Source: Chitinophagales bacterium
GTDB lineage: Bacteria; Bacteroidota; Bacteroidia; Chitinophagales; Saprospiraceae
DNA: 64,000 bases
Assembly: GCA_013298845.1 (NCBI GenBank)
Contig: JAAFJN010000011.1
Span: 1 to 64,000 of the forward strand
Direction: 5' to 3'
Positions 1-64,000 of the stretch are shown piece after piece. A model generated the notes under the pieces. It saw only the letters and a list, made by a program, of their open reading frames with translations, was not told where the DNA came from and made no database searches. Position numbers and translations under genes: made by a program. The first letter of the stretch is position 1. The number at the start of each line of letters is the position of its first letter.

Positions 1-64
1 AAATCCTACGCCAATAGATTCCTGCTGAATGACAAAGCCACACGGCGGGGTTTAATATCTGTTC

Positions 65-315
65 TTGTTACAGGGAAACTTTGAAGTGTACACGTTTCAT
101 CCGCTGGATAATCCACGATTTCGGGCCTGCCAATCTGCCAAATCTCCCAGATTTGGTAGATTTCAGCCCCGAAGTAGCCCTGCGGGCGTGCGCATCGGGT
201 TAGTAATGGCCCTCATGTTACATTCGACTCCTCCAGAGTCGGTACTAAACGCACCTTTTTTAACCCCGAATTGCGATTCGGGGCTATTTACATTCAACCG
301 CATTCGCGGTTACAG
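65..315. repeat. Composite intergenic palindromic repeat block
   Basis: Contains several inverted repeats: a dyad around AAATCTCCCAGATTTGG (about 137-160), a GACTCC/GGAGTC hairpin (about 225-242) and an ACCCCGAA/TTCGGGGC hairpin (about 260-285). The part from about 108 to 200 is a reverse-complement copy of about 29735-29825. A 94-codon reading frame over it shows no protein-like character. I read it as a dispersed noncoding repeat. Confidence 0.6.
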
Positions 316-432
316 CGCGTGGACTCCGCCGCCGACACGACGGCATTAGAGCGAGAAATAGATGTATTGGTGTACGGGTTGTATGGGTTAACGGCGGAGG
401 AGATTGTGAATTTATACCTCTTATTGCACTAG
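313..432 (+). pseudogene. C-terminal remnant of a type II (Eco57I-like) restriction/N6-adenine methylase
   Basis: The frame ending at TAG 430-432 reads AADTTALEREIDVLVYGLYG and then LTAEEIVNLYLLLH. The pattern of ALE-x-EID-x-LVY-x-LYGLT-x-EEI close to a stop is the characteristic tail of class IIG restriction/modification enzymes and PglX-like methylases (recalled family knowledge). Nothing upstream in this frame looks like the rest of such a protein; the palindromic repeat block abuts it directly. I infer a truncated relic. A frame interrupted by the repeat upstream of the window cannot be excluded. Confidence 0.5.
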
Positions 433-485
433 AACATGGTTAATACGCACTGAATTAAGCATTGAACTTAAAACGCCCCAAAACA

Positions 486-520
486 AAAAAGGCCATCCGT
501 TTGGATGGCCTCTTTTTTTG
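486..520 (-). terminator. Bidirectional intrinsic terminator
   Basis: GGCCATCC-GTTT-GGATGGCC hairpin (491-510) flanked by an A run on the left and a T run on the right. On the minus strand it follows the tRNA-like sequence at 521-595 and gives the 3' end of that transcript. Confidence 0.75.
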
Positions 521-595
521 TCGGGGCACCAGGATTCGAACCTGAGACCCTCCCGATCTAAATCGGGATGCGCTACCGGGCTGCACTACGCCGCC
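521..595 (-). tRNA. Degenerate tRNA (tRNA-Pro-derived pseudo-tRNA)
   Basis: Nearly identical in D arm and T arm to the tRNA-Pro at 640-713, but with two acceptor mismatches (1-72 G-G and 3-70 C-C) and an anticodon arm one base longer, TCCCG/CGGGA enclosing the 8-nt loop ATTTAGAT. Depending on how the loop is read the anticodon would be UAG or UUA, but the short variable loop is not that of tRNA-Leu. The last 24 bases of the tRNA are identical to those of the tRNA-Pro. I read it as a decayed duplicate, possibly left by integration into the tRNA. CCA is not encoded. Confidence 0.55.
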
Positions 596-602
596 ACTAA
601 AC

Positions 603-637
603 AAAAAAAGCCTGTCATCTCTGACAGGCTTTTCCTT
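603..637 (-). terminator. Intrinsic terminator of tRNA-Pro
   Basis: AGCCTGTCA-TCTC-TGACAGGCT stem (609-630) with a seven-base A run at 603-609, which is a U tract on the minus-strand transcript that leaves the tRNA-Pro. Confidence 0.75.
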
Positions 638-639
638 TG

Positions 640-713
640 TCGGGGCACCAGGATTCGAACCTGGGACCCCCTGCTCCCAAAGCAGGTGCGCTACCGGGCT
701 GCGCTACGCCCCG
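640..713 (-). tRNA. tRNA-Pro (anticodon TGG)
   Basis: Complete cloverleaf on the minus strand. The acceptor CGGGGCG pairs with TGCCCCG, the D arm is GCGC/GCGC, the anticodon stem CCTGC/GCAGG holds the 7-nt loop TTTGGGA (anticodon TGG), and the T arm CCAGG-TTCGAAT-CCTGG is canonical. The discriminator is A and no CCA is encoded. A TACCTTTG promoter element lies 37 nt upstream and a hairpin terminator follows. Confidence 0.95.
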
Positions 714-749
714 AATCACTTATGATGTTGTACTTATCAAAAGCGGACG

Positions 750-757
750 CAAAGGTA
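750..757 (-). promoter_or_regulatory. -7 promoter element for the tRNA unit
   Basis: TACCTTTG on the minus strand, a perfect match to the Bacteroidota -7 consensus TAnnTTTG, with a TTG about 19 bp further upstream as the -33 element. It sits 37 nt from the tRNA-Pro 5' end. The neighbouring stretch 758-930 is AT-rich and shows no gene. Confidence 0.6.
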
Positions 758-930
758 CAGGCATTTTTTTTTCGTGCAAGCATTTTTGAAAAAAAATTTA
801 AAATTTTTTTTGCCCCTAAAAATTCGCCTCGTTGTTGAGCGGTAGTTTTTAAAAAACTTCAAAAAACCAAAATCGTACATCGGGATTCTTACTTCAAAAA
901 AACAAAACAACCCGCAAAAAATGCACAGGC

Positions 931-974
931 GTGACTAAAATCACGTTGCACAAATTACCGATTCCCCACTTTTG
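931..974 (+). promoter_or_regulatory. Crp/Fnr-type box plus -7 element upstream of the rhodanese/tsdA unit
   Basis: GTGACTAAAATCAC (931-944) is a GTGA-N6-TCAC dyad of the Crp/Fnr half-site type. A TTTG (971-974) lies 35 bp downstream, centre to centre, in the context CCCCACTTTTGCA. The same box and spacing recur at 5488-5532 and 7371-7415. If TTTG is the -7 element, the box is centred near -41.5, the class II activator position. Confidence 0.6.
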
Positions 975-1035
975 CACAATCTTTATTACCTTGGTATGAT
1001 TAATCGGCAACCGCCGCACAAAACAAATCACTTTT

Positions 1036-1425
1036 ATGCACAGAATTCTTTTCGTACTGATGACCGGCATGATTGCCCTTATGTCGGCCTGCACTGCCCA
1101 GTCGCAAACCACTCTCTCGGCCGCCCAAACCGAAGAAATGCTCCAAAAAGACCCTTCGACGCAGTTGGTGGACTTGCGCACCCAGGCTGAAATTAACCAA
1201 ACCGGCAAAATTGCGGGTGCCAAACACATCAATTTCAACAGTCCCGATTTTCAGGCCCAAATCGGCCAATTGGACAAAAACAAACCGGTTATTGTCTATT
1301 GCGCCTCCGGAGGTCGCAGCCCCCGCGCCGCCGCCGCGATGACCAAAATGGGGTTCAAAACGGTGTACGATTACGCCGGTGGCATGAACGACTGGAAAGC
1401 CAAAGGCAAAAAAACGGTCCAATAA
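1036..1425 (+). CDS. Exported rhodanese-domain lipoprotein
   Basis: A 129-aa protein with a lipoprotein signal (LMSAC, lipidated Cys19) and one rhodanese domain (about residues 28-125). The active-site loop is CASGGRS with catalytic Cys89, so sulfurtransferase activity is plausible at the periplasmic face of the inner membrane or on the outer membrane. It is the first gene of a tight unit: 3 nt separate it from the TsdA-like cytochrome. In this context it may carry sulfane sulfur between thiosulfate- or tetrathionate-linked reactions, which is inference. A GTGA-N6-TCAC box lies upstream at 931. Confidence 0.85.
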   Translation: MHRILFVLMTGMIALMSACTAQSQTTLSAAQTEEMLQKDPSTQLVDLRTQAEINQTGKIAGAKHINFNSPDFQAQIGQLDKNKPVIVYCASGGRSPRAAAAMTKMGFKTVYDYAGGMNDWKAKGKKTVQ

Positions 1426-1428
1426 ACT

Positions 1429-2592
1429 ATGGAACACAGCATTTATTTCCCGGCCATGTGGCTGGTTATTGGCGGTTTGACCGTTGGTTTGGCTTTCGTG
1501 AGCAGTGGATTGGCGTTTTTTCAACGTCAAATTACCAACAGCGATACCCTCAACGCGCAATACGGTCGCCAACTCCATCTTTTCCGGCGCGGCCAACGGA
1601 TGTTGTGGGGCGTTATCCTGCTGATGGTCGCCGGTGGTATGGCCGCCATGTACCTCGACTACGCAACCACGAACCAAAAAATGACGGCCACCCGCAGCCA
1701 ACTTTGGCCGGTGTTTGATCCGCAAAAAATGTGGAACAAACCCGACGTTTACCTTGCCGAAACCGACGCCGAGGCCCAACTTATTGCCTATGGCCGCGAT
1801 TTAATTGCCAATACCCAGGATTATTTTGGGGTAAATGGTTTGGTCAACCCCGCCTCTATTAATGGTTTAAATTGCCAAAATTGCCACCTCGATGCGGGCG
1901 GTAAACCGTTTGGCAATAATTATTTTGCCGTAGAAAGCACTTATCCGCAAATGCGCGCCCGCTCCGGTGCCCTCGAAACCATTCCCAAACGGGTCAATGA
2001 CTGCTTCGAACGCAGCCTCAACGGACAAGCCCTGGACACAACCAGCCGCGAAATGGAGGCCATTGTGGCTTACATGCGCTGGTTGGGAACGGGCGTACCC
2101 AAGGGCCAAAAACCCAAAGGCGCCGGATTGGTGGAAGTGCCGTTTCTGAACCGCCCCGCCGACCCCGCCAAAGGCCAAATCGTGTACGCCGACAAATGCA
2201 GTTCGTGCCACGGCTCCGACGGCCAAGGGCTACCCACCCCGAACAGTGCCCGCGACTATCCACCACTCTGGGGCAATGACAGTTACAACGAAGGCGCGGG
2301 CTTGTTCCGCATGTCGCGTTTTGCGGGTTACGTAAAGGCCAACATGCCCTTTGGGGCCAGTTTCGACAATCCGCAACTGACCGACGAAGAAGCCTGGGAC
2401 GTGGCGGCTTTTGTTAATTCCAAACCCCGTCCCCAACACCCGTTTTTGGCCACCGACTGGCCGAAAATTGAAAAAAAGCCTTACGATCATCCGTTTGGGC
2501 CATTTGCCGATACTTTTCCCGAAATCCAGCATAAATACGGCCCGTTTGAGCCGATTGTTGCCTTTTACAAATCACAACAAAAAAAGAACTAA
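1429..2592 (+). CDS. tsdA: Membrane-anchored dihaem cytochrome c, thiosulfate dehydrogenase (TsdA) family
   Basis: A 387-aa protein. Two N-terminal hydrophobic helices (about 8-30 and 57-77) are followed by two cytochrome c domains with haem motifs CQNCH (149-153) and CSSCH (257-261). The sequence NGLNCQNCHLDAGGKPFG and the downstream RVNDCFERSLNG (Cys192) are TsdA hallmarks; that cysteine matches the unusual His/Cys axial ligand of haem 1 in the family (recalled). TsdA enzymes couple two thiosulfates into tetrathionate, or run in reverse. Classical TsdA is soluble and periplasmic, so the double anchor is uncommon and may feed a membrane electron chain. It lies 6 nt upstream of the SoxB-like gene. 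Confidence 0.8.
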   Translation: MEHSIYFPAMWLVIGGLTVGLAFVSSGLAFFQRQITNSDTLNAQYGRQLHLFRRGQRMLWGVILLMVAGGMAAMYLDYATTNQKMTATRSQLWPVFDPQKMWNKPDVYLAETDAEAQLIAYGRDLIANTQDYFGVNGLVNPASINGLNCQNCHLDAGGKPFGNNYFAVESTYPQMRARSGALETIPKRVNDCFERSLNGQALDTTSREMEAIVAYMRWLGTGVPKGQKPKGAGLVEVPFLNRPADPAKGQIVYADKCSSCHGSDGQGLPTPNSARDYPPLWGNDSYNEGAGLFRMSRFAGYVKANMPFGASFDNPQLTDEEAWDVAAFVNSKPRPQHPFLATDWPKIEKKPYDHPFGPFADTFPEIQHKYGPFEPIVAFYKSQQKKN

Positions 2593-2598
2593 CGAGAT

Positions 2599-4326
2599 AT
2601 GCCACATACACCCGACGATTCTACCTCCGGCCTTGGTCGGCGCACGTTTTTACGCAATTCATTGCTGACCGGATTGGGCGCGGGCCTTTCGCCGCTTGCC
2701 TTACAAGCCGAAGACGCTACTTCGCCCGAAACCAACACGCCCGAAGGTGATCAAATCGAAGATACCGCCGCCCAAAACGGGACCATTACCCTCCTGCAAA
2801 CCACCGATGTGCATTGCCAAATTCACCCGCACGACGAGTTATTTTGGGAAAATGAAAAAGCCGTTTTTCGCAAAACCGCCGGTTACGCGCACATTGCGAC
2901 GTTGTTTGACCAGGTGCGCAAAAAGAACCCCAACACGTTTATCATTGACACCGGTGATATGTTTCAGGGCAGCGAATTATCGGTAAAAACCAGCGGAAAG
3001 GCCATTGCGCCCATGCTCAACGCGATGGGTTACGATTTGTATTTGCCCGGCAACTGGGAGGTGGTGTATTACAAAAAAGCCATGCAAACCCTGCTCGGCG
3101 GGTTGGATGCGCCCAAGGTGTGCGCCAATATGTTTCACGACGACGGCACGGGCAAAAAAGGCGAACTGGTATTTCCGGCCTATTCCACATTCTCACGGTT
3201 GGGCGTAAAAATTGGATTTTTGGGATACACCGATCCGTTGGTGCCGTTGCGCCAATCGCCCAATTATTCCAAAGGGATTATTTACACCAAACCCGAAGAA
3301 AATCTGGCGTATTACGTCAATGTGTTGCGCGAACAGGAACAGTGCGACTTTGTCATTATTTTGGCCCACCTCGGTTTGTCGCAACAAATTGCGCTGGCCA
3401 ATATGCCCGAATGTAAAGGCGTAGATTATATTTTTGGCGGCGACACGCACGAGCGCGTGCGTGAACCCATTGTGTGCCAATACGCCAAAGTGGTGGAACC
3501 GGGTGCATTTGGGTCGTTTGTGGGCCGCTTGGATATTACCGTAAAAGACGGAAAAATCACCGGCGAACGGTACGAACTGGTGGAAGTTGACCCCAAAAAA
3601 TACAAGGCCAAAAAAGAAATCAGCCAACTCATTGCCCAAATGGAAGCCCCGTTTGTGGCCGATATTGAGCGGGTGGTGGGTTACAGCAAAGTACCGTTGT
3701 ACCGCTATTTTGTGGTCGAAAACACCATTGATACCCTTATTTTGGACGCGTTGGCTTGGAAAGTCAACACCGAAATTATTTTATCCAATGGTTTCCGATT
3801 TTGTCCGCCGCGCAGTACACCCAACGCCGACGGTTTAATTCCGATTACCGAAGGGTACATTTTTGATATGCTGCCCGTGGATGCTACCGTGCGTACGGCC
3901 AAAGTCACCGGAGCCGAATTGCTCAAATGGCTCGAAAAAGAACTCAACAACGTATTTGCCAAAGATGCCGCCAAACGTTTTGGTGGTTGGGTGGTAAAAT
4001 TCCGGGGTATGGAGGTAGAATTTAATGCCTTTGGAGAGCAGGGCAAACGGGTACAAAAAGTGACCGTTGGCGGCCAGCCCCTGGATCCGGCCCGCGCCTA
4101 CTCCGTTTCGGCCTGCGAACGCGACGGCGACCCCGAAACGATGCTTTGCCGCATCCCGAACGTCACCGAGGGCAAAAACCTGCCGTTTTCGCTGCACCCC
4201 GTTTTAAAAGAATATTTAGCAAAACATTCCCCCGTATCGCCGCTGCCGCACGGTTCGGCCAAAATTTTGGACGCGCCCAGCACTTTATTAACCCAAGTAA
4301 GCGGCGTAACGTACAATTTTAGATAA
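2599..4326 (+). CDS. Tat-exported SoxB-like metallophosphatase (5'-nucleotidase superfamily)
   Basis: A 575-aa protein with a twin-arginine signal (GRRTFLRN, residues 13-20) and a calcineurin-like domain with metal motifs TTDVH (68-72), DTGDMFQGS (117-125), GNWE (151-154), a later AHLG and GGDTHERV. It ends with a 5'-nucleotidase C-terminal domain. Ordinary nucleotidases carry GNHE/GNHD; Trp in this motif is typical of SoxB, the di-Mn hydrolase releasing sulfate from SoxY-bound thiosulfate. No soxYZ, soxAX or soxCD is present in the window, so the substrate is uncertain. Its place 6 nt after tsdA and 1 nt before the next gene favours a sulfur role over nucleotide salvage. Confidence 0.75.
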   Translation: MPHTPDDSTSGLGRRTFLRNSLLTGLGAGLSPLALQAEDATSPETNTPEGDQIEDTAAQNGTITLLQTTDVHCQIHPHDELFWENEKAVFRKTAGYAHIATLFDQVRKKNPNTFIIDTGDMFQGSELSVKTSGKAIAPMLNAMGYDLYLPGNWEVVYYKKAMQTLLGGLDAPKVCANMFHDDGTGKKGELVFPAYSTFSRLGVKIGFLGYTDPLVPLRQSPNYSKGIIYTKPEENLAYYVNVLREQEQCDFVIILAHLGLSQQIALANMPECKGVDYIFGGDTHERVREPIVCQYAKVVEPGAFGSFVGRLDITVKDGKITGERYELVEVDPKKYKAKKEISQLIAQMEAPFVADIERVVGYSKVPLYRYFVVENTIDTLILDALAWKVNTEIILSNGFRFCPPRSTPNADGLIPITEGYIFDMLPVDATVRTAKVTGAELLKWLEKELNNVFAKDAAKRFGGWVVKFRGMEVEFNAFGEQGKRVQKVTVGGQPLDPARAYSVSACERDGDPETMLCRIPNVTEGKNLPFSLHPVLKEYLAKHSPVSPLPHGSAKILDAPSTLLTQVSGVTYNFR

Positions 4327-4327
4327 A

Positions 4328-5197
4328 ATGACTTATTGGCACACCTTTTCCGAATCCTTCAGCGGCTACGCCACCTATTTAGCCAACGAAGTTTTAAACC
4401 CGCACTGGGGTAACTTTTTTTATTGGCTCATTGCCATTTCCCTGTTGGTGTACGCGCTGGAACTGCTGTTTCCGTGGCGCAAAAACCAGCCCACCATCCG
4501 GGAAGATTTTTGGTTGGATACGTTTTACATGTTTTTCAACTTCTTTTTGTTTGGCCTGGTGGGTTACAACGCCGTATCGAGTGTAGTTTCGCAGGGTTTT
4601 AACGATCTGTTGGCCAACACGCTGGGGATTCGGAATTTGGTGGCCCTGAACATTGCGACCTGGCCGTATTGGGCGCAGTTGCTGGTGTTGTTTTTGGTGC
4701 GCGATTTTGTGCAGTGGAATACCCACCGGTTGTTGCATTACGTGCCTTTTCTTTGGGAAATGCACAAGGTGCACCACTCGGTGCGCGAAATGGGTTACGC
4801 CGCGCACCTGCGTTACCACTTTGGCGAAACCATTGTCTATCGCTCCATCGAGTACCTGCCGCTGGCCATGATTGGCTTTGGTATCCAGGATTTTTTGTTG
4901 GTGCATTTGTTCACCATCACCATCGGGCACCTCAACCACGCCAACATTTATTTGCCGTTGGGGCCTTTGAAATACATTTTTAACAACCCTCAAATGCACA
5001 TTTGGCACCACGTAAAAGACCTGCCCGAAGGTAGTTCGGGCGTGAATTACGGCATTTCTTTGTCGGTGTGGGATTACCTGTTTGGTACCGCCTGGATACC
5101 CAGCGACGGCCGCGACATCAAACTCGGTTTTGAGGAAGTGGACACGTATCCGCACGATTTTTTTGGTCAAATGTTTCAACCTTTTCAACGAAAATGA
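4328..5197 (+). CDS. Sterol desaturase/fatty acid hydroxylase family membrane protein
   Basis: A 289-aa membrane protein with several helices and the histidine clusters of the family: NTHRLLH (131-137), HKVHH (146-150), HLNH (201-204) and HIWHH (224-228), which bind a di-iron centre. Members hydroxylate or desaturate lipids using O2. It follows the SoxB-like stop by 1 nt, so it is probably co-transcribed with the rhodanese-tsdA-soxB-like genes. Why a lipid oxygenase sits in a sulfur unit is not evident; remodelling of membrane lipids is possible but speculative. Confidence 0.85.
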   Translation: MTYWHTFSESFSGYATYLANEVLNPHWGNFFYWLIAISLLVYALELLFPWRKNQPTIREDFWLDTFYMFFNFFLFGLVGYNAVSSVVSQGFNDLLANTLGIRNLVALNIATWPYWAQLLVLFLVRDFVQWNTHRLLHYVPFLWEMHKVHHSVREMGYAAHLRYHFGETIVYRSIEYLPLAMIGFGIQDFLLVHLFTITIGHLNHANIYLPLGPLKYIFNNPQMHIWHHVKDLPEGSSGVNYGISLSVWDYLFGTAWIPSDGRDIKLGFEEVDTYPHDFFGQMFQPFQRK

Positions 5198-5206
5198 AAC
5201 CTTGTT

Positions 5207-5398
5207 ATGGCCAAAAAAATGCCCACGTATAGCATCTGCAACCTGTTGGGGGCCGATCGCTGCATGACGGAAATAGTAGTGACGCGCCTCCGCGATTTTG
5301 TGATTTCACACCGCGATATTCAGTTCCCGCACCGGCACGATTTTTACCAAATTGTGCTCTTAACGCGGGGCCACGATTTAGAAGAAGGATTATCCTGA
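5207..5398 (+). pseudogene. Truncated AraC-family regulator (N-terminal fragment)
   Basis: 63 codons reading TRLRDFVISHRDIQFPHRHD and continuing FYQIVLLTRG, which resembles the cupin sensor N-terminus of AraC-type regulators in Bacteroidota. It stops after RGHDLEEGLS, before the rest of the cupin and with no helix-turn-helix domain anywhere downstream. A different frame (5398-5442) reads IKELYLNPAAAGRH before a stop and may be another fragment. I interpret this as a regulator lost by internal deletion, located 9 nt behind the hydroxylase gene. Confidence 0.55.
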
Positions 5399-5487
5399 TA
5401 AAAGAACTGTACCTCAATCCGGCGGCGGCGGGTAGGCATTAACTTGAGGGCAAAAATTTAAAAAAATAACGTAAAACAGTGCTGATC

Positions 5488-5532
5488 GTGATACAAGTCA
5501 CGCAAAAGCCCCTCCGAATACGCCGATCTTTG
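5488..5532 (+). promoter_or_regulatory. Crp/Fnr-type box plus -7 element upstream of the cstB-like gene
   Basis: GTGATACAAGTCAC (5488-5501) with TTTG at 5529-5532 (ATCTTTGCG), 36 bp centre to centre. Same geometry as at 931 and 7371. The gene starts at 5582, leaving a leader of roughly 45 nt. Confidence 0.6.
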
Positions 5533-5581
5533 CGCACGTTCACCAAATTTCACCACATCCTTAACTTTAACTTTCTTAGTC

Positions 5582-7003
5582 ATGAAAATCGAACAAATTT
5601 ATACCGGTTGTCTGGCCCATGCTGCTTATTACCTCGAAAGCAACGGCGAAGCCGCCATTTTTGATCCCCTGCGCGAAGTAGAACCCTATATTCAGCGGGC
5701 GGAAAAAAGCAACGCCACCATCAAATACGTTTTTGAAACGCACTTCCACGCGGATTTTGTCAGTGGACACCTGGATTTAGCCAAAAAAACGGGCGCTAAA
5801 ATCGTTTTTGGCCCCACCGCAAAACCCGGTTACGACGCCATTACCGCCGAAGACAATCAAATTTTTAAAGTAGGCGACTATTCCGTAAAAGTGATTCACA
5901 CCCCCGGTCACACCATGGAAAGCACCACCTACCTGCTTACAGATGAAACCGGAAAAGAGCACGGCATTATCTCCGGCGATACCTTGTTTATTGGTGACGT
6001 GGGTCGCCCCGACTTGGCGCAACACGTGATTGCCGATTTAACCGAAGAAAAACTCGCCGGTCATTTGTACGACTCTTTGCGCAACAAAATTATGCCGCTG
6101 AGCGACGACCTCATTGTTTACCCCAACCACGGTGCGGGTAGTGCCTGCGGCAAAAACATGAGCAAGGAAACGACCGACACTTTGGGCCACCAAAAACAAG
6201 TGAATTACGCGCTGAATCCTGAATTAACCAAAGAGGCATTTATTAAAGAAATTTTGACCGGTTTGACCACTCCGCCCGGTTATTTCCCCCAAAATGTACT
6301 AATGAACATTAAAGGGTACGAAAGTTTTGACGAAGTGATGAAACGCGGCATTCAGGCGCTTTCGCCCCGGGCATTCGACGCTGCGGCCAACGAAACCGAG
6401 GCTTTGGTATTGGATACCCGCGATGCGCAGGTATTTTCCGAGGGTTTTGTGCCCAATTCGATCAATATCGGGATTGACGGCAATTTTGCACCCTGGGTAG
6501 GCGCGCTGATCCCCGATGTAAAACAACAAATTCTGTTGGTGACCGACGCCGGCCGCGAAGAAGAAGTGATTACCCGTTTGGCCCGCGTGGGTTACGATCA
6601 TTGTATCGGTTACCTCGAAGGTGGTTTTGATGCCTGGAAAAAAGCCGGGATGGAAACCGACCATATTCACCGCGTAACGGCCGAACAATTGGCCGATATC
6701 CGCGCAAACAACCCCGAAACACCCGTATTTGACGTGCGCAAAAAAAGTGAATTCGACAGCGAACACGTTTTGGGGGTTGAAAATGCGCCGTTGGACATTA
6801 TCAACAGCGCAATGACCAGCATTCCCAAAAACAAAACGGTGTACATTCATTGCGCCGGTGGGTACCGCTCCATGATTTTCGCCAGTATCCTGCGGGCACG
6901 TGGTTACGACAATTTGGTGGACGTTGTGGGTGGTTTTAAAGCGTTGAAAGACAGCCAAAAATTTGAAGTATCCGATTACGTTTGTCCCACTACATTGTTA
7001 TAA
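5582..7003 (+). CDS. cstB: CstB-like persulfide dioxygenase-rhodanese fusion
   Basis: A 473-aa protein with three parts. Residues 1-240: an ETHE1-type metallo-beta-lactamase fold with HFHADFVSGH (54-63), His110 and Asp133, matching the Fe ligands of persulfide dioxygenases. About 260-360: a rhodanese fold whose catalytic loop reads VTDAGREEE without cysteine, hence a pseudo-rhodanese. About 370-465: an active rhodanese with HCAGGYRS (Cys424). This order is that of CstB, which oxidises low-molecular-weight persulfides to sulfite and thiosulfate. The product thiosulfate would suit the TsdA-like enzyme upstream. It has its own Crp/Fnr-type box. Confidence 0.85.
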   Translation: MKIEQIYTGCLAHAAYYLESNGEAAIFDPLREVEPYIQRAEKSNATIKYVFETHFHADFVSGHLDLAKKTGAKIVFGPTAKPGYDAITAEDNQIFKVGDYSVKVIHTPGHTMESTTYLLTDETGKEHGIISGDTLFIGDVGRPDLAQHVIADLTEEKLAGHLYDSLRNKIMPLSDDLIVYPNHGAGSACGKNMSKETTDTLGHQKQVNYALNPELTKEAFIKEILTGLTTPPGYFPQNVLMNIKGYESFDEVMKRGIQALSPRAFDAAANETEALVLDTRDAQVFSEGFVPNSINIGIDGNFAPWVGALIPDVKQQILLVTDAGREEEVITRLARVGYDHCIGYLEGGFDAWKKAGMETDHIHRVTAEQLADIRANNPETPVFDVRKKSEFDSEHVLGVENAPLDIINSAMTSIPKNKTVYIHCAGGYRSMIFASILRARGYDNLVDVVGGFKALKDSQKFEVSDYVCPTTLL

Positions 7004-7441
7004 TAAAAAAAAGTGCGTTTTTGATAAACTTGTTTTTTCAAGGGAAGGCTGCCGTCTTGTAAGTAAGATAGTCAGGTTGGCCGAACAACGAAGTACTGAA
7101 CACCGAACATCGAACGCCGAACACCGAACATCGAAGTATCTGCTTATGAGACAGCCCCACTGCATTCAATTATCAGCACTAAGGTTATTATAAGTTAGGC
7201 AATCGTCGCTTAAACGCGGGATAATGCCACATCATACCCTACGGCGTTTATTAACTCATTATTTCGGTCTTCGATATTCGATGTTCGGCACTTCGTTATT
7301 CGTTATTCGGTGTTCGGCGTTCGATGTTCGATGTTCAGCACTCAGGTATTTTATAAAAAAACAATGCACAGTGATATAAGTCACACAATGCCCCATGCGC
7401 ACATCCCCACCTTTGCAGTAGTTTTTAGATAGGATACGAAT
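7004..7441. repeat. Inverted heptamer arrays (GAACRYC) and promoter region
   Basis: About 7098-7135 is a run of 7-nt units (GAACACC, GAACATC, GAACGCC and variants). About 7264-7345 holds the reverse-complement type (TTCGATG, TTCGGTG and variants). The space between carries no gene. The same unit family recurs at 55230-55292 and 55497-55555. The right end holds the promoter of the porin gene. Confidence 0.65.
7371..7415 (+). promoter_or_regulatory. Crp/Fnr-type box plus -7 element upstream of the porin gene
   Basis: GTGATATAAGTCAC (7371-7384) with TTTG at 7412-7415 (CCCCACCTTTGCA), 36 bp centre to centre. This is the third instance of the same promoter architecture in the window; the CCCCAC-n-TTTGCA part also matches the first instance. 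Confidence 0.6.
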
Positions 7442-8878
7442 ATGAAACACATTTACCTGATAATAGCCATTGCCCTACAAACATCTGCTTTGGTGGGCCA
7501 ACACACCGTGCCAACAGAGGTAGTTACACCCACCCATACACAAGAACACGTCACCGAAACACCCCACAAGAAACAAGCCGCCAACTTGTTAGAGGCTTTT
7601 GAACAAGGCCATTTTCGCGGGCATTTTCGGACTTATTTTATGGCGACCGACAATACCCGCAACCTCTCGGATTATTACGCGTGGGCAGCGGGCGGAAGTT
7701 TGCACTTTAGCACCGCACCTTGGCACGGGTTTAGTTTTGGGATCGGAGGTATGTTTAACCATAAAATTACCTCCTCCGATCTGACGGCCCGGGACTCGGT
7801 TACCGGTGCGCTGAACCGCTACGAAATTGGGCTATTCGATGTAGAAGACCCCACCAATCACCGTGACTTCGACAGAATGGAGGAATTTTGGTTGCGGTAC
7901 CAGTGGAAAAAATCACTCCTTACGCTGGGCCAACAAGGGATCCAAACTCCATTTATTAATTTCCAGGATGGCCGAATGCGCCCCACCGCCGTTGCGGGCA
8001 TTTGGGCCGAAATAAAAGCACTCAAAAACACCAAACTGGAAGGTGGCTGGTTGTGGAAAATATCGCCGCGAAGCACCGTAGAATGGTATGGTATAGGCGA
8101 ATCCATTGGGTTATATCCCAAGGGCCTCAACCCTGATGGCACGGGGAGCGGCTACGCCACCAACCTCGAAAGTGCCGGTGTAGGCATCATGGGTGCCACC
8201 CGCCAATGGGGCAAACGCACCAAAATTCAGGTATGGGAGCATTATATTGACAATATTTTCAACACTTCCTTTGCGCAGGTGGATTATACCCACCCGCTCG
8301 GCAACGACCACAACCTCCTGCTGGGCGCGCAATTCATCCACCAGGATGCCCTTGCGCACGGCGGCAACGAAGATGCTTCCAAATCGTATTTTGTAAAAGG
8401 TGGTCGGTCCAATGTTATCAGTACGCAGGCGGGTTGGCAACGCGGTAACTGGAAAATCTTGGGCGCTTATACCCATATCACTTCAGACGGACGCTTTTTA
8501 TCGCCCCGAGAATGGGGCCGCGAACCATTTTACACCTTTATGCCCCGCGAACGAATCGAGGGCAGTGGCAATTCGCACGCCGTAACCGGGCGGGTTTTGT
8601 GGCAAAATCCCGCGCAAAAACTCAAGATTGAACTCGCTTACGGTCATTTTTATTTACCCGATGTAAAAGATGCGGCGTTTAACAAATACGCGTTCCCGGC
8701 TTTCCGGCAGGTCAACGTTGACCTGCGGTACACCTTTGGCGATGCATTAAAAGGACTGAAAGCCCAATTTTTGTACGTGTGGAAAGGGCGCATGGGCGAG
8801 GTGTACGGGAACGACCGCTACCTGATTAACAAAGTTGACATGTCGCACTTGAACATCATTTTGAATTATACGTACTAA
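7442..8878 (+). CDS. OprD-like outer membrane porin
   Basis: A 478-aa protein with a Sec signal peptide (residues 1-20, ending VGQ) followed by a beta-barrel pattern of alternating hydrophobic strands and aromatic girdles, ending in ILNYTY with a terminal aromatic residue, as outer membrane barrels do. GHFRTYFMATDN and the loop and strand order resemble the OprD family. It probably admits small anions or organic acids. Sharing a promoter architecture with the tsdA and cstB units, it may be the entry route for sulfur oxyanions; this is inference from regulation only. Confidence 0.7.
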   Translation: MKHIYLIIAIALQTSALVGQHTVPTEVVTPTHTQEHVTETPHKKQAANLLEAFEQGHFRGHFRTYFMATDNTRNLSDYYAWAAGGSLHFSTAPWHGFSFGIGGMFNHKITSSDLTARDSVTGALNRYEIGLFDVEDPTNHRDFDRMEEFWLRYQWKKSLLTLGQQGIQTPFINFQDGRMRPTAVAGIWAEIKALKNTKLEGGWLWKISPRSTVEWYGIGESIGLYPKGLNPDGTGSGYATNLESAGVGIMGATRQWGKRTKIQVWEHYIDNIFNTSFAQVDYTHPLGNDHNLLLGAQFIHQDALAHGGNEDASKSYFVKGGRSNVISTQAGWQRGNWKILGAYTHITSDGRFLSPREWGREPFYTFMPRERIEGSGNSHAVTGRVLWQNPAQKLKIELAYGHFYLPDVKDAAFNKYAFPAFRQVNVDLRYTFGDALKGLKAQFLYVWKGRMGEVYGNDRYLINKVDMSHLNIILNYTY

Positions 8879-9034
8879 TTTCCCCTCCGAGACGATAAAA
8901 ATTGTGGCGCGATGGCGCACTAAAGTCATCATCTTTGTTGATAAATATCCCCATTAAAGCACTCAAACTAAAGGCATTTGTATCTAACACCCGCCGCACG
9001 TAAAAAACCGAGGCATTTATTTTAGTTTTTCCCG

Positions 9035-9042
9035 TAACTTTG
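9035..9042 (+). promoter_or_regulatory. -7 promoter element (TAACTTTG)
   Basis: Perfect TAnnTTTG, 17 nt before the start codon of the gene at 9060. Confidence 0.5.
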
Positions 9043-9059
9043 CGTAAAATTGATAAAAA

Positions 9060-9695
9060 ATGAGATCATTTGATACCTGGAATTACGAGCAAGTAGAAGA
9101 TGCATTTGGCATTTCGCCCGTTGCCAGTTTACCCAATTTTGAAGAATGGCTTTTAGCCGAAAATTGCGCGCCCTCTGAATTGGAAACGATTATGCTGGAG
9201 CATTATCGGAAGTTATTATTAAAAGAAGCCCAAAACTGGAACGAGGACGAACTAAAACTTTTTTTCATTGGTCCGGTCTTGACCCTGGTGGATTTTAATA
9301 CCGATTTGTTTAAACCATTTACACAGCGCACATTGACGATTGAAACGCCCACGGTTTCGGCGTCCGGGAAAGTTGATTTTATGTTGGCAAAAGGCAAAGT
9401 CTTGCCCAAAACGCCTTATTTCTGCCTGCACGAATACAAACAGGAAAATCGTCGCGACAATGATCCGCTGGGGCAATTATTGATCGGAATGGTCGCCGCA
9501 CAGGCCAAAAACAAGGCACGACTGCCCATTTTTGGTTGTTTTGTTTCGGGTAGGAACTGGTTTTTTGTGCTGCTGGAAGGCGACAAGTATTGTGTTAGCA
9601 ATGCACACAATGCCTCTGACGAGGATATTTTCAAAATATTTGCCATCATGAAAAAATGCAAACAAATGATTGAAGGATACGCTCAATCCAATTAG
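9060..9695 (+). CDS. Hypothetical protein with PD-(D/E)XK nuclease-like core
   Basis: A 211-aa soluble protein without signal peptide. I do not recognise a named function. The centre, SGKVDFMLAKG followed about 15 residues later by CLHEYKQENRR, has the spacing of a PD-(D/E)XK core (Asp in one strand, E-x-K in the next), and the overall look matches a Bacteroidota-specific family of short restriction-endonuclease-like proteins. It stands alone with its own promoter and a palindromic repeat downstream (9786-9817). Confidence 0.6.
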   Translation: MRSFDTWNYEQVEDAFGISPVASLPNFEEWLLAENCAPSELETIMLEHYRKLLLKEAQNWNEDELKLFFIGPVLTLVDFNTDLFKPFTQRTLTIETPTVSASGKVDFMLAKGKVLPKTPYFCLHEYKQENRRDNDPLGQLLIGMVAAQAKNKARLPIFGCFVSGRNWFFVLLEGDKYCVSNAHNASDEDIFKIFAIMKKCKQMIEGYAQSN

Positions 9696-9785
9696 TGGGC
9701 TTGCAAATGATTTTTGGCGGGTGGAGCATCATTATTTTTTGTCTGTCAATGCTGTAGGAGGGCGAAATACCGAACATTTCAGGTG

Positions 9786-9817
9786 TATCAACCCACGACT
9801 GAAGTCATGGGTTGATA
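9786..9817. repeat. REP-like palindrome
   Basis: A 32-bp nearly perfect palindrome with arms TATCAACCCACGACTG and GAAGTCATGGGTTGATA-like complement, centred on CTGAAG. A partial second copy is at 38501-38527. Such palindromes recur in many bacterial genomes, sometimes with IS200/IS605-type transposases; none is visible here. Confidence 0.6.
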
Positions 9818-9870
9818 GGGTCAAAATCCATTAGCAGCACATTATATGCAACGTAACTTTTGTCACGGTT

Positions 9871-11256
9871 TTACGGCTTGCTCAGCAAATGCGTTTTTAA
9901 GTGTTCGTAATTCCTGAAAGAATATTTTTTAGACACAATTTCTCCTCCTTTATCAATAAGAATATATTGCGGATAGCCATATAAATCAAAAAACGCCTTA
10001 AAATACAGTTGAGCGTCCGGGGAGAGCAGATAATTGGGACCGGTGAGACCTTTTTCAGCACTGATGGTTTGCCAGGCATCCCGAGGGGTATCGCCCGCCA
10101 GGTAAGCAAAAGCCACTTGGTCGGCCAATTGGGTGTGCGCTTCCTCCATTTTGGGGAAACCCGCGTAACAAAGCACACAATGCTCCATCCAAAGATCTAA
10201 CAACAGGGGTTTGTCTTTTGCCGGGGCAAAAATCATTTCTAATTCCTTTTTTACGGTGGCGGGTGCTTCAAACTCGCGCAATATATCGTACACATTGCCC
10301 GAATTTTGAAGTTTTACCTGCTGCGCAATGGCCTCCATTTGTTCGGGGCTTTCCCATAGTTCCGGAATTGTTTTGTACCACTGAAACAACGATTTGTACA
10401 TGGCATTGCGCACATCCTGGGAGGGCAGTTTTTGCATCTGGGTTTTAAATTGCCGTGCCTTGAGGTGACGGTCCGCCGGGTCGCCCCAAAGCGCCCGCTC
10501 CTGTTCAAATTGCGGGTTATTATCTACCGCAACATGAATAAATGAGCCACCCATTCGGACAAAATTGTAGTACTTTTCTGTGTTGCGCGAAAATTGACAG
10601 GTTGCCGTATTGGGATCGTAAGCAAACGCCAAATAAGGATCCGTGGGGAGCATTGTTTTATTCCCCGACCGGAACGGTTTAGTTGAAATAAAATGAAACG
10701 CACAAAAATGCAGAAAATCGGAAAAATAACGAACAAAAACGGGGTCTAACTCCGGGTGCTCCTGTTGCCAAAATGCCGCCCTGGCCAATGTACTGCGGGC
10801 ATACAACTGGAAGGAATCATTGGCAGTCATTGTCCCAAAAGCATTGATAATATCACCCTCTAAAGAGTCCAGTGTTCCGATGTGCTTGGCGAGTTGTTGG
10901 TTGGCGGTGCGCAATTTACCTTCTTTCACCCGCCATTGGGGGCGCCAATGGGTAGAATCCGATTGAATTTCAACAACAACGGCATCACCTTTGTCCACGA
11001 GGATTAACGCTATATTTTCGCGGAGCCGAACCTGCACTTCCGTTAAGTCAGTGATGTCCAGAGCCACCTTAAACCGGCCCTTTTCATCAATTTGGGCTAA
11101 TTTTTTGACCGGTTTTTCAAAATCCAGCGAAGAAAACATCACGTAATGCCCGTCGTTTTCGGGGTGATAGTTGGTGACTGTGCCAGCAATGTGGGCCGTT
11201 TGGGCCAATAAAAAATGGGCGAACAGGGTAAAAACCCCAAAAAAGGATTGTTTCAT
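9871..11256 (-). CDS. Exported thioredoxin-like protein (TlpA/DUF4369 type)
   Basis: A 461-aa protein with a signal peptide (residues 1-18, ending LLAQ). The N-terminal part is a beta-rich domain of the type preceding many Bacteroidota thiol-disulfide oxidoreductases, the middle is helical, and the C-terminal thioredoxin fold (about 340-461) has the active site HCVLC (Cys360, Cys363) and a cis-Pro loop YGYPQYILID. It probably acts as a periplasmic disulfide reductase. It is a single gene; the nearest gene on the same strand is the rhodanese at 11457. Confidence 0.75.
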   Translation of the reverse strand: MKQSFFGVFTLFAHFLLAQTAHIAGTVTNYHPENDGHYVMFSSLDFEKPVKKLAQIDEKGRFKVALDITDLTEVQVRLRENIALILVDKGDAVVVEIQSDSTHWRPQWRVKEGKLRTANQQLAKHIGTLDSLEGDIINAFGTMTANDSFQLYARSTLARAAFWQQEHPELDPVFVRYFSDFLHFCAFHFISTKPFRSGNKTMLPTDPYLAFAYDPNTATCQFSRNTEKYYNFVRMGGSFIHVAVDNNPQFEQERALWGDPADRHLKARQFKTQMQKLPSQDVRNAMYKSLFQWYKTIPELWESPEQMEAIAQQVKLQNSGNVYDILREFEAPATVKKELEMIFAPAKDKPLLLDLWMEHCVLCYAGFPKMEEAHTQLADQVAFAYLAGDTPRDAWQTISAEKGLTGPNYLLSPDAQLYFKAFFDLYGYPQYILIDKGGEIVSKKYSFRNYEHLKTHLLSKP

Positions 11257-11390
11257 AAACGATTGTTTTAATAATAAATGAACGAATTGTGAATGCCTAA
11301 ACGCATGGGCGCAATCTTTTAGTATTTTGTTGCACGGGACTTAAAAAAAAATTCTACACCGGGAGCGGCTTCGTTTTTTGACAAAAAATA

Positions 11391-11423
11391 AACCCGCTTA
11401 CAGCATTTCGCCGAAAGCGGGTT
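11391..11423 (-). terminator. Intrinsic terminator of the rhodanese gene
   Basis: AACCCGCTT / AAGCGGGTT stem with a 15-nt loop; on the minus strand it is followed by TTTATTTTTTG. It ends the transcript of the gene at 11457-11783. Confidence 0.7.
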
Positions 11424-11456
11424 TTCCAACTATGGTTTACAGTCCTCGTATGATTA

Positions 11457-11783
11457 CTATGCTTTAACCGGCAAACCGAATTCTTCCCAAGCAGTTACAC
11501 CGCCATCAACCATTGCTACTTGTTCGAACCCTTGTTTTGCCAGAATTTTTGCGGCTTCTTTACCTTTAACACCCACGCGTGAGAAAAAAATCACCGGACG
11601 ATTGGCCGGAATTTCACCAACGCGATTTTCCAACTCTTCAAACGGAATATTTTTGAGGTTTTTCAAATTGATCGCTTTAGATTCAATTTCTTTGGTAGTG
11701 CGAACATCTACTAAAGTGCTGCCCATGATGTACGCTGCGTAAGCGTCGCGGGGGGAAATCACATCAAAACCTGATTTGCTCAT
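11457..11783 (-). CDS. Rhodanese-fold protein lacking the catalytic cysteine
   Basis: A 108-aa cytosolic single-domain rhodanese fold with the CH2A-like VDVRTTKEIE and the C-terminal VDGGVTAWEEFGLPV motifs. The active-site loop, normally C-R-x-G-x-R-S, reads FFSRVGVKGKEA, with Ser or Arg where cysteine should be. Sulfurtransferase chemistry is therefore unlikely; the fold may bind a partner or an anion. Promoter TAACTTTG lies at 11831-11838 and a terminator follows the gene. Confidence 0.8.
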   Translation of the reverse strand: MSKSGFDVISPRDAYAAYIMGSTLVDVRTTKEIESKAINLKNLKNIPFEELENRVGEIPANRPVIFFSRVGVKGKEAAKILAKQGFEQVAMVDGGVTAWEEFGLPVKA

Positions 11784-12123
11784 TGTGCTGTATTTTTGAT
11801 AAGGTAGAATAAAAATTTGTATTTACAATGCAAAGTTATGGTTTATTTGCCCCTTCCGGCAAGTTTTAAACAATGTATTTTGCGTCGTTTTGATCTTTGC
11901 AAGAATCATAAACCGCAGGTTTTTTGCGTAAAATTTTTTAAAATGATTAATCCTGAATGCCAAACAAGATTTCGATTTCGGAAAAGCAAAATTTCGTAAT
12001 TTTGCCCCCGATATGGCATCCGGTGGCGCGGGTAAACGTTTTTGCGCCACTTCTCCGGTGCCGTACTTCATTCCTAATCAAGTAGCGCGCGTTGAATAAA
12101 GCCCGCTACCACACACCACCACT
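11784..12123. promoter_or_regulatory. Divergent promoter region
   Basis: Contains TAACTTTG on the minus strand (11831-11838) for the inactive rhodanese, and TAATTTTG on the plus strand (11997-12004) for the thiolase. The thiolase leader carries a GTGGCGC/GCGCCAC hairpin (12023-12050). No gene is seen. Confidence 0.5.
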
Positions 12124-13302
12124 ATGCAAAAAGTATATATTGTATCCGCTGTTCGTACGCCCATTGGGAGTTTTGGCGGAAGTTTGGCCGGCGTTAGTGC
12201 CACCCAACTGGGCGCTGCGGCCATTAAAGGTGCCTTAGAAAAAGCCGGTGTTCAGCCCGATATGGTGAACGAAGTGCTGATGGGCAACGTAGTCAGTGCC
12301 AACTTGGGCCAGGCTCCGGCCCGTCAGGCGGCAGTATTCGCCGGTTTACCCGCCCACGTTCCCTGCACCACCATTAATAAGGTATGCGCATCTGGTATTA
12401 AGGCCATTACCCTCGGTGCCCAAAGCATTATGCTGGGGATCAACGAAATCGTGGTGGCCGGTGGCATGGAGAACATGTCGCAAATTCCGTATTATATTCC
12501 GAATGCCCGCTGGGGATACAAATATGGTTCGGGTGAATTGGTAGACGGATTGGCCAAGGACGGCCTCACGGATGTGTACAACCAAAAAGCAATGGGCGTT
12601 TGCGCCGATGCAACGGCGGTGAAGTACCATATTTCGCGCGAAGCCCAGGATGCTTTTGCCATTGATTCGTACCAGCGCGTGGCGGCGGCTACCGAAGCGG
12701 GTTTCCTGAAATCCGAAATCGTGCCCGTGGCTATTCCGCAGCGCAAAGGTGATCCGGTGTTGCTCTCCGACGACGAAGAATACAAAAAAGTGCAGTTTGA
12801 TAAAATTCCCGGGCTTCGTCCGGCTTTCACTCCCGACGGCACGGTGACGGCTGCCAACGCCAGTACCATCAACGACGGTGCTTCGGCGCTAATTTTGGCC
12901 AGTGAAGAAGCGGTTAAAAAATACGGTTTGAAGCCATTGGCCCTCATTCGTGGCTTTGCCGATGCCGAACAAGAGCCGGAATGGTTCACCACAACGCCCA
13001 CGGTTGCTGCGCCCAAGGCACTGAAAATGGCGGGCTTATCAACGGGTGATATTGATTATTTTGAAGTAAATGAGGCTTTTTCAGTAGTCACGATGGCCTT
13101 TGAACAGGTAATGGGTATCCGACACGATCAAACCAATGTATTTGGTGGAGCAGTGGCACTCGGTCACCCGCTGGGTGCATCCGGTGCGCGGATTGTTACG
13201 ACCCTGAATAATGTATTGCAACAGCGCGATGGCACATTGGGCCTGGCCGCTATTTGCAACGGCGGCGGCGGGGCAACGGCATTGGTGATTGAAAGAGTTT
13301 AA
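12124..13302 (+). CDS. atoB: Acetyl-CoA C-acetyltransferase (thiolase)
   Basis: A 392-aa protein, the standard length for thiolases. The nucleophile Cys88 is in NKVCASGIKA, the second conserved block is NEAFSVV, His348 is in GHPLGASGARI, and the proton-donor Cys378 is in CNGGGGA. It condenses two acetyl-CoA or cleaves 3-ketoacyl-CoA. Monocistronic with its own -7 element at 11997. Degradative and biosynthetic roles cannot be told apart from sequence alone. Confidence 0.93.
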   Translation: MQKVYIVSAVRTPIGSFGGSLAGVSATQLGAAAIKGALEKAGVQPDMVNEVLMGNVVSANLGQAPARQAAVFAGLPAHVPCTTINKVCASGIKAITLGAQSIMLGINEIVVAGGMENMSQIPYYIPNARWGYKYGSGELVDGLAKDGLTDVYNQKAMGVCADATAVKYHISREAQDAFAIDSYQRVAAATEAGFLKSEIVPVAIPQRKGDPVLLSDDEEYKKVQFDKIPGLRPAFTPDGTVTAANASTINDGASALILASEEAVKKYGLKPLALIRGFADAEQEPEWFTTTPTVAAPKALKMAGLSTGDIDYFEVNEAFSVVTMAFEQVMGIRHDQTNVFGGAVALGHPLGASGARIVTTLNNVLQQRDGTLGLAAICNGGGGATALVIERV

Positions 13303-13685
13303 GGGTTGAATTGGTTGAATTGGTTGGGAAGGGTTGAATTGGTTTTGCCCGTTGTAGAGCGTGCGTTTTTTGTACTCGTCGTAGAGCGTTCGTTTTTTGT
13401 TTTTTGTTTTGCCCGTTGTAACGTACACGTTTTTTTAGTGAACAGTGAAAATATCTCTAAACTATCTGGTGTGAACACGTACCGCTTATTTCTCGCACTC
13501 TTAATGGTAAAAAAGATATGCGGGCCACAAAACGTGTACGCTACGACAGGCAACAAAATGTGTACGCTACGACGAGCAAAACAAATTCAACAAATTCAAC
13601 AAATTCAACAAATTCAACAAATTCAACAAATTCAACAAATTCAACAAATTCAACCCTTCCAACAAATTTAACCCTTCCAACAAAT
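13303..13685. repeat. Composite element: inverted 9-nt arrays around a conserved arm
   Basis: Lies between convergent genes. The left side (13306-13342) has TTGAATTGG units followed by TTTTGCCCGTTGTAGAGCGT. The right side has two copies of GTGTACGCTACGAC (13534-13547 and 13560-13573), the second continuing GAGCAAAAC, and then eight perfect copies of the 9-mer CAAATTCAA (13582-13653). Left and right are inverted relative to each other, so the transcript can fold into a long hairpin. Related elements are at 24144-24345 and 60631-60693. Confidence 0.7.
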
Positions 13686-14027
13686 TTAACCCTTCAACGT
13701 CACAATCCAGCCGGCGATTTTGTCCAAATCACCTTTAGGAACGGTTGTTTGTGGTTGCATGGCTGGGTAACCGGGCCAGTTGGCAGGCTCTGGTTTTTTC
13801 ACCAATGCCGCGATGCGCTTTTTAGAATAACCTTTTGCGCCAATATCTTGCCACATGGGACCTACCAATTTACGTTTTACAGAGTGGCAGGCATTACAAC
13901 CATACTTGTTTAACAGGGTCTCAATTTCCGCCGGAATCGTCGGATCTTTTTCTGTAGTTACTTCGGGTCCTGGTGCAGCAGCAAATAAGGCTGCCAAAGG
14001 AAATAAGAATAAAATGAACTTTTTCAT
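13686..14027 (-). CDS. Small periplasmic class I cytochrome c
   Basis: A 113-aa protein with a signal peptide (1-18), haem motif CNACH (44-48) and a downstream methionine in PAMQPQTTVPKGDL as probable sixth ligand. It ends with the IAGWIVTLKG helix typical of c551/c552-like cytochromes. It probably shuttles electrons to a terminal oxidase or from a dehydrogenase such as the TsdA-like protein, though it is 11 kb away. Monocistronic. Confidence 0.88.
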   Translation of the reverse strand: MKKFILFLFPLAALFAAAPGPEVTTEKDPTIPAEIETLLNKYGCNACHSVKRKLVGPMWQDIGAKGYSKKRIAALVKKPEPANWPGYPAMQPQTTVPKGDLDKIAGWIVTLKG

Positions 14028-14365
14028 ATAAAATTTAAGTGCGTGTTTTGTAAAATAGCACAGGTTGTGATGAATACTCGTCCTTCCTGGCCGCTGTATA
14101 TACGATAAAACGCCGCAAAAATTACACTTCTCTCCCTAATGCACCCTATATTCCGGCACTTTTGAATTTCGTTAACCAGTTTTTTTAGTGAAGAGAGAAT
14201 AGTGAAGAACGAAAAGTGAAGAGTGAAGAGTGAAGAACGAAAAGTGAAGAGTGAAGAGTGAAGAACGAAAAGTGAAGCGTGAAGCGTTTTTTTTGTCAGA
14301 TGATTACTATCGGGCACATTCATTATAACTTTGCTGGAAAATAGTATCACTTAACACCACCCAAC
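14028..14365. repeat. Heptamer array (GTGAAGA) in a divergent promoter region
   Basis: About 14186-14288 is a strict 7-nt periodicity with units GTGAAGA, ACGAAAA and GTGAAGC, ordered in a higher repeat of 28 nt (one ACGAAAA unit plus three GTGAAGA units). The promoter of kdsB (TAACTTTG, 14326-14333) follows. No gene is present. Confidence 0.7.
14326..14333 (+). promoter_or_regulatory. -7 promoter element of kdsB
   Basis: TAACTTTG, a perfect TAnnTTTG match, 32 nt before the kdsB start codon. Confidence 0.5.
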
Positions 14366-15106
14366 ATGCTTTGTATCATTCCCGCTCGTTATGCATCCAC
14401 CCGTTTTCCCGGCAAACCACTGGTCATGCTGGGTGATATCTCTATGATTCAGCGGGTGTATCAACAAGCGCAAAAAGCCAGTTTGGTGACGCAGGTGGTG
14501 GTGGCTACCGATGATCAACGAATTTTTAACCACGTTCAATCGTTTGGCGGACAAGTTGTAATGACCAACCCCGATCACCTCAGCGGAACCGATCGCTGCG
14601 CCGAAGTAGCCCGTTTGTATCCCGATGAATCATGGGTGCTCAATGTTCAGGGCGATGAGCCGTTTATTCAACCCGAACAAATTGATTTATTGTGCCAAAC
14701 CCTGCGCCACGCCACCGGAGGCATTGCCACATTGGCCAAAAAAATGGAACAGGAATCGCAACTCTTCGACCCCAACTGCGTAAAAATGGCATTGGCCCAA
14801 AATCACCACGCTTTGTATTTTAGCCGCCATCCCATTCCTTTTTTACGGGGAAAAGAAACCACCGAATGGCTCAATACCCAACAACATTATAAACACATCG
14901 GGTTGTATGGTTTTGCCAAAGACGTGCTGCTCGAACTCGCTTTATTACAACCTTCGCCGCTGGAACTGGCCGAATCGCTGGAGCAATTGCGCTGGCTCGA
15001 AAATGGCTACCGCATTCGCGTCGGGATAACCACGCTCGAAACGATTGGTATTGATACACCGGAAGATGTAGCCCGCGTACAGCACTTTTTAGACATGCTC
15101 TTATAA
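14366..15106 (+). CDS. kdsB: 3-deoxy-manno-octulosonate cytidylyltransferase
   Basis: A 246-aa protein that activates Kdo as CMP-Kdo for lipopolysaccharide inner-core synthesis in the cytosol. It begins with the signature IIPARYASTRFPGKPL and contains QRVYQQ, VVVATDD, MTNPDHLSGTDRCAEV and NVQGDEPF, all diagnostic of KdsB. The length equals the family norm. Start chosen at the first ATG, 32 nt behind a perfect -7 element. Confidence 0.95.
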   Translation: MLCIIPARYASTRFPGKPLVMLGDISMIQRVYQQAQKASLVTQVVVATDDQRIFNHVQSFGGQVVMTNPDHLSGTDRCAEVARLYPDESWVLNVQGDEPFIQPEQIDLLCQTLRHATGGIATLAKKMEQESQLFDPNCVKMALAQNHHALYFSRHPIPFLRGKETTEWLNTQQHYKHIGLYGFAKDVLLELALLQPSPLELAESLEQLRWLENGYRIRVGITTLETIGIDTPEDVARVQHFLDMLL

Positions 15107-15145
15107 TCTCGTTATTTTTATTGGCTATTTAATCGGGGTTCTTGG

Positions 15146-15153
15146 TACATTTG
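15146..15153 (+). promoter_or_regulatory. -7 element abutting a start codon (likely leaderless)
   Basis: TACATTTG ends 4 nt before the ATG at 15158, so the transcript should begin at or almost at the start codon. Confidence 0.45.
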
Positions 15154-15157
15154 CCGA

Positions 15158-18100
15158 ATGAAACCGATTTACAAAATATTAGTTGCGGCCTGGCTGCAAC
15201 TGGGCTTTTTATATATGCTCTCTGCCCAAGCCGATTTACGTTTATTTGCCACCCAACCGGTGTACACCGATGCTTTTGCGAATACCAATTTGCAATTTAG
15301 TTTTGATGTATACAACCAGGGCGACCAGACGGCCAATGGCGATTTCCTGATCAAATTTGCTCTTTCTACCGACGATATTTGGTCTCCCGATGATTATCAA
15401 AATGGCAGTGTCTTATCCGGCAATATTGCGGCCGGGCAAGCGGTATTGGCCGTGGAAGGAAATATGAACCTGGGGACTTTGCCCGATACCTATTATTATT
15501 TGTTGCTGTATGCCGATGCCAACGAACAAATTAACGAATCCGATGAAACCAATAACATCGTTGTCGCGGGCTATTTTCGGGTTTTGAGCGGCAATACCCC
15601 CAACCTCACGGCCCAAATCAATGCCACTTGGTGGAGCAATACCAATGTCCTGAATGCCGTGGTGCAGGTCAATAACGCCTCCGCCTGGCCGGTCACCGAT
15701 AGCACCTGGGCAACGGTGTACGCCGCAAATTCGGGGGCGACCATTCAAAAAATACGCATTCCACCGTTACCCGCCTGGGAGTCATTTAGCGCATCGGTTA
15801 CGTCAATTCGCTCCCCGCAGGAACTACTTAACAACCCATTTACCATCGGGTTATTGGCCGATGCGGATGGCACCCTCCCCGAAACCGATGAAAGTGATAA
15901 CCTTACTTTTGTTGATGTACCAGTACCCATGGGCATTACGTTGCCCGACTATGAACTTACCCTTAACCAGCCCACAGTGACCGCCAACGGCGAAGCCATA
16001 CCCGTTGCATTTACGGTGCGCAACGTGGGCGGGGGCATTACACCCGCGGCGAGCGTCACTTTTACATTGCACAACGATTCCACGTTGTATTGGCTCAATA
16101 GTTACCCGCTGGGAACGTATTATTTTGGTACTTTGAACGCCGGACAAATGTACAATGACGCGCTGACGTTGTTGTTGCCGCCCCAAATGAAAACCGGTAC
16201 GTACTGGTTGCGGGCCACCGCCGGTGATGATTTGTATCCGGCCAATAACCAAAGTGTTTTTTTAATCTCCATTAATAACCCGTTCGTACAACCGGAACGG
16301 ATTTTGCTCGGAACCGGCCAGGCGCAGGAGGTTCGACAAAATGCCGATTTATCATACACTGTTTTGGTAAAAACACCCGAAAATAACACCCGGGCGGTCC
16401 TGGTCAATGCCCAGGGAAACATCATCAACAACGCCGATACCGGGCCGTTTGGCGAACAAACAACCTTTGCCGGACCCAATGCTTTGGTTCGGGTACAACG
16501 CGATTCGGGCGGTTTCTTTTTGGTAAAAATGAACGAACAAGGCGTTGTTTTTTGGACAAAATTCATCGCCACGCCCAACGAAGAAATCCCCCAATGTGTT
16601 ACGACAACCACCGATGGCGGCTTTTTGGTGGGTGGATACCAATATTTACCCAACCCCGCCGGAGCCAGCAGCCAGTTGCCGTTTTTACTCCGCACCGATG
16701 CAGATGGAAATGAATTATGGCGGCGCACCGACGGACCGGCAGCGGCGGCCGTAACGCGGCTAACCCAATTACCCAACGGCGATTTCGGGGCTGTTTTAAA
16801 TTATTACGGCTATATTGAACAAATTTTCGGCTTTGACATTCGCCGCATTAGCGCCGATGGCAGCATTTACACCTACGTTGACGGCATTACCAATAACTAC
16901 CAAGGCACTTTTTCCATGAATGCCACCAGCCTGAAAGCCGGTTTTCAGGACAGCACCCTACTCTACTCCGTGAACCAATCGGAATACGGAAAATGGAGTA
17001 CTTATTACCAAAGTTTTTACAAAAAAAACCAGGCCTGGGCGATCAACGAAATGGCCTGTGGCGGAGTTTGTGTTCCGCAAGGCACCACCAGCAGTAGCGT
17101 TACCGTACCTGTCAACGACGGCGGTGGCTTAGCCTTGGGCGAAAACACCAGCGCTTACCACGCGTATTACAGCACCCGCCTCGACGCAGCGGGCAATGTT
17201 GTCTGGCGTAAACCCTACCCTGCCGGTGCCGTTGATGGTGTACAAAACCTCGCCGGGGACGTGGCGATTTGTGGAAATATGGCCGGCATGGCCTACCTCA
17301 CCCTGCTCCGCGCCGATGGTGAACCCGCCGACAACAACGTTTGTCTCACCGATGCCGAACCACCAATTCTGACCGATTGCCCCCAAAATATGGTGATCGA
17401 AACCATCAATAGCAGCGAATACCTGAACTGGACACCGCCCAACGCCGCCGATAACTGTGCGGTGGTATCGGTCACGAGCAACCTGCAACCGGGATACCTC
17501 GCTGCCGGGGTGTACAACATTGAATTTACCGCCACCGATGCCCGGGGTAATACCACAACCTGCCATTTTACCGCCGAAATCGTTGAAGTACCGTGCCTTC
17601 CGGGCATTTATTACTCCTTTTGCGACGACAACCAAACCTCCGGTGTTCCCACGGATGATTCGCTAACGGTGAATTTCAACTTGATCAGTCCCGATACCGT
17701 GGGCTGGACGGCCTTGTTGCAGGATTGGCCGGGTGCCGCACCTTTGAGCGGGATTTTTAACCAAAATTATCCGTTTCAATACGCCATGAGTGATATTAGT
17801 CCGTATTTGCTCGATGGCACTTTAACTTTTCAAGTGACGGGGCAATCGGGTAATCTTTGCGACCAAACGATTACTTTCCTGTTTGATACCAGCGATTATT
17901 GTTACAACCTGCTCACTTACACGAATATAGCAGTATCCAATCTCACGCTGGAGAATCCCGTTGTGCCGGCCGGTTCCAACCTTTTTTTCCGTTTCGATGC
18001 GCGCAATACGGGCAATGCCTTGGCCGAAAACACCTGGGAAATGGGCTATTATCTGTCGCAGGATACCACCATTAGCGCGGAGGATTGGTTCGTTCAACAA

Positions 18101-18553
18101 CCACTCAACGCTGCGCTGCCCGCCGGTGCCCTATTGCTTCAATACCCTGATTCCATTGCGATTCCGCTCAATACGGCACCCGGAAACTGGTACATCTTGG
18201 TCAAAGGTGATCCGCGCAACTTAGCCACCGAACCCAATGAAGCGGATAACCTCATTTGGGGGGCATTCACCGTAACGGAGCCGGTTTCCGGCACTACGCA
18301 ACCATCGGCGTGGAAATACCGGGCACAACCGAACCCGTTTGCGCACAGTTTTTGGGTGCATTGCCCAACGGCTGCAACGGGAAAAGAACTGGAAATTCGG
18401 TTGTATAACGGCAACGGGACACTGGTCCACCGCACCGTGGAAATCGAACGGGAATTAATCCCCGTCGCACCGGGTCATTTGCCCGCCGGAGGGTATATTT
18501 TGGATATTTTAAACGACCAACAACTGTTTCGGCAACGGGTCATTAAACAATAA
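15158..18553 (+). CDS. T9SS-exported CARDB/HYR multidomain protein
   Basis: A 1131-aa protein. Signal peptide (1-25, ending LSAQ), then CARDB-like Ig modules (about 25-240 and 250-370) with the pattern of new-line DE-x-x-NN, a beta-propeller-like middle (380-720; repeats of TTDGGFLVGG, LPNGDF), a HYR module (DCPQNMV ... PPNAADNCAVVSVTSN, about 735-820), another CARDB module (about 925-1040) and a C-terminal T9SS sorting domain (PNPFAHSF ... GGYILDIL). Probably surface-attached or secreted; no catalytic motif is recognised. It ends before a large convergent stem-loop. Confidence 0.82.
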   Translation: MKPIYKILVAAWLQLGFLYMLSAQADLRLFATQPVYTDAFANTNLQFSFDVYNQGDQTANGDFLIKFALSTDDIWSPDDYQNGSVLSGNIAAGQAVLAVEGNMNLGTLPDTYYYLLLYADANEQINESDETNNIVVAGYFRVLSGNTPNLTAQINATWWSNTNVLNAVVQVNNASAWPVTDSTWATVYAANSGATIQKIRIPPLPAWESFSASVTSIRSPQELLNNPFTIGLLADADGTLPETDESDNLTFVDVPVPMGITLPDYELTLNQPTVTANGEAIPVAFTVRNVGGGITPAASVTFTLHNDSTLYWLNSYPLGTYYFGTLNAGQMYNDALTLLLPPQMKTGTYWLRATAGDDLYPANNQSVFLISINNPFVQPERILLGTGQAQEVRQNADLSYTVLVKTPENNTRAVLVNAQGNIINNADTGPFGEQTTFAGPNALVRVQRDSGGFFLVKMNEQGVVFWTKFIATPNEEIPQCVTTTTDGGFLVGGYQYLPNPAGASSQLPFLLRTDADGNELWRRTDGPAAAAVTRLTQLPNGDFGAVLNYYGYIEQIFGFDIRRISADGSIYTYVDGITNNYQGTFSMNATSLKAGFQDSTLLYSVNQSEYGKWSTYYQSFYKKNQAWAINEMACGGVCVPQGTTSSSVTVPVNDGGGLALGENTSAYHAYYSTRLDAAGNVVWRKPYPAGAVDGVQNLAGDVAICGNMAGMAYLTLLRADGEPADNNVCLTDAEPPILTDCPQNMVIETINSSEYLNWTPPNAADNCAVVSVTSNLQPGYLAAGVYNIEFTATDARGNTTTCHFTAEIVEVPCLPGIYYSFCDDNQTSGVPTDDSLTVNFNLISPDTVGWTALLQDWPGAAPLSGIFNQNYPFQYAMSDISPYLLDGTLTFQVTGQSGNLCDQTITFLFDTSDYCYNLLTYTNIAVSNLTLENPVVPAGSNLFFRFDARNTGNALAENTWEMGYYLSQDTTISAEDWFVQQPLNAALPAGALLLQYPDSIAIPLNTAPGNWYILVKGDPRNLATEPNEADNLIWGAFTVTEPVSGTTQPSAWKYRAQPNPFAHSFWVHCPTAATGKELEIRLYNGNGTLVHRTVEIERELIPVAPGHLPAGGYILDILNDQQLFRQRVIKQ

Positions 18554-18555
18554 AC

Positions 18556-18616
18556 TGGGTTGCGGTGAGGGTAAAAAACGGTCCAAAAGCCCTTTTCAAC
18601 GACTCACCGCAACCCA
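18556..18616. terminator. Large stem-loop between convergent genes
   Basis: A 14-bp perfect stem TGGGTTGCGGTGAG (18556-18569) / CTCACCGCAACCCA (18603-18616) with a 33-nt loop, directly after the stop at 18553 and before the GH36 stop at 18627. No strong U tract, so it may be a bidirectional terminator or a transcript-end stabiliser. Confidence 0.55.
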
Positions 18617-18626
18617 TCTGCAATCG

Positions 18627-20858
18627 TTAATTCACTTGGGTAATCTCCAGTACCACACTGGTGCGCCGCAACGTAACGTCGGGGTTATAACCCACCGACA
18701 TCAGGAAATCGCCGGAATACACCGCCGTTTCGTCTAAGGTGGTTTTGGTTTCCGGGTAAACATTTAACTCCCGAACCCGGTATTTTTTATTGGGATCAAG
18801 CCCCCGCAATTGGATAGGCTCGATGGTGTAAATAAAATCGAACCGATTGCTCACCAAATAATTGAACATCACGGCTTTATCCTGTTTTTCACTCACGTAC
18901 ATCACCGATGCCACGGGCTGCTCCCAAGGGTTCGACAAACGGTACAAATCGCCGTGCCACACCACTTCTTTGATGGCGTTGTAATCCGTAATGGCCTTTT
19001 GCGCCGACGCCAAATCGTTGGGAGAAAGGTGATCTACCACAATATCGAAACCCATTTTGCCCATCATCGCCACGTCGCAGCGGTATTTGATGGATACTTT
19101 GCTCCAATCCGTGACGTGGTTACAGGTGGCAATGGCCGGGTAAAAATAAGAATAATCCCACTGGATAAACACCCGTTCCAACGGGTCGGTATTGTCGCTG
19201 GGCCAAAATTCGGTGAAATACTTGAGCGCACCGTAATCTACCCGACCACCGCCGCCGGAACACAACATCATGTCTACATTGGGGTATTTGGCCCGCACGC
19301 GGTCGAGCACTTTGTACAAACCTTTCACGTAATCCACGTACAATTTGCTTTGTTTTTGTTTGGTTTTGGCCAAATATTGCGAATGCGCGTTGTAAATAAC
19401 CGCGTTGCAGTCCCATTTTACAAAAGCGATATCGGGATTTTTGCTAAACATATTATCCAAAATACCAAACACAAAATCCTGCACTTCGGGGTTAGAAAGA
19501 TCTAATACCAACTGGTTTCGGAAATAATGTTCGGGGCGTTCGGGCTGGCGAATCACCCAATCGCGGTGTTGTTCGTACAATTCACTTTTGGGGTTCACCA
19601 TTTCGGGTTCCAGCCAAATGCCAAATTTCACCCCGGCGGCGGTGGCTTCTTTTACCAAATGCCCAATGCCGTGGGGCAATTTTTTAACGTTTTCCTGCCA
19701 ATCGCCCAAACCCGCGCGGTCGTCGTTGCGCGGGTATTTGTTGCCAAACCAGCCATCATCGAGCAAAAACATGTCCACGCCCAATTTTTTGGCCCCTTTA
19801 AACAAGCCGGTTAATTTGTTTTCGTCAAAATCAAAATACGTCGCTTCCCAGTTGTTCAACAAAGTCAGGCGGCTGCCGTTGCCGTCCAGCAGGCGGTATT
19901 TTTTGGCCCAACGGTGCAGGTTACGGCTGGCGGCACCTTTACCGTGGTCCGAAAAAGTGTAAATCAAAGCGGGCGTTGTAAACTCCTGTCCGGCCTCCAA
20001 CGGATATTCGGAAGCGTGCGGATTTATGCCCGCCATTAACCGCAGGTGGTGGTACGAATCCATCTCAAAATCAATGCGGAAGTTACCGGACCAGGCCAAT
20101 TGCCCCAACAGTACTTTCCCTTCTTCTTCGGTGGCCGGGCGATCGAACGACAGTTGAAACGTGGGCGGCGCGAACAGGTTGGTGCGGGCACCCAATTTGG
20201 AATCCAGCGTTTTGATGCCGTTGGTGAGCAGCGTTTCCTCGGGTTTCATTTCGCGCCCCCAGGAACCGTGGTAACTGGTGAGGTAATAATTTTCAAAAGC
20301 AAAATAAAGGTTCGCCGACGCGTATTTTTCGAGTTCGATCGCGCCTTTTTCGTTGTTTTTAATCACGGCCCACTGCTCTACCACGTCTTCGTTGGCGTAG
20401 GTTTTGTAATGCAGCGTTATCTCCACGGCGTATATTTCATCCTTTAACACAATTTTGGTGTGCACCACGTTCATGTCGGATTGAACCGACTCGTGGCGCA
20501 CGTATTTCAATTCGGTGGAGGTATTGCCGTCGGCGTGGGTAATATTCAGGGCCGGTTCCACGAGGTTGGTCGAACCGCTGGAGGTGTAAGCGGCGTTGTA
20601 AATGCCCGCGTTATCGTCTTTGTTCCAGTGTTGTTGGGCGATTTGGGCGTAATCGGCGGTGTTTTTGAGGCGTTTGCCAAAATGCGTGATGCACAATCGG
20701 TTGGCTTTGTCGGTCGCCAGCACCAACGCGTTATTTTTGGTTTCAATGGGCACGACAACGGCGTTTTGCGCATAGTTAGCCGTTGGAGCAAGCCCCAACC
20801 AAACCCCAATGAGCATCAACAGGTTCGGGTATTGAAATAATGTACGTGATTTTTTCAT
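18627..20858 (-). CDS. Alpha-galactosidase, glycoside hydrolase family 36
   Basis: A 743-aa protein with a signal peptide (about 1-30), an N-terminal beta-sandwich and a (beta/alpha)8 barrel with LLDDGWFG, FVKWDCN (nucleophile Asp), MLCSGGGGRVDYG and FWPSDNTDPLERV (acid/base Asp). These are GH36 motifs; members remove terminal alpha-galactose from oligosaccharides and galactomannan. The signal peptide indicates the periplasm. Its ATG overlaps the stop of the upstream alpha/beta hydrolase by 4 nt, making it the last gene of the rhamnose operon. Confidence 0.9.
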   Translation of the reverse strand: MKKSRTLFQYPNLLMLIGVWLGLAPTANYAQNAVVVPIETKNNALVLATDKANRLCITHFGKRLKNTADYAQIAQQHWNKDDNAGIYNAAYTSSGSTNLVEPALNITHADGNTSTELKYVRHESVQSDMNVVHTKIVLKDEIYAVEITLHYKTYANEDVVEQWAVIKNNEKGAIELEKYASANLYFAFENYYLTSYHGSWGREMKPEETLLTNGIKTLDSKLGARTNLFAPPTFQLSFDRPATEEEGKVLLGQLAWSGNFRIDFEMDSYHHLRLMAGINPHASEYPLEAGQEFTTPALIYTFSDHGKGAASRNLHRWAKKYRLLDGNGSRLTLLNNWEATYFDFDENKLTGLFKGAKKLGVDMFLLDDGWFGNKYPRNDDRAGLGDWQENVKKLPHGIGHLVKEATAAGVKFGIWLEPEMVNPKSELYEQHRDWVIRQPERPEHYFRNQLVLDLSNPEVQDFVFGILDNMFSKNPDIAFVKWDCNAVIYNAHSQYLAKTKQKQSKLYVDYVKGLYKVLDRVRAKYPNVDMMLCSGGGGRVDYGALKYFTEFWPSDNTDPLERVFIQWDYSYFYPAIATCNHVTDWSKVSIKYRCDVAMMGKMGFDIVVDHLSPNDLASAQKAITDYNAIKEVVWHGDLYRLSNPWEQPVASVMYVSEKQDKAVMFNYLVSNRFDFIYTIEPIQLRGLDPNKKYRVRELNVYPETKTTLDETAVYSGDFLMSVGYNPDVTLRRTSVVLEITQVN

Positions 20859-21637
20859 TGTGTAAATGATTGTGTTAGTAATAGTGTCATAATTGCATTG
20901 GCAAAATCGCCCGGATTTTCGGTGGCGGATAAATGTCGGGTGGGTAATTGCACGAGTTGAGCCGCTGGAATCCGTTGCACCAAAAAAGTCGCTTGTTCCA
21001 ACGTCGTTACCGGGTCTTCGGTGCCCGCAATAACCAAAACGGGAACGGTTATTTTTTCCAAATCAGCCCTAAAATCGGCATCGCGCAGGGCCACGCACGA
21101 CATGAGGTACAAAGAGGAGGGACTGCGCACAAATGCCGCACGCACGCGGGCGACCCGCTCCGGCTGCCCCTGCCGGAAGCCATCGGTGAACCAGCGTTCC
21201 ATCGTTGCGTCCACAATCGCCTCCAAACCCTGCTTTTGCACCGTCTCGATGCGGGTATTCCAGGTTTCCGCCGTGCCAATTTGGGCGGCGGTATTACTCA
21301 ATATCAACGTTTCAAAACGCGCCGGACAATTCAGGCCCAGCCACTGACCAACCATTCCACCCATCGACAACCCACAAAAATGGGCTTTTTCGACGGATAA
21401 ATGGTCCAATAACGTCAAAACCGCCCCCGAAAACCACGCTAACGTCGGTTCCGGTACTGTTGGATACGGGATGGCGTCACCCGTGGCTTCTGCCACGAGC
21501 GCGTATCGAATTACCCGAAAATGCGGGGATAACCGCACCGCAAGTTCCTCCCACATAAACATATCGGCGCCCAACGAATTGGATAACACCAACACCGGTT
21601 GGGTAACTTCCCCTTGCACTGCATATTGAATAAACAT
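20855..21637 (-). CDS. Alpha/beta hydrolase of the 3-oxoadipate enol-lactonase (PcaD) type
   Basis: A 260-aa cytosolic alpha/beta hydrolase. The oxyanion region is SNSLGADMFMW, the nucleophile elbow GLSMGGMVGQWL, the acid PVLVIAGTEDPVT, and the C-terminal His lies in TRHLSATENP. These are PcaD-like features, but the usual YDxRGHG segment is replaced by RYALVAEATG, and no other protocatechuate gene is near. It lies 3 nt after the kinase and overlaps the GH36 start, so it may act on a sugar lactone or ester in this operon; that is inference. Confidence 0.75.
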   Translation of the reverse strand: MFIQYAVQGEVTQPVLVLSNSLGADMFMWEELAVRLSPHFRVIRYALVAEATGDAIPYPTVPEPTLAWFSGAVLTLLDHLSVEKAHFCGLSMGGMVGQWLGLNCPARFETLILSNTAAQIGTAETWNTRIETVQKQGLEAIVDATMERWFTDGFRQGQPERVARVRAAFVRSPSSLYLMSCVALRDADFRADLEKITVPVLVIAGTEDPVTTLEQATFLVQRIPAAQLVQLPTRHLSATENPGDFANAIMTLLLTQSFTQ

Positions 21638-21640
21638 ACC

Positions 21641-22870
21641 TCAGGAAATTTTTTGTAAACGCATCATGTGTTCTGGTATCTGGTCGGTCGTCCAGGAAGT
21701 ATGGAGGTAGAGTGCCGCCCCCAAAGCCGAAGCGTGTGGTACTTCGGCGGCATATACCGAAAGGTGGGGGAACGCATTGGCCAGCCCGCGCAAATAACGG
21801 CTGTTGTGCGCAAATCCGCCATCTACAATTAACCGCTTTACGTTGCTGTTGCCCAGTGCCAACCGGGTAGATTGGGCCTGTTTTTCTACAATATTCCGCA
21901 TTAATTCGTCGTACTTTTGGTCTAAAACACTCCCTTCGGGAATTTCTTTTTGGTAAAAATCGGGCGAAACACCCCGTTCTTCGGCAATTTTTTTCACGCC
22001 TGCTTCGTGCTCGTTCCCTCCAAAATACCGCGCTGATTTGACCAGAGTGCCATCCATTTGAATATAATACAAACAATCCTGCCGCATTTCTTCCAAAGTT
22101 AATGGCTCGTCGTTGAAGGGATTCATCGAAATGCACCAGGTGCCCGTGGAAATTAGCAAAAAAGGCTCCTCCATCAAACACAAATAAGGATACAAAGCGC
22201 TGCTGCTATCGTGCAAACCGGTGTCCATACCCGGTGGTTCCGGCGACGGTATAGGCGTGAGTTTATCGGTGAGGCCCTCCGCTTTTACCCAATGGTGGTA
22301 ATCGCCTTTGCGAACGTCCGTCAGCAGGGTATGGCAACCCAAACTGGTCACCTCCAACGCCCGGTACGAACCGCCAATGGTCCGCGATACCCATTCCGGT
22401 AAATGCAGGCTATATTTTATTTTTTCGTAAATGTGGGGGCGGCGGTGTTTCAACCAGTACAATTGCAACCCGGCGTTGAGGTTGCCCAACAGCGGAGAAG
22501 CCGTTTCGAGGCAAATTTTTTCGGCCGGGCCGTATTTGGCCAAAAATTCGTCGAGCAGATCGGGGGGAAAGGGTTTTAAATAATTGTACAGCGGTGCTAT
22601 GGGCATTCCATCAGCGTCCAAATGCACCAAACTGGCCCCGTAAGCGGTACAAGACATGTGCTCTATTTGAATGCCGGGCAATTGGAACGCCGCGCTCTGG
22701 GCATCTTCAATCCAGTTTTCGAGGGCTTTCAGGTCTTCGCAGGGAAAACCGTCTTCGTCCACGGTTTCGGGTATTTGCGCCGAAACTTCGTGGACAATTT
22801 TGAAGTTTTGGTCAAACACCAAGGCTTTTTTGTTGGTTTTGCCAATGTCAATGATAAGCGTGTGTGCCAT
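21641..22870 (-). CDS. rhaB: FGGY-family sugar kinase, probable L-rhamnulokinase
   Basis: About 409 aa from the preferred start MAHTLIIDIGKTNKKALVF. A longer frame begins at 22888 but would overlap the isomerase gene by 17 nt. The phosphate-1 motif is IDIGKTNKK, the phosphate-2/adenosine region STGTWCISMNPF, and DGGFAHNSRYLRGLANAF and ASALGAALY close the C-terminal half, as in FGGY kinases. Its substrate is inferred from the flanking RhaI-type isomerase and the rhamnulose-1-phosphate aldolase. It starts 1 nt after the isomerase stop, consistent with translational coupling. Confidence 0.8.
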   Translation of the reverse strand: MAHTLIIDIGKTNKKALVFDQNFKIVHEVSAQIPETVDEDGFPCEDLKALENWIEDAQSAAFQLPGIQIEHMSCTAYGASLVHLDADGMPIAPLYNYLKPFPPDLLDEFLAKYGPAEKICLETASPLLGNLNAGLQLYWLKHRRPHIYEKIKYSLHLPEWVSRTIGGSYRALEVTSLGCHTLLTDVRKGDYHHWVKAEGLTDKLTPIPSPEPPGMDTGLHDSSSALYPYLCLMEEPFLLISTGTWCISMNPFNDEPLTLEEMRQDCLYYIQMDGTLVKSARYFGGNEHEAGVKKIAEERGVSPDFYQKEIPEGSVLDQKYDELMRNIVEKQAQSTRLALGNSNVKRLIVDGGFAHNSRYLRGLANAFPHLSVYAAEVPHASALGAALYLHTSWTTDQIPEHMMRLQKIS

Positions 22871-22871
22871 A

Positions 22872-24143
22872 TTACAAACCAGTTGCAACGCTGTTTTGGC
22901 CGCGTTCTTTGATTAAATGTTGTCGAATGTTGGCGGTGCGAAAAACCCCAATGGGATCAATGGCTCCGCCCGCCCGGCGCGTGGCTTCGGCGACCAAAGG
23001 CCGTACATCGAGGGCAAATACGTCGCGGAGCAGTTCTTCGGCGGCCACCACGTCGTTTGATTCCTGCGCGGCCTGCAATTGCGCCCGGTCCACGAGCAAG
23101 GCTTTGGTGTAAGTGACGAGGATATTGTTCACCGATTGTAACAGATCTTCCAGCGGGTCTTTGGTGTTGTGGCTGGCATCAATCATCCAGGCGAGGGGCG
23201 GATTTTTGACCGTTGGGTCTTGCATGGCGTCCACCAATTCGTTAAAAATCAGGAAAAACTGGTACGGTTTGATGCTGCCCGTGGTGAGGTCGTCGTCGCC
23301 GTACATGGAGCCGTTAAAGTGGAACCCGCCGAGGCGGCCAAAGTGCATGAGCCGCGCCACAATCTGTTCGATGTTGGTATTGGGCAAATGATGGCCTAAA
23401 TCCACCAAAACCTGCGCTTTTTCGCCCAAATATTGGCAAAATGCCCACGATGTACCCCAGTCGGGCACGACCATCGAATAAAAATGCGGTTCGTAAGGCT
23501 TGTATTCAATCAGCATGGACCAGTCGTCGGGCAGGGCTTGGTAAATCTCGCCCAAGGCTTCGGCGGTGCGTTGCCAGGCCCGGCGAAAATGCTGCTGTCC
23601 GGGGAAATTGGAACCATCGGCGAGCCAAACAGTGAGCACTTTGGAATCGAGGGCCACTCCGTGCCGGATGCACTCCACGTTGTGCGCCACGGCTTGCGCG
23701 CGCGTAGCCGCGTCGGTGTGCGCGAGGGAACCAAATTTGTACGATAAGGCTTGCCCCGGCTGGTCCTGAAACGTATTAGAATTAACGGAATCAATAGTGA
23801 GGCCGAGGACGGCCAGCAGTTGTTGTAACGCCGCCGGGTCGCGGGGAATATCCCAGGGAATGTGCAACGAAATGGAATTGGACGAGCAGTTGAGGGCGTG
23901 GAGCAAACCCACATCTTCTATTTTTTCTTCGAGGTTACGGGGTTCGCCGCCAATGGGAAAACGCCCAAAACGGGTGCCGCCCGTTCCCAATGCCCACGAT
24001 GGTATGGCCACCTGAAAGGCTTGAATTTGGGCGATGAGCGCTTCAATATTTACGCCGCGTTGGGTGAGTTCTCCGGCGATATAGTCAAAAGCCGCCGCGT
24101 GCCGGGTGCTTTTTTGTTGGTTGTGTTCGTGTATAAGTTCCAT
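22872..24143 (-). CDS. rhaI: L-rhamnose isomerase, RhaI (Pseudomonas stutzeri) type
   Basis: A 423-aa TIM-barrel sugar isomerase. IEYKPYEPHFY supplies the metal-binding Glu, LVDLGHHLPNTNIE the Asp and His, and GFHFNGSMYGDDDLTTG a further metal/substrate cluster, as in the RhaI family rather than E. coli RhaA. It would convert L-rhamnose to L-rhamnulose in the cytosol. It heads an operon of four genes with the kinase, the hydrolase and GH36; a repeat element separates it from the aldolase gene upstream. Confidence 0.83.
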   Translation of the reverse strand: MELIHEHNQQKSTRHAAAFDYIAGELTQRGVNIEALIAQIQAFQVAIPSWALGTGGTRFGRFPIGGEPRNLEEKIEDVGLLHALNCSSNSISLHIPWDIPRDPAALQQLLAVLGLTIDSVNSNTFQDQPGQALSYKFGSLAHTDAATRAQAVAHNVECIRHGVALDSKVLTVWLADGSNFPGQQHFRRAWQRTAEALGEIYQALPDDWSMLIEYKPYEPHFYSMVVPDWGTSWAFCQYLGEKAQVLVDLGHHLPNTNIEQIVARLMHFGRLGGFHFNGSMYGDDDLTTGSIKPYQFFLIFNELVDAMQDPTVKNPPLAWMIDASHNTKDPLEDLLQSVNNILVTYTKALLVDRAQLQAAQESNDVVAAEELLRDVFALDVRPLVAEATRRAGGAIDPIGVFRTANIRQHLIKERGQNSVATGL

Positions 24144-24338
24144 TTTTAGTGATGAGAGATGAGTGATGAGAGATGAGTTAGAAGTGATGAGTTAGGAATG
24201 ATGAGTGATGAGTTTTGCCCGTCGTAGATTTTTTTACCCCTAAAAATACACTAAGCGTAGCGTGCTCATTTTAAAAAACATGTACGCTACGCTCTACGAC
24301 GAGCAAAAACTCATCTCTCATCTCTCCTAACTCATCTC
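24144..24338. repeat. Composite element: inverted heptamer arrays (GTGATGA/GAGATGA) around a conserved arm
   Basis: The left array (24147-24210) has 7-nt units GTGATGA, GAGATGA and GTTAGGA, then TTTTGCCCGTCGTAGA (24213-24228). The right side has TGTACGCTACGCTCTACGAC continuing GAGCAAAAAC (24281-24310), then the inverted units (CTCATCT and variants, to about 24343). An internal hairpin AGCGTAGCGT/ACGCTACGCT is also visible. The arms match those at 13303 and 60631 although the tandem units differ. Confidence 0.7.
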
Positions 24339-26429
24339 TCATCTTAAAAAGCCCATGGCGACGCCGCCGTCCACGTTGAGGGCATTGCCGGTGGATTTAT
24401 TTAACAGGCCGCCAACGAAGGCAAAACAGGCATTGGCAATGTCTTCGGGCAGAATCACCTGGCCCAAAAGCGTGCGTTTGGCGTAAAAAGCGGGCAATTC
24501 CTCGACGGTAATGCCATAGGCTTTGGCGCGACCTTCGGCCCAGCCCCCGGCCCAAATATTGGACCCAGCGATCACGGCATCGGGGTTGACCATGTTGACC
24601 CGGATATTATCGCCGCCCAATTCGGCCGCCATCAGGCGTGTCAGGTGGGCTTGTGCGGCTTTGGCCGAACCGTAACCGGCGTTATTTGGCCCCGAAACAA
24701 CGGCATTTTTGGAAACAATATTCAAAATATCGCCGCCCGTGGCCTGTTTGCGCAAAATCTCCACCGCTGCCTGGCTCACCACAAATTGGCCTTTTACCAA
24801 AATATCGTACAATTTATCCCAATCTTCGAGGGTATGGTCGGTAATACTTTTTGAAATGCTGATACCCGCGTTGTTGACCACAATATCCACGCCGCCAAAC
24901 GCCAGACAAGTATTGGCCAAAGCCACCCGAATACTGGCCGGATCGGTCACGTCGAGCAAGGTTGTGGCCACGGCGTCGCGGCCAAATTGCTGCACAAATG
25001 CGGCGCGGGCCTCTTCCAGGCGCACTTCATTGATGTCGTTGAGGACCACACAAGCGCCTTCTTCGGCAAATTTCCAGGCAATGGCTTTACCAATACCCCC
25101 CGCGCTGCCTGTTACCAAAGCAACTTTGCCCGACAACGGTTTGGGTTTGGGCATTCGTTGCAATTTGGCTTCTTCCAGCAACCAATATTCAATATCGAAG
25201 GCTTCCTGTTCGGCCAAACCCACGTAATCGCTCACGGCCTCGGCACCGCGCATGACATTAATGGCATTGATGTAAAATTCGGCGGCCACGCGGGCGGTTT
25301 GTTTGTCTTTGGCAAACGTAAACATGCCCACGCCGGGGTACAAAATGACCACCGGATTGGGGTCGCGCACCGCCGGGGAATTGGGGTGTTTGCAGCGGTC
25401 GTAGTAGGCCTGGTAATCGGCGCGGTAGGCTTCAAACTGCCGTTCCACGTGGCTGCGGAGGTCGGTTTCGGCCAAATCGGCGGGTAAATCCAGCACCAAC
25501 GGCCGGATTTTGGTCCGCAAAAAGTGGTCGGGGCAAGAGGTACCCATGCGGGCCAAACGCTCCAAATCGTTGGCGTTGATAAATTCCAGTACCCGCTCGT
25601 CGTTGGTAAAATGCCCGATCATGGGGCGGTAACTGCTGGCCAATCCGCGCAAAACGGGCGCAATTTGGGCCGCTGAAACGGGTACCGGGCGGGCCGGAGC
25701 CACCCCACCAAACACGGGTCGGCGTTTGCCGTAATGTTCCGCCAAATACACCGATGCCGTTTCGATGACTTCGAGGGTATTGATATAACTGCTGTAACTG
25801 GTATCGCCCCAGGTAAACAAGCCATGTCCGCCCAGAATAACCCCGCGCAAACCGGGATTTTGGGCCACGGTGGCTTCGAGTTGTAACCCAAGGTCGAAGC
25901 CCGGCCGTTGCCAGTTGAGCCAGGCCATGCTATCGCCCCAAAGTGCGCGCATGATGTCCGGGCCGTCTTTGCTGGCGGCAATGGCGATAATGGCGTCGGG
26001 GTGCAGGTGATCAATGTGTTGATGGGGCAAAAGGCCGTGCAAAGGGGTATCAATGGAGGGGGCGGCGCATTTGGGATCGAACAGGCAATGATCGAACAAA
26101 GCGACCATTTCATCTTCAAACGCAAGGCCGCGGTAGCGGTTTTTGAGGGCGCGGAGCCGCTCGGTGTAGAGGTTGGCGCAACCTTTGCGGGTGAGGGTGC
26201 CAATGTCGCCGCCGCTGCCTTTAACCCACATCACTTCGGCGGGTTGGCCGGTAACGGGGTCGGTTTCGGTGATTTTCACGGAGGTATTCCCCCCCGCAAA
26301 ATTGGTCAGGCGCAAATCAGCCCCCAATAAATTGGAGCGGTAAATGAATAAATCTACCTCGTTTCCGGCCATTGAAGCGGCTTTTTGGTCGTCCCAGAGG
26401 TACGAAACGTGCTTAAAGTTTTTTGTCAT
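24339..26429 (-). CDS. Bifunctional rhamnulose-1-phosphate aldolase/lactaldehyde dehydrogenase (RhaD-type fusion)
   Basis: A 696-aa fusion. The N-terminal class II aldolase domain (about 1-400) has HHxD-type zinc-site features (LPHQHIDHLHPDAI and GGHGLFTWG). The C-terminal short-chain dehydrogenase (about 430-696) has the NAD motif VTGSAGGIGKA, NNAGIS and an active site with YGSAKAA. It would split L-rhamnulose-1-phosphate into DHAP and L-lactaldehyde and oxidise the aldehyde to L-lactate. Start at 26429; the Uma2 gene starts divergently 39 nt away. Confidence 0.88.
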   Translation of the reverse strand: MTKNFKHVSYLWDDQKAASMAGNEVDLFIYRSNLLGADLRLTNFAGGNTSVKITETDPVTGQPAEVMWVKGSGGDIGTLTRKGCANLYTERLRALKNRYRGLAFEDEMVALFDHCLFDPKCAAPSIDTPLHGLLPHQHIDHLHPDAIIAIAASKDGPDIMRALWGDSMAWLNWQRPGFDLGLQLEATVAQNPGLRGVILGGHGLFTWGDTSYSSYINTLEVIETASVYLAEHYGKRRPVFGGVAPARPVPVSAAQIAPVLRGLASSYRPMIGHFTNDERVLEFINANDLERLARMGTSCPDHFLRTKIRPLVLDLPADLAETDLRSHVERQFEAYRADYQAYYDRCKHPNSPAVRDPNPVVILYPGVGMFTFAKDKQTARVAAEFYINAINVMRGAEAVSDYVGLAEQEAFDIEYWLLEEAKLQRMPKPKPLSGKVALVTGSAGGIGKAIAWKFAEEGACVVLNDINEVRLEEARAAFVQQFGRDAVATTLLDVTDPASIRVALANTCLAFGGVDIVVNNAGISISKSITDHTLEDWDKLYDILVKGQFVVSQAAVEILRKQATGGDILNIVSKNAVVSGPNNAGYGSAKAAQAHLTRLMAAELGGDNIRVNMVNPDAVIAGSNIWAGGWAEGRAKAYGITVEELPAFYAKRTLLGQVILPEDIANACFAFVGGLLNKSTGNALNVDGGVAMGFLR

Positions 26430-26446
26430 TTTTTATATTTTCGACC

Positions 26447-26454
26447 TAATTTTG
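26447..26454 (+). promoter_or_regulatory. -7 promoter element of the Uma2 gene
   Basis: TAATTTTG, a TAnnTTTG match 14 nt before the ATG at 26469. Confidence 0.45.
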
Positions 26455-26468
26455 CAAAAAAAAGTAGC

Positions 26469-27074
26469 ATGAAAGAAATTATCAGTTTGGATCAATTGGA
26501 CTTGGAAAATAGCCAATACTCTTACGCCGACTACCTGACCTGGAAATTTGAACAAACCGTTGAACTGATTAAAGGTAAAATATCGGCAATGTCGGCTCCT
26601 ACGCGGTATCATCAGGCGATTTCGTGGGAATTGACCTTGCAATTGGGTATTCAACTCAAAAACAAACCCTGCCAGTCTTTCGCTGCTCCATTCGACGTTC
26701 GTTTTTTGGACAAAAATAAATCAGTCCGCGCTAACAAAGATATTTTTACCGTGGTTCAACCTGATCTTTGCGTGGTGTGCGACAAAAACAAATTGGACGA
26801 CAAGGGCTGCGTTGGTGCCCCCGATTTGGTGGTCGAAATTTTGTCGCGTGGTAATTCGTCCAAAGAAATGACCATCAAAAAACAACTGTACGAAGAACAG
26901 GGCGTGCGCGAATATTGGATTTTTGCCTCCGAACATGGCCACGTTATGCGTTATCACCTTACCGAGGACGGGGTGTTTAGCGCACCCACCATTTTTGTCA
27001 AAGAAGACATATTACCCAGTGTTATTTTTCCCGATTTATCCATTAATTTGAACGACGTTTTTCACTACGAATAA
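26469..27074 (+). CDS. Uma2-family (DUF820) putative endonuclease
   Basis: 201 aa from the ATG at 26469; the frame is open further upstream but the promoter element lies at 26447-26454. It shows the Uma2 layout: an N-terminal YADYLTWKFEQTVELIKGKI, then VVQPDLCVVCDKNKLD and GAPDLVVEILSRGNSSKEM with the PD-(D/E)XK residues, and the KKQLYEEQGVREYWIF helix. The physiological role of the family is unclear. It is on the opposite strand to the rhamnose genes it interrupts, so it is probably an inserted cassette. Confidence 0.85.
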   Translation: MKEIISLDQLDLENSQYSYADYLTWKFEQTVELIKGKISAMSAPTRYHQAISWELTLQLGIQLKNKPCQSFAAPFDVRFLDKNKSVRANKDIFTVVQPDLCVVCDKNKLDDKGCVGAPDLVVEILSRGNSSKEMTIKKQLYEEQGVREYWIFASEHGHVMRYHLTEDGVFSAPTIFVKEDILPSVIFPDLSINLNDVFHYE

Positions 27075-27089
27075 AAGACTTTATTCGAA

Positions 27090-28220
27090 TTATTTTATCA
27101 AAAAACTCGGAAAATCCGGCACTTTTTCGCAACAAACCTGCTCCATTACCTGCTGTAATTGTTTTTTCAAAATAGTCGCTACGTGGTCGCCGCCTTCGGC
27201 ACCCAGCGCGGCTACCCCGTACATAAACGAACGCCCCAAAAACGCAAATTCCGCCCCGGAGGCGAGGGTTCGCGCAATATCCACGCCCGACCGTACGCCC
27301 GAATCCATCATGATTTTGATTTTTCCGGCGTATTGCTCCACAATGGGTTCCATGGATTTTACGGCCGATTGCCCAGAGATCGGAAGAGCGCCGCCGTGGT
27401 TGGACACAATAATGCCGTCGAAACCGAGGCGAATGGCCATTTCGGTATCTTCGGCGCTGGCCACTCCTTTGAGCACCAGTTTCCCTTTCCAGCGGTCGCG
27501 GATGGGGGCAATTTTGGCTTCGTTGACGCGCCCCGAAAAGGTTTGGTTCATGTATTGGCCCAATTGCCCCATGTTGAGGTTTTTGGGCATGTATTTTTTT
27601 AAATTGGCAAATTCCGGCTGGCCATGGAACAAGGTGCGCAAGGCCCAATTGGGTTTGCCCATAATCTGGAGCATATTGGCCACGGTCATTTTGGGTGGCA
27701 TGGCCAGTCCGTTGCGGATGTCGCGGGGACGGTACCCAAAACTGGGCACGTCGCAAAGCACACAAAGTACGTCGCAACCGGCCGCTTCGGCGCGGTCGAG
27801 CAGGTCGTCGCGGAGGCTGTTTTCGGCGGGGTGATAGAGTTGAAACCAGAAATTGCCGTCGGTGATTTTCCCGATGGTTTCGAGGCTGGCCGTGGTAACG
27901 GTGCTCAAAACAAAGGGAATATTGTGTTTTCGGGCGGCTTTGGCCAATATTTCGGGCGCGCCGGGCCACATTAAACCCTGTAAACCAATGGGCGCAATGC
28001 CAAAGGGCGCATCGTAGGTTTTGCCAAACAATTCGGTGCGCATATCGGAGGTGGTATGCTGCGAAAGGTAATAGGGTTTTAATTCTACCTCCCGGAGTTC
28101 GGCGGTGTTTTTGTGCAGATTTACATCTTCGTTACAACCACCGTCGAGGTATTCAAAAGCAAACCGCGGAATACGCCGCCGGGCGCGTTCGCGCAGATCT
28201 TCTATGGATGGGTACTTCAT
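27090..28220 (-). CDS. lldD: FMN-dependent alpha-hydroxy-acid oxidase/L-lactate dehydrogenase
   Basis: A 376-aa protein of the family of flavocytochrome b2, lactate oxidase and glycolate oxidase. FEYLDGGCNED opens it, FGIAPIGLQG and the barrel follow, and catalytic His275 is in SNHGG. The expected next residues R-Q-L-D are replaced by ALPIS (278-282), removing the substrate-binding Arg. The DNA there (27377-27390) equals the Illumina adapter core, so the change is probably an artefact. In the rhamnose block it would oxidise L-lactate to pyruvate, feeding quinone or O2. Confidence 0.88.
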   Translation of the reverse strand: MKYPSIEDLRERARRRIPRFAFEYLDGGCNEDVNLHKNTAELREVELKPYYLSQHTTSDMRTELFGKTYDAPFGIAPIGLQGLMWPGAPEILAKAARKHNIPFVLSTVTTASLETIGKITDGNFWFQLYHPAENSLRDDLLDRAEAAGCDVLCVLCDVPSFGYRPRDIRNGLAMPPKMTVANMLQIMGKPNWALRTLFHGQPEFANLKKYMPKNLNMGQLGQYMNQTFSGRVNEAKIAPIRDRWKGKLVLKGVASAEDTEMAIRLGFDGIIVSNHGGALPISGQSAVKSMEPIVEQYAGKIKIMMDSGVRSGVDIARTLASGAEFAFLGRSFMYGVAALGAEGGDHVATILKKQLQQVMEQVCCEKVPDFPSFLIK

Positions 28221-28250
28221 ATATCAAATAAAGATTTTACCTAAAATCAA

Positions 28251-29303
28251 TTACAACGCATTGCCAATGCCCACCAAAAAGATGGATACCATAATTAAGC
28301 CCAAACCAACGAGAAAGGTGCGGAACGTGGCCCCGGAAACGCCCTTCCATTCTTTGAGGTACAAACCCCAAAGGTTGGCCGTGAGGATAATGGTGGCCAT
28401 GTGCAAAATCCAGGAAGAGGCACCATTGCCCAATTTGGATTCGCCCATGCCGTAAAAAAAGAACTGCAAAAACCACAAAATGCCCGCCGCCGCCGAAAAC
28501 AGGGCGTTGCGGCCGTTGGGCGTGTTGGGTTTTAGGAAATTGCCCAACGTGCGGTTTTTGAACATGAGGTACGTGCACCAAAGGAGATTGGTCGTAAGAC
28601 CACCCCACAATACCACAATGTACGTGACGTTGTTTTGAAACAGCGGATTAGCCCCCTGCACTACCGCCTGTTCGGCCATTGTTTTCCCGGCTTCGATACC
28701 AAAATTGAAAAAAGAACTCAAAATGCCCGAAATAACGGCAATAATCAACCCTTTCACGAGGCTAAACTCCTGCACGCTGCCGGCTTTTTGTTCGGCGGTG
28801 AGTTCTTTTTCTTTCATCATACCGGCGCGTCCGGTAACGGCAATACCCGCCAGACACACCGCCACGCCCAACAACACCAATTGCCCGCCGGGGTGCTGTA
28901 CCATGTCTACCACACTTGTTTTACCCGGCGTGGGGTTAACGGCGTAATACACCGAAGGCACCAGCGCGCCAAACGCCGAACAAAAGCCCAATACCACCGA
29001 ATTGCCCAGCGACATACCGAGGTAGCGTACGCCCAGTCCGTAGGTCAGCCCCCCGATGCCCCACAGCAGCCCCATGAGGTAGGTGAAATTTTTGACCGTA
29101 CCATCGGTTTGGGCAATAATGTCGCTAAAATGCGGAATGGTGATCCAGGCGGCAATAAATGGGGCAAAAAGCCACGAAAACAACCCGCCAAACAACCAAA
29201 ACACTTCCCAAGCCCAGCCTTTTACCTTGTTGTAAGGCATGTAAAAACTGCCGGACGAAATACCGCCGATGGTGTGATAAATAATACCGAGTAGTACTTG
29301 CAT
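28251..29303 (-). CDS. rhaT: L-rhamnose/H+ symporter
   Basis: 350 aa from the start MQVLLGIIYHTIGGISSGSF; the frame stays open upstream but has no family similarity there. About ten hydrophobic helices, with the RhaT-like N-terminus SGSFYMPYNKVKGWAWEVFW and the GLLWGIGGLTYGLGVRYLGM segment. It brings L-rhamnose across the inner membrane. It is followed 30 nt later by the lactate oxidase on the same strand, so the two are probably co-transcribed. Confidence 0.88.
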   Translation of the reverse strand: MQVLLGIIYHTIGGISSGSFYMPYNKVKGWAWEVFWLFGGLFSWLFAPFIAAWITIPHFSDIIAQTDGTVKNFTYLMGLLWGIGGLTYGLGVRYLGMSLGNSVVLGFCSAFGALVPSVYYAVNPTPGKTSVVDMVQHPGGQLVLLGVAVCLAGIAVTGRAGMMKEKELTAEQKAGSVQEFSLVKGLIIAVISGILSSFFNFGIEAGKTMAEQAVVQGANPLFQNNVTYIVVLWGGLTTNLLWCTYLMFKNRTLGNFLKPNTPNGRNALFSAAAGILWFLQFFFYGMGESKLGNGASSWILHMATIILTANLWGLYLKEWKGVSGATFRTFLVGLGLIMVSIFLVGIGNAL

Positions 29304-29949
29304 AAAGTTGATGTTTAAACCCGACGGCAAAAGTGGCGAATTCGCGGGATAATTTAGCAGAAGCGGGAAACTTGTTTGGATTTTTTCATGCCGAGGGCTG
29401 GCATTAGACCTTGGGCACAAGACCGCATCCTACACGATTTTTACCTACAAGGAACCGCCCCAAGTGCGCCAACAGTACAAGCCCCGGGTGTGTCAATCTG
29501 CCAAATCTGCCAGATTTGGTAGATTTTATCCACAAGAGCAGGAATAAAAGACGAAAGTCTCCGGTGTGTACAACTTCGAATACCCGGCTTTCCCCCAGGA
29601 ACCGCCCCAAGTGCGCCAACAGTACAAGCCCCGGGTGTAATCCAGCGGATAAAACGTGCCCGCTGCTCGTTTACTTCGAGTGCCCCGATAAACATCACAT
29701 CTTGTCACGCAGCGGGAATATGATGCCTAACCGATGTACGCGCCCGCAGGGCTACTTCGGGGCAGAAATCTACCAAATCTGGGAGATTTGGCAGATTGGC
29801 ACACCCAAAATCGTGGATAATCCAATGAATGGAACGGGTAAACTGCTCGTTTACTTCGAGTGCCCCGATAAACATCACATCTTGTAATGCAGCGGTGATG
29901 TGATGCTTGTCAGGATGGTAGATGTGAAAAACGAAAAGTGGGGGCATAA
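29304..29949. repeat. Dispersed palindromic/direct repeat cluster without genes
   Basis: Two direct copies of a segment beginning GGAACCGCCCCAAGTGCGCC (29450 and 29600), two copies of one beginning CTGCTCGTTTACTTCGAGTG (29661 and 29839), and two dyads around CCAAATCTG...CAGATTTGG. The part 29735-29825 is an inverted copy of 108-200. A 158-codon open frame here merely translates the repeats and I do not count it as a gene. Confidence 0.65.
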
Positions 29950-29952
29950 AAA

Positions 29953-30002
29953 ATCCCGGCCAATACCGCCGCGATGCTTGCGCGGCGGGTATTGGTCGGG
30001 AT
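29953..30002 (-). terminator. Intrinsic terminator of the Old Yellow Enzyme gene
   Basis: A long GC-rich stem (ATCCCGGCCAATACCGCCGCG against its near-complement ending CGGGAT) with an A run at 29948-29953, which is a U tract on the minus strand. It follows the stop codon at 30042. Confidence 0.75.
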
Positions 30003-30041
30003 GATGAAAATCCGGTGTACGGGTGCTAAAAACGCTCGTTT

Positions 30042-31118
30042 TTACGACAAGGCCGGGTAATCCGTGTAGCCTTTTTCGCCGCCGCCGTAGAACGTTGCGT
30101 TATCGGCAGCGTTGAGTTCGGCGTTTAGTTCAAACCGTTTGGGCAAATCGGGGTTTGCCAAAAACAAGACACCGTATGATACCATTTTGGCGATGCCTTT
30201 TTCCAGTTCCTGTTCGCCCGTTTCGCGGCTGTAACCGCCGTTGGCCATAATCAGGTGTTGGGTCAAAGGACCAAACGTACCTAACACATCCCGTGGATAT
30301 TGGGGCAGGGCATCGGTGGGAAAAAGGGCGTTCATCAACTGAATATAAGCCAAAGGCATGGCATCCAAAGCGGTGATGAGGTGCGTGTACAGAGCCGTTG
30401 GGTTGCTGTCGATGATATTGTTGTAGGGAATGCTGGGCGAGAGTTTAATGCCCACTTTGCCCGCCCCGATGGCGTCCACCATGGCCTGCATCACTTCCAC
30501 CACAAAACGGCTGCGGTTTTCGATGCTGCCGCCGTATTCGTCGGTGCGTTGGTTGGCGCTTTCCACCAAAAACTGATTGGGCAAATACCCAAAAGCCGCG
30601 TGTAATTCCACGCCGTCGAAACCAGCCTCCATCGCGTTGATGGCCGCTTGTTTGTAGTCCTGCACGATTTGTTTTACTTCCGCCGTTTCCAGTGCGCGGG
30701 GTGTTTCGTAGACTTTAGGTCCCTGCGCCGTAAAATGCTCCTGACCCTGAATCCCAATGGCTGAAGGGGCCACCGGCAATTCACCTTTTTTATCCACCGA
30801 ATGCCCAACGCGGCCGGTATGCCACAATTGAGCGAATATTTTGCCACCTTGCGCGTGTACCGCCTGAGTGACTTTTTTCCAGGCTTCGATTTGCGCCTCG
30901 TTGTAAATACCCGGCGTAAATGGGCTGCCCAATGCCTGTTCCGAGATATTGATACCTTCGGAAATGAGCAAACCGGCGCTGGCTCTTTGGGTGTAATACA
31001 ACACGGTTAAGTCGCCAATAACGCCGTCGGCGTTGGCCCGGCTGCGCGTCATGGGGGCCATTGCCATGCTGTTTTGCAGGGTGTATGACCCCAATTGTAC
31101 TGTGTTTAAAAGTTTCAT
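30042..31118 (-). CDS. nemA: Old Yellow Enzyme-family alkene reductase
   Basis: A 358-aa FMN TIM barrel. MAMAPMTRSRA at the N-terminus, FAQLWHTGRVGH, GFDGVELHAAFGYLPNQFL, NQRTDEYGGSIENRSRF and the late ANGGYSRE are the OYE motifs. It reduces activated C=C bonds of quinones, nitro compounds or enals with NAD(P)H. A palindrome identical in type to that before the downstream-listed MarR gene lies 69-92 nt upstream of its start, so it is probably a target of that MarR protein. Confidence 0.9.
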   Translation of the reverse strand: MKLLNTVQLGSYTLQNSMAMAPMTRSRANADGVIGDLTVLYYTQRASAGLLISEGINISEQALGSPFTPGIYNEAQIEAWKKVTQAVHAQGGKIFAQLWHTGRVGHSVDKKGELPVAPSAIGIQGQEHFTAQGPKVYETPRALETAEVKQIVQDYKQAAINAMEAGFDGVELHAAFGYLPNQFLVESANQRTDEYGGSIENRSRFVVEVMQAMVDAIGAGKVGIKLSPSIPYNNIIDSNPTALYTHLITALDAMPLAYIQLMNALFPTDALPQYPRDVLGTFGPLTQHLIMANGGYSRETGEQELEKGIAKMVSYGVLFLANPDLPKRFELNAELNAADNATFYGGGEKGYTDYPALS

Positions 31119-31186
31119 AATTTTTGCGTTTTGATGTCGGTATTATCCCGGAATCGCTGTTTATATCTTTTGTCTATTTCGGCGTA

Positions 31187-31210
31187 AAATAGTTATACGT
31201 ACAACTATTT
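31187..31210 (-). promoter_or_regulatory. MarR operator, copy 1 (upstream of the OYE gene)
   Basis: AAATAGTTATA-CG-TACAACTATTT, a 24-bp dyad with one mismatch, between the MarR stop and the OYE start. Identical half-sites occur in copy 2 at 31711-31734. Confidence 0.7.
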
Positions 31211-31224
31211 TACCAAAAAAAGGT

Positions 31225-31680
31225 TTACCCCTCCCGAAGTTTGTCCAATAAAGCGTTTAAATGAAAGGCTTCGGAAGCGGAGAGTTTGTTCATCTGTTCG
31301 TTTTGGGATTTAAAACTATCGTCAATTTGGGTCAAAAGGTCCAAGCCGCTTTCGGTAATTTGGATCATGTATTCGCGGCGATCCGTTTCCGATTTTCCCA
31401 CCACGACCCAATTTTTATTCACTAACTTTTTGATAATCAAAGTTAAATTGGAATTCGGCGCAATCATTCTTGACAAAATATCCTTTTGGCACATGCAGTT
31501 GGGATGCCCGCCGCGCAAAATGCGCAGCACGTTAAACTGCTCGTGCGTGAGGTTAAATGGTTTTAACGCCGTAGTAATTTTGTTGTACAAACAATTGGCG
31601 GTAAAAAGCACGTTTAAAGTGGATTTGAGTTGTTCACTCGCAAAATTGGATTGCTTAATTTCTTGCTCGAAAGTTGCCAT
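31225..31680 (-). CDS. MarR-family transcriptional regulator
   Basis: A 151-aa winged-helix dimer protein: NLTHEQFNVLRILRGG, CQKDILSRMIAPNSNLTLIIKKLVNKNWV (recognition helix) and the wing SETDRREYMIQITESG. No cysteine-based sensor is obvious, although CMCQKD contains two cysteines that could respond to thiols or electrophiles (inference). The gene lies just upstream of the OYE gene and carries the 24-bp palindrome in its own promoter, implying autoregulation. Confidence 0.9.
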   Translation of the reverse strand: MATFEQEIKQSNFASEQLKSTLNVLFTANCLYNKITTALKPFNLTHEQFNVLRILRGGHPNCMCQKDILSRMIAPNSNLTLIIKKLVNKNWVVVGKSETDRREYMIQITESGLDLLTQIDDSFKSQNEQMNKLSASEAFHLNALLDKLREG

Positions 31681-31698
31681 AAGTTACTTTTGTGTCGC

Positions 31699-31734
31699 AA
31701 AGGTACGGTAAATAGTTGTAGGTACAACTATTTT
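31699..31734 (-). promoter_or_regulatory. marR promoter with operator copy 2
   Basis: -7 element TACCTTTG (31699-31706, minus strand) followed immediately upstream by AAATAGTTGTA-GG-TACAACTATTT (31711-31734), a perfect 24-bp dyad that covers the -33 region. Binding there would block RNA polymerase. Confidence 0.72.
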
Positions 31735-31868
31735 TTTTGCACGTGGCGCTATTTTTATACGGTTTACGCGTGAACAACCGTTGCGTAGTGCCGTCAACGT
31801 TGGGTAATTTTGGGCAAAATACCGTCAAAATGCCGTTTCGCCCAAAATTACCGCGTTTACAACCGCCT

Positions 31869-32276
31869 TTATTTGGCCAAAATGGGGGCTTTGGCCATTC
31901 TTCCCCAGGCCACAAACAAGGCCATTGCCATAAACAGGATATTGGCACCAATCACCGATGATTCGCCTTTGGATATGTGGAAAATGGTGGCTAATAACTG
32001 AATTACAGCCAACCCAACGGCAGCAATGGGGGTTAAACCCGGCTGAATGCGCAAAATGGAAGGCAGCAATAAGCCAACGCCGCCCAGTAATTCGCTCAGA
32101 CCAATAAAGCGAACCACTCCGGCAGGAGCCTCGGCTACCCAAGGTAGCATTTTGGCCATTTCCTCAATGGGCTGAAATAATTTAGTGCTGCCGGCCATCA
32201 GGTAAAGCGCGGCTAATAATACCTGAACTACCCAAAGTGCAATGTTCAGTTTGTTTGAATTTGATGTCGTACTCAT
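31869..32276 (-). CDS. DoxX-family membrane protein
   Basis: A 135-aa protein with four hydrophobic helices. QVLLAALYLMAGSTKLFQP and RFIGLSELLGGVGLLLPSIL are the DoxX signature. The family is linked loosely to quinone/thiol redox and thiosulfate metabolism. It is the last gene of a unit with the membrane protein at 32326 and the YceI protein; the 49-nt gap contains a sequence like a MITE end (32301-32317). Confidence 0.85.
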   Translation of the reverse strand: MSTTSNSNKLNIALWVVQVLLAALYLMAGSTKLFQPIEEMAKMLPWVAEAPAGVVRFIGLSELLGGVGLLLPSILRIQPGLTPIAAVGLAVIQLLATIFHISKGESSVIGANILFMAMALFVAWGRMAKAPILAK

Positions 32277-32325
32277 GTGAAGTTGTGCGTTTTATGATGA
32301 GAGCAAGTCTAAATTTGGGCCAGTG

Positions 32326-32718
32326 CTACCCTTTTTTGGGCGTAAACAGCGGCTTCAGGGCCAACCAAAACAGCATGGGGAACAAATGCATCGGGACAGA
32401 AAGCCCCGGAAACAGTTCGGGGGATTCGATGTCTTCGGGCAAATTAGCCGCAAACGAACCCGCAAAACTAGCAAAAGTCAGCACCAAAAAAAGGGCATTG
32501 AACCACGTATCGGCGTTGGCGGGGCCCCATTTTGTAAAAAAATAATACCCCGTGGCGGCCAATACCGTCCCAAAAATGCTCGATCCCATAATGGCGGGTG
32601 TACTCATAACGGCCGAAAAATCAACCAAAAGTGCCTCCCGATAGGCCATGTTATAAACAACGGCGGCCAGTCCCGCCAGCACGCCCGCGAGCAGGCCATG
32701 TAAAAAATGCGTTTTCAT
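32326..32718 (-). CDS. Hypothetical four-helix membrane protein
   Basis: A 130-aa protein with four predicted membrane segments (about 5-25, 45-63, 72-92, 108-124) and no motif I recognise. It lies 3 nt after the YceI gene, so co-expression is likely. Possibly an accessory of the YceI/DoxX set; no function assigned. Confidence 0.75.
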   Translation of the reverse strand: MKTHFLHGLLAGVLAGLAAVVYNMAYREALLVDFSAVMSTPAIMGSSIFGTVLAATGYYFFTKWGPANADTWFNALFLVLTFASFAGSFAANLPEDIESPELFPGLSVPMHLFPMLFWLALKPLFTPKKG

Positions 32719-32721
32719 CGG

Positions 32722-33255
32722 TTATTTTTTTGAAACGGGTACGGTAATATCCAATTTGATCTCGTTGCTTACTTTTTTCGACATGCCTTCCATGGTGCCA
32801 ACGCCGTAATCAAGGCGATTGACGTTGAAATTGCCTTTAAACGTGTTGTTTGCAAAGGTAAAAGGAATACTAACGGCTTTTTTTACACCGTGCAGATCGA
32901 GGGTGCCATCTACCCGGTAGCCCGTGGCCGTTTTGGCAAATGCAGTGGAGGTAAAATTGATGGTGGGGAATTGTTTGGCATCGAACCACTTATCACTTTT
33001 GGCGTGTTTGTTTTTCATGCCATTGCCGGTGGTGATACTGCTCACTTCCAAACTGACGTCAAACCGGGAGGCATCGAGGTTTTTTTCGTCAAAAACGATA
33101 TTGCCGGAAAACTTTTCAAATTTTCCTTCGGCGTCTTCGCCGGAAAATTTAATGGCGTAGCCTTCAGTAATTTGCCATTGGGTGGCGTAAAATGTGGTAA
33201 AAGCGGAGGCCAACAGCGTCATGGCCGTGAGGGCTGGAAATATGAACTTCTTCAT
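32722..33255 (-). CDS. YceI-family periplasmic lipid-binding protein
   Basis: A 177-aa protein with a signal peptide (1-20) and the lipocalin-like YceI beta-barrel: FSGEDAEGKFEKFSGNIVFDEKNLDASRFDVSLEVSSI as core, then WFDAKQFPTINFTS and GTLDLHGVKKAVSIPFTF. YceI proteins bind isoprenoid quinone-like lipids in the periplasm. First gene of the three-gene unit, with a 14-bp inverted repeat 36 bp upstream of its probable -7 element. Confidence 0.88.
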   Translation of the reverse strand: MKKFIFPALTAMTLLASAFTTFYATQWQITEGYAIKFSGEDAEGKFEKFSGNIVFDEKNLDASRFDVSLEVSSITTGNGMKNKHAKSDKWFDAKQFPTINFTSTAFAKTATGYRVDGTLDLHGVKKAVSIPFTFANNTFKGNFNVNRLDYGVGTMEGMSKKVSNEIKLDITVPVSKK

Positions 33256-33299
33256 TTCTTAATACGTTTTTTTGTTAAAAACTGCGTGATTTAATGGCA

Positions 33300-33344
33300 C
33301 AAAGGTGGCGGCACCCGCTCCACCCGTGCATTAATCTATATTAA
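33300..33344 (-). promoter_or_regulatory. Candidate Crp/Fnr operator and -7 element of the yceI unit
   Basis: TTAATATAGATTAA (33331-33344, minus strand) is a TTAAT-N4-ATTAA dyad. CACCTTTG at 33300-33307 is a near -7 element. The centre of the dyad is 36 bp from the centre of TTTG, the same geometry as the three GTGA-N6-TCAC sites at 931, 5488 and 7371. Confidence 0.5.
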
Positions 33345-33360
33345 GAAAGAAAAACCGGTC

Positions 33361-33942
33361 TTATTTTTTCACTTTATCGCCCCGCAATTTGCTCAACGCT
33401 TCCGGGGTAATGCCCAAATAAGAGGCAATCATCCGTTGCGGCACGCGTTGTACGATGTTCGGATAGGTTTCTAAAAAGTGTTCGTAACGCTCCCACGCGC
33501 TCGCGCTCATGAGCATAATAATGCGTTTTTGGAGTACTGCAATGCGATTGACTAATTTTTCGGTGCCGTTCCCCACCCCAAAAAGTTGACGAACATCAAA
33601 TCCGGCGGCCTCGGCGGCCCTAATGTCCAATACCTCCACTTCGCTGTCTTCGAGGGCATCAATAAACAAATCGGACGGAATACTTCGGAATTGGTTGGCA
33701 ATATCGGACGCCAGCCAACCTTCGGGCGCGAACATAAAGATGTGTTCTTTGCCTTTTTCGTCAATGGAATAACTGCGTAAACACCCTTTTTTAACGAAAT
33801 ACCCCTTTGAACTGTTTTCCCCTTTGCGCAACAAAATATGCCCTTTGGGCACCGTTTTGGTGTACACAATCTGGTTGAATTTTTCCAATTGCTCGGCGGA
33901 CAATGCAATATTGGACAAAAAAAGTTCTTTAAATGACAGCAT
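33361..33942 (-). CDS. Crp/Fnr-family transcriptional regulator
   Basis: 193 aa from MLSFKELFLSN (preferred start; an in-frame ATG exists 57 nt upstream). A cyclic-nucleotide-binding beta-roll (about 20-115: VPKGHILLRKGENSSKGYFVKKGCLRSY) precedes a short HTH with RMIASYLGITPEALSKLRGD. The EALSKLR recognition helix is typical of Bacteroidota Crp-like regulators lacking Fe-S cysteines, so it is not a classical Fnr. It lies directly upstream of the yceI unit, whose promoter has a matching-position inverted repeat. Confidence 0.85.
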   Translation of the reverse strand: MLSFKELFLSNIALSAEQLEKFNQIVYTKTVPKGHILLRKGENSSKGYFVKKGCLRSYSIDEKGKEHIFMFAPEGWLASDIANQFRSIPSDLFIDALEDSEVEVLDIRAAEAAGFDVRQLFGVGNGTEKLVNRIAVLQKRIIMLMSASAWERYEHFLETYPNIVQRVPQRMIASYLGITPEALSKLRGDKVKK

Positions 33943-34003
33943 AACGGCGCAAATTTCGGTGTATTTGCGCGAAAATGCGGAGCAAATTTTAAAATCCAAT
34001 CCC

Positions 34004-34206
34004 GTAGACGCACGGCCGTGCGTCTACGGGATTGGGGATAAACTGCCCGGTATTTACAGGTCGGATTGAATACCCAATTGTGCAGACGCACGGCCGTGCG
34101 GATTTTGGGAAACCTGCCCGGGATTGAATGCCCAATTGTGCATACTCACGGCCGTGCGGATTTTGGGAAAACTGCCTGGGATTTACAGACGCACGGCCGT
34201 GCGTCT
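34004..34206. repeat. Array of four CACGGCCGTG palindromes
   Basis: Palindromes at 34011-34020, 34089-34098, 34147-34156 and 34192-34201. The first and last are extended by GTAGACG/CGTCTAC or AGACG/CGTCT arms. Between them are related segments with GATTTTGGGAAACTGCC and TTGAATGCCCAATTGTG. Spacing is 78, 58 and 45 bp. No coding sequence. Confidence 0.65.
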
Positions 34207-35766
34207 CTACTTTAATACTGCTTTTGCCGCATTTCCCATGATCAAATACCCTTTGATGGAAGGGTGTACGCCATCTTCGGCGATATCGGGGTCCATACCA
34301 TTTTGGGCATTTTTGAGCGCCGAATGGTAATCGCAATAAGGGACTTTGTGTTTTTTAGCCAATGCTTTAATCCGCTCGTTGAGGGCGATGATTTTATTGG
34401 GCACATCGGTAATTTGTTTGCGCCAGGGAAACTCGGAGGCGGGTAGCACCGAACTCAGTACCACTTTAATACCATTGGCTTCGGCCATTTCCAACATGGA
34501 TTCGATGTTGCCGATGGTAAAATCCGGGTCGTAAGGGCCGGTATTTTCGGCAATATCGTTGGTACCTACGTTGATAATCACGTATTTGGGTTTTAAATTC
34601 ACCACATCCTGCCGGAACCGCACGAGGGTTTGCGGCGACGTTTGTCCACTAATGCCGCGCCCCACGTAATTGTTATTGGTAAAAAATTCGGGTTGCATCC
34701 GCACCCAGTTTTCCACGATGGAATTACCCAAAAACACCACGTTTTTTGCGCCGGGTTGTATTGTTTTATTGTCCTCGGCGTATTTTGAACGGAAGGCCCA
34801 ATCGTTTTTCTGGCGCTCCTCCCCCGCTTTCCGGAAACCTTCAATTTGTTCTTCGGTGTAGGGTTTTTCCCAATCGGCGGGGTATTTTTTCTTCAAATAA
34901 CCCTGCATTTTCATCCAATCACCGAATCTTTCGTACCAGGTATCGGTGGGCACCCCATTTTTGCGCATCCCAAAACCGTGGCCGCCTTTTTGGTAAATGT
35001 GCAACTCGGCGGGTTGTTTGGCTTCGTGCCATTTTTTGTACAAATCCAAACTATGCGACATCAGGCCCAATTGGTCATCACCGGCAACGGCCACAAAAAT
35101 GGGCGTGTTGGTCGCCGGAACTGCCGACCCGATAATGGCCCCGCCGTAGGCGTAAATGGGCGCTACAAAATTGGGCCGGTTGGCATCGGTAGCGTTGTAC
35201 ACCACCGACATGGTGAGTGTACCACCCGCCGAAAAGCCCATAAAACCAATTTTTTGCGGGTCAATATCGAAGGTAGCGGCGTTGTTGCGCACGTACTGAA
35301 CGGCGGTTAAACCATCGTTCATGGCCATTTCCACCACGGGCGCATTTTCCTTGTCCATGTTGCCGCCGCCCATTTTACGCATCAGTTCTTGCACCGGGTC
35401 ATCGGTGAGGCAATGCACGAGGCGGTATTTGAGCACAAAGGCCGCAACGCCCCGGCTGTTCAGCCATTTGGCCACATCCACGCCCTCGCTGTTGATGCTT
35501 AACGTGTGAAAACCACCGCCCGGCGCCACAATCACCGCCGTGCCGGTGGCGATTTCTTTGGGCGGCAAATAGGCCGTAATCGTGGGTTGCGACACGTTGT
35601 AAATAACGTCGGTTTGAAAAAGGTTGTTGGTGTTCAGTTGCTCGTTCCAGGTCCAGTTTTCCGAACCTTTGGGCCGCCCCTCGTACAATTGAATCACTTG
35701 TTGGGCACGTAGCCCCGGTAACAACGAAAACAGAATAAAAATTAGGGTAAACAGGCTTTTTTTCAT
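34207..35766 (-). CDS. Fused alpha/beta-hydrolase esterase and SGNH/GDSL hydrolase
   Basis: A 519-aa protein with a signal peptide (1-21). The N-terminal half (about 40-290) is an acetyl-esterase-like hydrolase: APGGGFH oxyanion loop, GFSAGGT nucleophile elbow, and GGHGFG histidine loop. The C-terminal half (about 335-519) is an SGNH hydrolase: LGNSIVENW (block I), GRGISG, VGTNDIA and DGVHPSIKGY (catalytic Asp/His). Both suit deacetylation of plant polysaccharides. Next to a GH3 enzyme and near GH36, it probably belongs to hemicellulose or pectin use. Exported. Confidence 0.85.
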   Translation of the reverse strand: MKKSLFTLIFILFSLLPGLRAQQVIQLYEGRPKGSENWTWNEQLNTNNLFQTDVIYNVSQPTITAYLPPKEIATGTAVIVAPGGGFHTLSINSEGVDVAKWLNSRGVAAFVLKYRLVHCLTDDPVQELMRKMGGGNMDKENAPVVEMAMNDGLTAVQYVRNNAATFDIDPQKIGFMGFSAGGTLTMSVVYNATDANRPNFVAPIYAYGGAIIGSAVPATNTPIFVAVAGDDQLGLMSHSLDLYKKWHEAKQPAELHIYQKGGHGFGMRKNGVPTDTWYERFGDWMKMQGYLKKKYPADWEKPYTEEQIEGFRKAGEERQKNDWAFRSKYAEDNKTIQPGAKNVVFLGNSIVENWVRMQPEFFTNNNYVGRGISGQTSPQTLVRFRQDVVNLKPKYVIINVGTNDIAENTGPYDPDFTIGNIESMLEMAEANGIKVVLSSVLPASEFPWRKQITDVPNKIIALNERIKALAKKHKVPYCDYHSALKNAQNGMDPDIAEDGVHPSIKGYLIMGNAAKAVLK

Positions 35767-35969
35767 AATGAGAGATGAGTTAGGAGTGATGAGGGCATTT
35801 TAAAAAATCAAAAATCTTACATCTTAATTCTTAAATCAAAAAACATATTTAGGTGGTCCACAAAACGTCATTTTTGGCTTGTTTTGTGGGTTTCGCCCGT
35901 ATGTTTTATTGATTTAAGAACTCCGATTTTTGATTTTTGATTTTAGAAGTTTTTTTTATCTCTCATAAC
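35767..35969. repeat. Heptamer arrays plus a TTTGATTTAAGA-type hairpin repeat
   Basis: GAGATGA/GTTAGGA/GTGATGA units at about 35769-35792 and their inverse at about 35957-35985 flank a dyad with CCACAAAACG/CGTTTTGTGG-like arms and the tail repeat TTTCGCCCGTATG ... AAGAACTCCG, shared with 49848-49922 and 53261-53500. Confidence 0.6.
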
Positions 35970-38345
35970 TCATCTCTTATATCTCATCACCCGTGCGTCC
36001 TTAATAACGCCTTTCCAGTTCATGCCGAAGCCAAAATCGTAGCGGTGGCCGTCGGTGTCTTTGTGGCACTCCATGTCGTAGGGTACGTCTTCGGCTTGTT
36101 TTTCGACGGTGCTCATATTGGCCGGCATTTGCATGGGCAGCAGCGCCGAAGGTTCCACTTTTCCCGCCAAAAGATCAAAAATGGCTTGGTCCTGCACCCC
36201 AAAATTCACTAAAATCGCCGAGGCTTCCTTTTCTATTTCACTGAATACCATCGGGTTGGTGGTCGTCACGGAAACAATCACCGGTTTGCCTTTCATTTTG
36301 GCTTTGGTGTCCTGCACCAATTGCGCATCGGTGCTGTTGGCCGTTTTTATGGATTTGTTTTTGTACCCGCGATCGGCCGATTTTTCCAACGGGTCGCCTC
36401 CGGCAATACTTTTTTCGCGGGCATCGGTGGCCGTATAATCGCCGTATTGCAGGCTAATGGGCAAATAACCGTTGCCGCCTTTGGCCAAATCTTCTTTGTT
36501 GTAACCAATCGTATTGGCCGGATTTTGGATAAATACCAACGCATAATCCGCTTCGTCGGGGTTATCGGTGACTTTAAAATACTTTTTCACCAAATCCAGG
36601 CTCACCGGATAATCCGTGGAGGACGGGGTTTCCATCCCGAGGAAATTGCGGCTGGCCGGTACAAACCGTTTGGGCACGTACACCGTTTTTTGCGCGGCAA
36701 TGGGCAAGGTTTTTTGGCTATTTTTCACCATCACCACCGATTTCAACTGCGTTTCGTAGCCCGCTTTCATGTAGGCCGGTTTGCCCACCGTGCTTTTGGT
36801 AACGGCCGGATCGAGGTACGGGTTTTCAAAAACGCCCACCTGGAAAATATTGCGCAACAAACGCACGGCCGATTGCTCCATGCGGGCGCGCATGGCCGTT
36901 TCCCCCAATTCCTTCACCCCTTTTTGGTAGGCTTCGATGATGGGTTTGGCGTTGTTGTTGCCGCCAAACTGGTCCACGCCCGCCATCAGGATTTTGTAGT
37001 GGCGATCCACTTCGGTGAGGTTTTCCACGCCCCAGGAGCGGCCATCGAGGAACTGGTCGAGGTGCTTGTGTTCGCCGGTAATACCCCAGTCGGTACACAC
37101 CACGCCGTCGTATTGGTACTTTTGGCGCAGGAGGTCGGTAATGAGGTACTTATTGTAACTATTGCCCACATTTTCGCCATTTTTAGTATCCTGGTTCCAG
37201 GAAATGGTGTAATAAGGCATCACCGCCGAGGCCGATTTGGTTTTTCCTTTGAGTTTAAAAGCGCCGTTGATAAAGGGAATAAGGTGCGCGTTGAAATTAT
37301 TACCGGGGTACACCGCAAATTTACCACAACCGTAGTGAGCATCGCGGCCACCTTCGCCCGAACCGCCGCCGGGCCAGTGTTTTACCATCGCGTTGACGCT
37401 GCCCAGGCCCCAACCGTTGCGCACGGCTTTTTTGCCCAACGACGTTTGGAAACCATCGCAATACGCCTGTCCCATGGCCGCTGAAAGGGCGGGACTTTCG
37501 CCAAAAGTACCGTTGAAACGGCTCCAACGCGGCTCGGTCGCAATGTCCACCTGCGGCGAAAGAGCGGTAGTAATACCCAGAGCGCGGTATTCGTCGGCGG
37601 CAATTTGGCCAAATTGCTGGATCAGCGCCGGATTGAACGTGGCCGCCATGCCCAACGAACTGGGCCACATGGAAATTTCGCCGCCCGCCGCCGCGTCGTA
37701 TTCGGCTTTGGCGCGGGTACCGTGGCGCGGGTCCGAACTGTTGTTGGCCGGAATGCCGTTGCCCAGGCTTTCACAATACGCCTGCAATTTATTGTTCCAC
37801 TGCGCCGCTATTTCGGGGCTTTGAACGGTGGTAATCAATACGTGGCGCAGGTTATCTTCTTTCAAAAATTTCATTTGCTGGTCGGTCAGGTCCGAGGGAT
37901 CGGTTTCGCCCGCCGTAAAGGATTTGCCTTTGTAAGTTCCCGCAAAATAGCCGGTGGAACGGGCGGGAAGCGATTGGTGGGCCGAATACAACATCAGGCC
38001 GGCAATTTCTTCGATGGTGAGCCGCCCGGCCAGGTCTTTGGCGCGTTGGTCGTAGGTGAGTCGCCAATCTTCAAACGGCTCCAGAGTGCCATTTTTGTTT
38101 AAATCTTTAAATGCCTGCCCTTTAATCGTCAGGATTTTCACCCCGGACGTGGGCGAATAACCGAGGGTTTGTCCGCCCGGATTGGAGACCAGGTTATACG
38201 TGCCTTTGGTGGTTTCGCTCCATTTTTTTTGCGAAAAAGCGGCCGTTTGGCCCAACAATAATAAAGCCAGCGCAGCAACGGCTTTTATCGGAGCACAACG
38301 GTAAATAACATTTTTGGATGTTGTGTTAATAGTGTGTTTATGCAT
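35970..38345 (-). CDS. Glycoside hydrolase family 3 (beta-glucosidase/xylosidase type)
   Basis: 791 aa from MHKHTINTTSK; the frame begins 45 nt earlier, but this Met is followed by a good signal peptide and preceded by a purine-rich stretch. GH3 N-terminal barrel with KHWPGGGSGEGGRDAHYG and nucleophile Asp in VVCTDWGITG, then the C-terminal (alpha/beta)6 sandwich with SVVMVKNSQKTLPI and a final segment with DMECHKDTDGHRYDFGFGM. It removes terminal beta-linked sugars in the periplasm. It is a little larger than the compact GH3 forms. Confidence 0.9.
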   Translation of the reverse strand: MHKHTINTTSKNVIYRCAPIKAVAALALLLLGQTAAFSQKKWSETTKGTYNLVSNPGGQTLGYSPTSGVKILTIKGQAFKDLNKNGTLEPFEDWRLTYDQRAKDLAGRLTIEEIAGLMLYSAHQSLPARSTGYFAGTYKGKSFTAGETDPSDLTDQQMKFLKEDNLRHVLITTVQSPEIAAQWNNKLQAYCESLGNGIPANNSSDPRHGTRAKAEYDAAAGGEISMWPSSLGMAATFNPALIQQFGQIAADEYRALGITTALSPQVDIATEPRWSRFNGTFGESPALSAAMGQAYCDGFQTSLGKKAVRNGWGLGSVNAMVKHWPGGGSGEGGRDAHYGCGKFAVYPGNNFNAHLIPFINGAFKLKGKTKSASAVMPYYTISWNQDTKNGENVGNSYNKYLITDLLRQKYQYDGVVCTDWGITGEHKHLDQFLDGRSWGVENLTEVDRHYKILMAGVDQFGGNNNAKPIIEAYQKGVKELGETAMRARMEQSAVRLLRNIFQVGVFENPYLDPAVTKSTVGKPAYMKAGYETQLKSVVMVKNSQKTLPIAAQKTVYVPKRFVPASRNFLGMETPSSTDYPVSLDLVKKYFKVTDNPDEADYALVFIQNPANTIGYNKEDLAKGGNGYLPISLQYGDYTATDAREKSIAGGDPLEKSADRGYKNKSIKTANSTDAQLVQDTKAKMKGKPVIVSVTTTNPMVFSEIEKEASAILVNFGVQDQAIFDLLAGKVEPSALLPMQMPANMSTVEKQAEDVPYDMECHKDTDGHRYDFGFGMNWKGVIKDARVMRYKR

Positions 38346-38500
38346 AAGTAAGTAAGTAAGAATGAAGTAAGTTTCGCAAAATTGAGGCATATTTCCAGCA
38401 TTTGTTTTAAAAAACTAAACTTTTCGACCGTTTCGCCGTATTCGACTTACTCATCGTTTATTGGGAGCGATATTTTCTTTTTCAAGCCCACTAGTGACCG

Positions 38501-38527
38501 TATCAACCCATGACTTCAGTCGTGGGT
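38501..38527. repeat. REP-like palindrome, second copy
   Basis: TATCAACCCATGACTTCAGT followed by CGTGGGT, the same dyad as 9786-9817 in the opposite orientation but with the right end eroded. Confidence 0.5.
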
Positions 38528-38571
38528 AATAGGCGATCTTCTATTGGGCTAAACCGATTTATCGGTTTTTA

Positions 38572-38769
38572 TTGCCAGGCGTATTTCAGGAGGCTTTTTT
38601 CCGGGAATTGACGGTGGTTAACCAGGATTTCCGGGAAGCCATGCGCATGGCTGGCTTTCAGGCGCGTACTTTTTTGCATTTTTACCACCACGCCACGGGG
38701 CCGTTTGCCGGTAATGACATCCGAATTAAGGCCCGTTATATTGTTCAGGAGCGGTTGGCTGTGGCGTAA
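38572..38769 (+). pseudogene. Short orphan C-terminal-like fragment
   Basis: 65 codons reading FFRELTVVNQDFREAMRMAG and ending GPFAGNDIRIKARYIVQERL. The composition is protein-like and the end looks like the C-terminus of a larger cytosolic protein, perhaps an AMP-binding/ligase type, but I cannot name it with confidence. No upstream part and no clear start signal. A remnant is more likely than a functional small gene. Confidence 0.35.
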
Positions 38770-38801
38770 TATTGGTGCATCACCACCAAGCGACGCAGAT
38801 T

Positions 38802-39896
38802 TTACCCAGGATTTATTTCAAAAACCGCCTGAATTTGGGCAACGATGGACAACGCAATGGATTCGGGCGTGTTGGAGCCAATGTGTAACCCCACCGGTCC
38901 GTGCAAGGTATTGCGTTGGGTTTCCGACAGTTCCAATCCTTCTTCGGCGAGTTCTTTCAGGAGGCGTTCGCGTTTTTTGCGCGGCCCCAATAACCCCACG
39001 TAGCGGAACGGATAGGTTTCCAACGCCTGCCGCGCCAACACCTTGTCGTTGAGGAAATTATGGGTCATTAGTACCAATGCCGTGCGTTGATCGAGGGCAA
39101 TTTGGGCAAATGGCGCGTCGTGGTGGCGTACAATGCGACAATTGGGCGGAATCGTTTTCATTTTGGACAAATACGAGCGGTTGCCATCCAGCAAACTCAT
39201 GTCCCAACCCAAAATATCGGCAAAGGCCATCAAGGGTACAATATCGTTGCCATCGCCCGCGATCACGAGGTGAATGGGCGGTGGAATAAACTCCACAAAT
39301 GCCGTGTATTCGCCCAATTGTTCAAACGATGAGCGTTGTTGTTCGGCGGCGGTGCGGGCCAATTCAAGCAGTTGTTCGGGCGCAACGCCGGGCGGTATTT
39401 TATCCGAAAAAAAGGTTTCGTCGGGGTGATACAGCAGGCAAGTACCGGGTTGTTCGTCTTTTTTGCCCTGCATCGAAAAGAGTGTTACCAGCACCGAGGC
39501 GGACCGTTGAGTGGCGATTTTTTGCAAAAAAACCAACGGGTGAACGGCATTTTCGTTCAAAACCGGCTCCAACAACACCTGCACAATGCCGTTGCACCCC
39601 AACGCGGCCCCCAAACCCTCATCGTCGTCCATGGTATCGTACGTGACGACGGTGGGGGTTTGTTGTTGAATAACGTAGAGGGCTTTTCGCAGCGCATCCC
39701 CTTCGAGGCAGCCCCCGCTGATGGCACCGGTGAGGGCACCATCTTCGGTGATAAGCATCCGCGCACCGGGTTTCCGGTACGACGACCCTTCTACGTGTAC
39801 TACCGTGGCCAAAGCGGTTTTTTGGCCCGTTGGCACCACTTGGCTATAATGTTGAATAATATCTTTGACTTCTTTTAAAGAGGCATAAACCCGCAT
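38802..39896 (-). CDS. XdhC/CoxI-family molybdoenzyme maturation factor
   Basis: A 364-aa protein: ALATVVHVEGSSYRKPGARM and GAISGGCLEGDALRKAL form the XdhC_CoxI domain, and a C-terminal Rossmann-like domain (VIAGDGNDIVPLMAFADILG ... HDAPFAQIALDQRTALVLMTHN ... YVGLLGPRKKR) completes it. Such proteins load sulfurated molybdenum cofactor into xanthine dehydrogenase-type enzymes. No molybdenum hydroxylase subunit lies in the window, so here it stands alone. Confidence 0.88.
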   Translation of the reverse strand: MRVYASLKEVKDIIQHYSQVVPTGQKTALATVVHVEGSSYRKPGARMLITEDGALTGAISGGCLEGDALRKALYVIQQQTPTVVTYDTMDDDEGLGAALGCNGIVQVLLEPVLNENAVHPLVFLQKIATQRSASVLVTLFSMQGKKDEQPGTCLLYHPDETFFSDKIPPGVAPEQLLELARTAAEQQRSSFEQLGEYTAFVEFIPPPIHLVIAGDGNDIVPLMAFADILGWDMSLLDGNRSYLSKMKTIPPNCRIVRHHDAPFAQIALDQRTALVLMTHNFLNDKVLARQALETYPFRYVGLLGPRKKRERLLKELAEEGLELSETQRNTLHGPVGLHIGSNTPESIALSIVAQIQAVFEINPG

Positions 39897-39932
39897 GTTT
39901 TGAACCGGTATTTTTTTACGCTGTACTTTGGG

Positions 39933-42900
39933 TTACTCTTCGCTTTTCACCAACCGCAATATGCCCACCTGATCGCCGCTTTGCACTTTTATCCAATATA
40001 CTCCCGCTGGCCAATTTGCTATTTCGGTGCGGTGTTGGGCTGTTCCGTTGTTGGCGGTAATCTGGCGTTGCTCCATTAATTGCCCAATAGAATTGTACCA
40101 GCCCAGTTGAACCTCCGAATCCGGCATATTGCTCATCGAAAGCATACAGGTTGTCCGGGCCGGATTGGGGGCTAATTGCAAGTGTGCCGTGAGCGTTGCC
40201 GGGTTATTGATGCCAACAATTAGCACAACCACCTGGTTAACCGTGGTGGTGCCGCAATCATTGGTCGCAGAATAAGCAACGATGTACGCTCCCGCCGTTG
40301 GATACACATGAAGCGGATTGGCCTCCGTACTGGTGGTTCCGTCGCCAAAATTCCAGAAAAAACTGGTGGCTCCCTGCGCAAGACCCGTAAAATTAACCGT
40401 GAAATCTGCCACTACGGTTGTGAAAGAAACACCCGTAGGTGCGCCCAACACTTGAATATAATCGTTTTGGGTAGTTGCGGCCGAATACAGCGGATTGGAT
40501 GCCGTCAGCGTTACGGGATACATTCCGTCAGCGTTGTACGTCACAATGGGAGCCGGATCGTTGGACACCGCCGGCGTACCACCCGGAAATTCCCATGTAA
40601 ACTGGGTAGCCGAGGAACTGGATACGTTCGTGTATTGCACTTCAAAAGGCGCGCATCCACTGGTAACACTGGCGCTAAAACCAGCCGTAACCGTTGAAAA
40701 CAGGGCTAAAGTATCCGTTCCGGTCGAACTTCCGCACGCGTTAATCGCCGTAAAACTGACCGTGTAAAATCCTTCGTTCAGGTAAGTGTGTACCGGGTTG
40801 CTATCGGTGCTGGTGCTACCATCGCCAAAATCCCAGAGGTATTCCGTTGCGTTGGGACTATTGCTTTGGCCGGTGATTTGGTTGCCGTCCACGGTAATTT
40901 CAAAAACCGCGTCGGGGGCTTGACCAACGGTAATTATTTGGGAAATACTATCGGCCCCCTGGCCATTGGTCACTTTAAGTTGCGCCTCATAAACACCGGG
41001 CGTATTGTACACTACCACCGGATTGGCCGCCGTGGAAGAAGTCGGATTTCCGCCCGGGAATACCCATTCCAAACCCGTTGCGTTGCTGGTGGAAGCATTT
41101 GTAAACTGCATCGAAAAAGGCGCGCAACCCTGACTGGCATTGGTGGTAAATCCGGCGACGGGTGGCGTACTGACCGTAATCACTTCGGAAACCGTGGCAC
41201 TTCCGCAGGCATTGATGGCCGTAAGGGTCAATGTATAGGTACCGTCTTCGGTGTACGTGTGCGTTGGTGCGGTTTCGGTACTGGTCGTGCCGTCGCCAAA
41301 ATCCCACTGGTATGAAAGGGCATTTTGGGTGTTGTTGACCAACGTAACACTGCCATTGCCGTTGTTCGTCCACTCCATGTCCGCGACCGGTACCGTAACC
41401 ACGGAAACCGCATCTATTTGAGTGTAAATATCTTCCCCAATGGCGTTATTGGCCGTCAGGCTGGCACCGTATGTTCCCGGCGTGGCGTACACCACTGTCG
41501 GATTGGGTGCCGTAGAAGTAGCGGGTGAGCCACCGGGAAACGACCAGGCGAACCCCGTAGTATTCCCGGATGAAGTATTGCTATACTGCACCGTAAAGGG
41601 CGCGCAACCCTGCGTTGTTGTCACCGTAAACCCGGCCACGGGCAAGGTCGTAATCACAACCGCTTGCGCGGCCGTTGCCGTTCCGCAATCGTTGGTAGCG
41701 GTAAGCGTTACGGTATAAACACCGTCTAATGCATAGGTATGGGCGGGACTGGCATTGGTCGAAGTGGCACCGTCGCCAAAATCCCAAACATAAGCATCTG
41801 CGTTCGTGGAATTATTGCCAAATTGGACGTTAAAACTATTGGTATTTACCGAAAATGCGGGCGTTGGGGTGGTTGTCACCACAATATCTGTCACCGTGGC
41901 CGTGGCCGTTCCGGCCGCGTTAGAGACGGTGAGGGTGGCCGAATAAATACCCGGGGTATTGTACACCACATTGACTTGTGGGCTGTTGGATACCGCCGGA
42001 GTGCCGCCGGGAAATACCCACGCTACGGCCGTGGCATTGGAGGAAACCGCGCCGGTGTACGTCACCGCAAAGGGCGCGCAACCCGCACTTCCGGCCTGCG
42101 TTACCGATACCGACGGCGGCGTTACAATGGTTAAGGTTTGGGTAGTGGTATCCGCGCCGCAATCGTTGGAGGCAATTAACGTCACGTTGTAAACCCCATC
42201 GGCGGTGTACGTATGCGTTGGTTGTTGGTTGGTACTGGTGGTGCCATCGCCAAAATTCCACAAAAATGACGTGGAAGCGGCAGAATTATTGCTAAAATTA
42301 TAAACAAACGCCGTTCCCGTTTGGGCAAAGTTGGCGACGGGCAATCCGGCACTGTTGATATTGACCGAGGCGGTATCGCTGCCGTAGTCGGTAGCGGCAA
42401 TCAGTTGAACGGTTTGATTACCCGAAGTACCAAACACAACGGCGTGGGGGCCAATGCCCGTCACGGTCGCGGGAACGGCGTTCGGGCCAAAATTCCAGGT
42501 GTAGGTTACATTTTCACCCGGGCTTACCTGAGCGGCAATATCGGTTGCGGTATTGGCGCAAATTTGGGCGGGAGCGGTAATTTGAGCCACCGGGCGCAAG
42601 ATATTTTTAATAGCAATATTGTCCAAAAACGTGCTGTTTCCGTATCCATTAACGGCCACAAAGCGCAACACAAAATCTTCACCTTTAAAACTCTCCAACG
42701 GAATCTGCACTTTATTCCATTGATCGGCCCGCGTTGGTAAATACTCCGAACTAAGGGTTGTATCGGCAAAATCGGGGTCGTACTTTTCCCAAAGAATGAC
42801 CGGAATAAGGTCCGTTCCGCATTCGCGCAGCAATTCTACCCGCATACCGTCGGCGTAATTGGGGTAAGAGGCGTGGGTATAATCAAATTCCAACCACGGC

Positions 42901-45900
42901 AAATCAAAACTATCCAACCGAACGGGAGGTAAATTCAGGAAGTCCAACTGGTCCTGCGAGGTATAGGAATAGTGGTCCACCCAATACGCGTTGGTAGGTT
43001 GGCCATTGGAGCCGATCAGTCCGGCACCAGTGTACCGACTCCAGGTAATGCCGCCGTCGGGGTTACCTACCGACCATTTGGCGGGCAGAGCAGTGGTTTC
43101 AAAATTTTCGGAAACGGGCGCATCCAATACCCCAACCAACGCATTAAACGTGCGGTTTAAGATATTATCGCTCAACGATGCTTCGCCATTTACCCCAAAA
43201 ATTTCAACGGTTAACGGATAAGTACCATCTTGATCTACCAGAATCGGGGTGGCAAAAGTATAATTGAGGGCCGAACCCGGCGCAATGGTGGGCAAGGTTT
43301 CTACTACTGGCGCATTGGTTCCCCAAACGTACCGAATACTGCCGCCCGAAACGGGCAATTGGCCTTTATTCAACACTTTTACCGCGATATTTATTTGGGT
43401 TGGCCCGCAGGCCACCAATGAGGTATTATTCGGTACCAATTGCTGTTCGATGGAAACGTCAAATTGTTGAGAACAGTTTTTTAAGCCCCCCGGATGCTGA
43501 ATAGCAATGGTTCGGCGGCCTTTTATGCCCGTGGGGTCACTGACCCGGATACTGTACCATACTTCCTGATTAATGCTGGTAGTCGGTACCCGCAGGGATA
43601 CGGCCCCCGGTGACGTGGTGGCAATGTGTTCCATGTACTGCGCACCCAACCGGAAAACATCGTACGTGAGGGTATTGTTATTGGCAATTTTGGTCCAGGT
43701 GAGCGTGGTACTGTCGGGACAAACCTGACTCACGGCGAGCGCCGTTGGTAACGGACAAATGGTCAGGTTATAATCGGTGGTATCGCTGCTATTGCCCCGG
43801 ATAACGGCCAATTTCACCGTCCCGCTGATGGTATTAGGCACTGCCCAGTCAAACGTGCGTACATTATTATTCGGTGTGGCGATGGTGGTGTACGTTGCGC
43901 CGCCGTTGGTGCTGTATTTAAGCGAAAAATTAGCGGTATTGCCCAAAGCATCCCACCGGATTTTTTCAATGGTGCCGGGTACAAAACCTTCTCCACCGGC
44001 CGGATAGGTCAGTTGTACGCCGTCGGTGAGGTAATCCCAACAGATATAATAGTTTTGCGGACCGGATGGCACCGAAAAACCCCGCACCCGGATGGTATAC
44101 TGCCCCGCTACGGGGTTATCAATCACCACCTGTTCGACGTTATTGAGCGAATCGCGGCCTTTACCGGCGGGCGTGTCCAAAATAACGGGATTGGGCGTAG
44201 GATTCAGTTTCCAGGGGCGATGCGTGACCGTTCCGTTGGGACTAATGACGGTCAGGTCCAGGTCATTCACAATGGCTTTAGCGGCAGCGGTGGATGCGGC
44301 CGGATCAACCCAATACAACATAATTTTGGCCTGCGCCACCCCGGCGGGGATATTTAGACTAACATTATTAACGGCATTATTGGAGGAACTGCCCGACAAA
44401 TAGTTGTTTTGTTCCAAAAGGCGTAAGGCCCGAAATGTATTCACGTGCCCCCAACCGTATTTAAAATCGGGGCCAATATTGCCCAGTTCGTTGGCGGTAT
44501 TTAACATAGCGGCTTTCAACAGTGCGGAAGGAGCCTGCGTGGCGTTGTTGATGGTTTTGTAGGCGTGGGTGAGTTGGGCCATACACCCGGCAATGCCCGG
44601 TGCTGCCGCCGATGTACCGCCGAAGACCTGGTATGTATTGTCGGGATCGGTGGAATTTTGGCCCGCGCCGTGGGCAGAAATATCGGGTTTCAGGCGGCCG
44701 TCGTTGGCGGGTCCCCGGCTTGAAGATCCGGCGAGGGTACCATTCGCGTCCAAATTGGCGGTTGCAATTACGTTTTTGCCCATTTTGTGGCCACCGGTGA
44801 TATTGCCCCATTGGTCCCCGGCGCCGTAATCACAATCGGTGTTATTGGAATTACCCGCCGAAAACACGTGCATCAATTTGGTATTGGCAAATATCTGTTG
44901 ATCTACCGTGCGGGTTCCCGTGGTGTAGCCCGCGTTACAACCATCGGAATAAGAACTATTGGTGATGGTGACATTTTGTTGTTGCACCAATGTCATGGTA
45001 TTATCCTGAAAACCCGAAGTATAATCAATAACGTACACACCCGCCCCGGCGGCCATCCCTTTTTTGGTGGGGTCGAGGTTACCCGCGCCACCGATAATGC
45101 CCCCTACCCCATCGCCGTGGGTACCGGAAAGTGGATCGCCCGCGCCGGGTTGGTTAAATAGTCGTCCCTGAAAATCAATGTGCGGCCCCAAGGCACCGTC
45201 GTCGCGAACGAGGGTATTTACACCCGCGCCGTTGTATTTTTTGCCCAATGGATGCTCACTATCCACCAAGTTACTGCGGTGGTACGAGCGACCGTTGGTA
45301 TCATCTTTTTGGGCGGGCGGCGCGGTGAGTTCGGCCCACAACACAAAAGGCAAAGCCGCAATGGTCTCTAATTCTGCTTCGCGCACCCGCACCCGCAAGT
45401 ACTCTTGGTCAACGCCGCGCTGAAGGATGGTAACGTCGTGGCTTTCGAGTAGTCTGGCCCCGGCATCGTTGGAGACATGGGGCAGCAGCAGGAGTACAAT
45501 TTCGATACCGGACTCGGTAACGGCCCACGTTCCAAACGGGCGTTCTTTGAGGTTGCGGTGCATTTTCCAGGCCGTTTGGGGCGCAACAATACTTCTTACC
45601 CCAATCACCGATAATTTGCGCATATCGTACCCCTGTGGCGCGGTAATGAGGTAGGTATTTTGATCAATGTAATGCACAAAACGAATACCGTCGCGCTCCA
45701 ACTGCGCTTTTTGCTCATCGGTGGGTAACGTTTCGACTTGGATATAACGGGCAAAATTCCCCAACGCAAGTTCCGAATCGGCCACCGTCCAGGCTTCGGG
45801 CTGGTTAAAATTTTTGGGGAAATACTCGGTCCCGTGTGCAAAATAAACGGGCAATTCAGATTGAGCAAAAAGAGTTGTGCCGGTAAATACCAGACAAATA

Positions 45901-45923
45901 CAGAGCAGATAAACGTGGCGCAT
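39933..45923 (-). CDS. Giant subtilisin-like (S8) serine protease with PKD repeats and T9SS domain
   Basis: 1996 aa from MRHVYLLCICLVFTGTTLFAQ; the frame continues 106 codons upstream, but the signal peptide and the -7 element at 45948 fix this start. The S8 domain (about 170-540) has the Asp in VNTLVRDDGALGPH, His in GTHGDGVGGI and Ser in FGGTSAAAPGIAG. Then P-like and MAM-like beta domains follow, and about 1090-1900 is a chain of alternating PKD modules of WDFGDGTTST and FPGGxPAxSxxP type, ending in a T9SS sorting domain (LAPNPARTTCML ... WPAGVYWIKV). Probably a cell-surface or secreted protease. Confidence 0.9.
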   Translation of the reverse strand: MRHVYLLCICLVFTGTTLFAQSELPVYFAHGTEYFPKNFNQPEAWTVADSELALGNFARYIQVETLPTDEQKAQLERDGIRFVHYIDQNTYLITAPQGYDMRKLSVIGVRSIVAPQTAWKMHRNLKERPFGTWAVTESGIEIVLLLLPHVSNDAGARLLESHDVTILQRGVDQEYLRVRVREAELETIAALPFVLWAELTAPPAQKDDTNGRSYHRSNLVDSEHPLGKKYNGAGVNTLVRDDGALGPHIDFQGRLFNQPGAGDPLSGTHGDGVGGIIGGAGNLDPTKKGMAAGAGVYVIDYTSGFQDNTMTLVQQQNVTITNSSYSDGCNAGYTTGTRTVDQQIFANTKLMHVFSAGNSNNTDCDYGAGDQWGNITGGHKMGKNVIATANLDANGTLAGSSSRGPANDGRLKPDISAHGAGQNSTDPDNTYQVFGGTSAAAPGIAGCMAQLTHAYKTINNATQAPSALLKAAMLNTANELGNIGPDFKYGWGHVNTFRALRLLEQNNYLSGSSSNNAVNNVSLNIPAGVAQAKIMLYWVDPAASTAAAKAIVNDLDLTVISPNGTVTHRPWKLNPTPNPVILDTPAGKGRDSLNNVEQVVIDNPVAGQYTIRVRGFSVPSGPQNYYICWDYLTDGVQLTYPAGGEGFVPGTIEKIRWDALGNTANFSLKYSTNGGATYTTIATPNNNVRTFDWAVPNTISGTVKLAVIRGNSSDTTDYNLTICPLPTALAVSQVCPDSTTLTWTKIANNNTLTYDVFRLGAQYMEHIATTSPGAVSLRVPTTSINQEVWYSIRVSDPTGIKGRRTIAIQHPGGLKNCSQQFDVSIEQQLVPNNTSLVACGPTQINIAVKVLNKGQLPVSGGSIRYVWGTNAPVVETLPTIAPGSALNYTFATPILVDQDGTYPLTVEIFGVNGEASLSDNILNRTFNALVGVLDAPVSENFETTALPAKWSVGNPDGGITWSRYTGAGLIGSNGQPTNAYWVDHYSYTSQDQLDFLNLPPVRLDSFDLPWLEFDYTHASYPNYADGMRVELLRECGTDLIPVILWEKYDPDFADTTLSSEYLPTRADQWNKVQIPLESFKGEDFVLRFVAVNGYGNSTFLDNIAIKNILRPVAQITAPAQICANTATDIAAQVSPGENVTYTWNFGPNAVPATVTGIGPHAVVFGTSGNQTVQLIAATDYGSDTASVNINSAGLPVANFAQTGTAFVYNFSNNSAASTSFLWNFGDGTTSTNQQPTHTYTADGVYNVTLIASNDCGADTTTQTLTIVTPPSVSVTQAGSAGCAPFAVTYTGAVSSNATAVAWVFPGGTPAVSNSPQVNVVYNTPGIYSATLTVSNAAGTATATVTDIVVTTTPTPAFSVNTNSFNVQFGNNSTNADAYVWDFGDGATSTNASPAHTYALDGVYTVTLTATNDCGTATAAQAVVITTLPVAGFTVTTTQGCAPFTVQYSNTSSGNTTGFAWSFPGGSPATSTAPNPTVVYATPGTYGASLTANNAIGEDIYTQIDAVSVVTVPVADMEWTNNGNGSVTLVNNTQNALSYQWDFGDGTTSTETAPTHTYTEDGTYTLTLTAINACGSATVSEVITVSTPPVAGFTTNASQGCAPFSMQFTNASTSNATGLEWVFPGGNPTSSTAANPVVVYNTPGVYEAQLKVTNGQGADSISQIITVGQAPDAVFEITVDGNQITGQSNSPNATEYLWDFGDGSTSTDSNPVHTYLNEGFYTVSFTAINACGSSTGTDTLALFSTVTAGFSASVTSGCAPFEVQYTNVSSSSATQFTWEFPGGTPAVSNDPAPIVTYNADGMYPVTLTASNPLYSAATTQNDYIQVLGAPTGVSFTTVVADFTVNFTGLAQGATSFFWNFGDGTTSTEANPLHVYPTAGAYIVAYSATNDCGTTTVNQVVVLIVGINNPATLTAHLQLAPNPARTTCMLSMSNMPDSEVQLGWYNSIGQLMEQRQITANNGTAQHRTEIANWPAGVYWIKVQSGDQVGILRLVKSEE

Positions 45924-45947
45924 ATTCGCAATTTGTTTTGTGTAGAG

Positions 45948-45955
45948 CAAATGTA
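45948..45955 (-). promoter_or_regulatory. -7 promoter element of the S8 protease gene
   Basis: TACATTTG on the minus strand, 24 nt before the ATG at 45923. Confidence 0.5.
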
Positions 45956-46044
45956 GTTTTTGTTCTTCAAACGCCGTTATTGGAGCGCACAAATTGCGTT
46001 GAATTGTATAATATTTGCCAATGGGACAGATTGGAATAAAATTT

Positions 46045-46052
46045 TTACTTTT
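46045..46052 (+). promoter_or_regulatory. -7 promoter element of the TMTC-like gene
   Basis: TACTTTTG, 9 nt before the ATG at 46062, giving a very short leader. This element supports the internal start over the longer open frame from 45960. Confidence 0.45.
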
Positions 46053-46061
46053 GCAGCCATT

Positions 46062-47972
46062 ATGGCCAAACAAAAAAATAAATCGCCGAAAGAGGCTACT
46101 CCACAACCCGGTGCCGCCACGAATACCGCCATCTCCAATACCACATGGTGGCTGGTTGGAGCGGCTATTTTTCTTTTTGTAATTACCCGAATAGCGTACT
46201 CCAATGCGCACGACAACCAGTTTGTGGGCTGGGACGACCAACTCTACGTCACCGAAAACCCAATGGTCCTAAAAGCCGGAAAACCCGGCACGCCGCCCGT
46301 CTGGAGCACACCCATCGCGCTGAACTACCACCCGCTCACGATGGAAACAATGGTTTGGAACGCCAAAAACGCCGAGGTAAAAAACGGATTACCGGCTCCG
46401 GCGGGGTTTATTGGCACCAACGTAAACATCCACGCACTCAACGGGATTTTGGTGTTGCTGTTGGTTTGGTTATTGACCCAGGGTAACTTTTTTGTTTCGC
46501 TGTTTACCGCTTTAATTTTTGCCCTGCATCCCATGCACGTAGAATCGGTGGCCTGGATTTCGGAACGCAAAGATGTGCTGTACACGTTTTTCTTTTTGTT
46601 ATCGGCAATGGCTTATTGGCATAGTCTCGACCGGCGCAAAAAGCCCTGGTTATTGGCGTCTTTTGGGTTATTTGTGCTGGCTTGTTTATCGAAAGCAATG
46701 GCCGTTTCTTTGGTACCCGTATTGTTTTTGTTCGACTGGTGGCGTGGCCGTTCGCTAAAAACGGCGGGGATTTGGGTCGAAAAAATACCGTTTATCGCGA
46801 CAGCGTTGTTTTTTGGTTTAATGGCCGTTGATATTCAGGCCGGCGGCAATTTTCACGGCATTTTATCGGGCATTGAGGGGGTAAAAACGGCTACGGCGGG
46901 TAATAGCCATTTTAGTATTGTAGACCGTTTTATGTTATCCTCATACGGGATGGTGCAGTATATCGGGCGCTTTTTTGTGCCTTTTAACTTGTCGCCATTT
47001 TACCCTTATCCCGAAGCATTTATCAATCGGACTACCCTGCCGTCGGTGTATCCGTTTAGTTTGGTGGTCTTTATTTTGTTGAGCGGCTTAACGTGGTTTA
47101 GCCTCAAGCGCACCAAAATTGTGGCATTTGGGCTTGGATTTTACTTTTTTACGGTAGCCTTGGTCTCTCAGTTTTTTGCCGTGGGTTTGGTCGTGATGGC
47201 CGACCGTTACACGTATTTGCCCTACGTGGGTTTAGCCTTTGCGGTATTGATGGGCATTTGGCATTTTGCCCAAAACAACAAAAGTATCCAAACTGCCGCC
47301 TACGTGATCATGGGGCTTTTTTCGGCTTTTTTGCTGGTGCGCACCCAAAAGCAAGTGGATGTTTGGCAAGATACCGAAAGTTTGTGGACTTCGGCGCGGG
47401 AACAATACCCCACCGAGGGGCAAATTTTAGCTAATTTAGGAAATCACTACGGCAAATCGGGGCAATTGGACAAAGCCGCCGAATGTTTTGAACAAGCCTT
47501 GCAGCAAAACGTCCGCAATGCCAGCGTGTACGAAGGATTGGGCAATGTGTACGGCTTCCGGGGTAACCCGCAAAAAGCCGCCGAGATGTTCACCCAAGCC
47601 ATTGGAATTGACCCCAACAAAGGCATTTTTTATTATAATCGGGGAACGGCCGCCCTCAATTTCGATGTCAACCAAAGTGTCCGAGATTTTACCAAAGCCC
47701 TGGAATTGATGCCGCCCGCGCAAAAATCTGATTTGCACAGCAAACGTGCATTGGCCTATATCCGGTTGCAACAGTATCAAAATGCGCTCAACGATTACAA
47801 TACCGCCATCCAGATCGGGCCACCCCGCGCCAGCGATTACCACGACCGGGGGGTAGCCAAACTCAACCTGAACGACCGGGCCGGGGCCATCGCCGATGTG
47901 CAAATGGCGTTACAACTGGACCCTAACTTTGAACAGGCCAAACAGTCGTTGCGCGTTTTGGGGGGACAATGA
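46062..47972 (+). CDS. TMTC-like O-mannosyltransferase with TPR repeats
   Basis: 636 aa from MAKQKNKSPKEA. An N-terminal GT-C membrane domain (about 28-430, around ten helices) with GWDDQLYVTENP (the acidic loop 1 motif), NIHALNGILVLLLVWLL and ALHPMHVESVAWISERKDVL, the signature of TMTC/DUF1736 proteins. The C-terminal third (about 440-636) has TPR repeats. Animal relatives O-mannosylate cadherins, and a bacterial member may O-glycosylate exported proteins such as the nearby T9SS proteins; this is inference. It ends 4 nt from the convergent AAA gene. Confidence 0.8.
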   Translation: MAKQKNKSPKEATPQPGAATNTAISNTTWWLVGAAIFLFVITRIAYSNAHDNQFVGWDDQLYVTENPMVLKAGKPGTPPVWSTPIALNYHPLTMETMVWNAKNAEVKNGLPAPAGFIGTNVNIHALNGILVLLLVWLLTQGNFFVSLFTALIFALHPMHVESVAWISERKDVLYTFFFLLSAMAYWHSLDRRKKPWLLASFGLFVLACLSKAMAVSLVPVLFLFDWWRGRSLKTAGIWVEKIPFIATALFFGLMAVDIQAGGNFHGILSGIEGVKTATAGNSHFSIVDRFMLSSYGMVQYIGRFFVPFNLSPFYPYPEAFINRTTLPSVYPFSLVVFILLSGLTWFSLKRTKIVAFGLGFYFFTVALVSQFFAVGLVVMADRYTYLPYVGLAFAVLMGIWHFAQNNKSIQTAAYVIMGLFSAFLLVRTQKQVDVWQDTESLWTSAREQYPTEGQILANLGNHYGKSGQLDKAAECFEQALQQNVRNASVYEGLGNVYGFRGNPQKAAEMFTQAIGIDPNKGIFYYNRGTAALNFDVNQSVRDFTKALELMPPAQKSDLHSKRALAYIRLQQYQNALNDYNTAIQIGPPRASDYHDRGVAKLNLNDRAGAIADVQMALQLDPNFEQAKQSLRVLGGQ

Positions 47973-47976
47973 TTTT

Positions 47977-49482
47977 CTAAAACAAATCCCGCAAATTGGT
48001 TTCCTCCTCGTCTTCATCGTCTAAACCGCGCATATTGGAAGCCAAAAAGTCTTTAAAAATAAGTTTAGTGTGAATAAACTCTTTGTTCAGGGCTTCAAAT
48101 TCGGTGAGGCCGTGCAACAACAGTTCCATAAACGTAAGTTCATCGCGGGAATCAACCTCGGCAGATTCGGCGGTTTTGCGCAAACCCGCAACTGCCTCTA
48201 ATGCTTCTTTGTATTTTTTATCGTTAAAATCCAGGAACAAATCCACCGAATTCCCCCCAACAAACCAGGCGCGAATCACGCCGTAAGGGTCCGTTTCTTT
48301 GCCTTTGCGCAATTTGGAAGGATTTTTAAAATATTGTAAAAACACCTTTTTCACCGCAGCGCCAATGATGTTCATGGCTACTACGTGCGGCCCTTCTTGC
48401 TCTCCTTCGTACACCATTTCCACTTTACCGGTAATGGCAGGCACCACGCCCCAAAAATCGGTGATACGGGCCGTTGTTGATTTGTCTCCGTTGCGCAGCA
48501 TCCGGCGTTCGGCGGTAGAATAGAGATTTTCGTAGGCCGCAATAGTCAAACGCGCGCTCACGCCGCTTTTTTTGTCCACAAATTCGCTGTCACGGGCGGC
48601 GAAAGCAATTTCTTCCACCAAATTTTTCAAAATTTCCGGCACGTAAACGGCCGCTTTTTGCTCGGCGGTAATCCGGGCTTCCTGTTCGGTAATTTTCCGG
48701 CCAATGTCAATTGTGAGCGGATAGTGGGTCGTAATTTGGCTTTCAATCCGGTCTTTCAGCGGCGTTATAATGCTGCCGCGATTGGTGTAATCTTCCGGGT
48801 TGGCGGTAAAAATAAGTTCTACGTCCAGCGGGAGGCGCAATTTAAAACCACGAATTTGCATATCGCCTTCCTGTAACACGTTGAACAGCGACACCTGAAT
48901 CCGCGCCTGTAAATCGGGCAATTCATTGATCACAAACAGGCACCGGTGCGCGCGGGGGATCATACCGAAGTGAATAACGCGTTCATCGGAGTACGGCAAA
49001 CGCAGATTAGCGGCTTTAATGGGATCCACGTCGCCCACCAAATCGGCAATACTTACGTCGGGCGTGGCCAATTTTTCCACGTATCGTTCGTCGCGGTGGA
49101 GCCAGGTAATGGGCGTATCGTCGCCTTTTTCGGCAATAATATCGTGGGCATAACGGCTAATGGGCGCCAGCGGATCATCGTTGAGTTCGCTGCCGGCCAC
49201 CACGGGAATATATTCGTCGAGCAGGTTGACCAAAAGCCGCGCGAGCCGCGTTTTGGCCTGTCCGCGCAAACCCAACAGCAAAATATTGTGTCGGCTGAGG
49301 ATGGCGCGTTCCAAATCGGGGAGAACCGTTTCGTCAAAACCAAAAATTCCGGGAAAAACCGTTTCTTTCGTTTGAATTTTGCGGATGAGGTTATTGCGTA
49401 ATTCGTCTTTTACACTTTTGGGCTGATAATCACTTTTTTTCAGTTCGCCCAATGTGCGCAGTTGTGTCAGGTCATTTTTCAT
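47977..49482 (-). CDS. Magnesium-chelatase-like AAA+ ATPase
   Basis: A 501-aa protein with Walker A GLRGQAKTR (71-79), Walker B CLFVINELPD (181-190), sensor-type FTANPEDYTNRGSII and a helical C-terminal lid. It belongs to the ChlI/BchI-MoxR branch. The Walker A GQAK replaces the more usual GxGKT/S. No chlorophyll genes exist here; in other bacteria such ATPases work with a von Willebrand A protein, which is not adjacent in this window. Role unknown. Confidence 0.82.
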   Translation of the reverse strand: MKNDLTQLRTLGELKKSDYQPKSVKDELRNNLIRKIQTKETVFPGIFGFDETVLPDLERAILSRHNILLLGLRGQAKTRLARLLVNLLDEYIPVVAGSELNDDPLAPISRYAHDIIAEKGDDTPITWLHRDERYVEKLATPDVSIADLVGDVDPIKAANLRLPYSDERVIHFGMIPRAHRCLFVINELPDLQARIQVSLFNVLQEGDMQIRGFKLRLPLDVELIFTANPEDYTNRGSIITPLKDRIESQITTHYPLTIDIGRKITEQEARITAEQKAAVYVPEILKNLVEEIAFAARDSEFVDKKSGVSARLTIAAYENLYSTAERRMLRNGDKSTTARITDFWGVVPAITGKVEMVYEGEQEGPHVVAMNIIGAAVKKVFLQYFKNPSKLRKGKETDPYGVIRAWFVGGNSVDLFLDFNDKKYKEALEAVAGLRKTAESAEVDSRDELTFMELLLHGLTEFEALNKEFIHTKLIFKDFLASNMRGLDDEDEEETNLRDLF

Positions 49483-49504
49483 AACGTTCTAATGAACAGC
49501 ATTT

Positions 49505-49922
49505 GCCCGGAAAGGTTTATAGAAGACCTTAGACAAAAGACATCAGACAGAAGACTTTAGACGGAAGACCTTGGGCAAAAGACTTCAGACGGAAGATTAG
49601 TAGGGCGTGCTGCGACGAGATGTGCATCCCGGAGGTACGGAGAGATGACATCTCAAAGCGGTACAGATTCCTGGCCAAAGACATTGGTGCCCATACAAGG
49701 GACACGGATTTACACGGATTAGACACGGATTTTTCCGAATCAACAAAAAATCCGTGTCTAATCCGTGTAAATCCGTGTCCAATCATTTTCGGGCTGTACC
49801 GCAAGTGTAGCAGAACAAATCGAACCAGCGTGTAGCGGTTTTTTTGCGTATTTTGTGGGTTGTGCGCGTATGTTTTTTTAATTTAAGAATTCCGATCTAA
49901 GATTTTTGATTTTTGAAGTTTT
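49505..49922. repeat. Composite repeat, copy 1 (left of the beta-helix gene)
   Basis: Order: heptamer array of AGAAGAC/AAAAGAC/TTTAGAC units (about 49520-49595); a dyad region with CGACGAGATG and GATGACATCTC (49614-49655); an ACACGGATTT/AAATCCGTGT hairpin (49702-49785); TCATTTTCGGGCTG (49782-49795); and the tail CGTATG ... AAGAATTCCG. The same order recurs at 52930-53500. No gene. Confidence 0.7.
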
Positions 49923-49949
49923 TAAAAAACATCACTCCTAACTCCGCAC

Positions 49950-51254
49950 TCAAAAAACCACTATTCTATCCCGAAAAACGCCGCGTTTGCCCACAATTTC
50001 CAACGTATAAGCACCGCCGGGAACCCCGTTTAGTGGCATAAAATTACCCGTGCATTCCCGAACCAACGCCCCCGTGGAAGACCACAAACGGGCGCAGTCG
50101 GCATCCATACCCGTCCAGTTGATGCGCTCGTGCGCCGGGTTAGGAAACACTTTGACCACCGGTGGACGGGCCGGATTACTGCTGCTCACCTCCGAAGTCA
50201 CGACGTGTTGTTCGACGCTCGAACAGCCATTGTCGTCGGTGAGGGTAACGGTGTACGTCCCCGGCAACAACCCGCTGATGCTAAAATTAATGTCGCCCGT
50301 ACTCCACAACACACTGATGTTTCCCGTGCCGCCGGTGGGGGCCAAATCAATGCTGCCGTTGGGTGTATTGGGGCCGGTGGCGTGGGCAATATCGGCGTTG
50401 GAGCGCAGAGAATCGGGGGATTCCAGCGGAATATTCCACGAAATGGCGCAGTTGAGGCCGTCGGTGAGAAACCCGGAATAGATGCCTTCGCCGAGGTTTT
50501 GCAACGCGGCGGTGGTATCGCCGCTAGCCCATAACCAGTGGAACGGCGCGACGCCGTTGGCGGGCTGGATTTCCAACGCGCCGTCGGTGGTATTGTAACA
50601 GGATATTTCGGTGGGCAGGATCTGGACGGAAATGGAGCCGAGGCGGTTGACTTGCGCCGTACCCGTGCCCGTGCAGCCGCGCGCGTCGGTGATGGTGACT
50701 ATATACGCGCCGTAAGGCAATTGCATGGCGACGCTGTCGGTGCTGCCGGTACTCCAATTGAACTGGTACGGCGGCCAGTTGCCGTTCACCACGGGCGTAG
50801 CCGAACCACCGATATTGGTGCCGCACATAACCGGGGTGGTTTGCACCGTGGCTTGGGGAGGCGTTGCCGCGCCCACGTTTACTTCCGTTTGGAGGGTTTC
50901 GTTTTTGCCGTCGGTGATGGTAATTTGGTAAGTGCCCGAGGGTAAACCGGACAGGTTGGTACCGCTGCCAGATACCGGCCCGGCCCAGTTGAATTGCAGC
51001 GGCAGGCAGGCGTTATCGGGGGCAAAAACAATACTGCCGTTGCTGCTGCCAACGCAGGCGGGCAAGACTTCGGCAGGTGCGGACAAGGCCAGCGGAGCCG
51101 ATTCATACGCCCCGATGTCCACCGTTCCGCCCTGAATACGAGGTTGCCCGTCGAGGTCCGTATCGCCGGGTTGGACAACGCTGTTGGTACCAGCGTTAAT
51201 GAGCGGAGAGCAGGGCAATAACCGAAAATCACCGTTGGCGGAGTCGCGGAACAT
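49950..51254 (-). CDS. C-terminal part of an interrupted exoprotein (anchor-Q, SprB repeats, T9SS)
   Basis: 434 codons from a Met in the middle of the real frame. It begins with [22 protein letters not shown] and [21 protein letters not shown], the choice-of-anchor Q motif that normally ends a right-handed beta-helix, then three or four SprB-like repeats (GSNGSIVF ... [13 protein letters not shown]) and a T9SS sorting domain ([13 protein letters not shown] ... IVVF). The frame is the same as that of the upstream ORF; one TAA at 51339-51341 separates them. It is therefore not an independent gene. Confidence 0.75.
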
Positions 51255-51338
51255 GGGGGAAATGCCGCTGTAAATGGGACCAGTAAAGTGGACTTTAGAT
51301 ACTTGATACTCGTTATAAATATAACTTGTGTCTATTTT

Positions 51339-52892
51339 TTAAAAATATGTGTTTTTTAAGAATAGCAAATCCTTATTGAAATAACCTTCGTTTATATCAG
51401 TATCGTAAGGAACTATTTTATCAACTATTGAGTTTTGGATATGTATTGTGTCTGTACTAAAATTTGATAACCAGAAGTCCTTGGTATTTGCATTAATAAA
51501 TGTACAATGATCTACGTGCGCCAATCTGCCAGATGTAATTAAAACAGCACAACTATCAGATTTCAAAATAAAAATATTATTATACAATGTTGGTGTATCC
51601 GCGAGTCTAACAAATGCGCCTCTTGTTCCCTGTTTTTGAAAAAAACTGTGATATAAAAATATTTTATTAAAATCTGAAGCAACAATAAGAGAAGCACAAA
51701 TATTATCTTCAAAATAGACTCTACTAATATTGCATTTAGCCGATGATATTGCTATCTTTACAAGTTCATTGTTGAAGTTATTATTTTGCTTAACTATATT
51801 ATTGAAGAATTCCAATTTCCCCGTTAGTGCTCCAATACAATCTATAAAAAAAATATACTCGTCATTAGGATTTATTGTTGTGTTGTTAATTATTGTGGAA
51901 TTAAACACTTCGTAAGTCCCGGTGAAACTACCCGATGGCCCATAAGTATAAATCACCGCCCCGTTTTTTGCAACATTCCCGTCAAAAAGACAACTGTCCA
52001 CCCGAAATTTCTCCGCCAATGACCGCTCCGGGTAAGCGTTCATGGCACCACCAAAAGTAGTGCCCCGGTTGTTTAAAAACTGGCAATTGGTAATGGCAAA
52101 CTCATCGGAACCATTTTGATGAACATAGTATAACCCACCGCCTTGTTGGGCCGTATTGCCTTCAAATACACAACCCGCCAAATCCTGCGTTCGTTCGATC
52201 ATACTGCCGCCAAACCGGCACAAACCGCCGCCACCGCCCAAACAACGGTTGTTTCGGAACGTACAATCCACAAAAGACACCGATACCGAACTGCCCATTC
52301 CGCCGCCGTTCACAATGGCACCGCCGCCAAAATTTTTAGCCGTGCAGTATTCAAACGTACAATTGGCCACCCGTGCGTAAGCATCGCCGTTAAACCCCAT
52401 AATGTACAAGCCCCCGCCGCACAATTGCCGGGGCCGACCACTCAACGAAACGGTATTGGTCGCCTGCCCGTGGCGGAAAATAAAACCATCCACGACAGTA
52501 TTGGAATCCGGCTCAAACAGGTACATAATATTGCGGGAATTATCGGTGCTGTCGCCCACAACCCCGATATCGCCGCTCAACACCACTGGAAAATTCCCCC
52601 AATTGCGCTGGTTTCGGGTGGTTTCGGTGCCATTAAAGCCCCCAAAAAGCCGGGTGCCGCTTTTGGGGGTAAAAGAAGTATCGCGGTTGGTATCGTTCGT
52701 GGGAAAATAAGTACCCTGTGCTACCCAAACCTCATCGCCGGGTTGAGCCGCTGCGAGGGCGTTTTGTAAATCGGTAAACGCGTCCGTCCATGAGGTACCG
52801 GTATTTTGGCCGTTGGCCGCAACGTTGACGTAGTGGATGGTTTGGGCGTGGGCTAATAGGGGAAAAAACAGGAGTAGTAGTGTGCGTAGCAT
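51339..52892 (-). CDS. N-terminal part of the interrupted parallel beta-helix exoprotein
   Basis: 517 codons with a signal peptide (1-16, ending LLAHA), HYVNVAANGQNTGTSWTDAFTDLQNAL and VWVAQGTYFPT, the standard start of Bacteroidota right-handed beta-helix (pectate-lyase-like) surface proteins, then helix coils to the stop. After TAA 51339-51341 the same frame continues [20 protein letters not shown] into the downstream part. The last 200 codons are strikingly AT-rich compared with the first 300. Promoter TACATTTG at 52915-52922. Function probably adhesion or polysaccharide binding; no catalytic residues identified. Confidence 0.78.
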   Translation of the reverse strand: MLRTLLLLFFPLLAHAQTIHYVNVAANGQNTGTSWTDAFTDLQNALAAAQPGDEVWVAQGTYFPTNDTNRDTSFTPKSGTRLFGGFNGTETTRNQRNWGNFPVVLSGDIGVVGDSTDNSRNIMYLFEPDSNTVVDGFIFRHGQATNTVSLSGRPRQLCGGGLYIMGFNGDAYARVANCTFEYCTAKNFGGGAIVNGGGMGSSVSVSFVDCTFRNNRCLGGGGGLCRFGGSMIERTQDLAGCVFEGNTAQQGGGLYYVHQNGSDEFAITNCQFLNNRGTTFGGAMNAYPERSLAEKFRVDSCLFDGNVAKNGAVIYTYGPSGSFTGTYEVFNSTIINNTTINPNDEYIFFIDCIGALTGKLEFFNNIVKQNNNFNNELVKIAISSAKCNISRVYFEDNICASLIVASDFNKIFLYHSFFQKQGTRGAFVRLADTPTLYNNIFILKSDSCAVLITSGRLAHVDHCTFINANTKDFWLSNFSTDTIHIQNSIVDKIVPYDTDINEGYFNKDLLFLKNTYF

Positions 52893-52914
52893 GTTTTTGA
52901 TGGATTTGAAAATA

Positions 52915-52922
52915 CAAATGTA
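52915..52922 (-). promoter_or_regulatory. -7 promoter element of the beta-helix gene
   Basis: TACATTTG on the minus strand, 22 nt before the start codon at 52892. Confidence 0.5.
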
Positions 52923-52929
52923 GTGTTTT

Positions 52930-53500
52930 TTTGAGATAGAAGACGGAAGACGTTAGACAAAAGATTTTCCCCGGCCATCGCCTGTACCGCGACGAGATGT
53001 CCATCCCGGAGGTACGGAGTGGATGACATCTCAAAGCAAAACAGATTTCTGGCCAAAGACAGCCCGTACCAAACAATGCAAGGGACACGGATTTTTTGTT
53101 GATTTGGAAAAATCCGTGTAAATCCGTGTCCAATCATTTTCGGGCTGAGCCGCAAGCAGCATGTAGCGGATTTTTTTGCGGATTTTGTAGGTTTGGGCAG
53201 TATGTTCTTTTGATATATGAGTGATGATTTCTGATATCAGATAGCAGAAGTATTTTTCTTTTTGTGGGTTTCGCCCGTGTCTGTTTTTTTATTTAAGAGC
53301 ATGTCTAAATTTGCATTCTCTGACGATATGAATTGGATTTTTTTTACCGGCAAGGCTCTTTTTTGAGTCGTAATGGGCTATTTACGGCGAAAAAAAGAAA
53401 CGCCGCAGGGAGAAAAAAGACTTTCATATCGGCGAGAAATGCAATTTTAGACATGCTCTAAGAACTCCGATTTTTGATTTTTGATTTTTGAAGTTTTTTT
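52930..53500. repeat. Composite repeat, copy 2 (right of the beta-helix gene)
   Basis: Direct copy of 49505-49922 with the same order of modules: short AGAAGAC array (52936-52970), CGACGAGATG dyad (52989-53035), ACACGGATTT/AAATCCGTGT hairpin (53085-53131), TCATTTTCGGGCTG (53134-53147) and two tails. The second tail is split by a 162-bp MITE at 53297-53458. No gene is seen between 52893 and 53618. Confidence 0.7.
53297..53458. mobile_element. MITE with 36-nt terminal inverted repeats and TAA duplication
   Basis: 162 bp starting GAGCATGTCTAAA and ending TTTAGACATGCTC; the two ends match over about 36 nt with few differences, ending at ATATGAA/TTCATAT. It is flanked by TAA on both sides (53294-53296 and 53459-53461). 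Removing the element and one TAA restores the tail repeat seen intact at 35878-35953 and 49848-49922. No ORF inside. A 3-bp TNA duplication suits IS5-family transposases (recalled); none is present in the window. Confidence 0.82.
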
Positions 53501-53618
53501 TCCCCTCTCCATACTTCATTAAATTTCGTCGAAAGCGTAAAAAAACGGGGGATTGCTCTTAAAAATTCATAAAGTTGTTCCATCTTTGCCCCCCGATAGA
53601 ACAAAACATATTGAACGA

Positions 53619-55217
53619 ATGCTACATGAGTATAAATTGCCCTCATTGGGCGACGGCGTGTCGGGAAAAGTAACCGAAATTTTGGTGAAACCCGGCGATA
53701 AAGTGACAAAAGAACAAATTGTCATCATTGTAGGCACCGATAAAGTAGATGCCGAAATGCCCGTTGATGTAGAAGGTACTGTTTCTGAAATTTTAGTAAA
53801 CAAAGGTGATGACGTTACCGAGGGTAGCCTGATCCTGAAAATAGAAACCAGCGGCGCGGCTACAGCCTCGGCTTCGGCCCCCGCAGCAGCACCTGCTCCC
53901 ACACCAGCCGCTCCGGTGGTAGTGGCGACTGCTCCGGCCGCAGCATCGGGAAGTTACGAATTTAAATTGCCTTCTCTGGGCGACGGCGTTTCGGGTAAAG
54001 TCACCGAAATCATGGTAAAAGCCGGTGATCAGGTGAAAAAAGACCAAATCGTAATCGTAGTGGCCACCGATAAAGTAGATGCCGAAATGCCCGTTGATAC
54101 CGACGGCACGGTAGAAGCAGTTCTGGTGAACAAAGGCGACGATGTAACCGAAGGCAGCGCTATTCTGAAACTAACCACCAGCGGCGCGGCTCCGGCCGTA
54201 GCAGCACCCGCTCCCGCGGCACCCGTTGCGGCTCCCGCAGCACCAGCGGCGGCTCCGGCTCCGGCCGCAGCACCGGCTCCCGTAGCCACCAACAGCGCAC
54301 CGGCGGGTAACTACCGGGTTTCGCCCCTGGCCCGCAAACGCGCCAAAGAACTCGGCATTGATTTGGCGCAGGTGCGCCCAACCGAAGGCTCCAACCGCAT
54401 CGGTTATAAAGACGTGGTGGCCTTCGTAAAACAAAAAATGGACCGCGCCAGTGGTTCTGCCGCAACCGGTGGTGGCGCAGCAATGCACAAACCATTGCCT
54501 AATTTTGAAAAATTTGGGGCCATCGAACGCCAGGCGCAAAGCCGAATCGGGGTATTAACCGCCGAAAATATGCACTTTGCGTTCAATACCATTCCACACG
54601 CCTGGATTTCGGAAAAAGCCGATATCACCCGTTTGGAAGAATTGCGCCAACAATATAAAGATGGGGTAAAAGCAGCCGGTGGCGCTTTAACCACCACGGC
54701 GATTTTGACCAAAGTGGTGGCGGCTGTTTTGAAAAAAATGCCCCAATTCAACAGCAGTTACGATATTGATACCCACGAGGTTATTTTCAAAAAATTCTAC
54801 AATATCGGTATTGCGGTGGATACGCCCCGTGGCCTTTTGGTACCCGTTATCCGCAACGTGGACCAAAAAAACCTCACCGAAATTGCCAAAGACCTCACCG
54901 AAATCAGTACCCGTACCCGCGACGGTAAAAACAAACCCGATGATTTGGACGGCGGTACATTTACCATCTCCAATATCGGCGGTATCGGCGGCACGAACAT
55001 GATTTCCATCGTGAACTGGCCGCAGGTAGCCATTCTGAGTATCACGGCTGCTACCAAGGAAGCCGTTTGGAACGAGGCCAAACAAGCCTTTGAACCGCGT
55101 CTCATGATGCCCATGACCATCGGTTGGGACCACCGCGTGATCAACGGTGCCGACGCCGCTCGTTTCCTTCAGTTGATTAAACAAATGTTGGAAGAGCCGT
55201 TCGTAAGTTGGTTGTAA
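53619..55217 (+). CDS. 2-oxo acid dehydrogenase E2 (dihydrolipoamide acetyltransferase)
   Basis: 532 aa from MLHEYKLPSLGDG; the open frame is longer but a CATCTTTG promoter element at 53581-53588 lies between. Two lipoyl domains (about 1-77 and 108-185), each with TDKVDAEMPVD around the lipoyl lysine, joined by Ala/Pro-rich linkers; a peripheral-subunit-binding domain (about 228-265, VSPLARKRAKELGIDLAQV); and the catalytic domain ending DHRVINGADAARF. It transfers acyl groups to CoA in a pyruvate, 2-oxoglutarate or branched-chain complex. E1 and E3 are not adjacent, so the substrate is not determined. Confidence 0.9.
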   Translation: MLHEYKLPSLGDGVSGKVTEILVKPGDKVTKEQIVIIVGTDKVDAEMPVDVEGTVSEILVNKGDDVTEGSLILKIETSGAATASASAPAAAPAPTPAAPVVVATAPAAASGSYEFKLPSLGDGVSGKVTEIMVKAGDQVKKDQIVIVVATDKVDAEMPVDTDGTVEAVLVNKGDDVTEGSAILKLTTSGAAPAVAAPAPAAPVAAPAAPAAAPAPAAAPAPVATNSAPAGNYRVSPLARKRAKELGIDLAQVRPTEGSNRIGYKDVVAFVKQKMDRASGSAATGGGAAMHKPLPNFEKFGAIERQAQSRIGVLTAENMHFAFNTIPHAWISEKADITRLEELRQQYKDGVKAAGGALTTTAILTKVVAAVLKKMPQFNSSYDIDTHEVIFKKFYNIGIAVDTPRGLLVPVIRNVDQKNLTEIAKDLTEISTRTRDGKNKPDDLDGGTFTISNIGGIGGTNMISIVNWPQVAILSITAATKEAVWNEAKQAFEPRLMMPMTIGWDHRVINGADAARFLQLIKQMLEEPFVSWL

Positions 55218-55555
55218 GACAAATATTTGAACATCGAACACCGAACAAGGAACACCGAACGTCGAAGTGAATATCGAATATCGAACGCCGAAGTATCTGG
55301 GATAATAGATGTATTTTGTGGGACGCATTCCGGCCCCGAATAAATCAGGGGAGTACAGGATTGTAATTGCAAATTACTTGATCGAGAACATTGCTCAATT
55401 TTGGGTATCTCGGTGTCGGAAACAAAAAAGGCATTTCAGGACTGCTCCTGAAATGCCTTTTTGTTTTCAATATTTTTCCTTAAAAATCACTTCGGCGTTC
55501 GAAATTCGGCGTTCGAAATTCGATATTCACTTCGACGTTCGGTGTTCGGTGTTCA
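55218..55555. repeat. Inverted heptamer arrays around a bidirectional terminator
   Basis: GAACACC/GAACATC-type units at about 55229-55292 and inverse TTCGACG/TTCGGTG-type units at 55494-55555, the same family as 7004-7441. Between convergent genes. No coding sequence. Confidence 0.65.
55424..55462. terminator. Bidirectional intrinsic terminator
   Basis: Perfect 13-bp stem AGGCATTTCAGGA/TCCTGAAATGCCT with a CTGC loop, A run before and T run after. Serves the E2 gene from the left and the RND gene from the right. Confidence 0.85.
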
Positions 55556-58500
55556 TCAAAACATCTTATTCCACGTATTTTTGATGCGCCAGCCCAACAA
55601 ATACATCACCGGGAGGATAATCAAAGTGATAAACGTGGCGAAACTCAAACCAAAAATGATGGTCCAGGACAAAGGCCCCCAGAACGCTACGGAATCACCG
55701 CCCAGGTAAATCTTGGGATCTCCCTCGGCAAATAACGTGTAAAAGTCAATGTTAAAACCAATGGCCAACGGAATCAGACCCAAAATGGCCGCCGTCGCCG
55801 TGAGTAATACCGGAGTCATACGAATACGGCCCGCTTCCACAATGGCTTCGCGCACGCCCGAACCTTGCTCCCGCAACATATCGGTATATTCTACCAACAA
55901 AATCCCGTTTCGGACCACAATACCGGCCAGGGCTACAATACCCACGCCCGACATAATTACCGAAAAGTCCATGTTGGTCAAAGCCATACCCAGCAATACC
56001 CCAATGATCGAGAATACCAATTCCGTCATGATAATCAAGGTTTTACCAATGGAGTTGAACTGCGTAATCAGGATGAGCAAAATGATAAAAATCGAAATAA
56101 TCAACGAGTTCACGAGGAACGTGGCGGCATCGAGGAATTCGGCGTCCTGACCGGCAAAACCAACCGTTACGCCTTCCGTTTTCGGGATATTGGCCAGGGC
56201 AGATTTTACGTTTTCGATCACTTCATTTTGGCTGGGCTGGAACTCAGCGGTGATATTGGACGAAATGGTTACGATACGCGACTGGTCCAGACGACGGATA
56301 CCGCCGTAGGTCGTGGTGTATTTAATATCGGCCAAAGACGCCATCGGTACCGAGCGCAAAACGCCGCCCATGTTCATATCGCGGAACGTGATATTGAGGT
56401 TCTCCACCGCGTTGATATTTTCGCGTTGGTCGGGGCGCAACCGGATATTCACCGGAATTTCGTCTTCGCCATCGCGGAATTTGGTGGCTTCTTTACCCAA
56501 AATGGCCGTACGGAACTCGGAACCAATTTGAGCGGTAGAAATACCCTCGCGGTTGGCGCGGTCGCGGTCAATTTGAATATTAATTTCCGGTTTGGAAACA
56601 ATCAGGTCACTGCGCAATTCCTCTACCCCGGGAATATTCAAAGAATCGAGGTAACGTTTTACTTTACCCGCTACGTCGGAGAGTTTTTCAAAGTCGTCGC
56701 CGCGAATTTCCACCGAAATGGGTTTGGGTTGCGGCGGTCCGCCTTGTTCCTGGTCCACCGTAATTTCGGCCCCGGGAATGGAACCTTTAGTGGCTTCACG
56801 GATTTTATCCATGTATTCTTTGGTACTCACGCCGTTGCGTTGGCCAAATTCCACAAATGCCACCCCTACTTTTCCTTTATTGGAAGTAGAAGAACGGTCA
56901 AACTGGTCTTCGGAGGCACCCAGCGCCACGTTAGAAATAATGGATTCCACAATCGGGTTGTTATCGCCCAATACGGCACCCACTTTTTTCTCCAATACCC
57001 GCGTCAACGAGTCGGTGACCTGTACATCGGTACCCACGGGCAACGACATATAGACGTAAATGAAGTTCGGATCTGCCTGCGGGAAAAGTACAATATTGCG
57101 TTTGCCGGAGGCAAAAAGCATCAAAGAAAGCACAAATGTGGCCAATACACCCACCATCATCGTCCAGGGACGGTTAAGGGCAAAGTTCAGGAACGCGGCG
57201 TAACCATTTTGCACGGCGGGCCAACCTTTGCGCTGGAACCAAGCCACTGCGCGTTGCAACACCGTGCGGTACAACAACACAAACAAGGCCACAGTCGTAA
57301 TCAAATTACCCATGAAGAAGTTGCCATTGGCGTAAAAATACACCAAACACAACGCAAAAATGACGTAACCAAAAATGGCGCGGCGGCGTTTTTTCACCGG
57401 ATCAACCTGAACACCTTCGCGTTTGTCGTCGCCCATAAACCACACCGCAAATACGGGGTTGATAATGTACGCCACCAACAACGAGGCCGTGAGGGTTATA
57501 ATTACCGTAACGGGCAAAAAGCCCATAAATTTACCAAAAATCCCGCCCCAGAATACCAACGGGAAAAACGGTGCCAAGGTCGTAGCCGTACCCGATAACA
57601 CGGGCAAAAACACCTCGCCAGCCGCTTGTTTGGCCGCTTGTACAATGTTCAATTCCTTGTTATCGTGGTAAATCCGGTGGGTGTTTTCCACAACTACAAT
57701 CGCGTCATCTACCACAATACCCAAAGCGAGCAGGAAGGCAAACAACACCACAAAGTTGAGGGTAAACCCTAAACTCGGCAGAATCATAAACGCAATTGCC
57801 ATCGACAGCGGTACCGACATGGCCACAAACAACGCATCGGTGGCACCCATGAAGAACATGAGGATAAACGTTACAAGGATAAAACCAATGATAATGGTAT
57901 TGATCAAATCGTGCAGCGTTACGCGGGTAGCGCGGCTTTGGTCGCCGGTAATGGTTACCTCTAAATTTTCGGGAAATTCGGAGGCTTTCATTTCGGCCAC
58001 CAACTCTTTAATTTTGTCGGAGGCGTTAATGAGGTTTTCACCACTGCGTTTGATGACGTTGAGCGAAATAACGTTGCGGCCATCCAGGCGGCTAAAACTC
58101 TCCTGGGTTTTGTAACCCATGCGCACGTCGGCAACGTCTTTGAGGTAAAGCATAGCACCCGCCTGCGAAGCAATGAGGATGTTTTTGATTTGCTCCACGT
58201 CTTTAAAATCGCCGCGAATAGATACCGAACGGGTCATACCGCCAATGTCCACGTTACCCGCCGAAATGGTCATGTTTTCGTACATGAGCGCATTTTCGAT
58301 GTCGCGGAACGTGAGGCTGGCCGCCGTCATTTTGTATTTATCCACGTCAATCTGGATTTCTTTATCCAAAGCGCCCACGAGGTCAACGCGGGTAATTTCG
58401 CGCATTTCTTCGATGCGGTCTTTTACCTTATCGGCGTAGTCTTTGAGTTTATCGAGGCTAAAATCGCCCGCGATATTTACGTTCATGATGGGGATTTCGG

Positions 58501-58912
58501 AAATATCAAACTCCGAAATGGTGGGATCTTGCAAAAGGTCGTTGGGCAAGTCGCGTTTGGCTTTATCCACCGCGTCCTTTACCTTTTGTTTACACAGTGC
58601 CACGTCGAGGCTGGTATTGAACTCCACAATAACGTTGGAGAAGTCCTGCACCGAAGAAGAAGTCACTTTTTTTACGCCATTGATCCCTTTTAACTGTTTT
58701 TCAATGGGTTTGGTCACCAATTGCTCCATGTCGGTCGGAGACGCGCCGGGGTAAATGGTGGATACAAATATCGTGGGAACCACTACATCCGGGAATTGTT
58801 CCTTTGGCAGGGCATTGTACGACATAATACCGGCCAGGGTGATCAGTACCGTAATGATAAAGATCGAGGTTCGGTTATCAATCGCCCAGGAGGTGGGTTT
58901 AAATTCTTTCAT
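55556..58912 (-). CDS. RND efflux transporter permease (AcrB/MexB superfamily)
   Basis: A 1118-aa protein with RND topology: first helix ITVLITLAGIMSYNALPKEQFPDVVVPT, a periplasmic loop, and TM4 with GIVVDDAIVVVENTHRI, which holds the proton-relay aspartates. It is longer than AcrB by about 70 residues, part of which is an insert between TM6 and TM7 (KREGVQVDPVKKRRRAIFGY plus two extra helices). Probably exports lipophilic compounds. With the adaptor, TolC and TetR genes it forms an efflux cluster. Confidence 0.92.
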   Translation of the reverse strand: MKEFKPTSWAIDNRTSIFIITVLITLAGIMSYNALPKEQFPDVVVPTIFVSTIYPGASPTDMEQLVTKPIEKQLKGINGVKKVTSSSVQDFSNVIVEFNTSLDVALCKQKVKDAVDKAKRDLPNDLLQDPTISEFDISEIPIMNVNIAGDFSLDKLKDYADKVKDRIEEMREITRVDLVGALDKEIQIDVDKYKMTAASLTFRDIENALMYENMTISAGNVDIGGMTRSVSIRGDFKDVEQIKNILIASQAGAMLYLKDVADVRMGYKTQESFSRLDGRNVISLNVIKRSGENLINASDKIKELVAEMKASEFPENLEVTITGDQSRATRVTLHDLINTIIIGFILVTFILMFFMGATDALFVAMSVPLSMAIAFMILPSLGFTLNFVVLFAFLLALGIVVDDAIVVVENTHRIYHDNKELNIVQAAKQAAGEVFLPVLSGTATTLAPFFPLVFWGGIFGKFMGFLPVTVIITLTASLLVAYIINPVFAVWFMGDDKREGVQVDPVKKRRRAIFGYVIFALCLVYFYANGNFFMGNLITTVALFVLLYRTVLQRAVAWFQRKGWPAVQNGYAAFLNFALNRPWTMMVGVLATFVLSLMLFASGKRNIVLFPQADPNFIYVYMSLPVGTDVQVTDSLTRVLEKKVGAVLGDNNPIVESIISNVALGASEDQFDRSSTSNKGKVGVAFVEFGQRNGVSTKEYMDKIREATKGSIPGAEITVDQEQGGPPQPKPISVEIRGDDFEKLSDVAGKVKRYLDSLNIPGVEELRSDLIVSKPEINIQIDRDRANREGISTAQIGSEFRTAILGKEATKFRDGEDEIPVNIRLRPDQRENINAVENLNITFRDMNMGGVLRSVPMASLADIKYTTTYGGIRRLDQSRIVTISSNITAEFQPSQNEVIENVKSALANIPKTEGVTVGFAGQDAEFLDAATFLVNSLIISIFIILLILITQFNSIGKTLIIMTELVFSIIGVLLGMALTNMDFSVIMSGVGIVALAGIVVRNGILLVEYTDMLREQGSGVREAIVEAGRIRMTPVLLTATAAILGLIPLAIGFNIDFYTLFAEGDPKIYLGGDSVAFWGPLSWTIIFGLSFATFITLIILPVMYLLGWRIKNTWNKMF

Positions 58913-58963
58913 AATTAATGTGTGTTTGAATAATTGAATATTCGAGTTGATTGCCGTATTCGT

Positions 58964-59395
58964 TTATCGCCCCATCCAAAACGGGAGTGCGTAATATGCG
59001 TGCACCCAACCTAAATACAGACAAAGTGGGGTATATAATTTAGTATCTATCCGGGCAAATTCAGTTGAGCGAATTTTTTTAAAAAAGCCAACGTATTTGA
59101 AGTCGCCCACCGACCGAGCCAGAAAAATGATTGCTATGGCGATATTTCCAATTAAAATGAAGCGACTATAATGCGCAAAAATAATTGTACTTAGCCAGGA
59201 AAAAATCGCAAACAGGATCAGACCAATACCAACTACAAGACAAGCTGTTAATCCGGGTACAAAAACAGGATTACCATTTTCTTCAGACTGAGGCAGTGCG
59301 TTTTGGCTCCATTTTCTCCCGCCCGCAGCCCAGTAAAAGTGTATTGCCCCAAGAAAGGCATAAATGACTCCGTTTAACCACATTAATTCCAGCAT
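58964..59395 (-). CDS. DUF3995-family membrane protein
   Basis: A 143-aa protein with four membrane helices. GVIYAFLGAIHFYWAAGGRKW, FLARSVGDFKYVGFFKKIR and the C-terminal DTKLYTPLCLYLG are the DUF3995 pattern. It lies between adaptor and permease genes, 51 nt upstream of the latter, which is unusual for a tripartite efflux set; it may be a small accessory or a chance insertion. Confidence 0.8.
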   Translation of the reverse strand: MLELMWLNGVIYAFLGAIHFYWAAGGRKWSQNALPQSEENGNPVFVPGLTACLVVGIGLILFAIFSWLSTIIFAHYSRFILIGNIAIAIIFLARSVGDFKYVGFFKKIRSTEFARIDTKLYTPLCLYLGWVHAYYALPFWMGR

Positions 59396-59413
59396 GCTTG
59401 TATTTTAAATGGT

Positions 59414-60523
59414 TTAGAAATTAACCGTTTCGCCGTTGTTTACATCCTGAAAACCCGTCGAAATCACCCATTCGCCTTTTTTCAAGCCGCTCAAAATTTC
59501 TACCTGACCGTTGTAGTTGTTCCCTTGTTTCACTACGGTTCTTTTTACAATGGCTTGTTTATCAGCACTTTTTTCGGCAACCAATACAAAATCACCTTCC
59601 GCAGAAGATTGAATAAGATTCACCGGAACCACCACTGCATTGGGGTTTTGGTAATCTACAATTTTCATGACGGCTACCTGGTTGGCGCGGTAGTCGGCAC
59701 CGGCGGGCAACGCGCATTCCACGTCGAACGTACGTGTCATCGGGTTGATGGTTTTTGCCACGTAAGTTACCGTTGTGGTCAGTTCTTTGTTCAAATCGGG
59801 GAAAAAGACCTGTACTTTATCGCCTTTTTTCACTTTAGAAGAATAGGCTTCGGTAACTGCGCCGTGCACTTTTAATTTGCTCAGGTTTACGATATTGCAC
59901 AAGGGCATACCCGGAGCAATCATTTGGCCCTGTTTCAGGATCACCATATCTACGGTGCCGCTGGTGGGAGCGTAAATGCGCGACATGCTCATTTGCTCGC
60001 GCAAAGTGGCAATGGTGCGTTCGAGTGATTCTTTGCCGTTTTTCGCCTGAATATACTGCACTTCGGTGCCAATTTTTTGGTCCCAAAGGCCCTTTTGGCG
60101 GTTAAAAATATCTTCGGCTACTTTCAGTTGACCTTCAAGTTCGGCGAGGTTTTTGTTCAGCACCGCGTCGTCAATTTCGGCAATCAACTGACCCTGGCGC
60201 ACATTATCGCCGTTTTTCACCAATACACGGCGTAAAGCACCCGGCATCCGCGAAGTAGCCTGCACGCTTTCTTCGGCATCTACTTTACCCTGGAGGTCAA
60301 TGTAGTGGCGGAACACGTCGGTTTTTACTTCACTCAAGCCCACGGTGCGAATTTTGGGTGCTTTATTGGTTTTGCCAACTTGCTTTTCCAACTCCGCAAT
60401 TTTGCCCTCCAATTCCGTTTTTTGTGCTTTCAATTGCTGCAACTGCTCTTCGGGGGTACCGGCTTCTCCGCCGCCACAAGAGGCAATAAACAACGCTAAT
60501 AATAAATAGATGGTATTTTTCAT
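59414..60523 (-). CDS. RND efflux periplasmic adaptor (membrane fusion lipoprotein)
   Basis: 369 aa from MKNTIYLLLALFIASCGGG; the frame is open 20 codons further upstream, but this start gives a proper lipobox (IASC, Cys16). A coiled coil follows directly (about 23-55, EEQLQQLKAQKTELEGKIAE), then the barrel-sandwich, hairpin and beta-barrel domains (SRMPGALRRVLVKNGDNVRQ, RIYAPTSGTVDMVILKQGQ). It bridges the permease and TolC. The coil before the lipoyl-like domain is typical of Bacteroidota adaptors. Confidence 0.9.
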   Translation of the reverse strand: MKNTIYLLLALFIASCGGGEAGTPEEQLQQLKAQKTELEGKIAELEKQVGKTNKAPKIRTVGLSEVKTDVFRHYIDLQGKVDAEESVQATSRMPGALRRVLVKNGDNVRQGQLIAEIDDAVLNKNLAELEGQLKVAEDIFNRQKGLWDQKIGTEVQYIQAKNGKESLERTIATLREQMSMSRIYAPTSGTVDMVILKQGQMIAPGMPLCNIVNLSKLKVHGAVTEAYSSKVKKGDKVQVFFPDLNKELTTTVTYVAKTINPMTRTFDVECALPAGADYRANQVAVMKIVDYQNPNAVVVPVNLIQSSAEGDFVLVAEKSADKQAIVKRTVVKQGNNYNGQVEILSGLKKGEWVISTGFQDVNNGETVNF

Positions 60524-60630
60524 AAATATAGTGATTTCAATTTTTTTAAAGAAACTATCAAAAGGTTTTTTTGTCAAAAACACTTGAATTTTGTCAAAAA
60601 ATTTGCCCTAAAAACAACATTTAACCAAAA

Positions 60631-60693
60631 ACGTGTACGCTACAACGAGCAAAACAAATTCAACAAATTCAACCCTGCTAACAAATTCAACCC
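60631..60693. repeat. Half copy of the GTGTACGCTAC arm with 9-nt units
   Basis: GTGTACGCTACAACGAGCAA continuing AAC (60633-60655) followed by CAAATTCAA units and degenerate ones up to the TolC stop at 60694. This matches the right half of the element at 13560-13685; no left half is evident. It lies inside the efflux cluster between adaptor and TolC genes. Confidence 0.65.
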
Positions 60694-62139
60694 TTAATTC
60701 CCCAACGCTTTGCGAATGGCCACGCGGGCTTTCAACAGATCAAAGCGGGCGGTCATAACGTTTTGCTGGGCGGTAAATACACCTTGTTCGGCCTGCACCA
60801 ATTCAAAACTGCTGCCAATACCGGCTTTGTATTTGGTTTGGGTAGTGTTGTAAATTTTTTGGGCCAAATCGAGGTTTTTCTGCTGGCTGGCTACGCGGTC
60901 CTGCGCATTGAGGTATTGTTTGCGGGCCACTTCCAACTCCAGGGTAAAGGCATTTTCGAGCAGGCGTTTTTGCTCATCAATGGTTTGCACGGCGATGAGG
61001 GCGCGTTGGCGTTTGGCTTTATTTACGCCGCTGTCCCAAAGCGTGGAGGAAATGGTAATACCGCCCACCGTGGAGGGGATAAAGTACCAATCATTGAACG
61101 TGGCGGTGCCTTTTTCGCCAAAACCACTTTGCGCGTTGCCTTGCCACTGGAGGAAACCTACGACGTTGGGCATCCAGGTTTTTTCGTACAAACCCACTTG
61201 AAGTTGGTTCAATTCACGGCCTTTGAGCAGGTTAAGGTACTCGGGGCGGTTCATGAAGTTAATGGCGGAAGTGAGGTCAGCATCGGTGTATTGCACCATG
61301 AGGGCCTCGGTGTTGTCGTTGAGGGCAATTTTGTCACCGATGGGCATTCCCATTGTTAATTTGAGGGCATCTACCACAATTTCGCGTTGGCGGGCGAGGT
61401 TTTCGCGTTCGCTGCGGAGGGTGATTAACGCCAATTCGATGCGATCAACGTCCAATTGCTCCACAAAACCGGCTTTATTAATTTCTTTGGTTTCGGCGAG
61501 TAATTTCTCCAGATTACCGGCATTTTTGTCAATAGTCTGCAAATTTTCGTCAATCATCAGCGCGGGCAAATACGCGTCAATGATTTGGTCGCGCAGGGTG
61601 CGTTTGGCCACGTCCAATTGAACATTCACCAAATCGCGGTAAAAATTGGCCGCGCGTTTGGCTAAACGATACGAGTTGCTAAAAATCAACTGATTGGCCG
61701 ATAATTTCCCGCCGATACTGTGCACGGGGCTAAAAAAGATTTTAGAATCGGGATCGGTAGCAAACGCGGCGCCCAGAAACGCGCCGAGGGCTTCGATTTC
61801 TTCTCCGGTGAATTGTTGTGATACAATGGGGGGAAGGGTGATTGGCCCGTCGGTACTGGCGCCAAAAGACAAGGCACCGCTGGGCAAACCACCGCGCTGA
61901 ATAAAGCCCGTGTAGTCAAGACCGGCGGTTACCTGCGGCAAACCGGTGGCGGTATTTTCTTTAATGCGCCAGTTGGCTTCCGTAATTTGGAGTTCCGCGA
62001 CCTTGATGTTGGGGTGGTTGCTTAACCCGTAATTGATGCAGTCGTTGAGTGACATTGCGGTTTGCGCCTGCAAACCGATAGCGGCCACCAGAAGGACGAC
62101 TAAATGGAAAAATTTATTCATAATTAAGTTATTATTCAT
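60694..62139 (-). CDS. TolC-family outer membrane efflux protein
   Basis: A 481-aa protein with a signal peptide ending LQAQ and two outer membrane efflux repeats: MSLNDCINYGLSNHPNIKVAELQ at the start, long helices, and LEVARKQYLNAQDRVASQQKNLDLAQKIY near the end. The ATG at 62139 overlaps the TetR stop in an ATGA arrangement, supporting that start, though another ATG lies at 62121. It forms the outer channel for the RND pump. Confidence 0.9.
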   Translation of the reverse strand: MNNNLIMNKFFHLVVLLVAAIGLQAQTAMSLNDCINYGLSNHPNIKVAELQITEANWRIKENTATGLPQVTAGLDYTGFIQRGGLPSGALSFGASTDGPITLPPIVSQQFTGEEIEALGAFLGAAFATDPDSKIFFSPVHSIGGKLSANQLIFSNSYRLAKRAANFYRDLVNVQLDVAKRTLRDQIIDAYLPALMIDENLQTIDKNAGNLEKLLAETKEINKAGFVEQLDVDRIELALITLRSERENLARQREIVVDALKLTMGMPIGDKIALNDNTEALMVQYTDADLTSAINFMNRPEYLNLLKGRELNQLQVGLYEKTWMPNVVGFLQWQGNAQSGFGEKGTATFNDWYFIPSTVGGITISSTLWDSGVNKAKRQRALIAVQTIDEQKRLLENAFTLELEVARKQYLNAQDRVASQQKNLDLAQKIYNTTQTKYKAGIGSSFELVQAEQGVFTAQQNVMTARFDLLKARVAIRKALGN

Positions 62140-62732
62140 CGAGTCAAATATTGTTTGCCTTTTTCGGACACAATACCGTGGAGGTAGTGCACGAGGTATT
62201 CTTTAAAAACGGCGACTTTGGAATAGTCTGAAGAAGGGAAAAGGGCTTCATCAAACAGTTGGAAAGAGGTAATAATATGGAGTCGCGTCAGGATATCTAC
62301 GTTAATTTCGGGGCGGTAAAGCCCTTCGCTAATGCCGCGTTCGAGGTTGCGCCGAACGATGTCGTACATAAAACCGCGCTGGTGTTCCATCACAATTTCC
62401 CAGGCGTTGCGGTGATAGCGTTGGAGGTCGTGCACGATATTGGTTTTCATTTGCCGAAGTTGCTGGGAGTTCATTTCAATCACCTGCATAATTTCTTCAA
62501 TGGCATTTTCGGCATTGGCAAATTCGCGGTTGCACATTTGCTTTTCGTGCTCAATGTGCTGTTTCAACATTTTTAGCACCAAATCATCCTTATTTTCGAC
62601 AAACTGGTACAACGTTTTTTTGGATATACCCAATTCCCGCGCTATGTCGTCCATGGTAAGACTTTTTATTCCATAGCGCATAAACAGATCCGTTGTTTGT
62701 TGCAACCATTTTAATTGCTGATCAGTAATCAT
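62136..62732 (-). CDS. TetR/AcrR-family transcriptional repressor
   Basis: A 198-aa protein with the HTH SLTMDDIARELGISKKTLYQFVENKDDLV (about 24-52) and a helical ligand domain. It heads the efflux cluster and overlaps tolC by 4 nt. Its -7 element TACCTTTG (62737-62744) ends 4 nt before the start codon, so the mRNA is probably leaderless; a 33-bp inverted repeat covers the -33 region and is the likely autoregulatory site. Confidence 0.9.
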   Translation of the reverse strand: MITDQQLKWLQQTTDLFMRYGIKSLTMDDIARELGISKKTLYQFVENKDDLVLKMLKQHIEHEKQMCNREFANAENAIEEIMQVIEMNSQQLRQMKTNIVHDLQRYHRNAWEIVMEHQRGFMYDIVRRNLERGISEGLYRPEINVDILTRLHIITSFQLFDEALFPSSDYSKVAVFKEYLVHYLHGIVSEKGKQYLTR

Positions 62733-62736
62733 AGTG

Positions 62737-62781
62737 CAAAGGTAAACGCCGGAAACGAAAATAGGTTCAAATCGTTTCCGG
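62737..62781 (-). promoter_or_regulatory. tetR promoter with candidate operator
   Basis: -7 element TACCTTTG (62737-62744, minus strand) and the dyad CCGGAAACGA-N13-TCGTTTCCGG (62749-62781) just upstream, overlapping where -33 would be. Perfect 10-bp half-sites. Confidence 0.6.
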
Positions 62782-62936
62782 TGTTTTTTGTGTTTCTGAT
62801 GAATGGTCGTTTTTTTCGGATGAATCGTTGATTCTTATCGGCCAGTTGTTGGGTTAAAAAAGCCCGCAAATGGACAATCCGGCGCTAAAGGGGATAAATA
62901 AATAAGTTCAAATGGATAAGAACGCCCAAACAACAG

Positions 62937-62944
62937 TACATTTG
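62937..62944 (+). promoter_or_regulatory. -7 promoter element of kup
   Basis: TACATTTG, a perfect TAnnTTTG match 34 nt before the start codon. No recognisable riboswitch in the 200-nt upstream region. Confidence 0.5.
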
Positions 62945-62978
62945 CCGCCTATTCATATCTTTTTAACTATTCACTTCC

Positions 62979-64000
62979 ATGGACTCCCATAGTTCCAACC
63001 ATCACAAACTTACATTAGGCGGCCTGCTGATCACTCTTGGTATTATTTACGGTGATATTGGCACGTCGCCCTTGTACGTTATGAAAGCCGTGATTAATGG
63101 CACTGCGATTGATAAAGCCACCATTTTCGGGGCGGTTTCGCTGGTTTTTTGGATATTAACCATCCAAACGACCTTCAAATACATCACATTGGTTTTACGC
63201 GCCGATAACAACGGCGAAGGCGGCATTTTTTCGCTTTATACGCTGGTGCGGCGGCGGCAGCGGTGGTTGATCTATCCGGCCATGATTGGTGGTTGTTCGG
63301 TCTTGGCCGAGGGCATGATTACCCCGCCCATTTCGGTATCGTCGGCCGTGGAAGGTTTGGAAAGTTTGCCCATGTTGCACGGGGCGCACATTCCGGTAGT
63401 GGCCATTACCATCACCATTATTTCGTCGCTGTTTGTGATTCAGCAATTTGGCACGGCGGCGGTTGGGCGTTTTTTTGGTCCTATTATGACAGTGTGGTTT
63501 TCGATGTTGTGCGTCCTTGGCCTTAAAGAATTGGTGAATTATCCGTCCATTTTATTGGCCCTAAACCCATATTACGGCATCAAACTGCTCATGCAACACC
63601 CCAGCGCGTTGGTGCTAATGGGTGCGGTGTTCCTGTGTACCACGGGCGCGGAAGCGTTGTACGCCGATTTGGGGCACTGCGGGATTAAAAACATTCGGAC
63701 CAGTTGGGTATTTGTGAAGTTTTGCCTCGTCATGAACTACCTGGGGCAAGCGGCCTGGGCCTTGCAATACGAAGGACAACGGCTACCGGCTGGCGCGCCC
63801 AATCCGTTTTTTGGGATGATGCCGGAGTGGTTTTTGCCCATTGGGATTGTCATTGCCACTATGGCGACCATTATTGCGAGCCAGGCGATGATTTCGGGGT
63901 CGTTTACGCTGATTAGTGAAGCCATCCGCCTCAATTTATTGCCCAAAATGACGGTGGTATTCCCCAGCCAACTCAAAGGGCAGTTGTACATACCGGCGGT
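62979..64000 (+). CDS. kup: Kup-family potassium uptake transporter (partial, cut by window end)
   Basis: 340 codons visible. GGLLITLGIIYGDIGTSPLYVMKAV is the N-terminal Kup signature, followed by RADNNGEGGIFSLYTLVRR, EGMITPPISVSSAVEGLE, FLCTTGAEALYADLGHCG and GQAAWAL. The full protein usually has about 620-650 residues, so the C-terminal half lies beyond the window. An inner membrane K+/H+ symporter. Confidence 0.93.
   Translation, partial: MDSHSSNHHKLTLGGLLITLGIIYGDIGTSPLYVMKAVINGTAIDKATIFGAVSLVFWILTIQTTFKYITLVLRADNNGEGGIFSLYTLVRRRQRWLIYPAMIGGCSVLAEGMITPPISVSSAVEGLESLPMLHGAHIPVVAITITIISSLFVIQQFGTAAVGRFFGPIMTVWFSMLCVLGLKELVNYPSILLALNPYYGIKLLMQHPSALVLMGAVFLCTTGAEALYADLGHCGIKNIRTSWVFVKFCLVMNYLGQAAWALQYEGQRLPAGAPNPFFGMMPEWFLPIGIVIATMATIIASQAMISGSFTLISEAIRLNLLPKMTVVFPSQLKGQLYIPA

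Follow-up and report, generated by a model that had tools for sequence, protein, structure and literature searches.

The window, a stretch of 64,000 nucleotides from a Chitinophagales bacterium, carries on its minus strand (27090–28220) a gene for an FMN-dependent 2-hydroxyacid dehydrogenase of 376 amino acids, L-lactate dehydrogenase-like, identified by PF01070 and by its relatives. The protein scores 376.9 bits against PF01070, above the cut-off of 24.9, and its relatives of solved structure include L-lactate oxidases and the (S)-mandelate dehydrogenase 6bfg, the latter a full-length match aligned over residues 5–369. All three models for narrower functions fall below their cut-offs: the L-lactate oxidase model TIGR02708 (150.2 against 645.5 bits) and the two models for the L-lactate dehydrogenase LldD, NF033901 (243.7 against 550 bits) and NF008398 (286.6 against 376 bits), the scores being somewhat depressed by the adapter sequence described below. 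As the oxidase and LldD models are below cut-off, and as the neighbours form an L-rhamnose cluster, the name “lactate oxidase” used in the earlier note is a tentative label.

The cluster lies on the same strand on both sides of the gene. An L-rhamnose isomerase-like gene (22872–24143, minus strand; best model TIGR02629, 512.1 bits, below the cut-off of 646.75) and a bifunctional aldolase/short-chain dehydrogenase gene of L-rhamnose breakdown (24339–26429, minus strand; NF006191, 1286.3 bits against 1240) are found on one side, and the gene for the L-rhamnose/proton symporter RhaT (28251–29420, minus strand; NF010024, 509.3 bits against 468; PF06379) on the other. The pathway of L-rhamnose breakdown yields L-lactaldehyde and then L-lactate; the enzyme therefore probably oxidises L-lactate to pyruvate, judging from cluster and pathway together. 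Among relatives, the isomerase, the aldolase or RhaT is found near 28 of 80 named loci (the best 80 of 111; flanks of 3 kb, where the sequence extends that far), the isomerase at 25, the aldolase at 10 and RhaT at one.

Three further features belong to this neighbourhood. A Uma2-family gene (PF05685, a putative endonuclease; 26385–27074) lies on the opposite strand between the aldolase gene and the dehydrogenase gene. The RhaT models start at residues 40–45 of the 389 encoded by the open frame 28251–29420, and the 5′ end of the listed frame probably extends too far. Between RhaT and a gene resembling old yellow enzyme, a repeat cluster (29450–29906) contains a 42-nt direct repeat (two copies, 100%), an 89-nt direct repeat (two copies, 83%) and inverted arms of 41 nt at 29486 and 29766.

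The minus-strand frame of the dehydrogenase gene is open across all 376 residues, in keeping with the intact frame of the earlier note, and its translation at the site of interest is SNHGGALPISGQSAVKSM. The motif of the deposited protein reads SNHGG-ALPIS-GQS, with the codons of SNHGG-ALPIS (residues 273–282) at 27375–27404 on the minus strand, where the relatives have SNHGG-RQ[LIVF][DN]-x, one of them with SNHGA. On the plus strand, bases 27377–27389 read AGATCGGAAGAGC, the Illumina TruSeq adapter core, exact at 13 of 13 bases. A G follows, so that 14 bases (27377–27390, plus strand) match the universal arm, in place of the codons of residues 278–281 and the first base of codon 282; base 27390 is compatible with the universal arm and with a glycine codon alike. 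The match and its fitting next base had been reported from the letters and are exactly as described. After 27390 the agreement with the adapter stops, at 13–14 bases in total, and the site is internal to its contig of 164,682 bases, with 137,293 bases between it and the downstream end: the adapter neither continues beyond its core nor stands at a contig end.

The window holds one exact copy of AGATCGGAAGAGC, where 0.00023, 0.00031 or 0.00043 copies are expected on both strands under Markov models of order 1, 2 or 3, which bears out the claim that a chance 13-mer here is very improbable; by simple scaling to 6.37 Mb, about 0.02–0.04 exact copies would be expected genome-wide. With up to two mismatches allowed, AGATCGGAAGAGC occurs at two places in the window (the second at 7770) against a shuffle mean of 0.47, and at least two such places occur in 7 of 100 shuffles. 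Thus it is the exactness of the match that is unusual, and not the count at two mismatches or fewer.

Relatives were gathered in two ways. A search of 60 genomes, including the organism's own, at E ≤ 0.001 gave matches in 30, some of them to more distant family members only; in the own genome it gave a single match, with no second, intact copy. A scan of named genome contigs gave 111 relatives, of which the best 80 were retained, and the closest among these 80 are metagenome-assembled Saprospiraceae or Saprospirales, 84–85% identical in the best segment. The comparison set (loci L005–L024 and L034–L113) has 100 rows, which represent 95 distinct proteins, since five pairs are one gene twice; as L023 ends before the site, 94 distinct relatives cover it.

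All 94 have R-Q at positions 278–279, in the forms RQLD (84), RQID (8), RQVD (1) and RQFN (1), and none has ALPIS at the homologous site. Relatives sharing SNHGGALPIS were the case that the earlier note had named as fatal to its reading, and its statement that SNHGG-RQLDA had been turned into SNHGG-ALPIS agrees with what the relatives show. Over loci L005–L033, the motif is visible in 28 of 29, with R-Q in every one of the 28.

At least 95% conservation among the distinct relatives is found at 127 positions, of which the window protein keeps 124 and breaks three (R278, Q279 and D281), all of them encoded by the 13 adapter bases; with the duplicate relatives counted, the same three are broken, of 128 conserved positions. 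The residues on either side keep the expected pattern, as had been noted before. Among the 95 relatives, which served as a control, only L024 (38% identical) has three or more such positions broken in a span of four residues; this comparison is slightly biased in favour of the relatives, which helped to define the conserved positions. The same picture emerges with L034 and L035, which are 84.0% and 84.6% identical to the window protein in an ungapped, residue-by-residue comparison: a single five-residue stretch differs from both at all five residues, and it starts at residue 278. Within the 13 bases there are 10 nucleotide mismatches to L034 and 11 to L035; elsewhere in the gene, one more 13-base stretch reaches 10 for L034 and none reaches 11 for L035. 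Right after the 13 bases the relatives' codon pattern picks up again, and this, together with the ungapped alignment, indicates a replacement of equal length.

The residues lost belong to the active site. In flavocytochrome b2 (PMC6689062), His373 deprotonates the hydroxyl group of the substrate and Arg376 neutralises its carboxylate. This H-x-x-R spacing is that of SNHGGR in the relatives; the deposited sequence has the catalytic histidine and lacks the substrate-binding arginine, so that the loss of the Arg376 equivalent, proposed from the sequence alone, holds. An enzyme with the deposited sequence, if real, would probably have little or no activity on lactate. We nevertheless assign the gene to PF01070 despite the absent arginine, because the departure is the adapter artefact itself.

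Adapter sequence is also found elsewhere in the same assembly (6,367,938 bases in 89 contigs). AGATCGGAAGAGC occurs at three places. One is the site in the window; contig C26 opens with another, within 17 nt of universal arm in outward orientation, and contig C81 closes with the third, within 15 nt of index arm. The 11-mer core AGATCGGAAGA is confined to those three places genome-wide. With up to two mismatches, AGATCGGAAGAGCG is found at 17 places in the genome, namely the three known ones, with 0, 0 and 1 mismatch, plus 14 more that have two each, and CCTACACGACGCTC of the universal arm has no match in the genome at one mismatch or fewer. The adapter at the ends of C26 and C81 means that adapter remained in the data behind the assembly, and the short pieces (13–14, 15 and 17 nt) could be explained by a trimmer that overlooks short tails.

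Besides the window, 368,362 bases in 20 stretches were examined directly, and the whole genome by pattern searches. Shorter adapter pieces were looked for at 12 contig ends: adapter is present at the left end of C26 and the right end of C81, and the other 10 are without any piece of at least 4 nt. The only run of N in these 368,362 bases is one of exactly 10 in C26 (positions 17250–17259 of stretch L188, genome G000), so that the assembly was scaffolded at least once; the window contains no N. An internal match to the index-arm sequence GAACTCCAGTCAC (C34:208331) was taken as chance, the preceding bases not being adapter. The left ends of C81 (L189) and C34 (L197) in G000 have identical first 30 bases, as expected if both contigs break at the same repeat.

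A survey of 396 genomes of the order for the exact 13-mer gave 52 matches in 36 genomes, 25 at contig ends and 27 internal. Those at contig ends lie at most 57 bases from the end with the adapter directed outwards, and 18 of the 25 are part of an unbroken 15–33 bases of one arm (the comparison extended to 33 bases); the 23 beyond the own assembly's two are the same kind of leftover. The internal matches comprise the one in the window, four that run into N in genome G047, and 22 others. In G047, the four cores (L160, L163, L164 and L166) run directly into N, these being scaffolds built from adapter-tailed contigs.

The 22 other internal matches were sorted by position, and none of them is called a scar. 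Several look natural: one (L141) encodes EIGRAGRDG, which we take to be a motif of a RecQ-like protein, and two (L124 and L125), from two congeneric genomes, lie in proteins that resemble each other. The 13-mer alone is thus no proof of adapter, and what decides the present case is the conflict with the relatives together with the adapter at contig ends of this very assembly. A control with the reversed pattern gave two matches; it is not taken as proof of an excess, since CTAG, a tetranucleotide that is rare in many bacteria, is part of the reversed pattern.

On these grounds, we hold it as very nearly certain that the scar is an equal-length artefact of adapter read-through and no natural variant. 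The earlier note had likewise preferred an artefact to an inactive enzyme, and the absence of ALPIS from all 94 covering relatives and the longer adapter pieces at two contig ends both speak for this. In the living organism the gene most likely has the ordinary SNHGGRQ-type motif and gives a normal enzyme. Directly observed are the adapter sequence, the conserved motif of the relatives, the equal length and the leftover adapter at two contig ends; the direction of reading, the insert end and the route are inferred, and the low coverage and polishing named in the earlier note are likewise conjectural. A short read would have continued beyond its insert, which would end at 27376 on the plus strand, into the TruSeq universal adapter, and its last 13–14 bases, left untrimmed, would have become assembled sequence and displaced as many genomic bases. 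As for the route, a consensus or polishing step that works column by column, without gaps, on few reads is the likeliest, and also the simplest because the length is preserved; gap closing beside an adapter-tailed contig is a possible alternative. A counterpoint to an artefact is that the scar lies inside a contig, whereas adapter leftovers are usually at ends. Other points on that side are the end of the adapter match after 27390, the internal copies of the 13-mer in the order that look natural, and the second stretch of the gene with 10 mismatches to L034.

It is very improbable that the sequence is real, with RQLDx replaced by ALPIS, an enzyme that is inactive or has another activity, and an adapter match that is coincidental. 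The intact frame would agree with such a change, as would the gene being the only copy found in its own genome and the probable existence of natural copies of the 13-mer in other genomes. If true, SNHGGALPIS would describe a flavoenzyme of a rhamnose cluster that has no carboxylate-binding arginine while the rest of it is under full constraint, which would imply that it had either gained a new activity or been inactivated very recently. Against this, none of the 94 relatives shows ALPIS, the retention of 124 of 127 conserved positions is unexpected for a dead or re-purposed enzyme, four to five adjacent residues would have to change at once and exactly to the adapter sequence, and the assembly carries adapter at two of its contig ends.

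Still less probable is a mis-join at the site of two unrelated contigs, one of them adapter-tailed, for which one could invoke the scaffolding evident from the 10 N in C26 and the adapter cores that lead into N in G047, but which would leave two unrelated sides, where both sides here are one gene that matches its relatives from residue 1 to 376 with its length unchanged, the rhamnose genes lie on either side of the site, and the relative L036 also has aldolase and RhaT genes flanking the gene, one per side. Natural gene conversion or insertion is rejected, since the length and both flanks are unchanged and the sequence is found in no relative.

The equal-length adapter artefact is a warning and no discovery: with the base count unchanged, such a piece keeps the frame open, and the protein so resembles an enzyme altered at its active site. 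When the adapter core in translation (ALPIS, RSSDL, LFRS, EIGRA and others) turns up within conserved motifs, this is a usable alarm; as natural occurrences are probable, for instance in a RecQ-like protein, relatives should be compared before a scar is called. The titles and the openings of abstracts in the part of the literature searched contain no description of equal-length internal adapter scars; the bodies of these papers may differ.

Compared with the enzymes of PF01070 (flavocytochrome b2, LldD, lactate oxidase and mandelate dehydrogenase), the deposited protein retains SNHGG and with it the histidine equivalent to His373. Unlike flavocytochrome b2 (PMC6689062), it has no arginine three residues past that histidine (Arg376), a gap for which the adapter accounts. 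With the Illumina TruSeq read-through left in draft assemblies the scar has the exact adapter core in common, 25 of the 52 matches in the order being at contig ends. It differs from the usual leftover of this kind in being internal, of equal length and with the frame open, and for this reason it looks like a protein variant.
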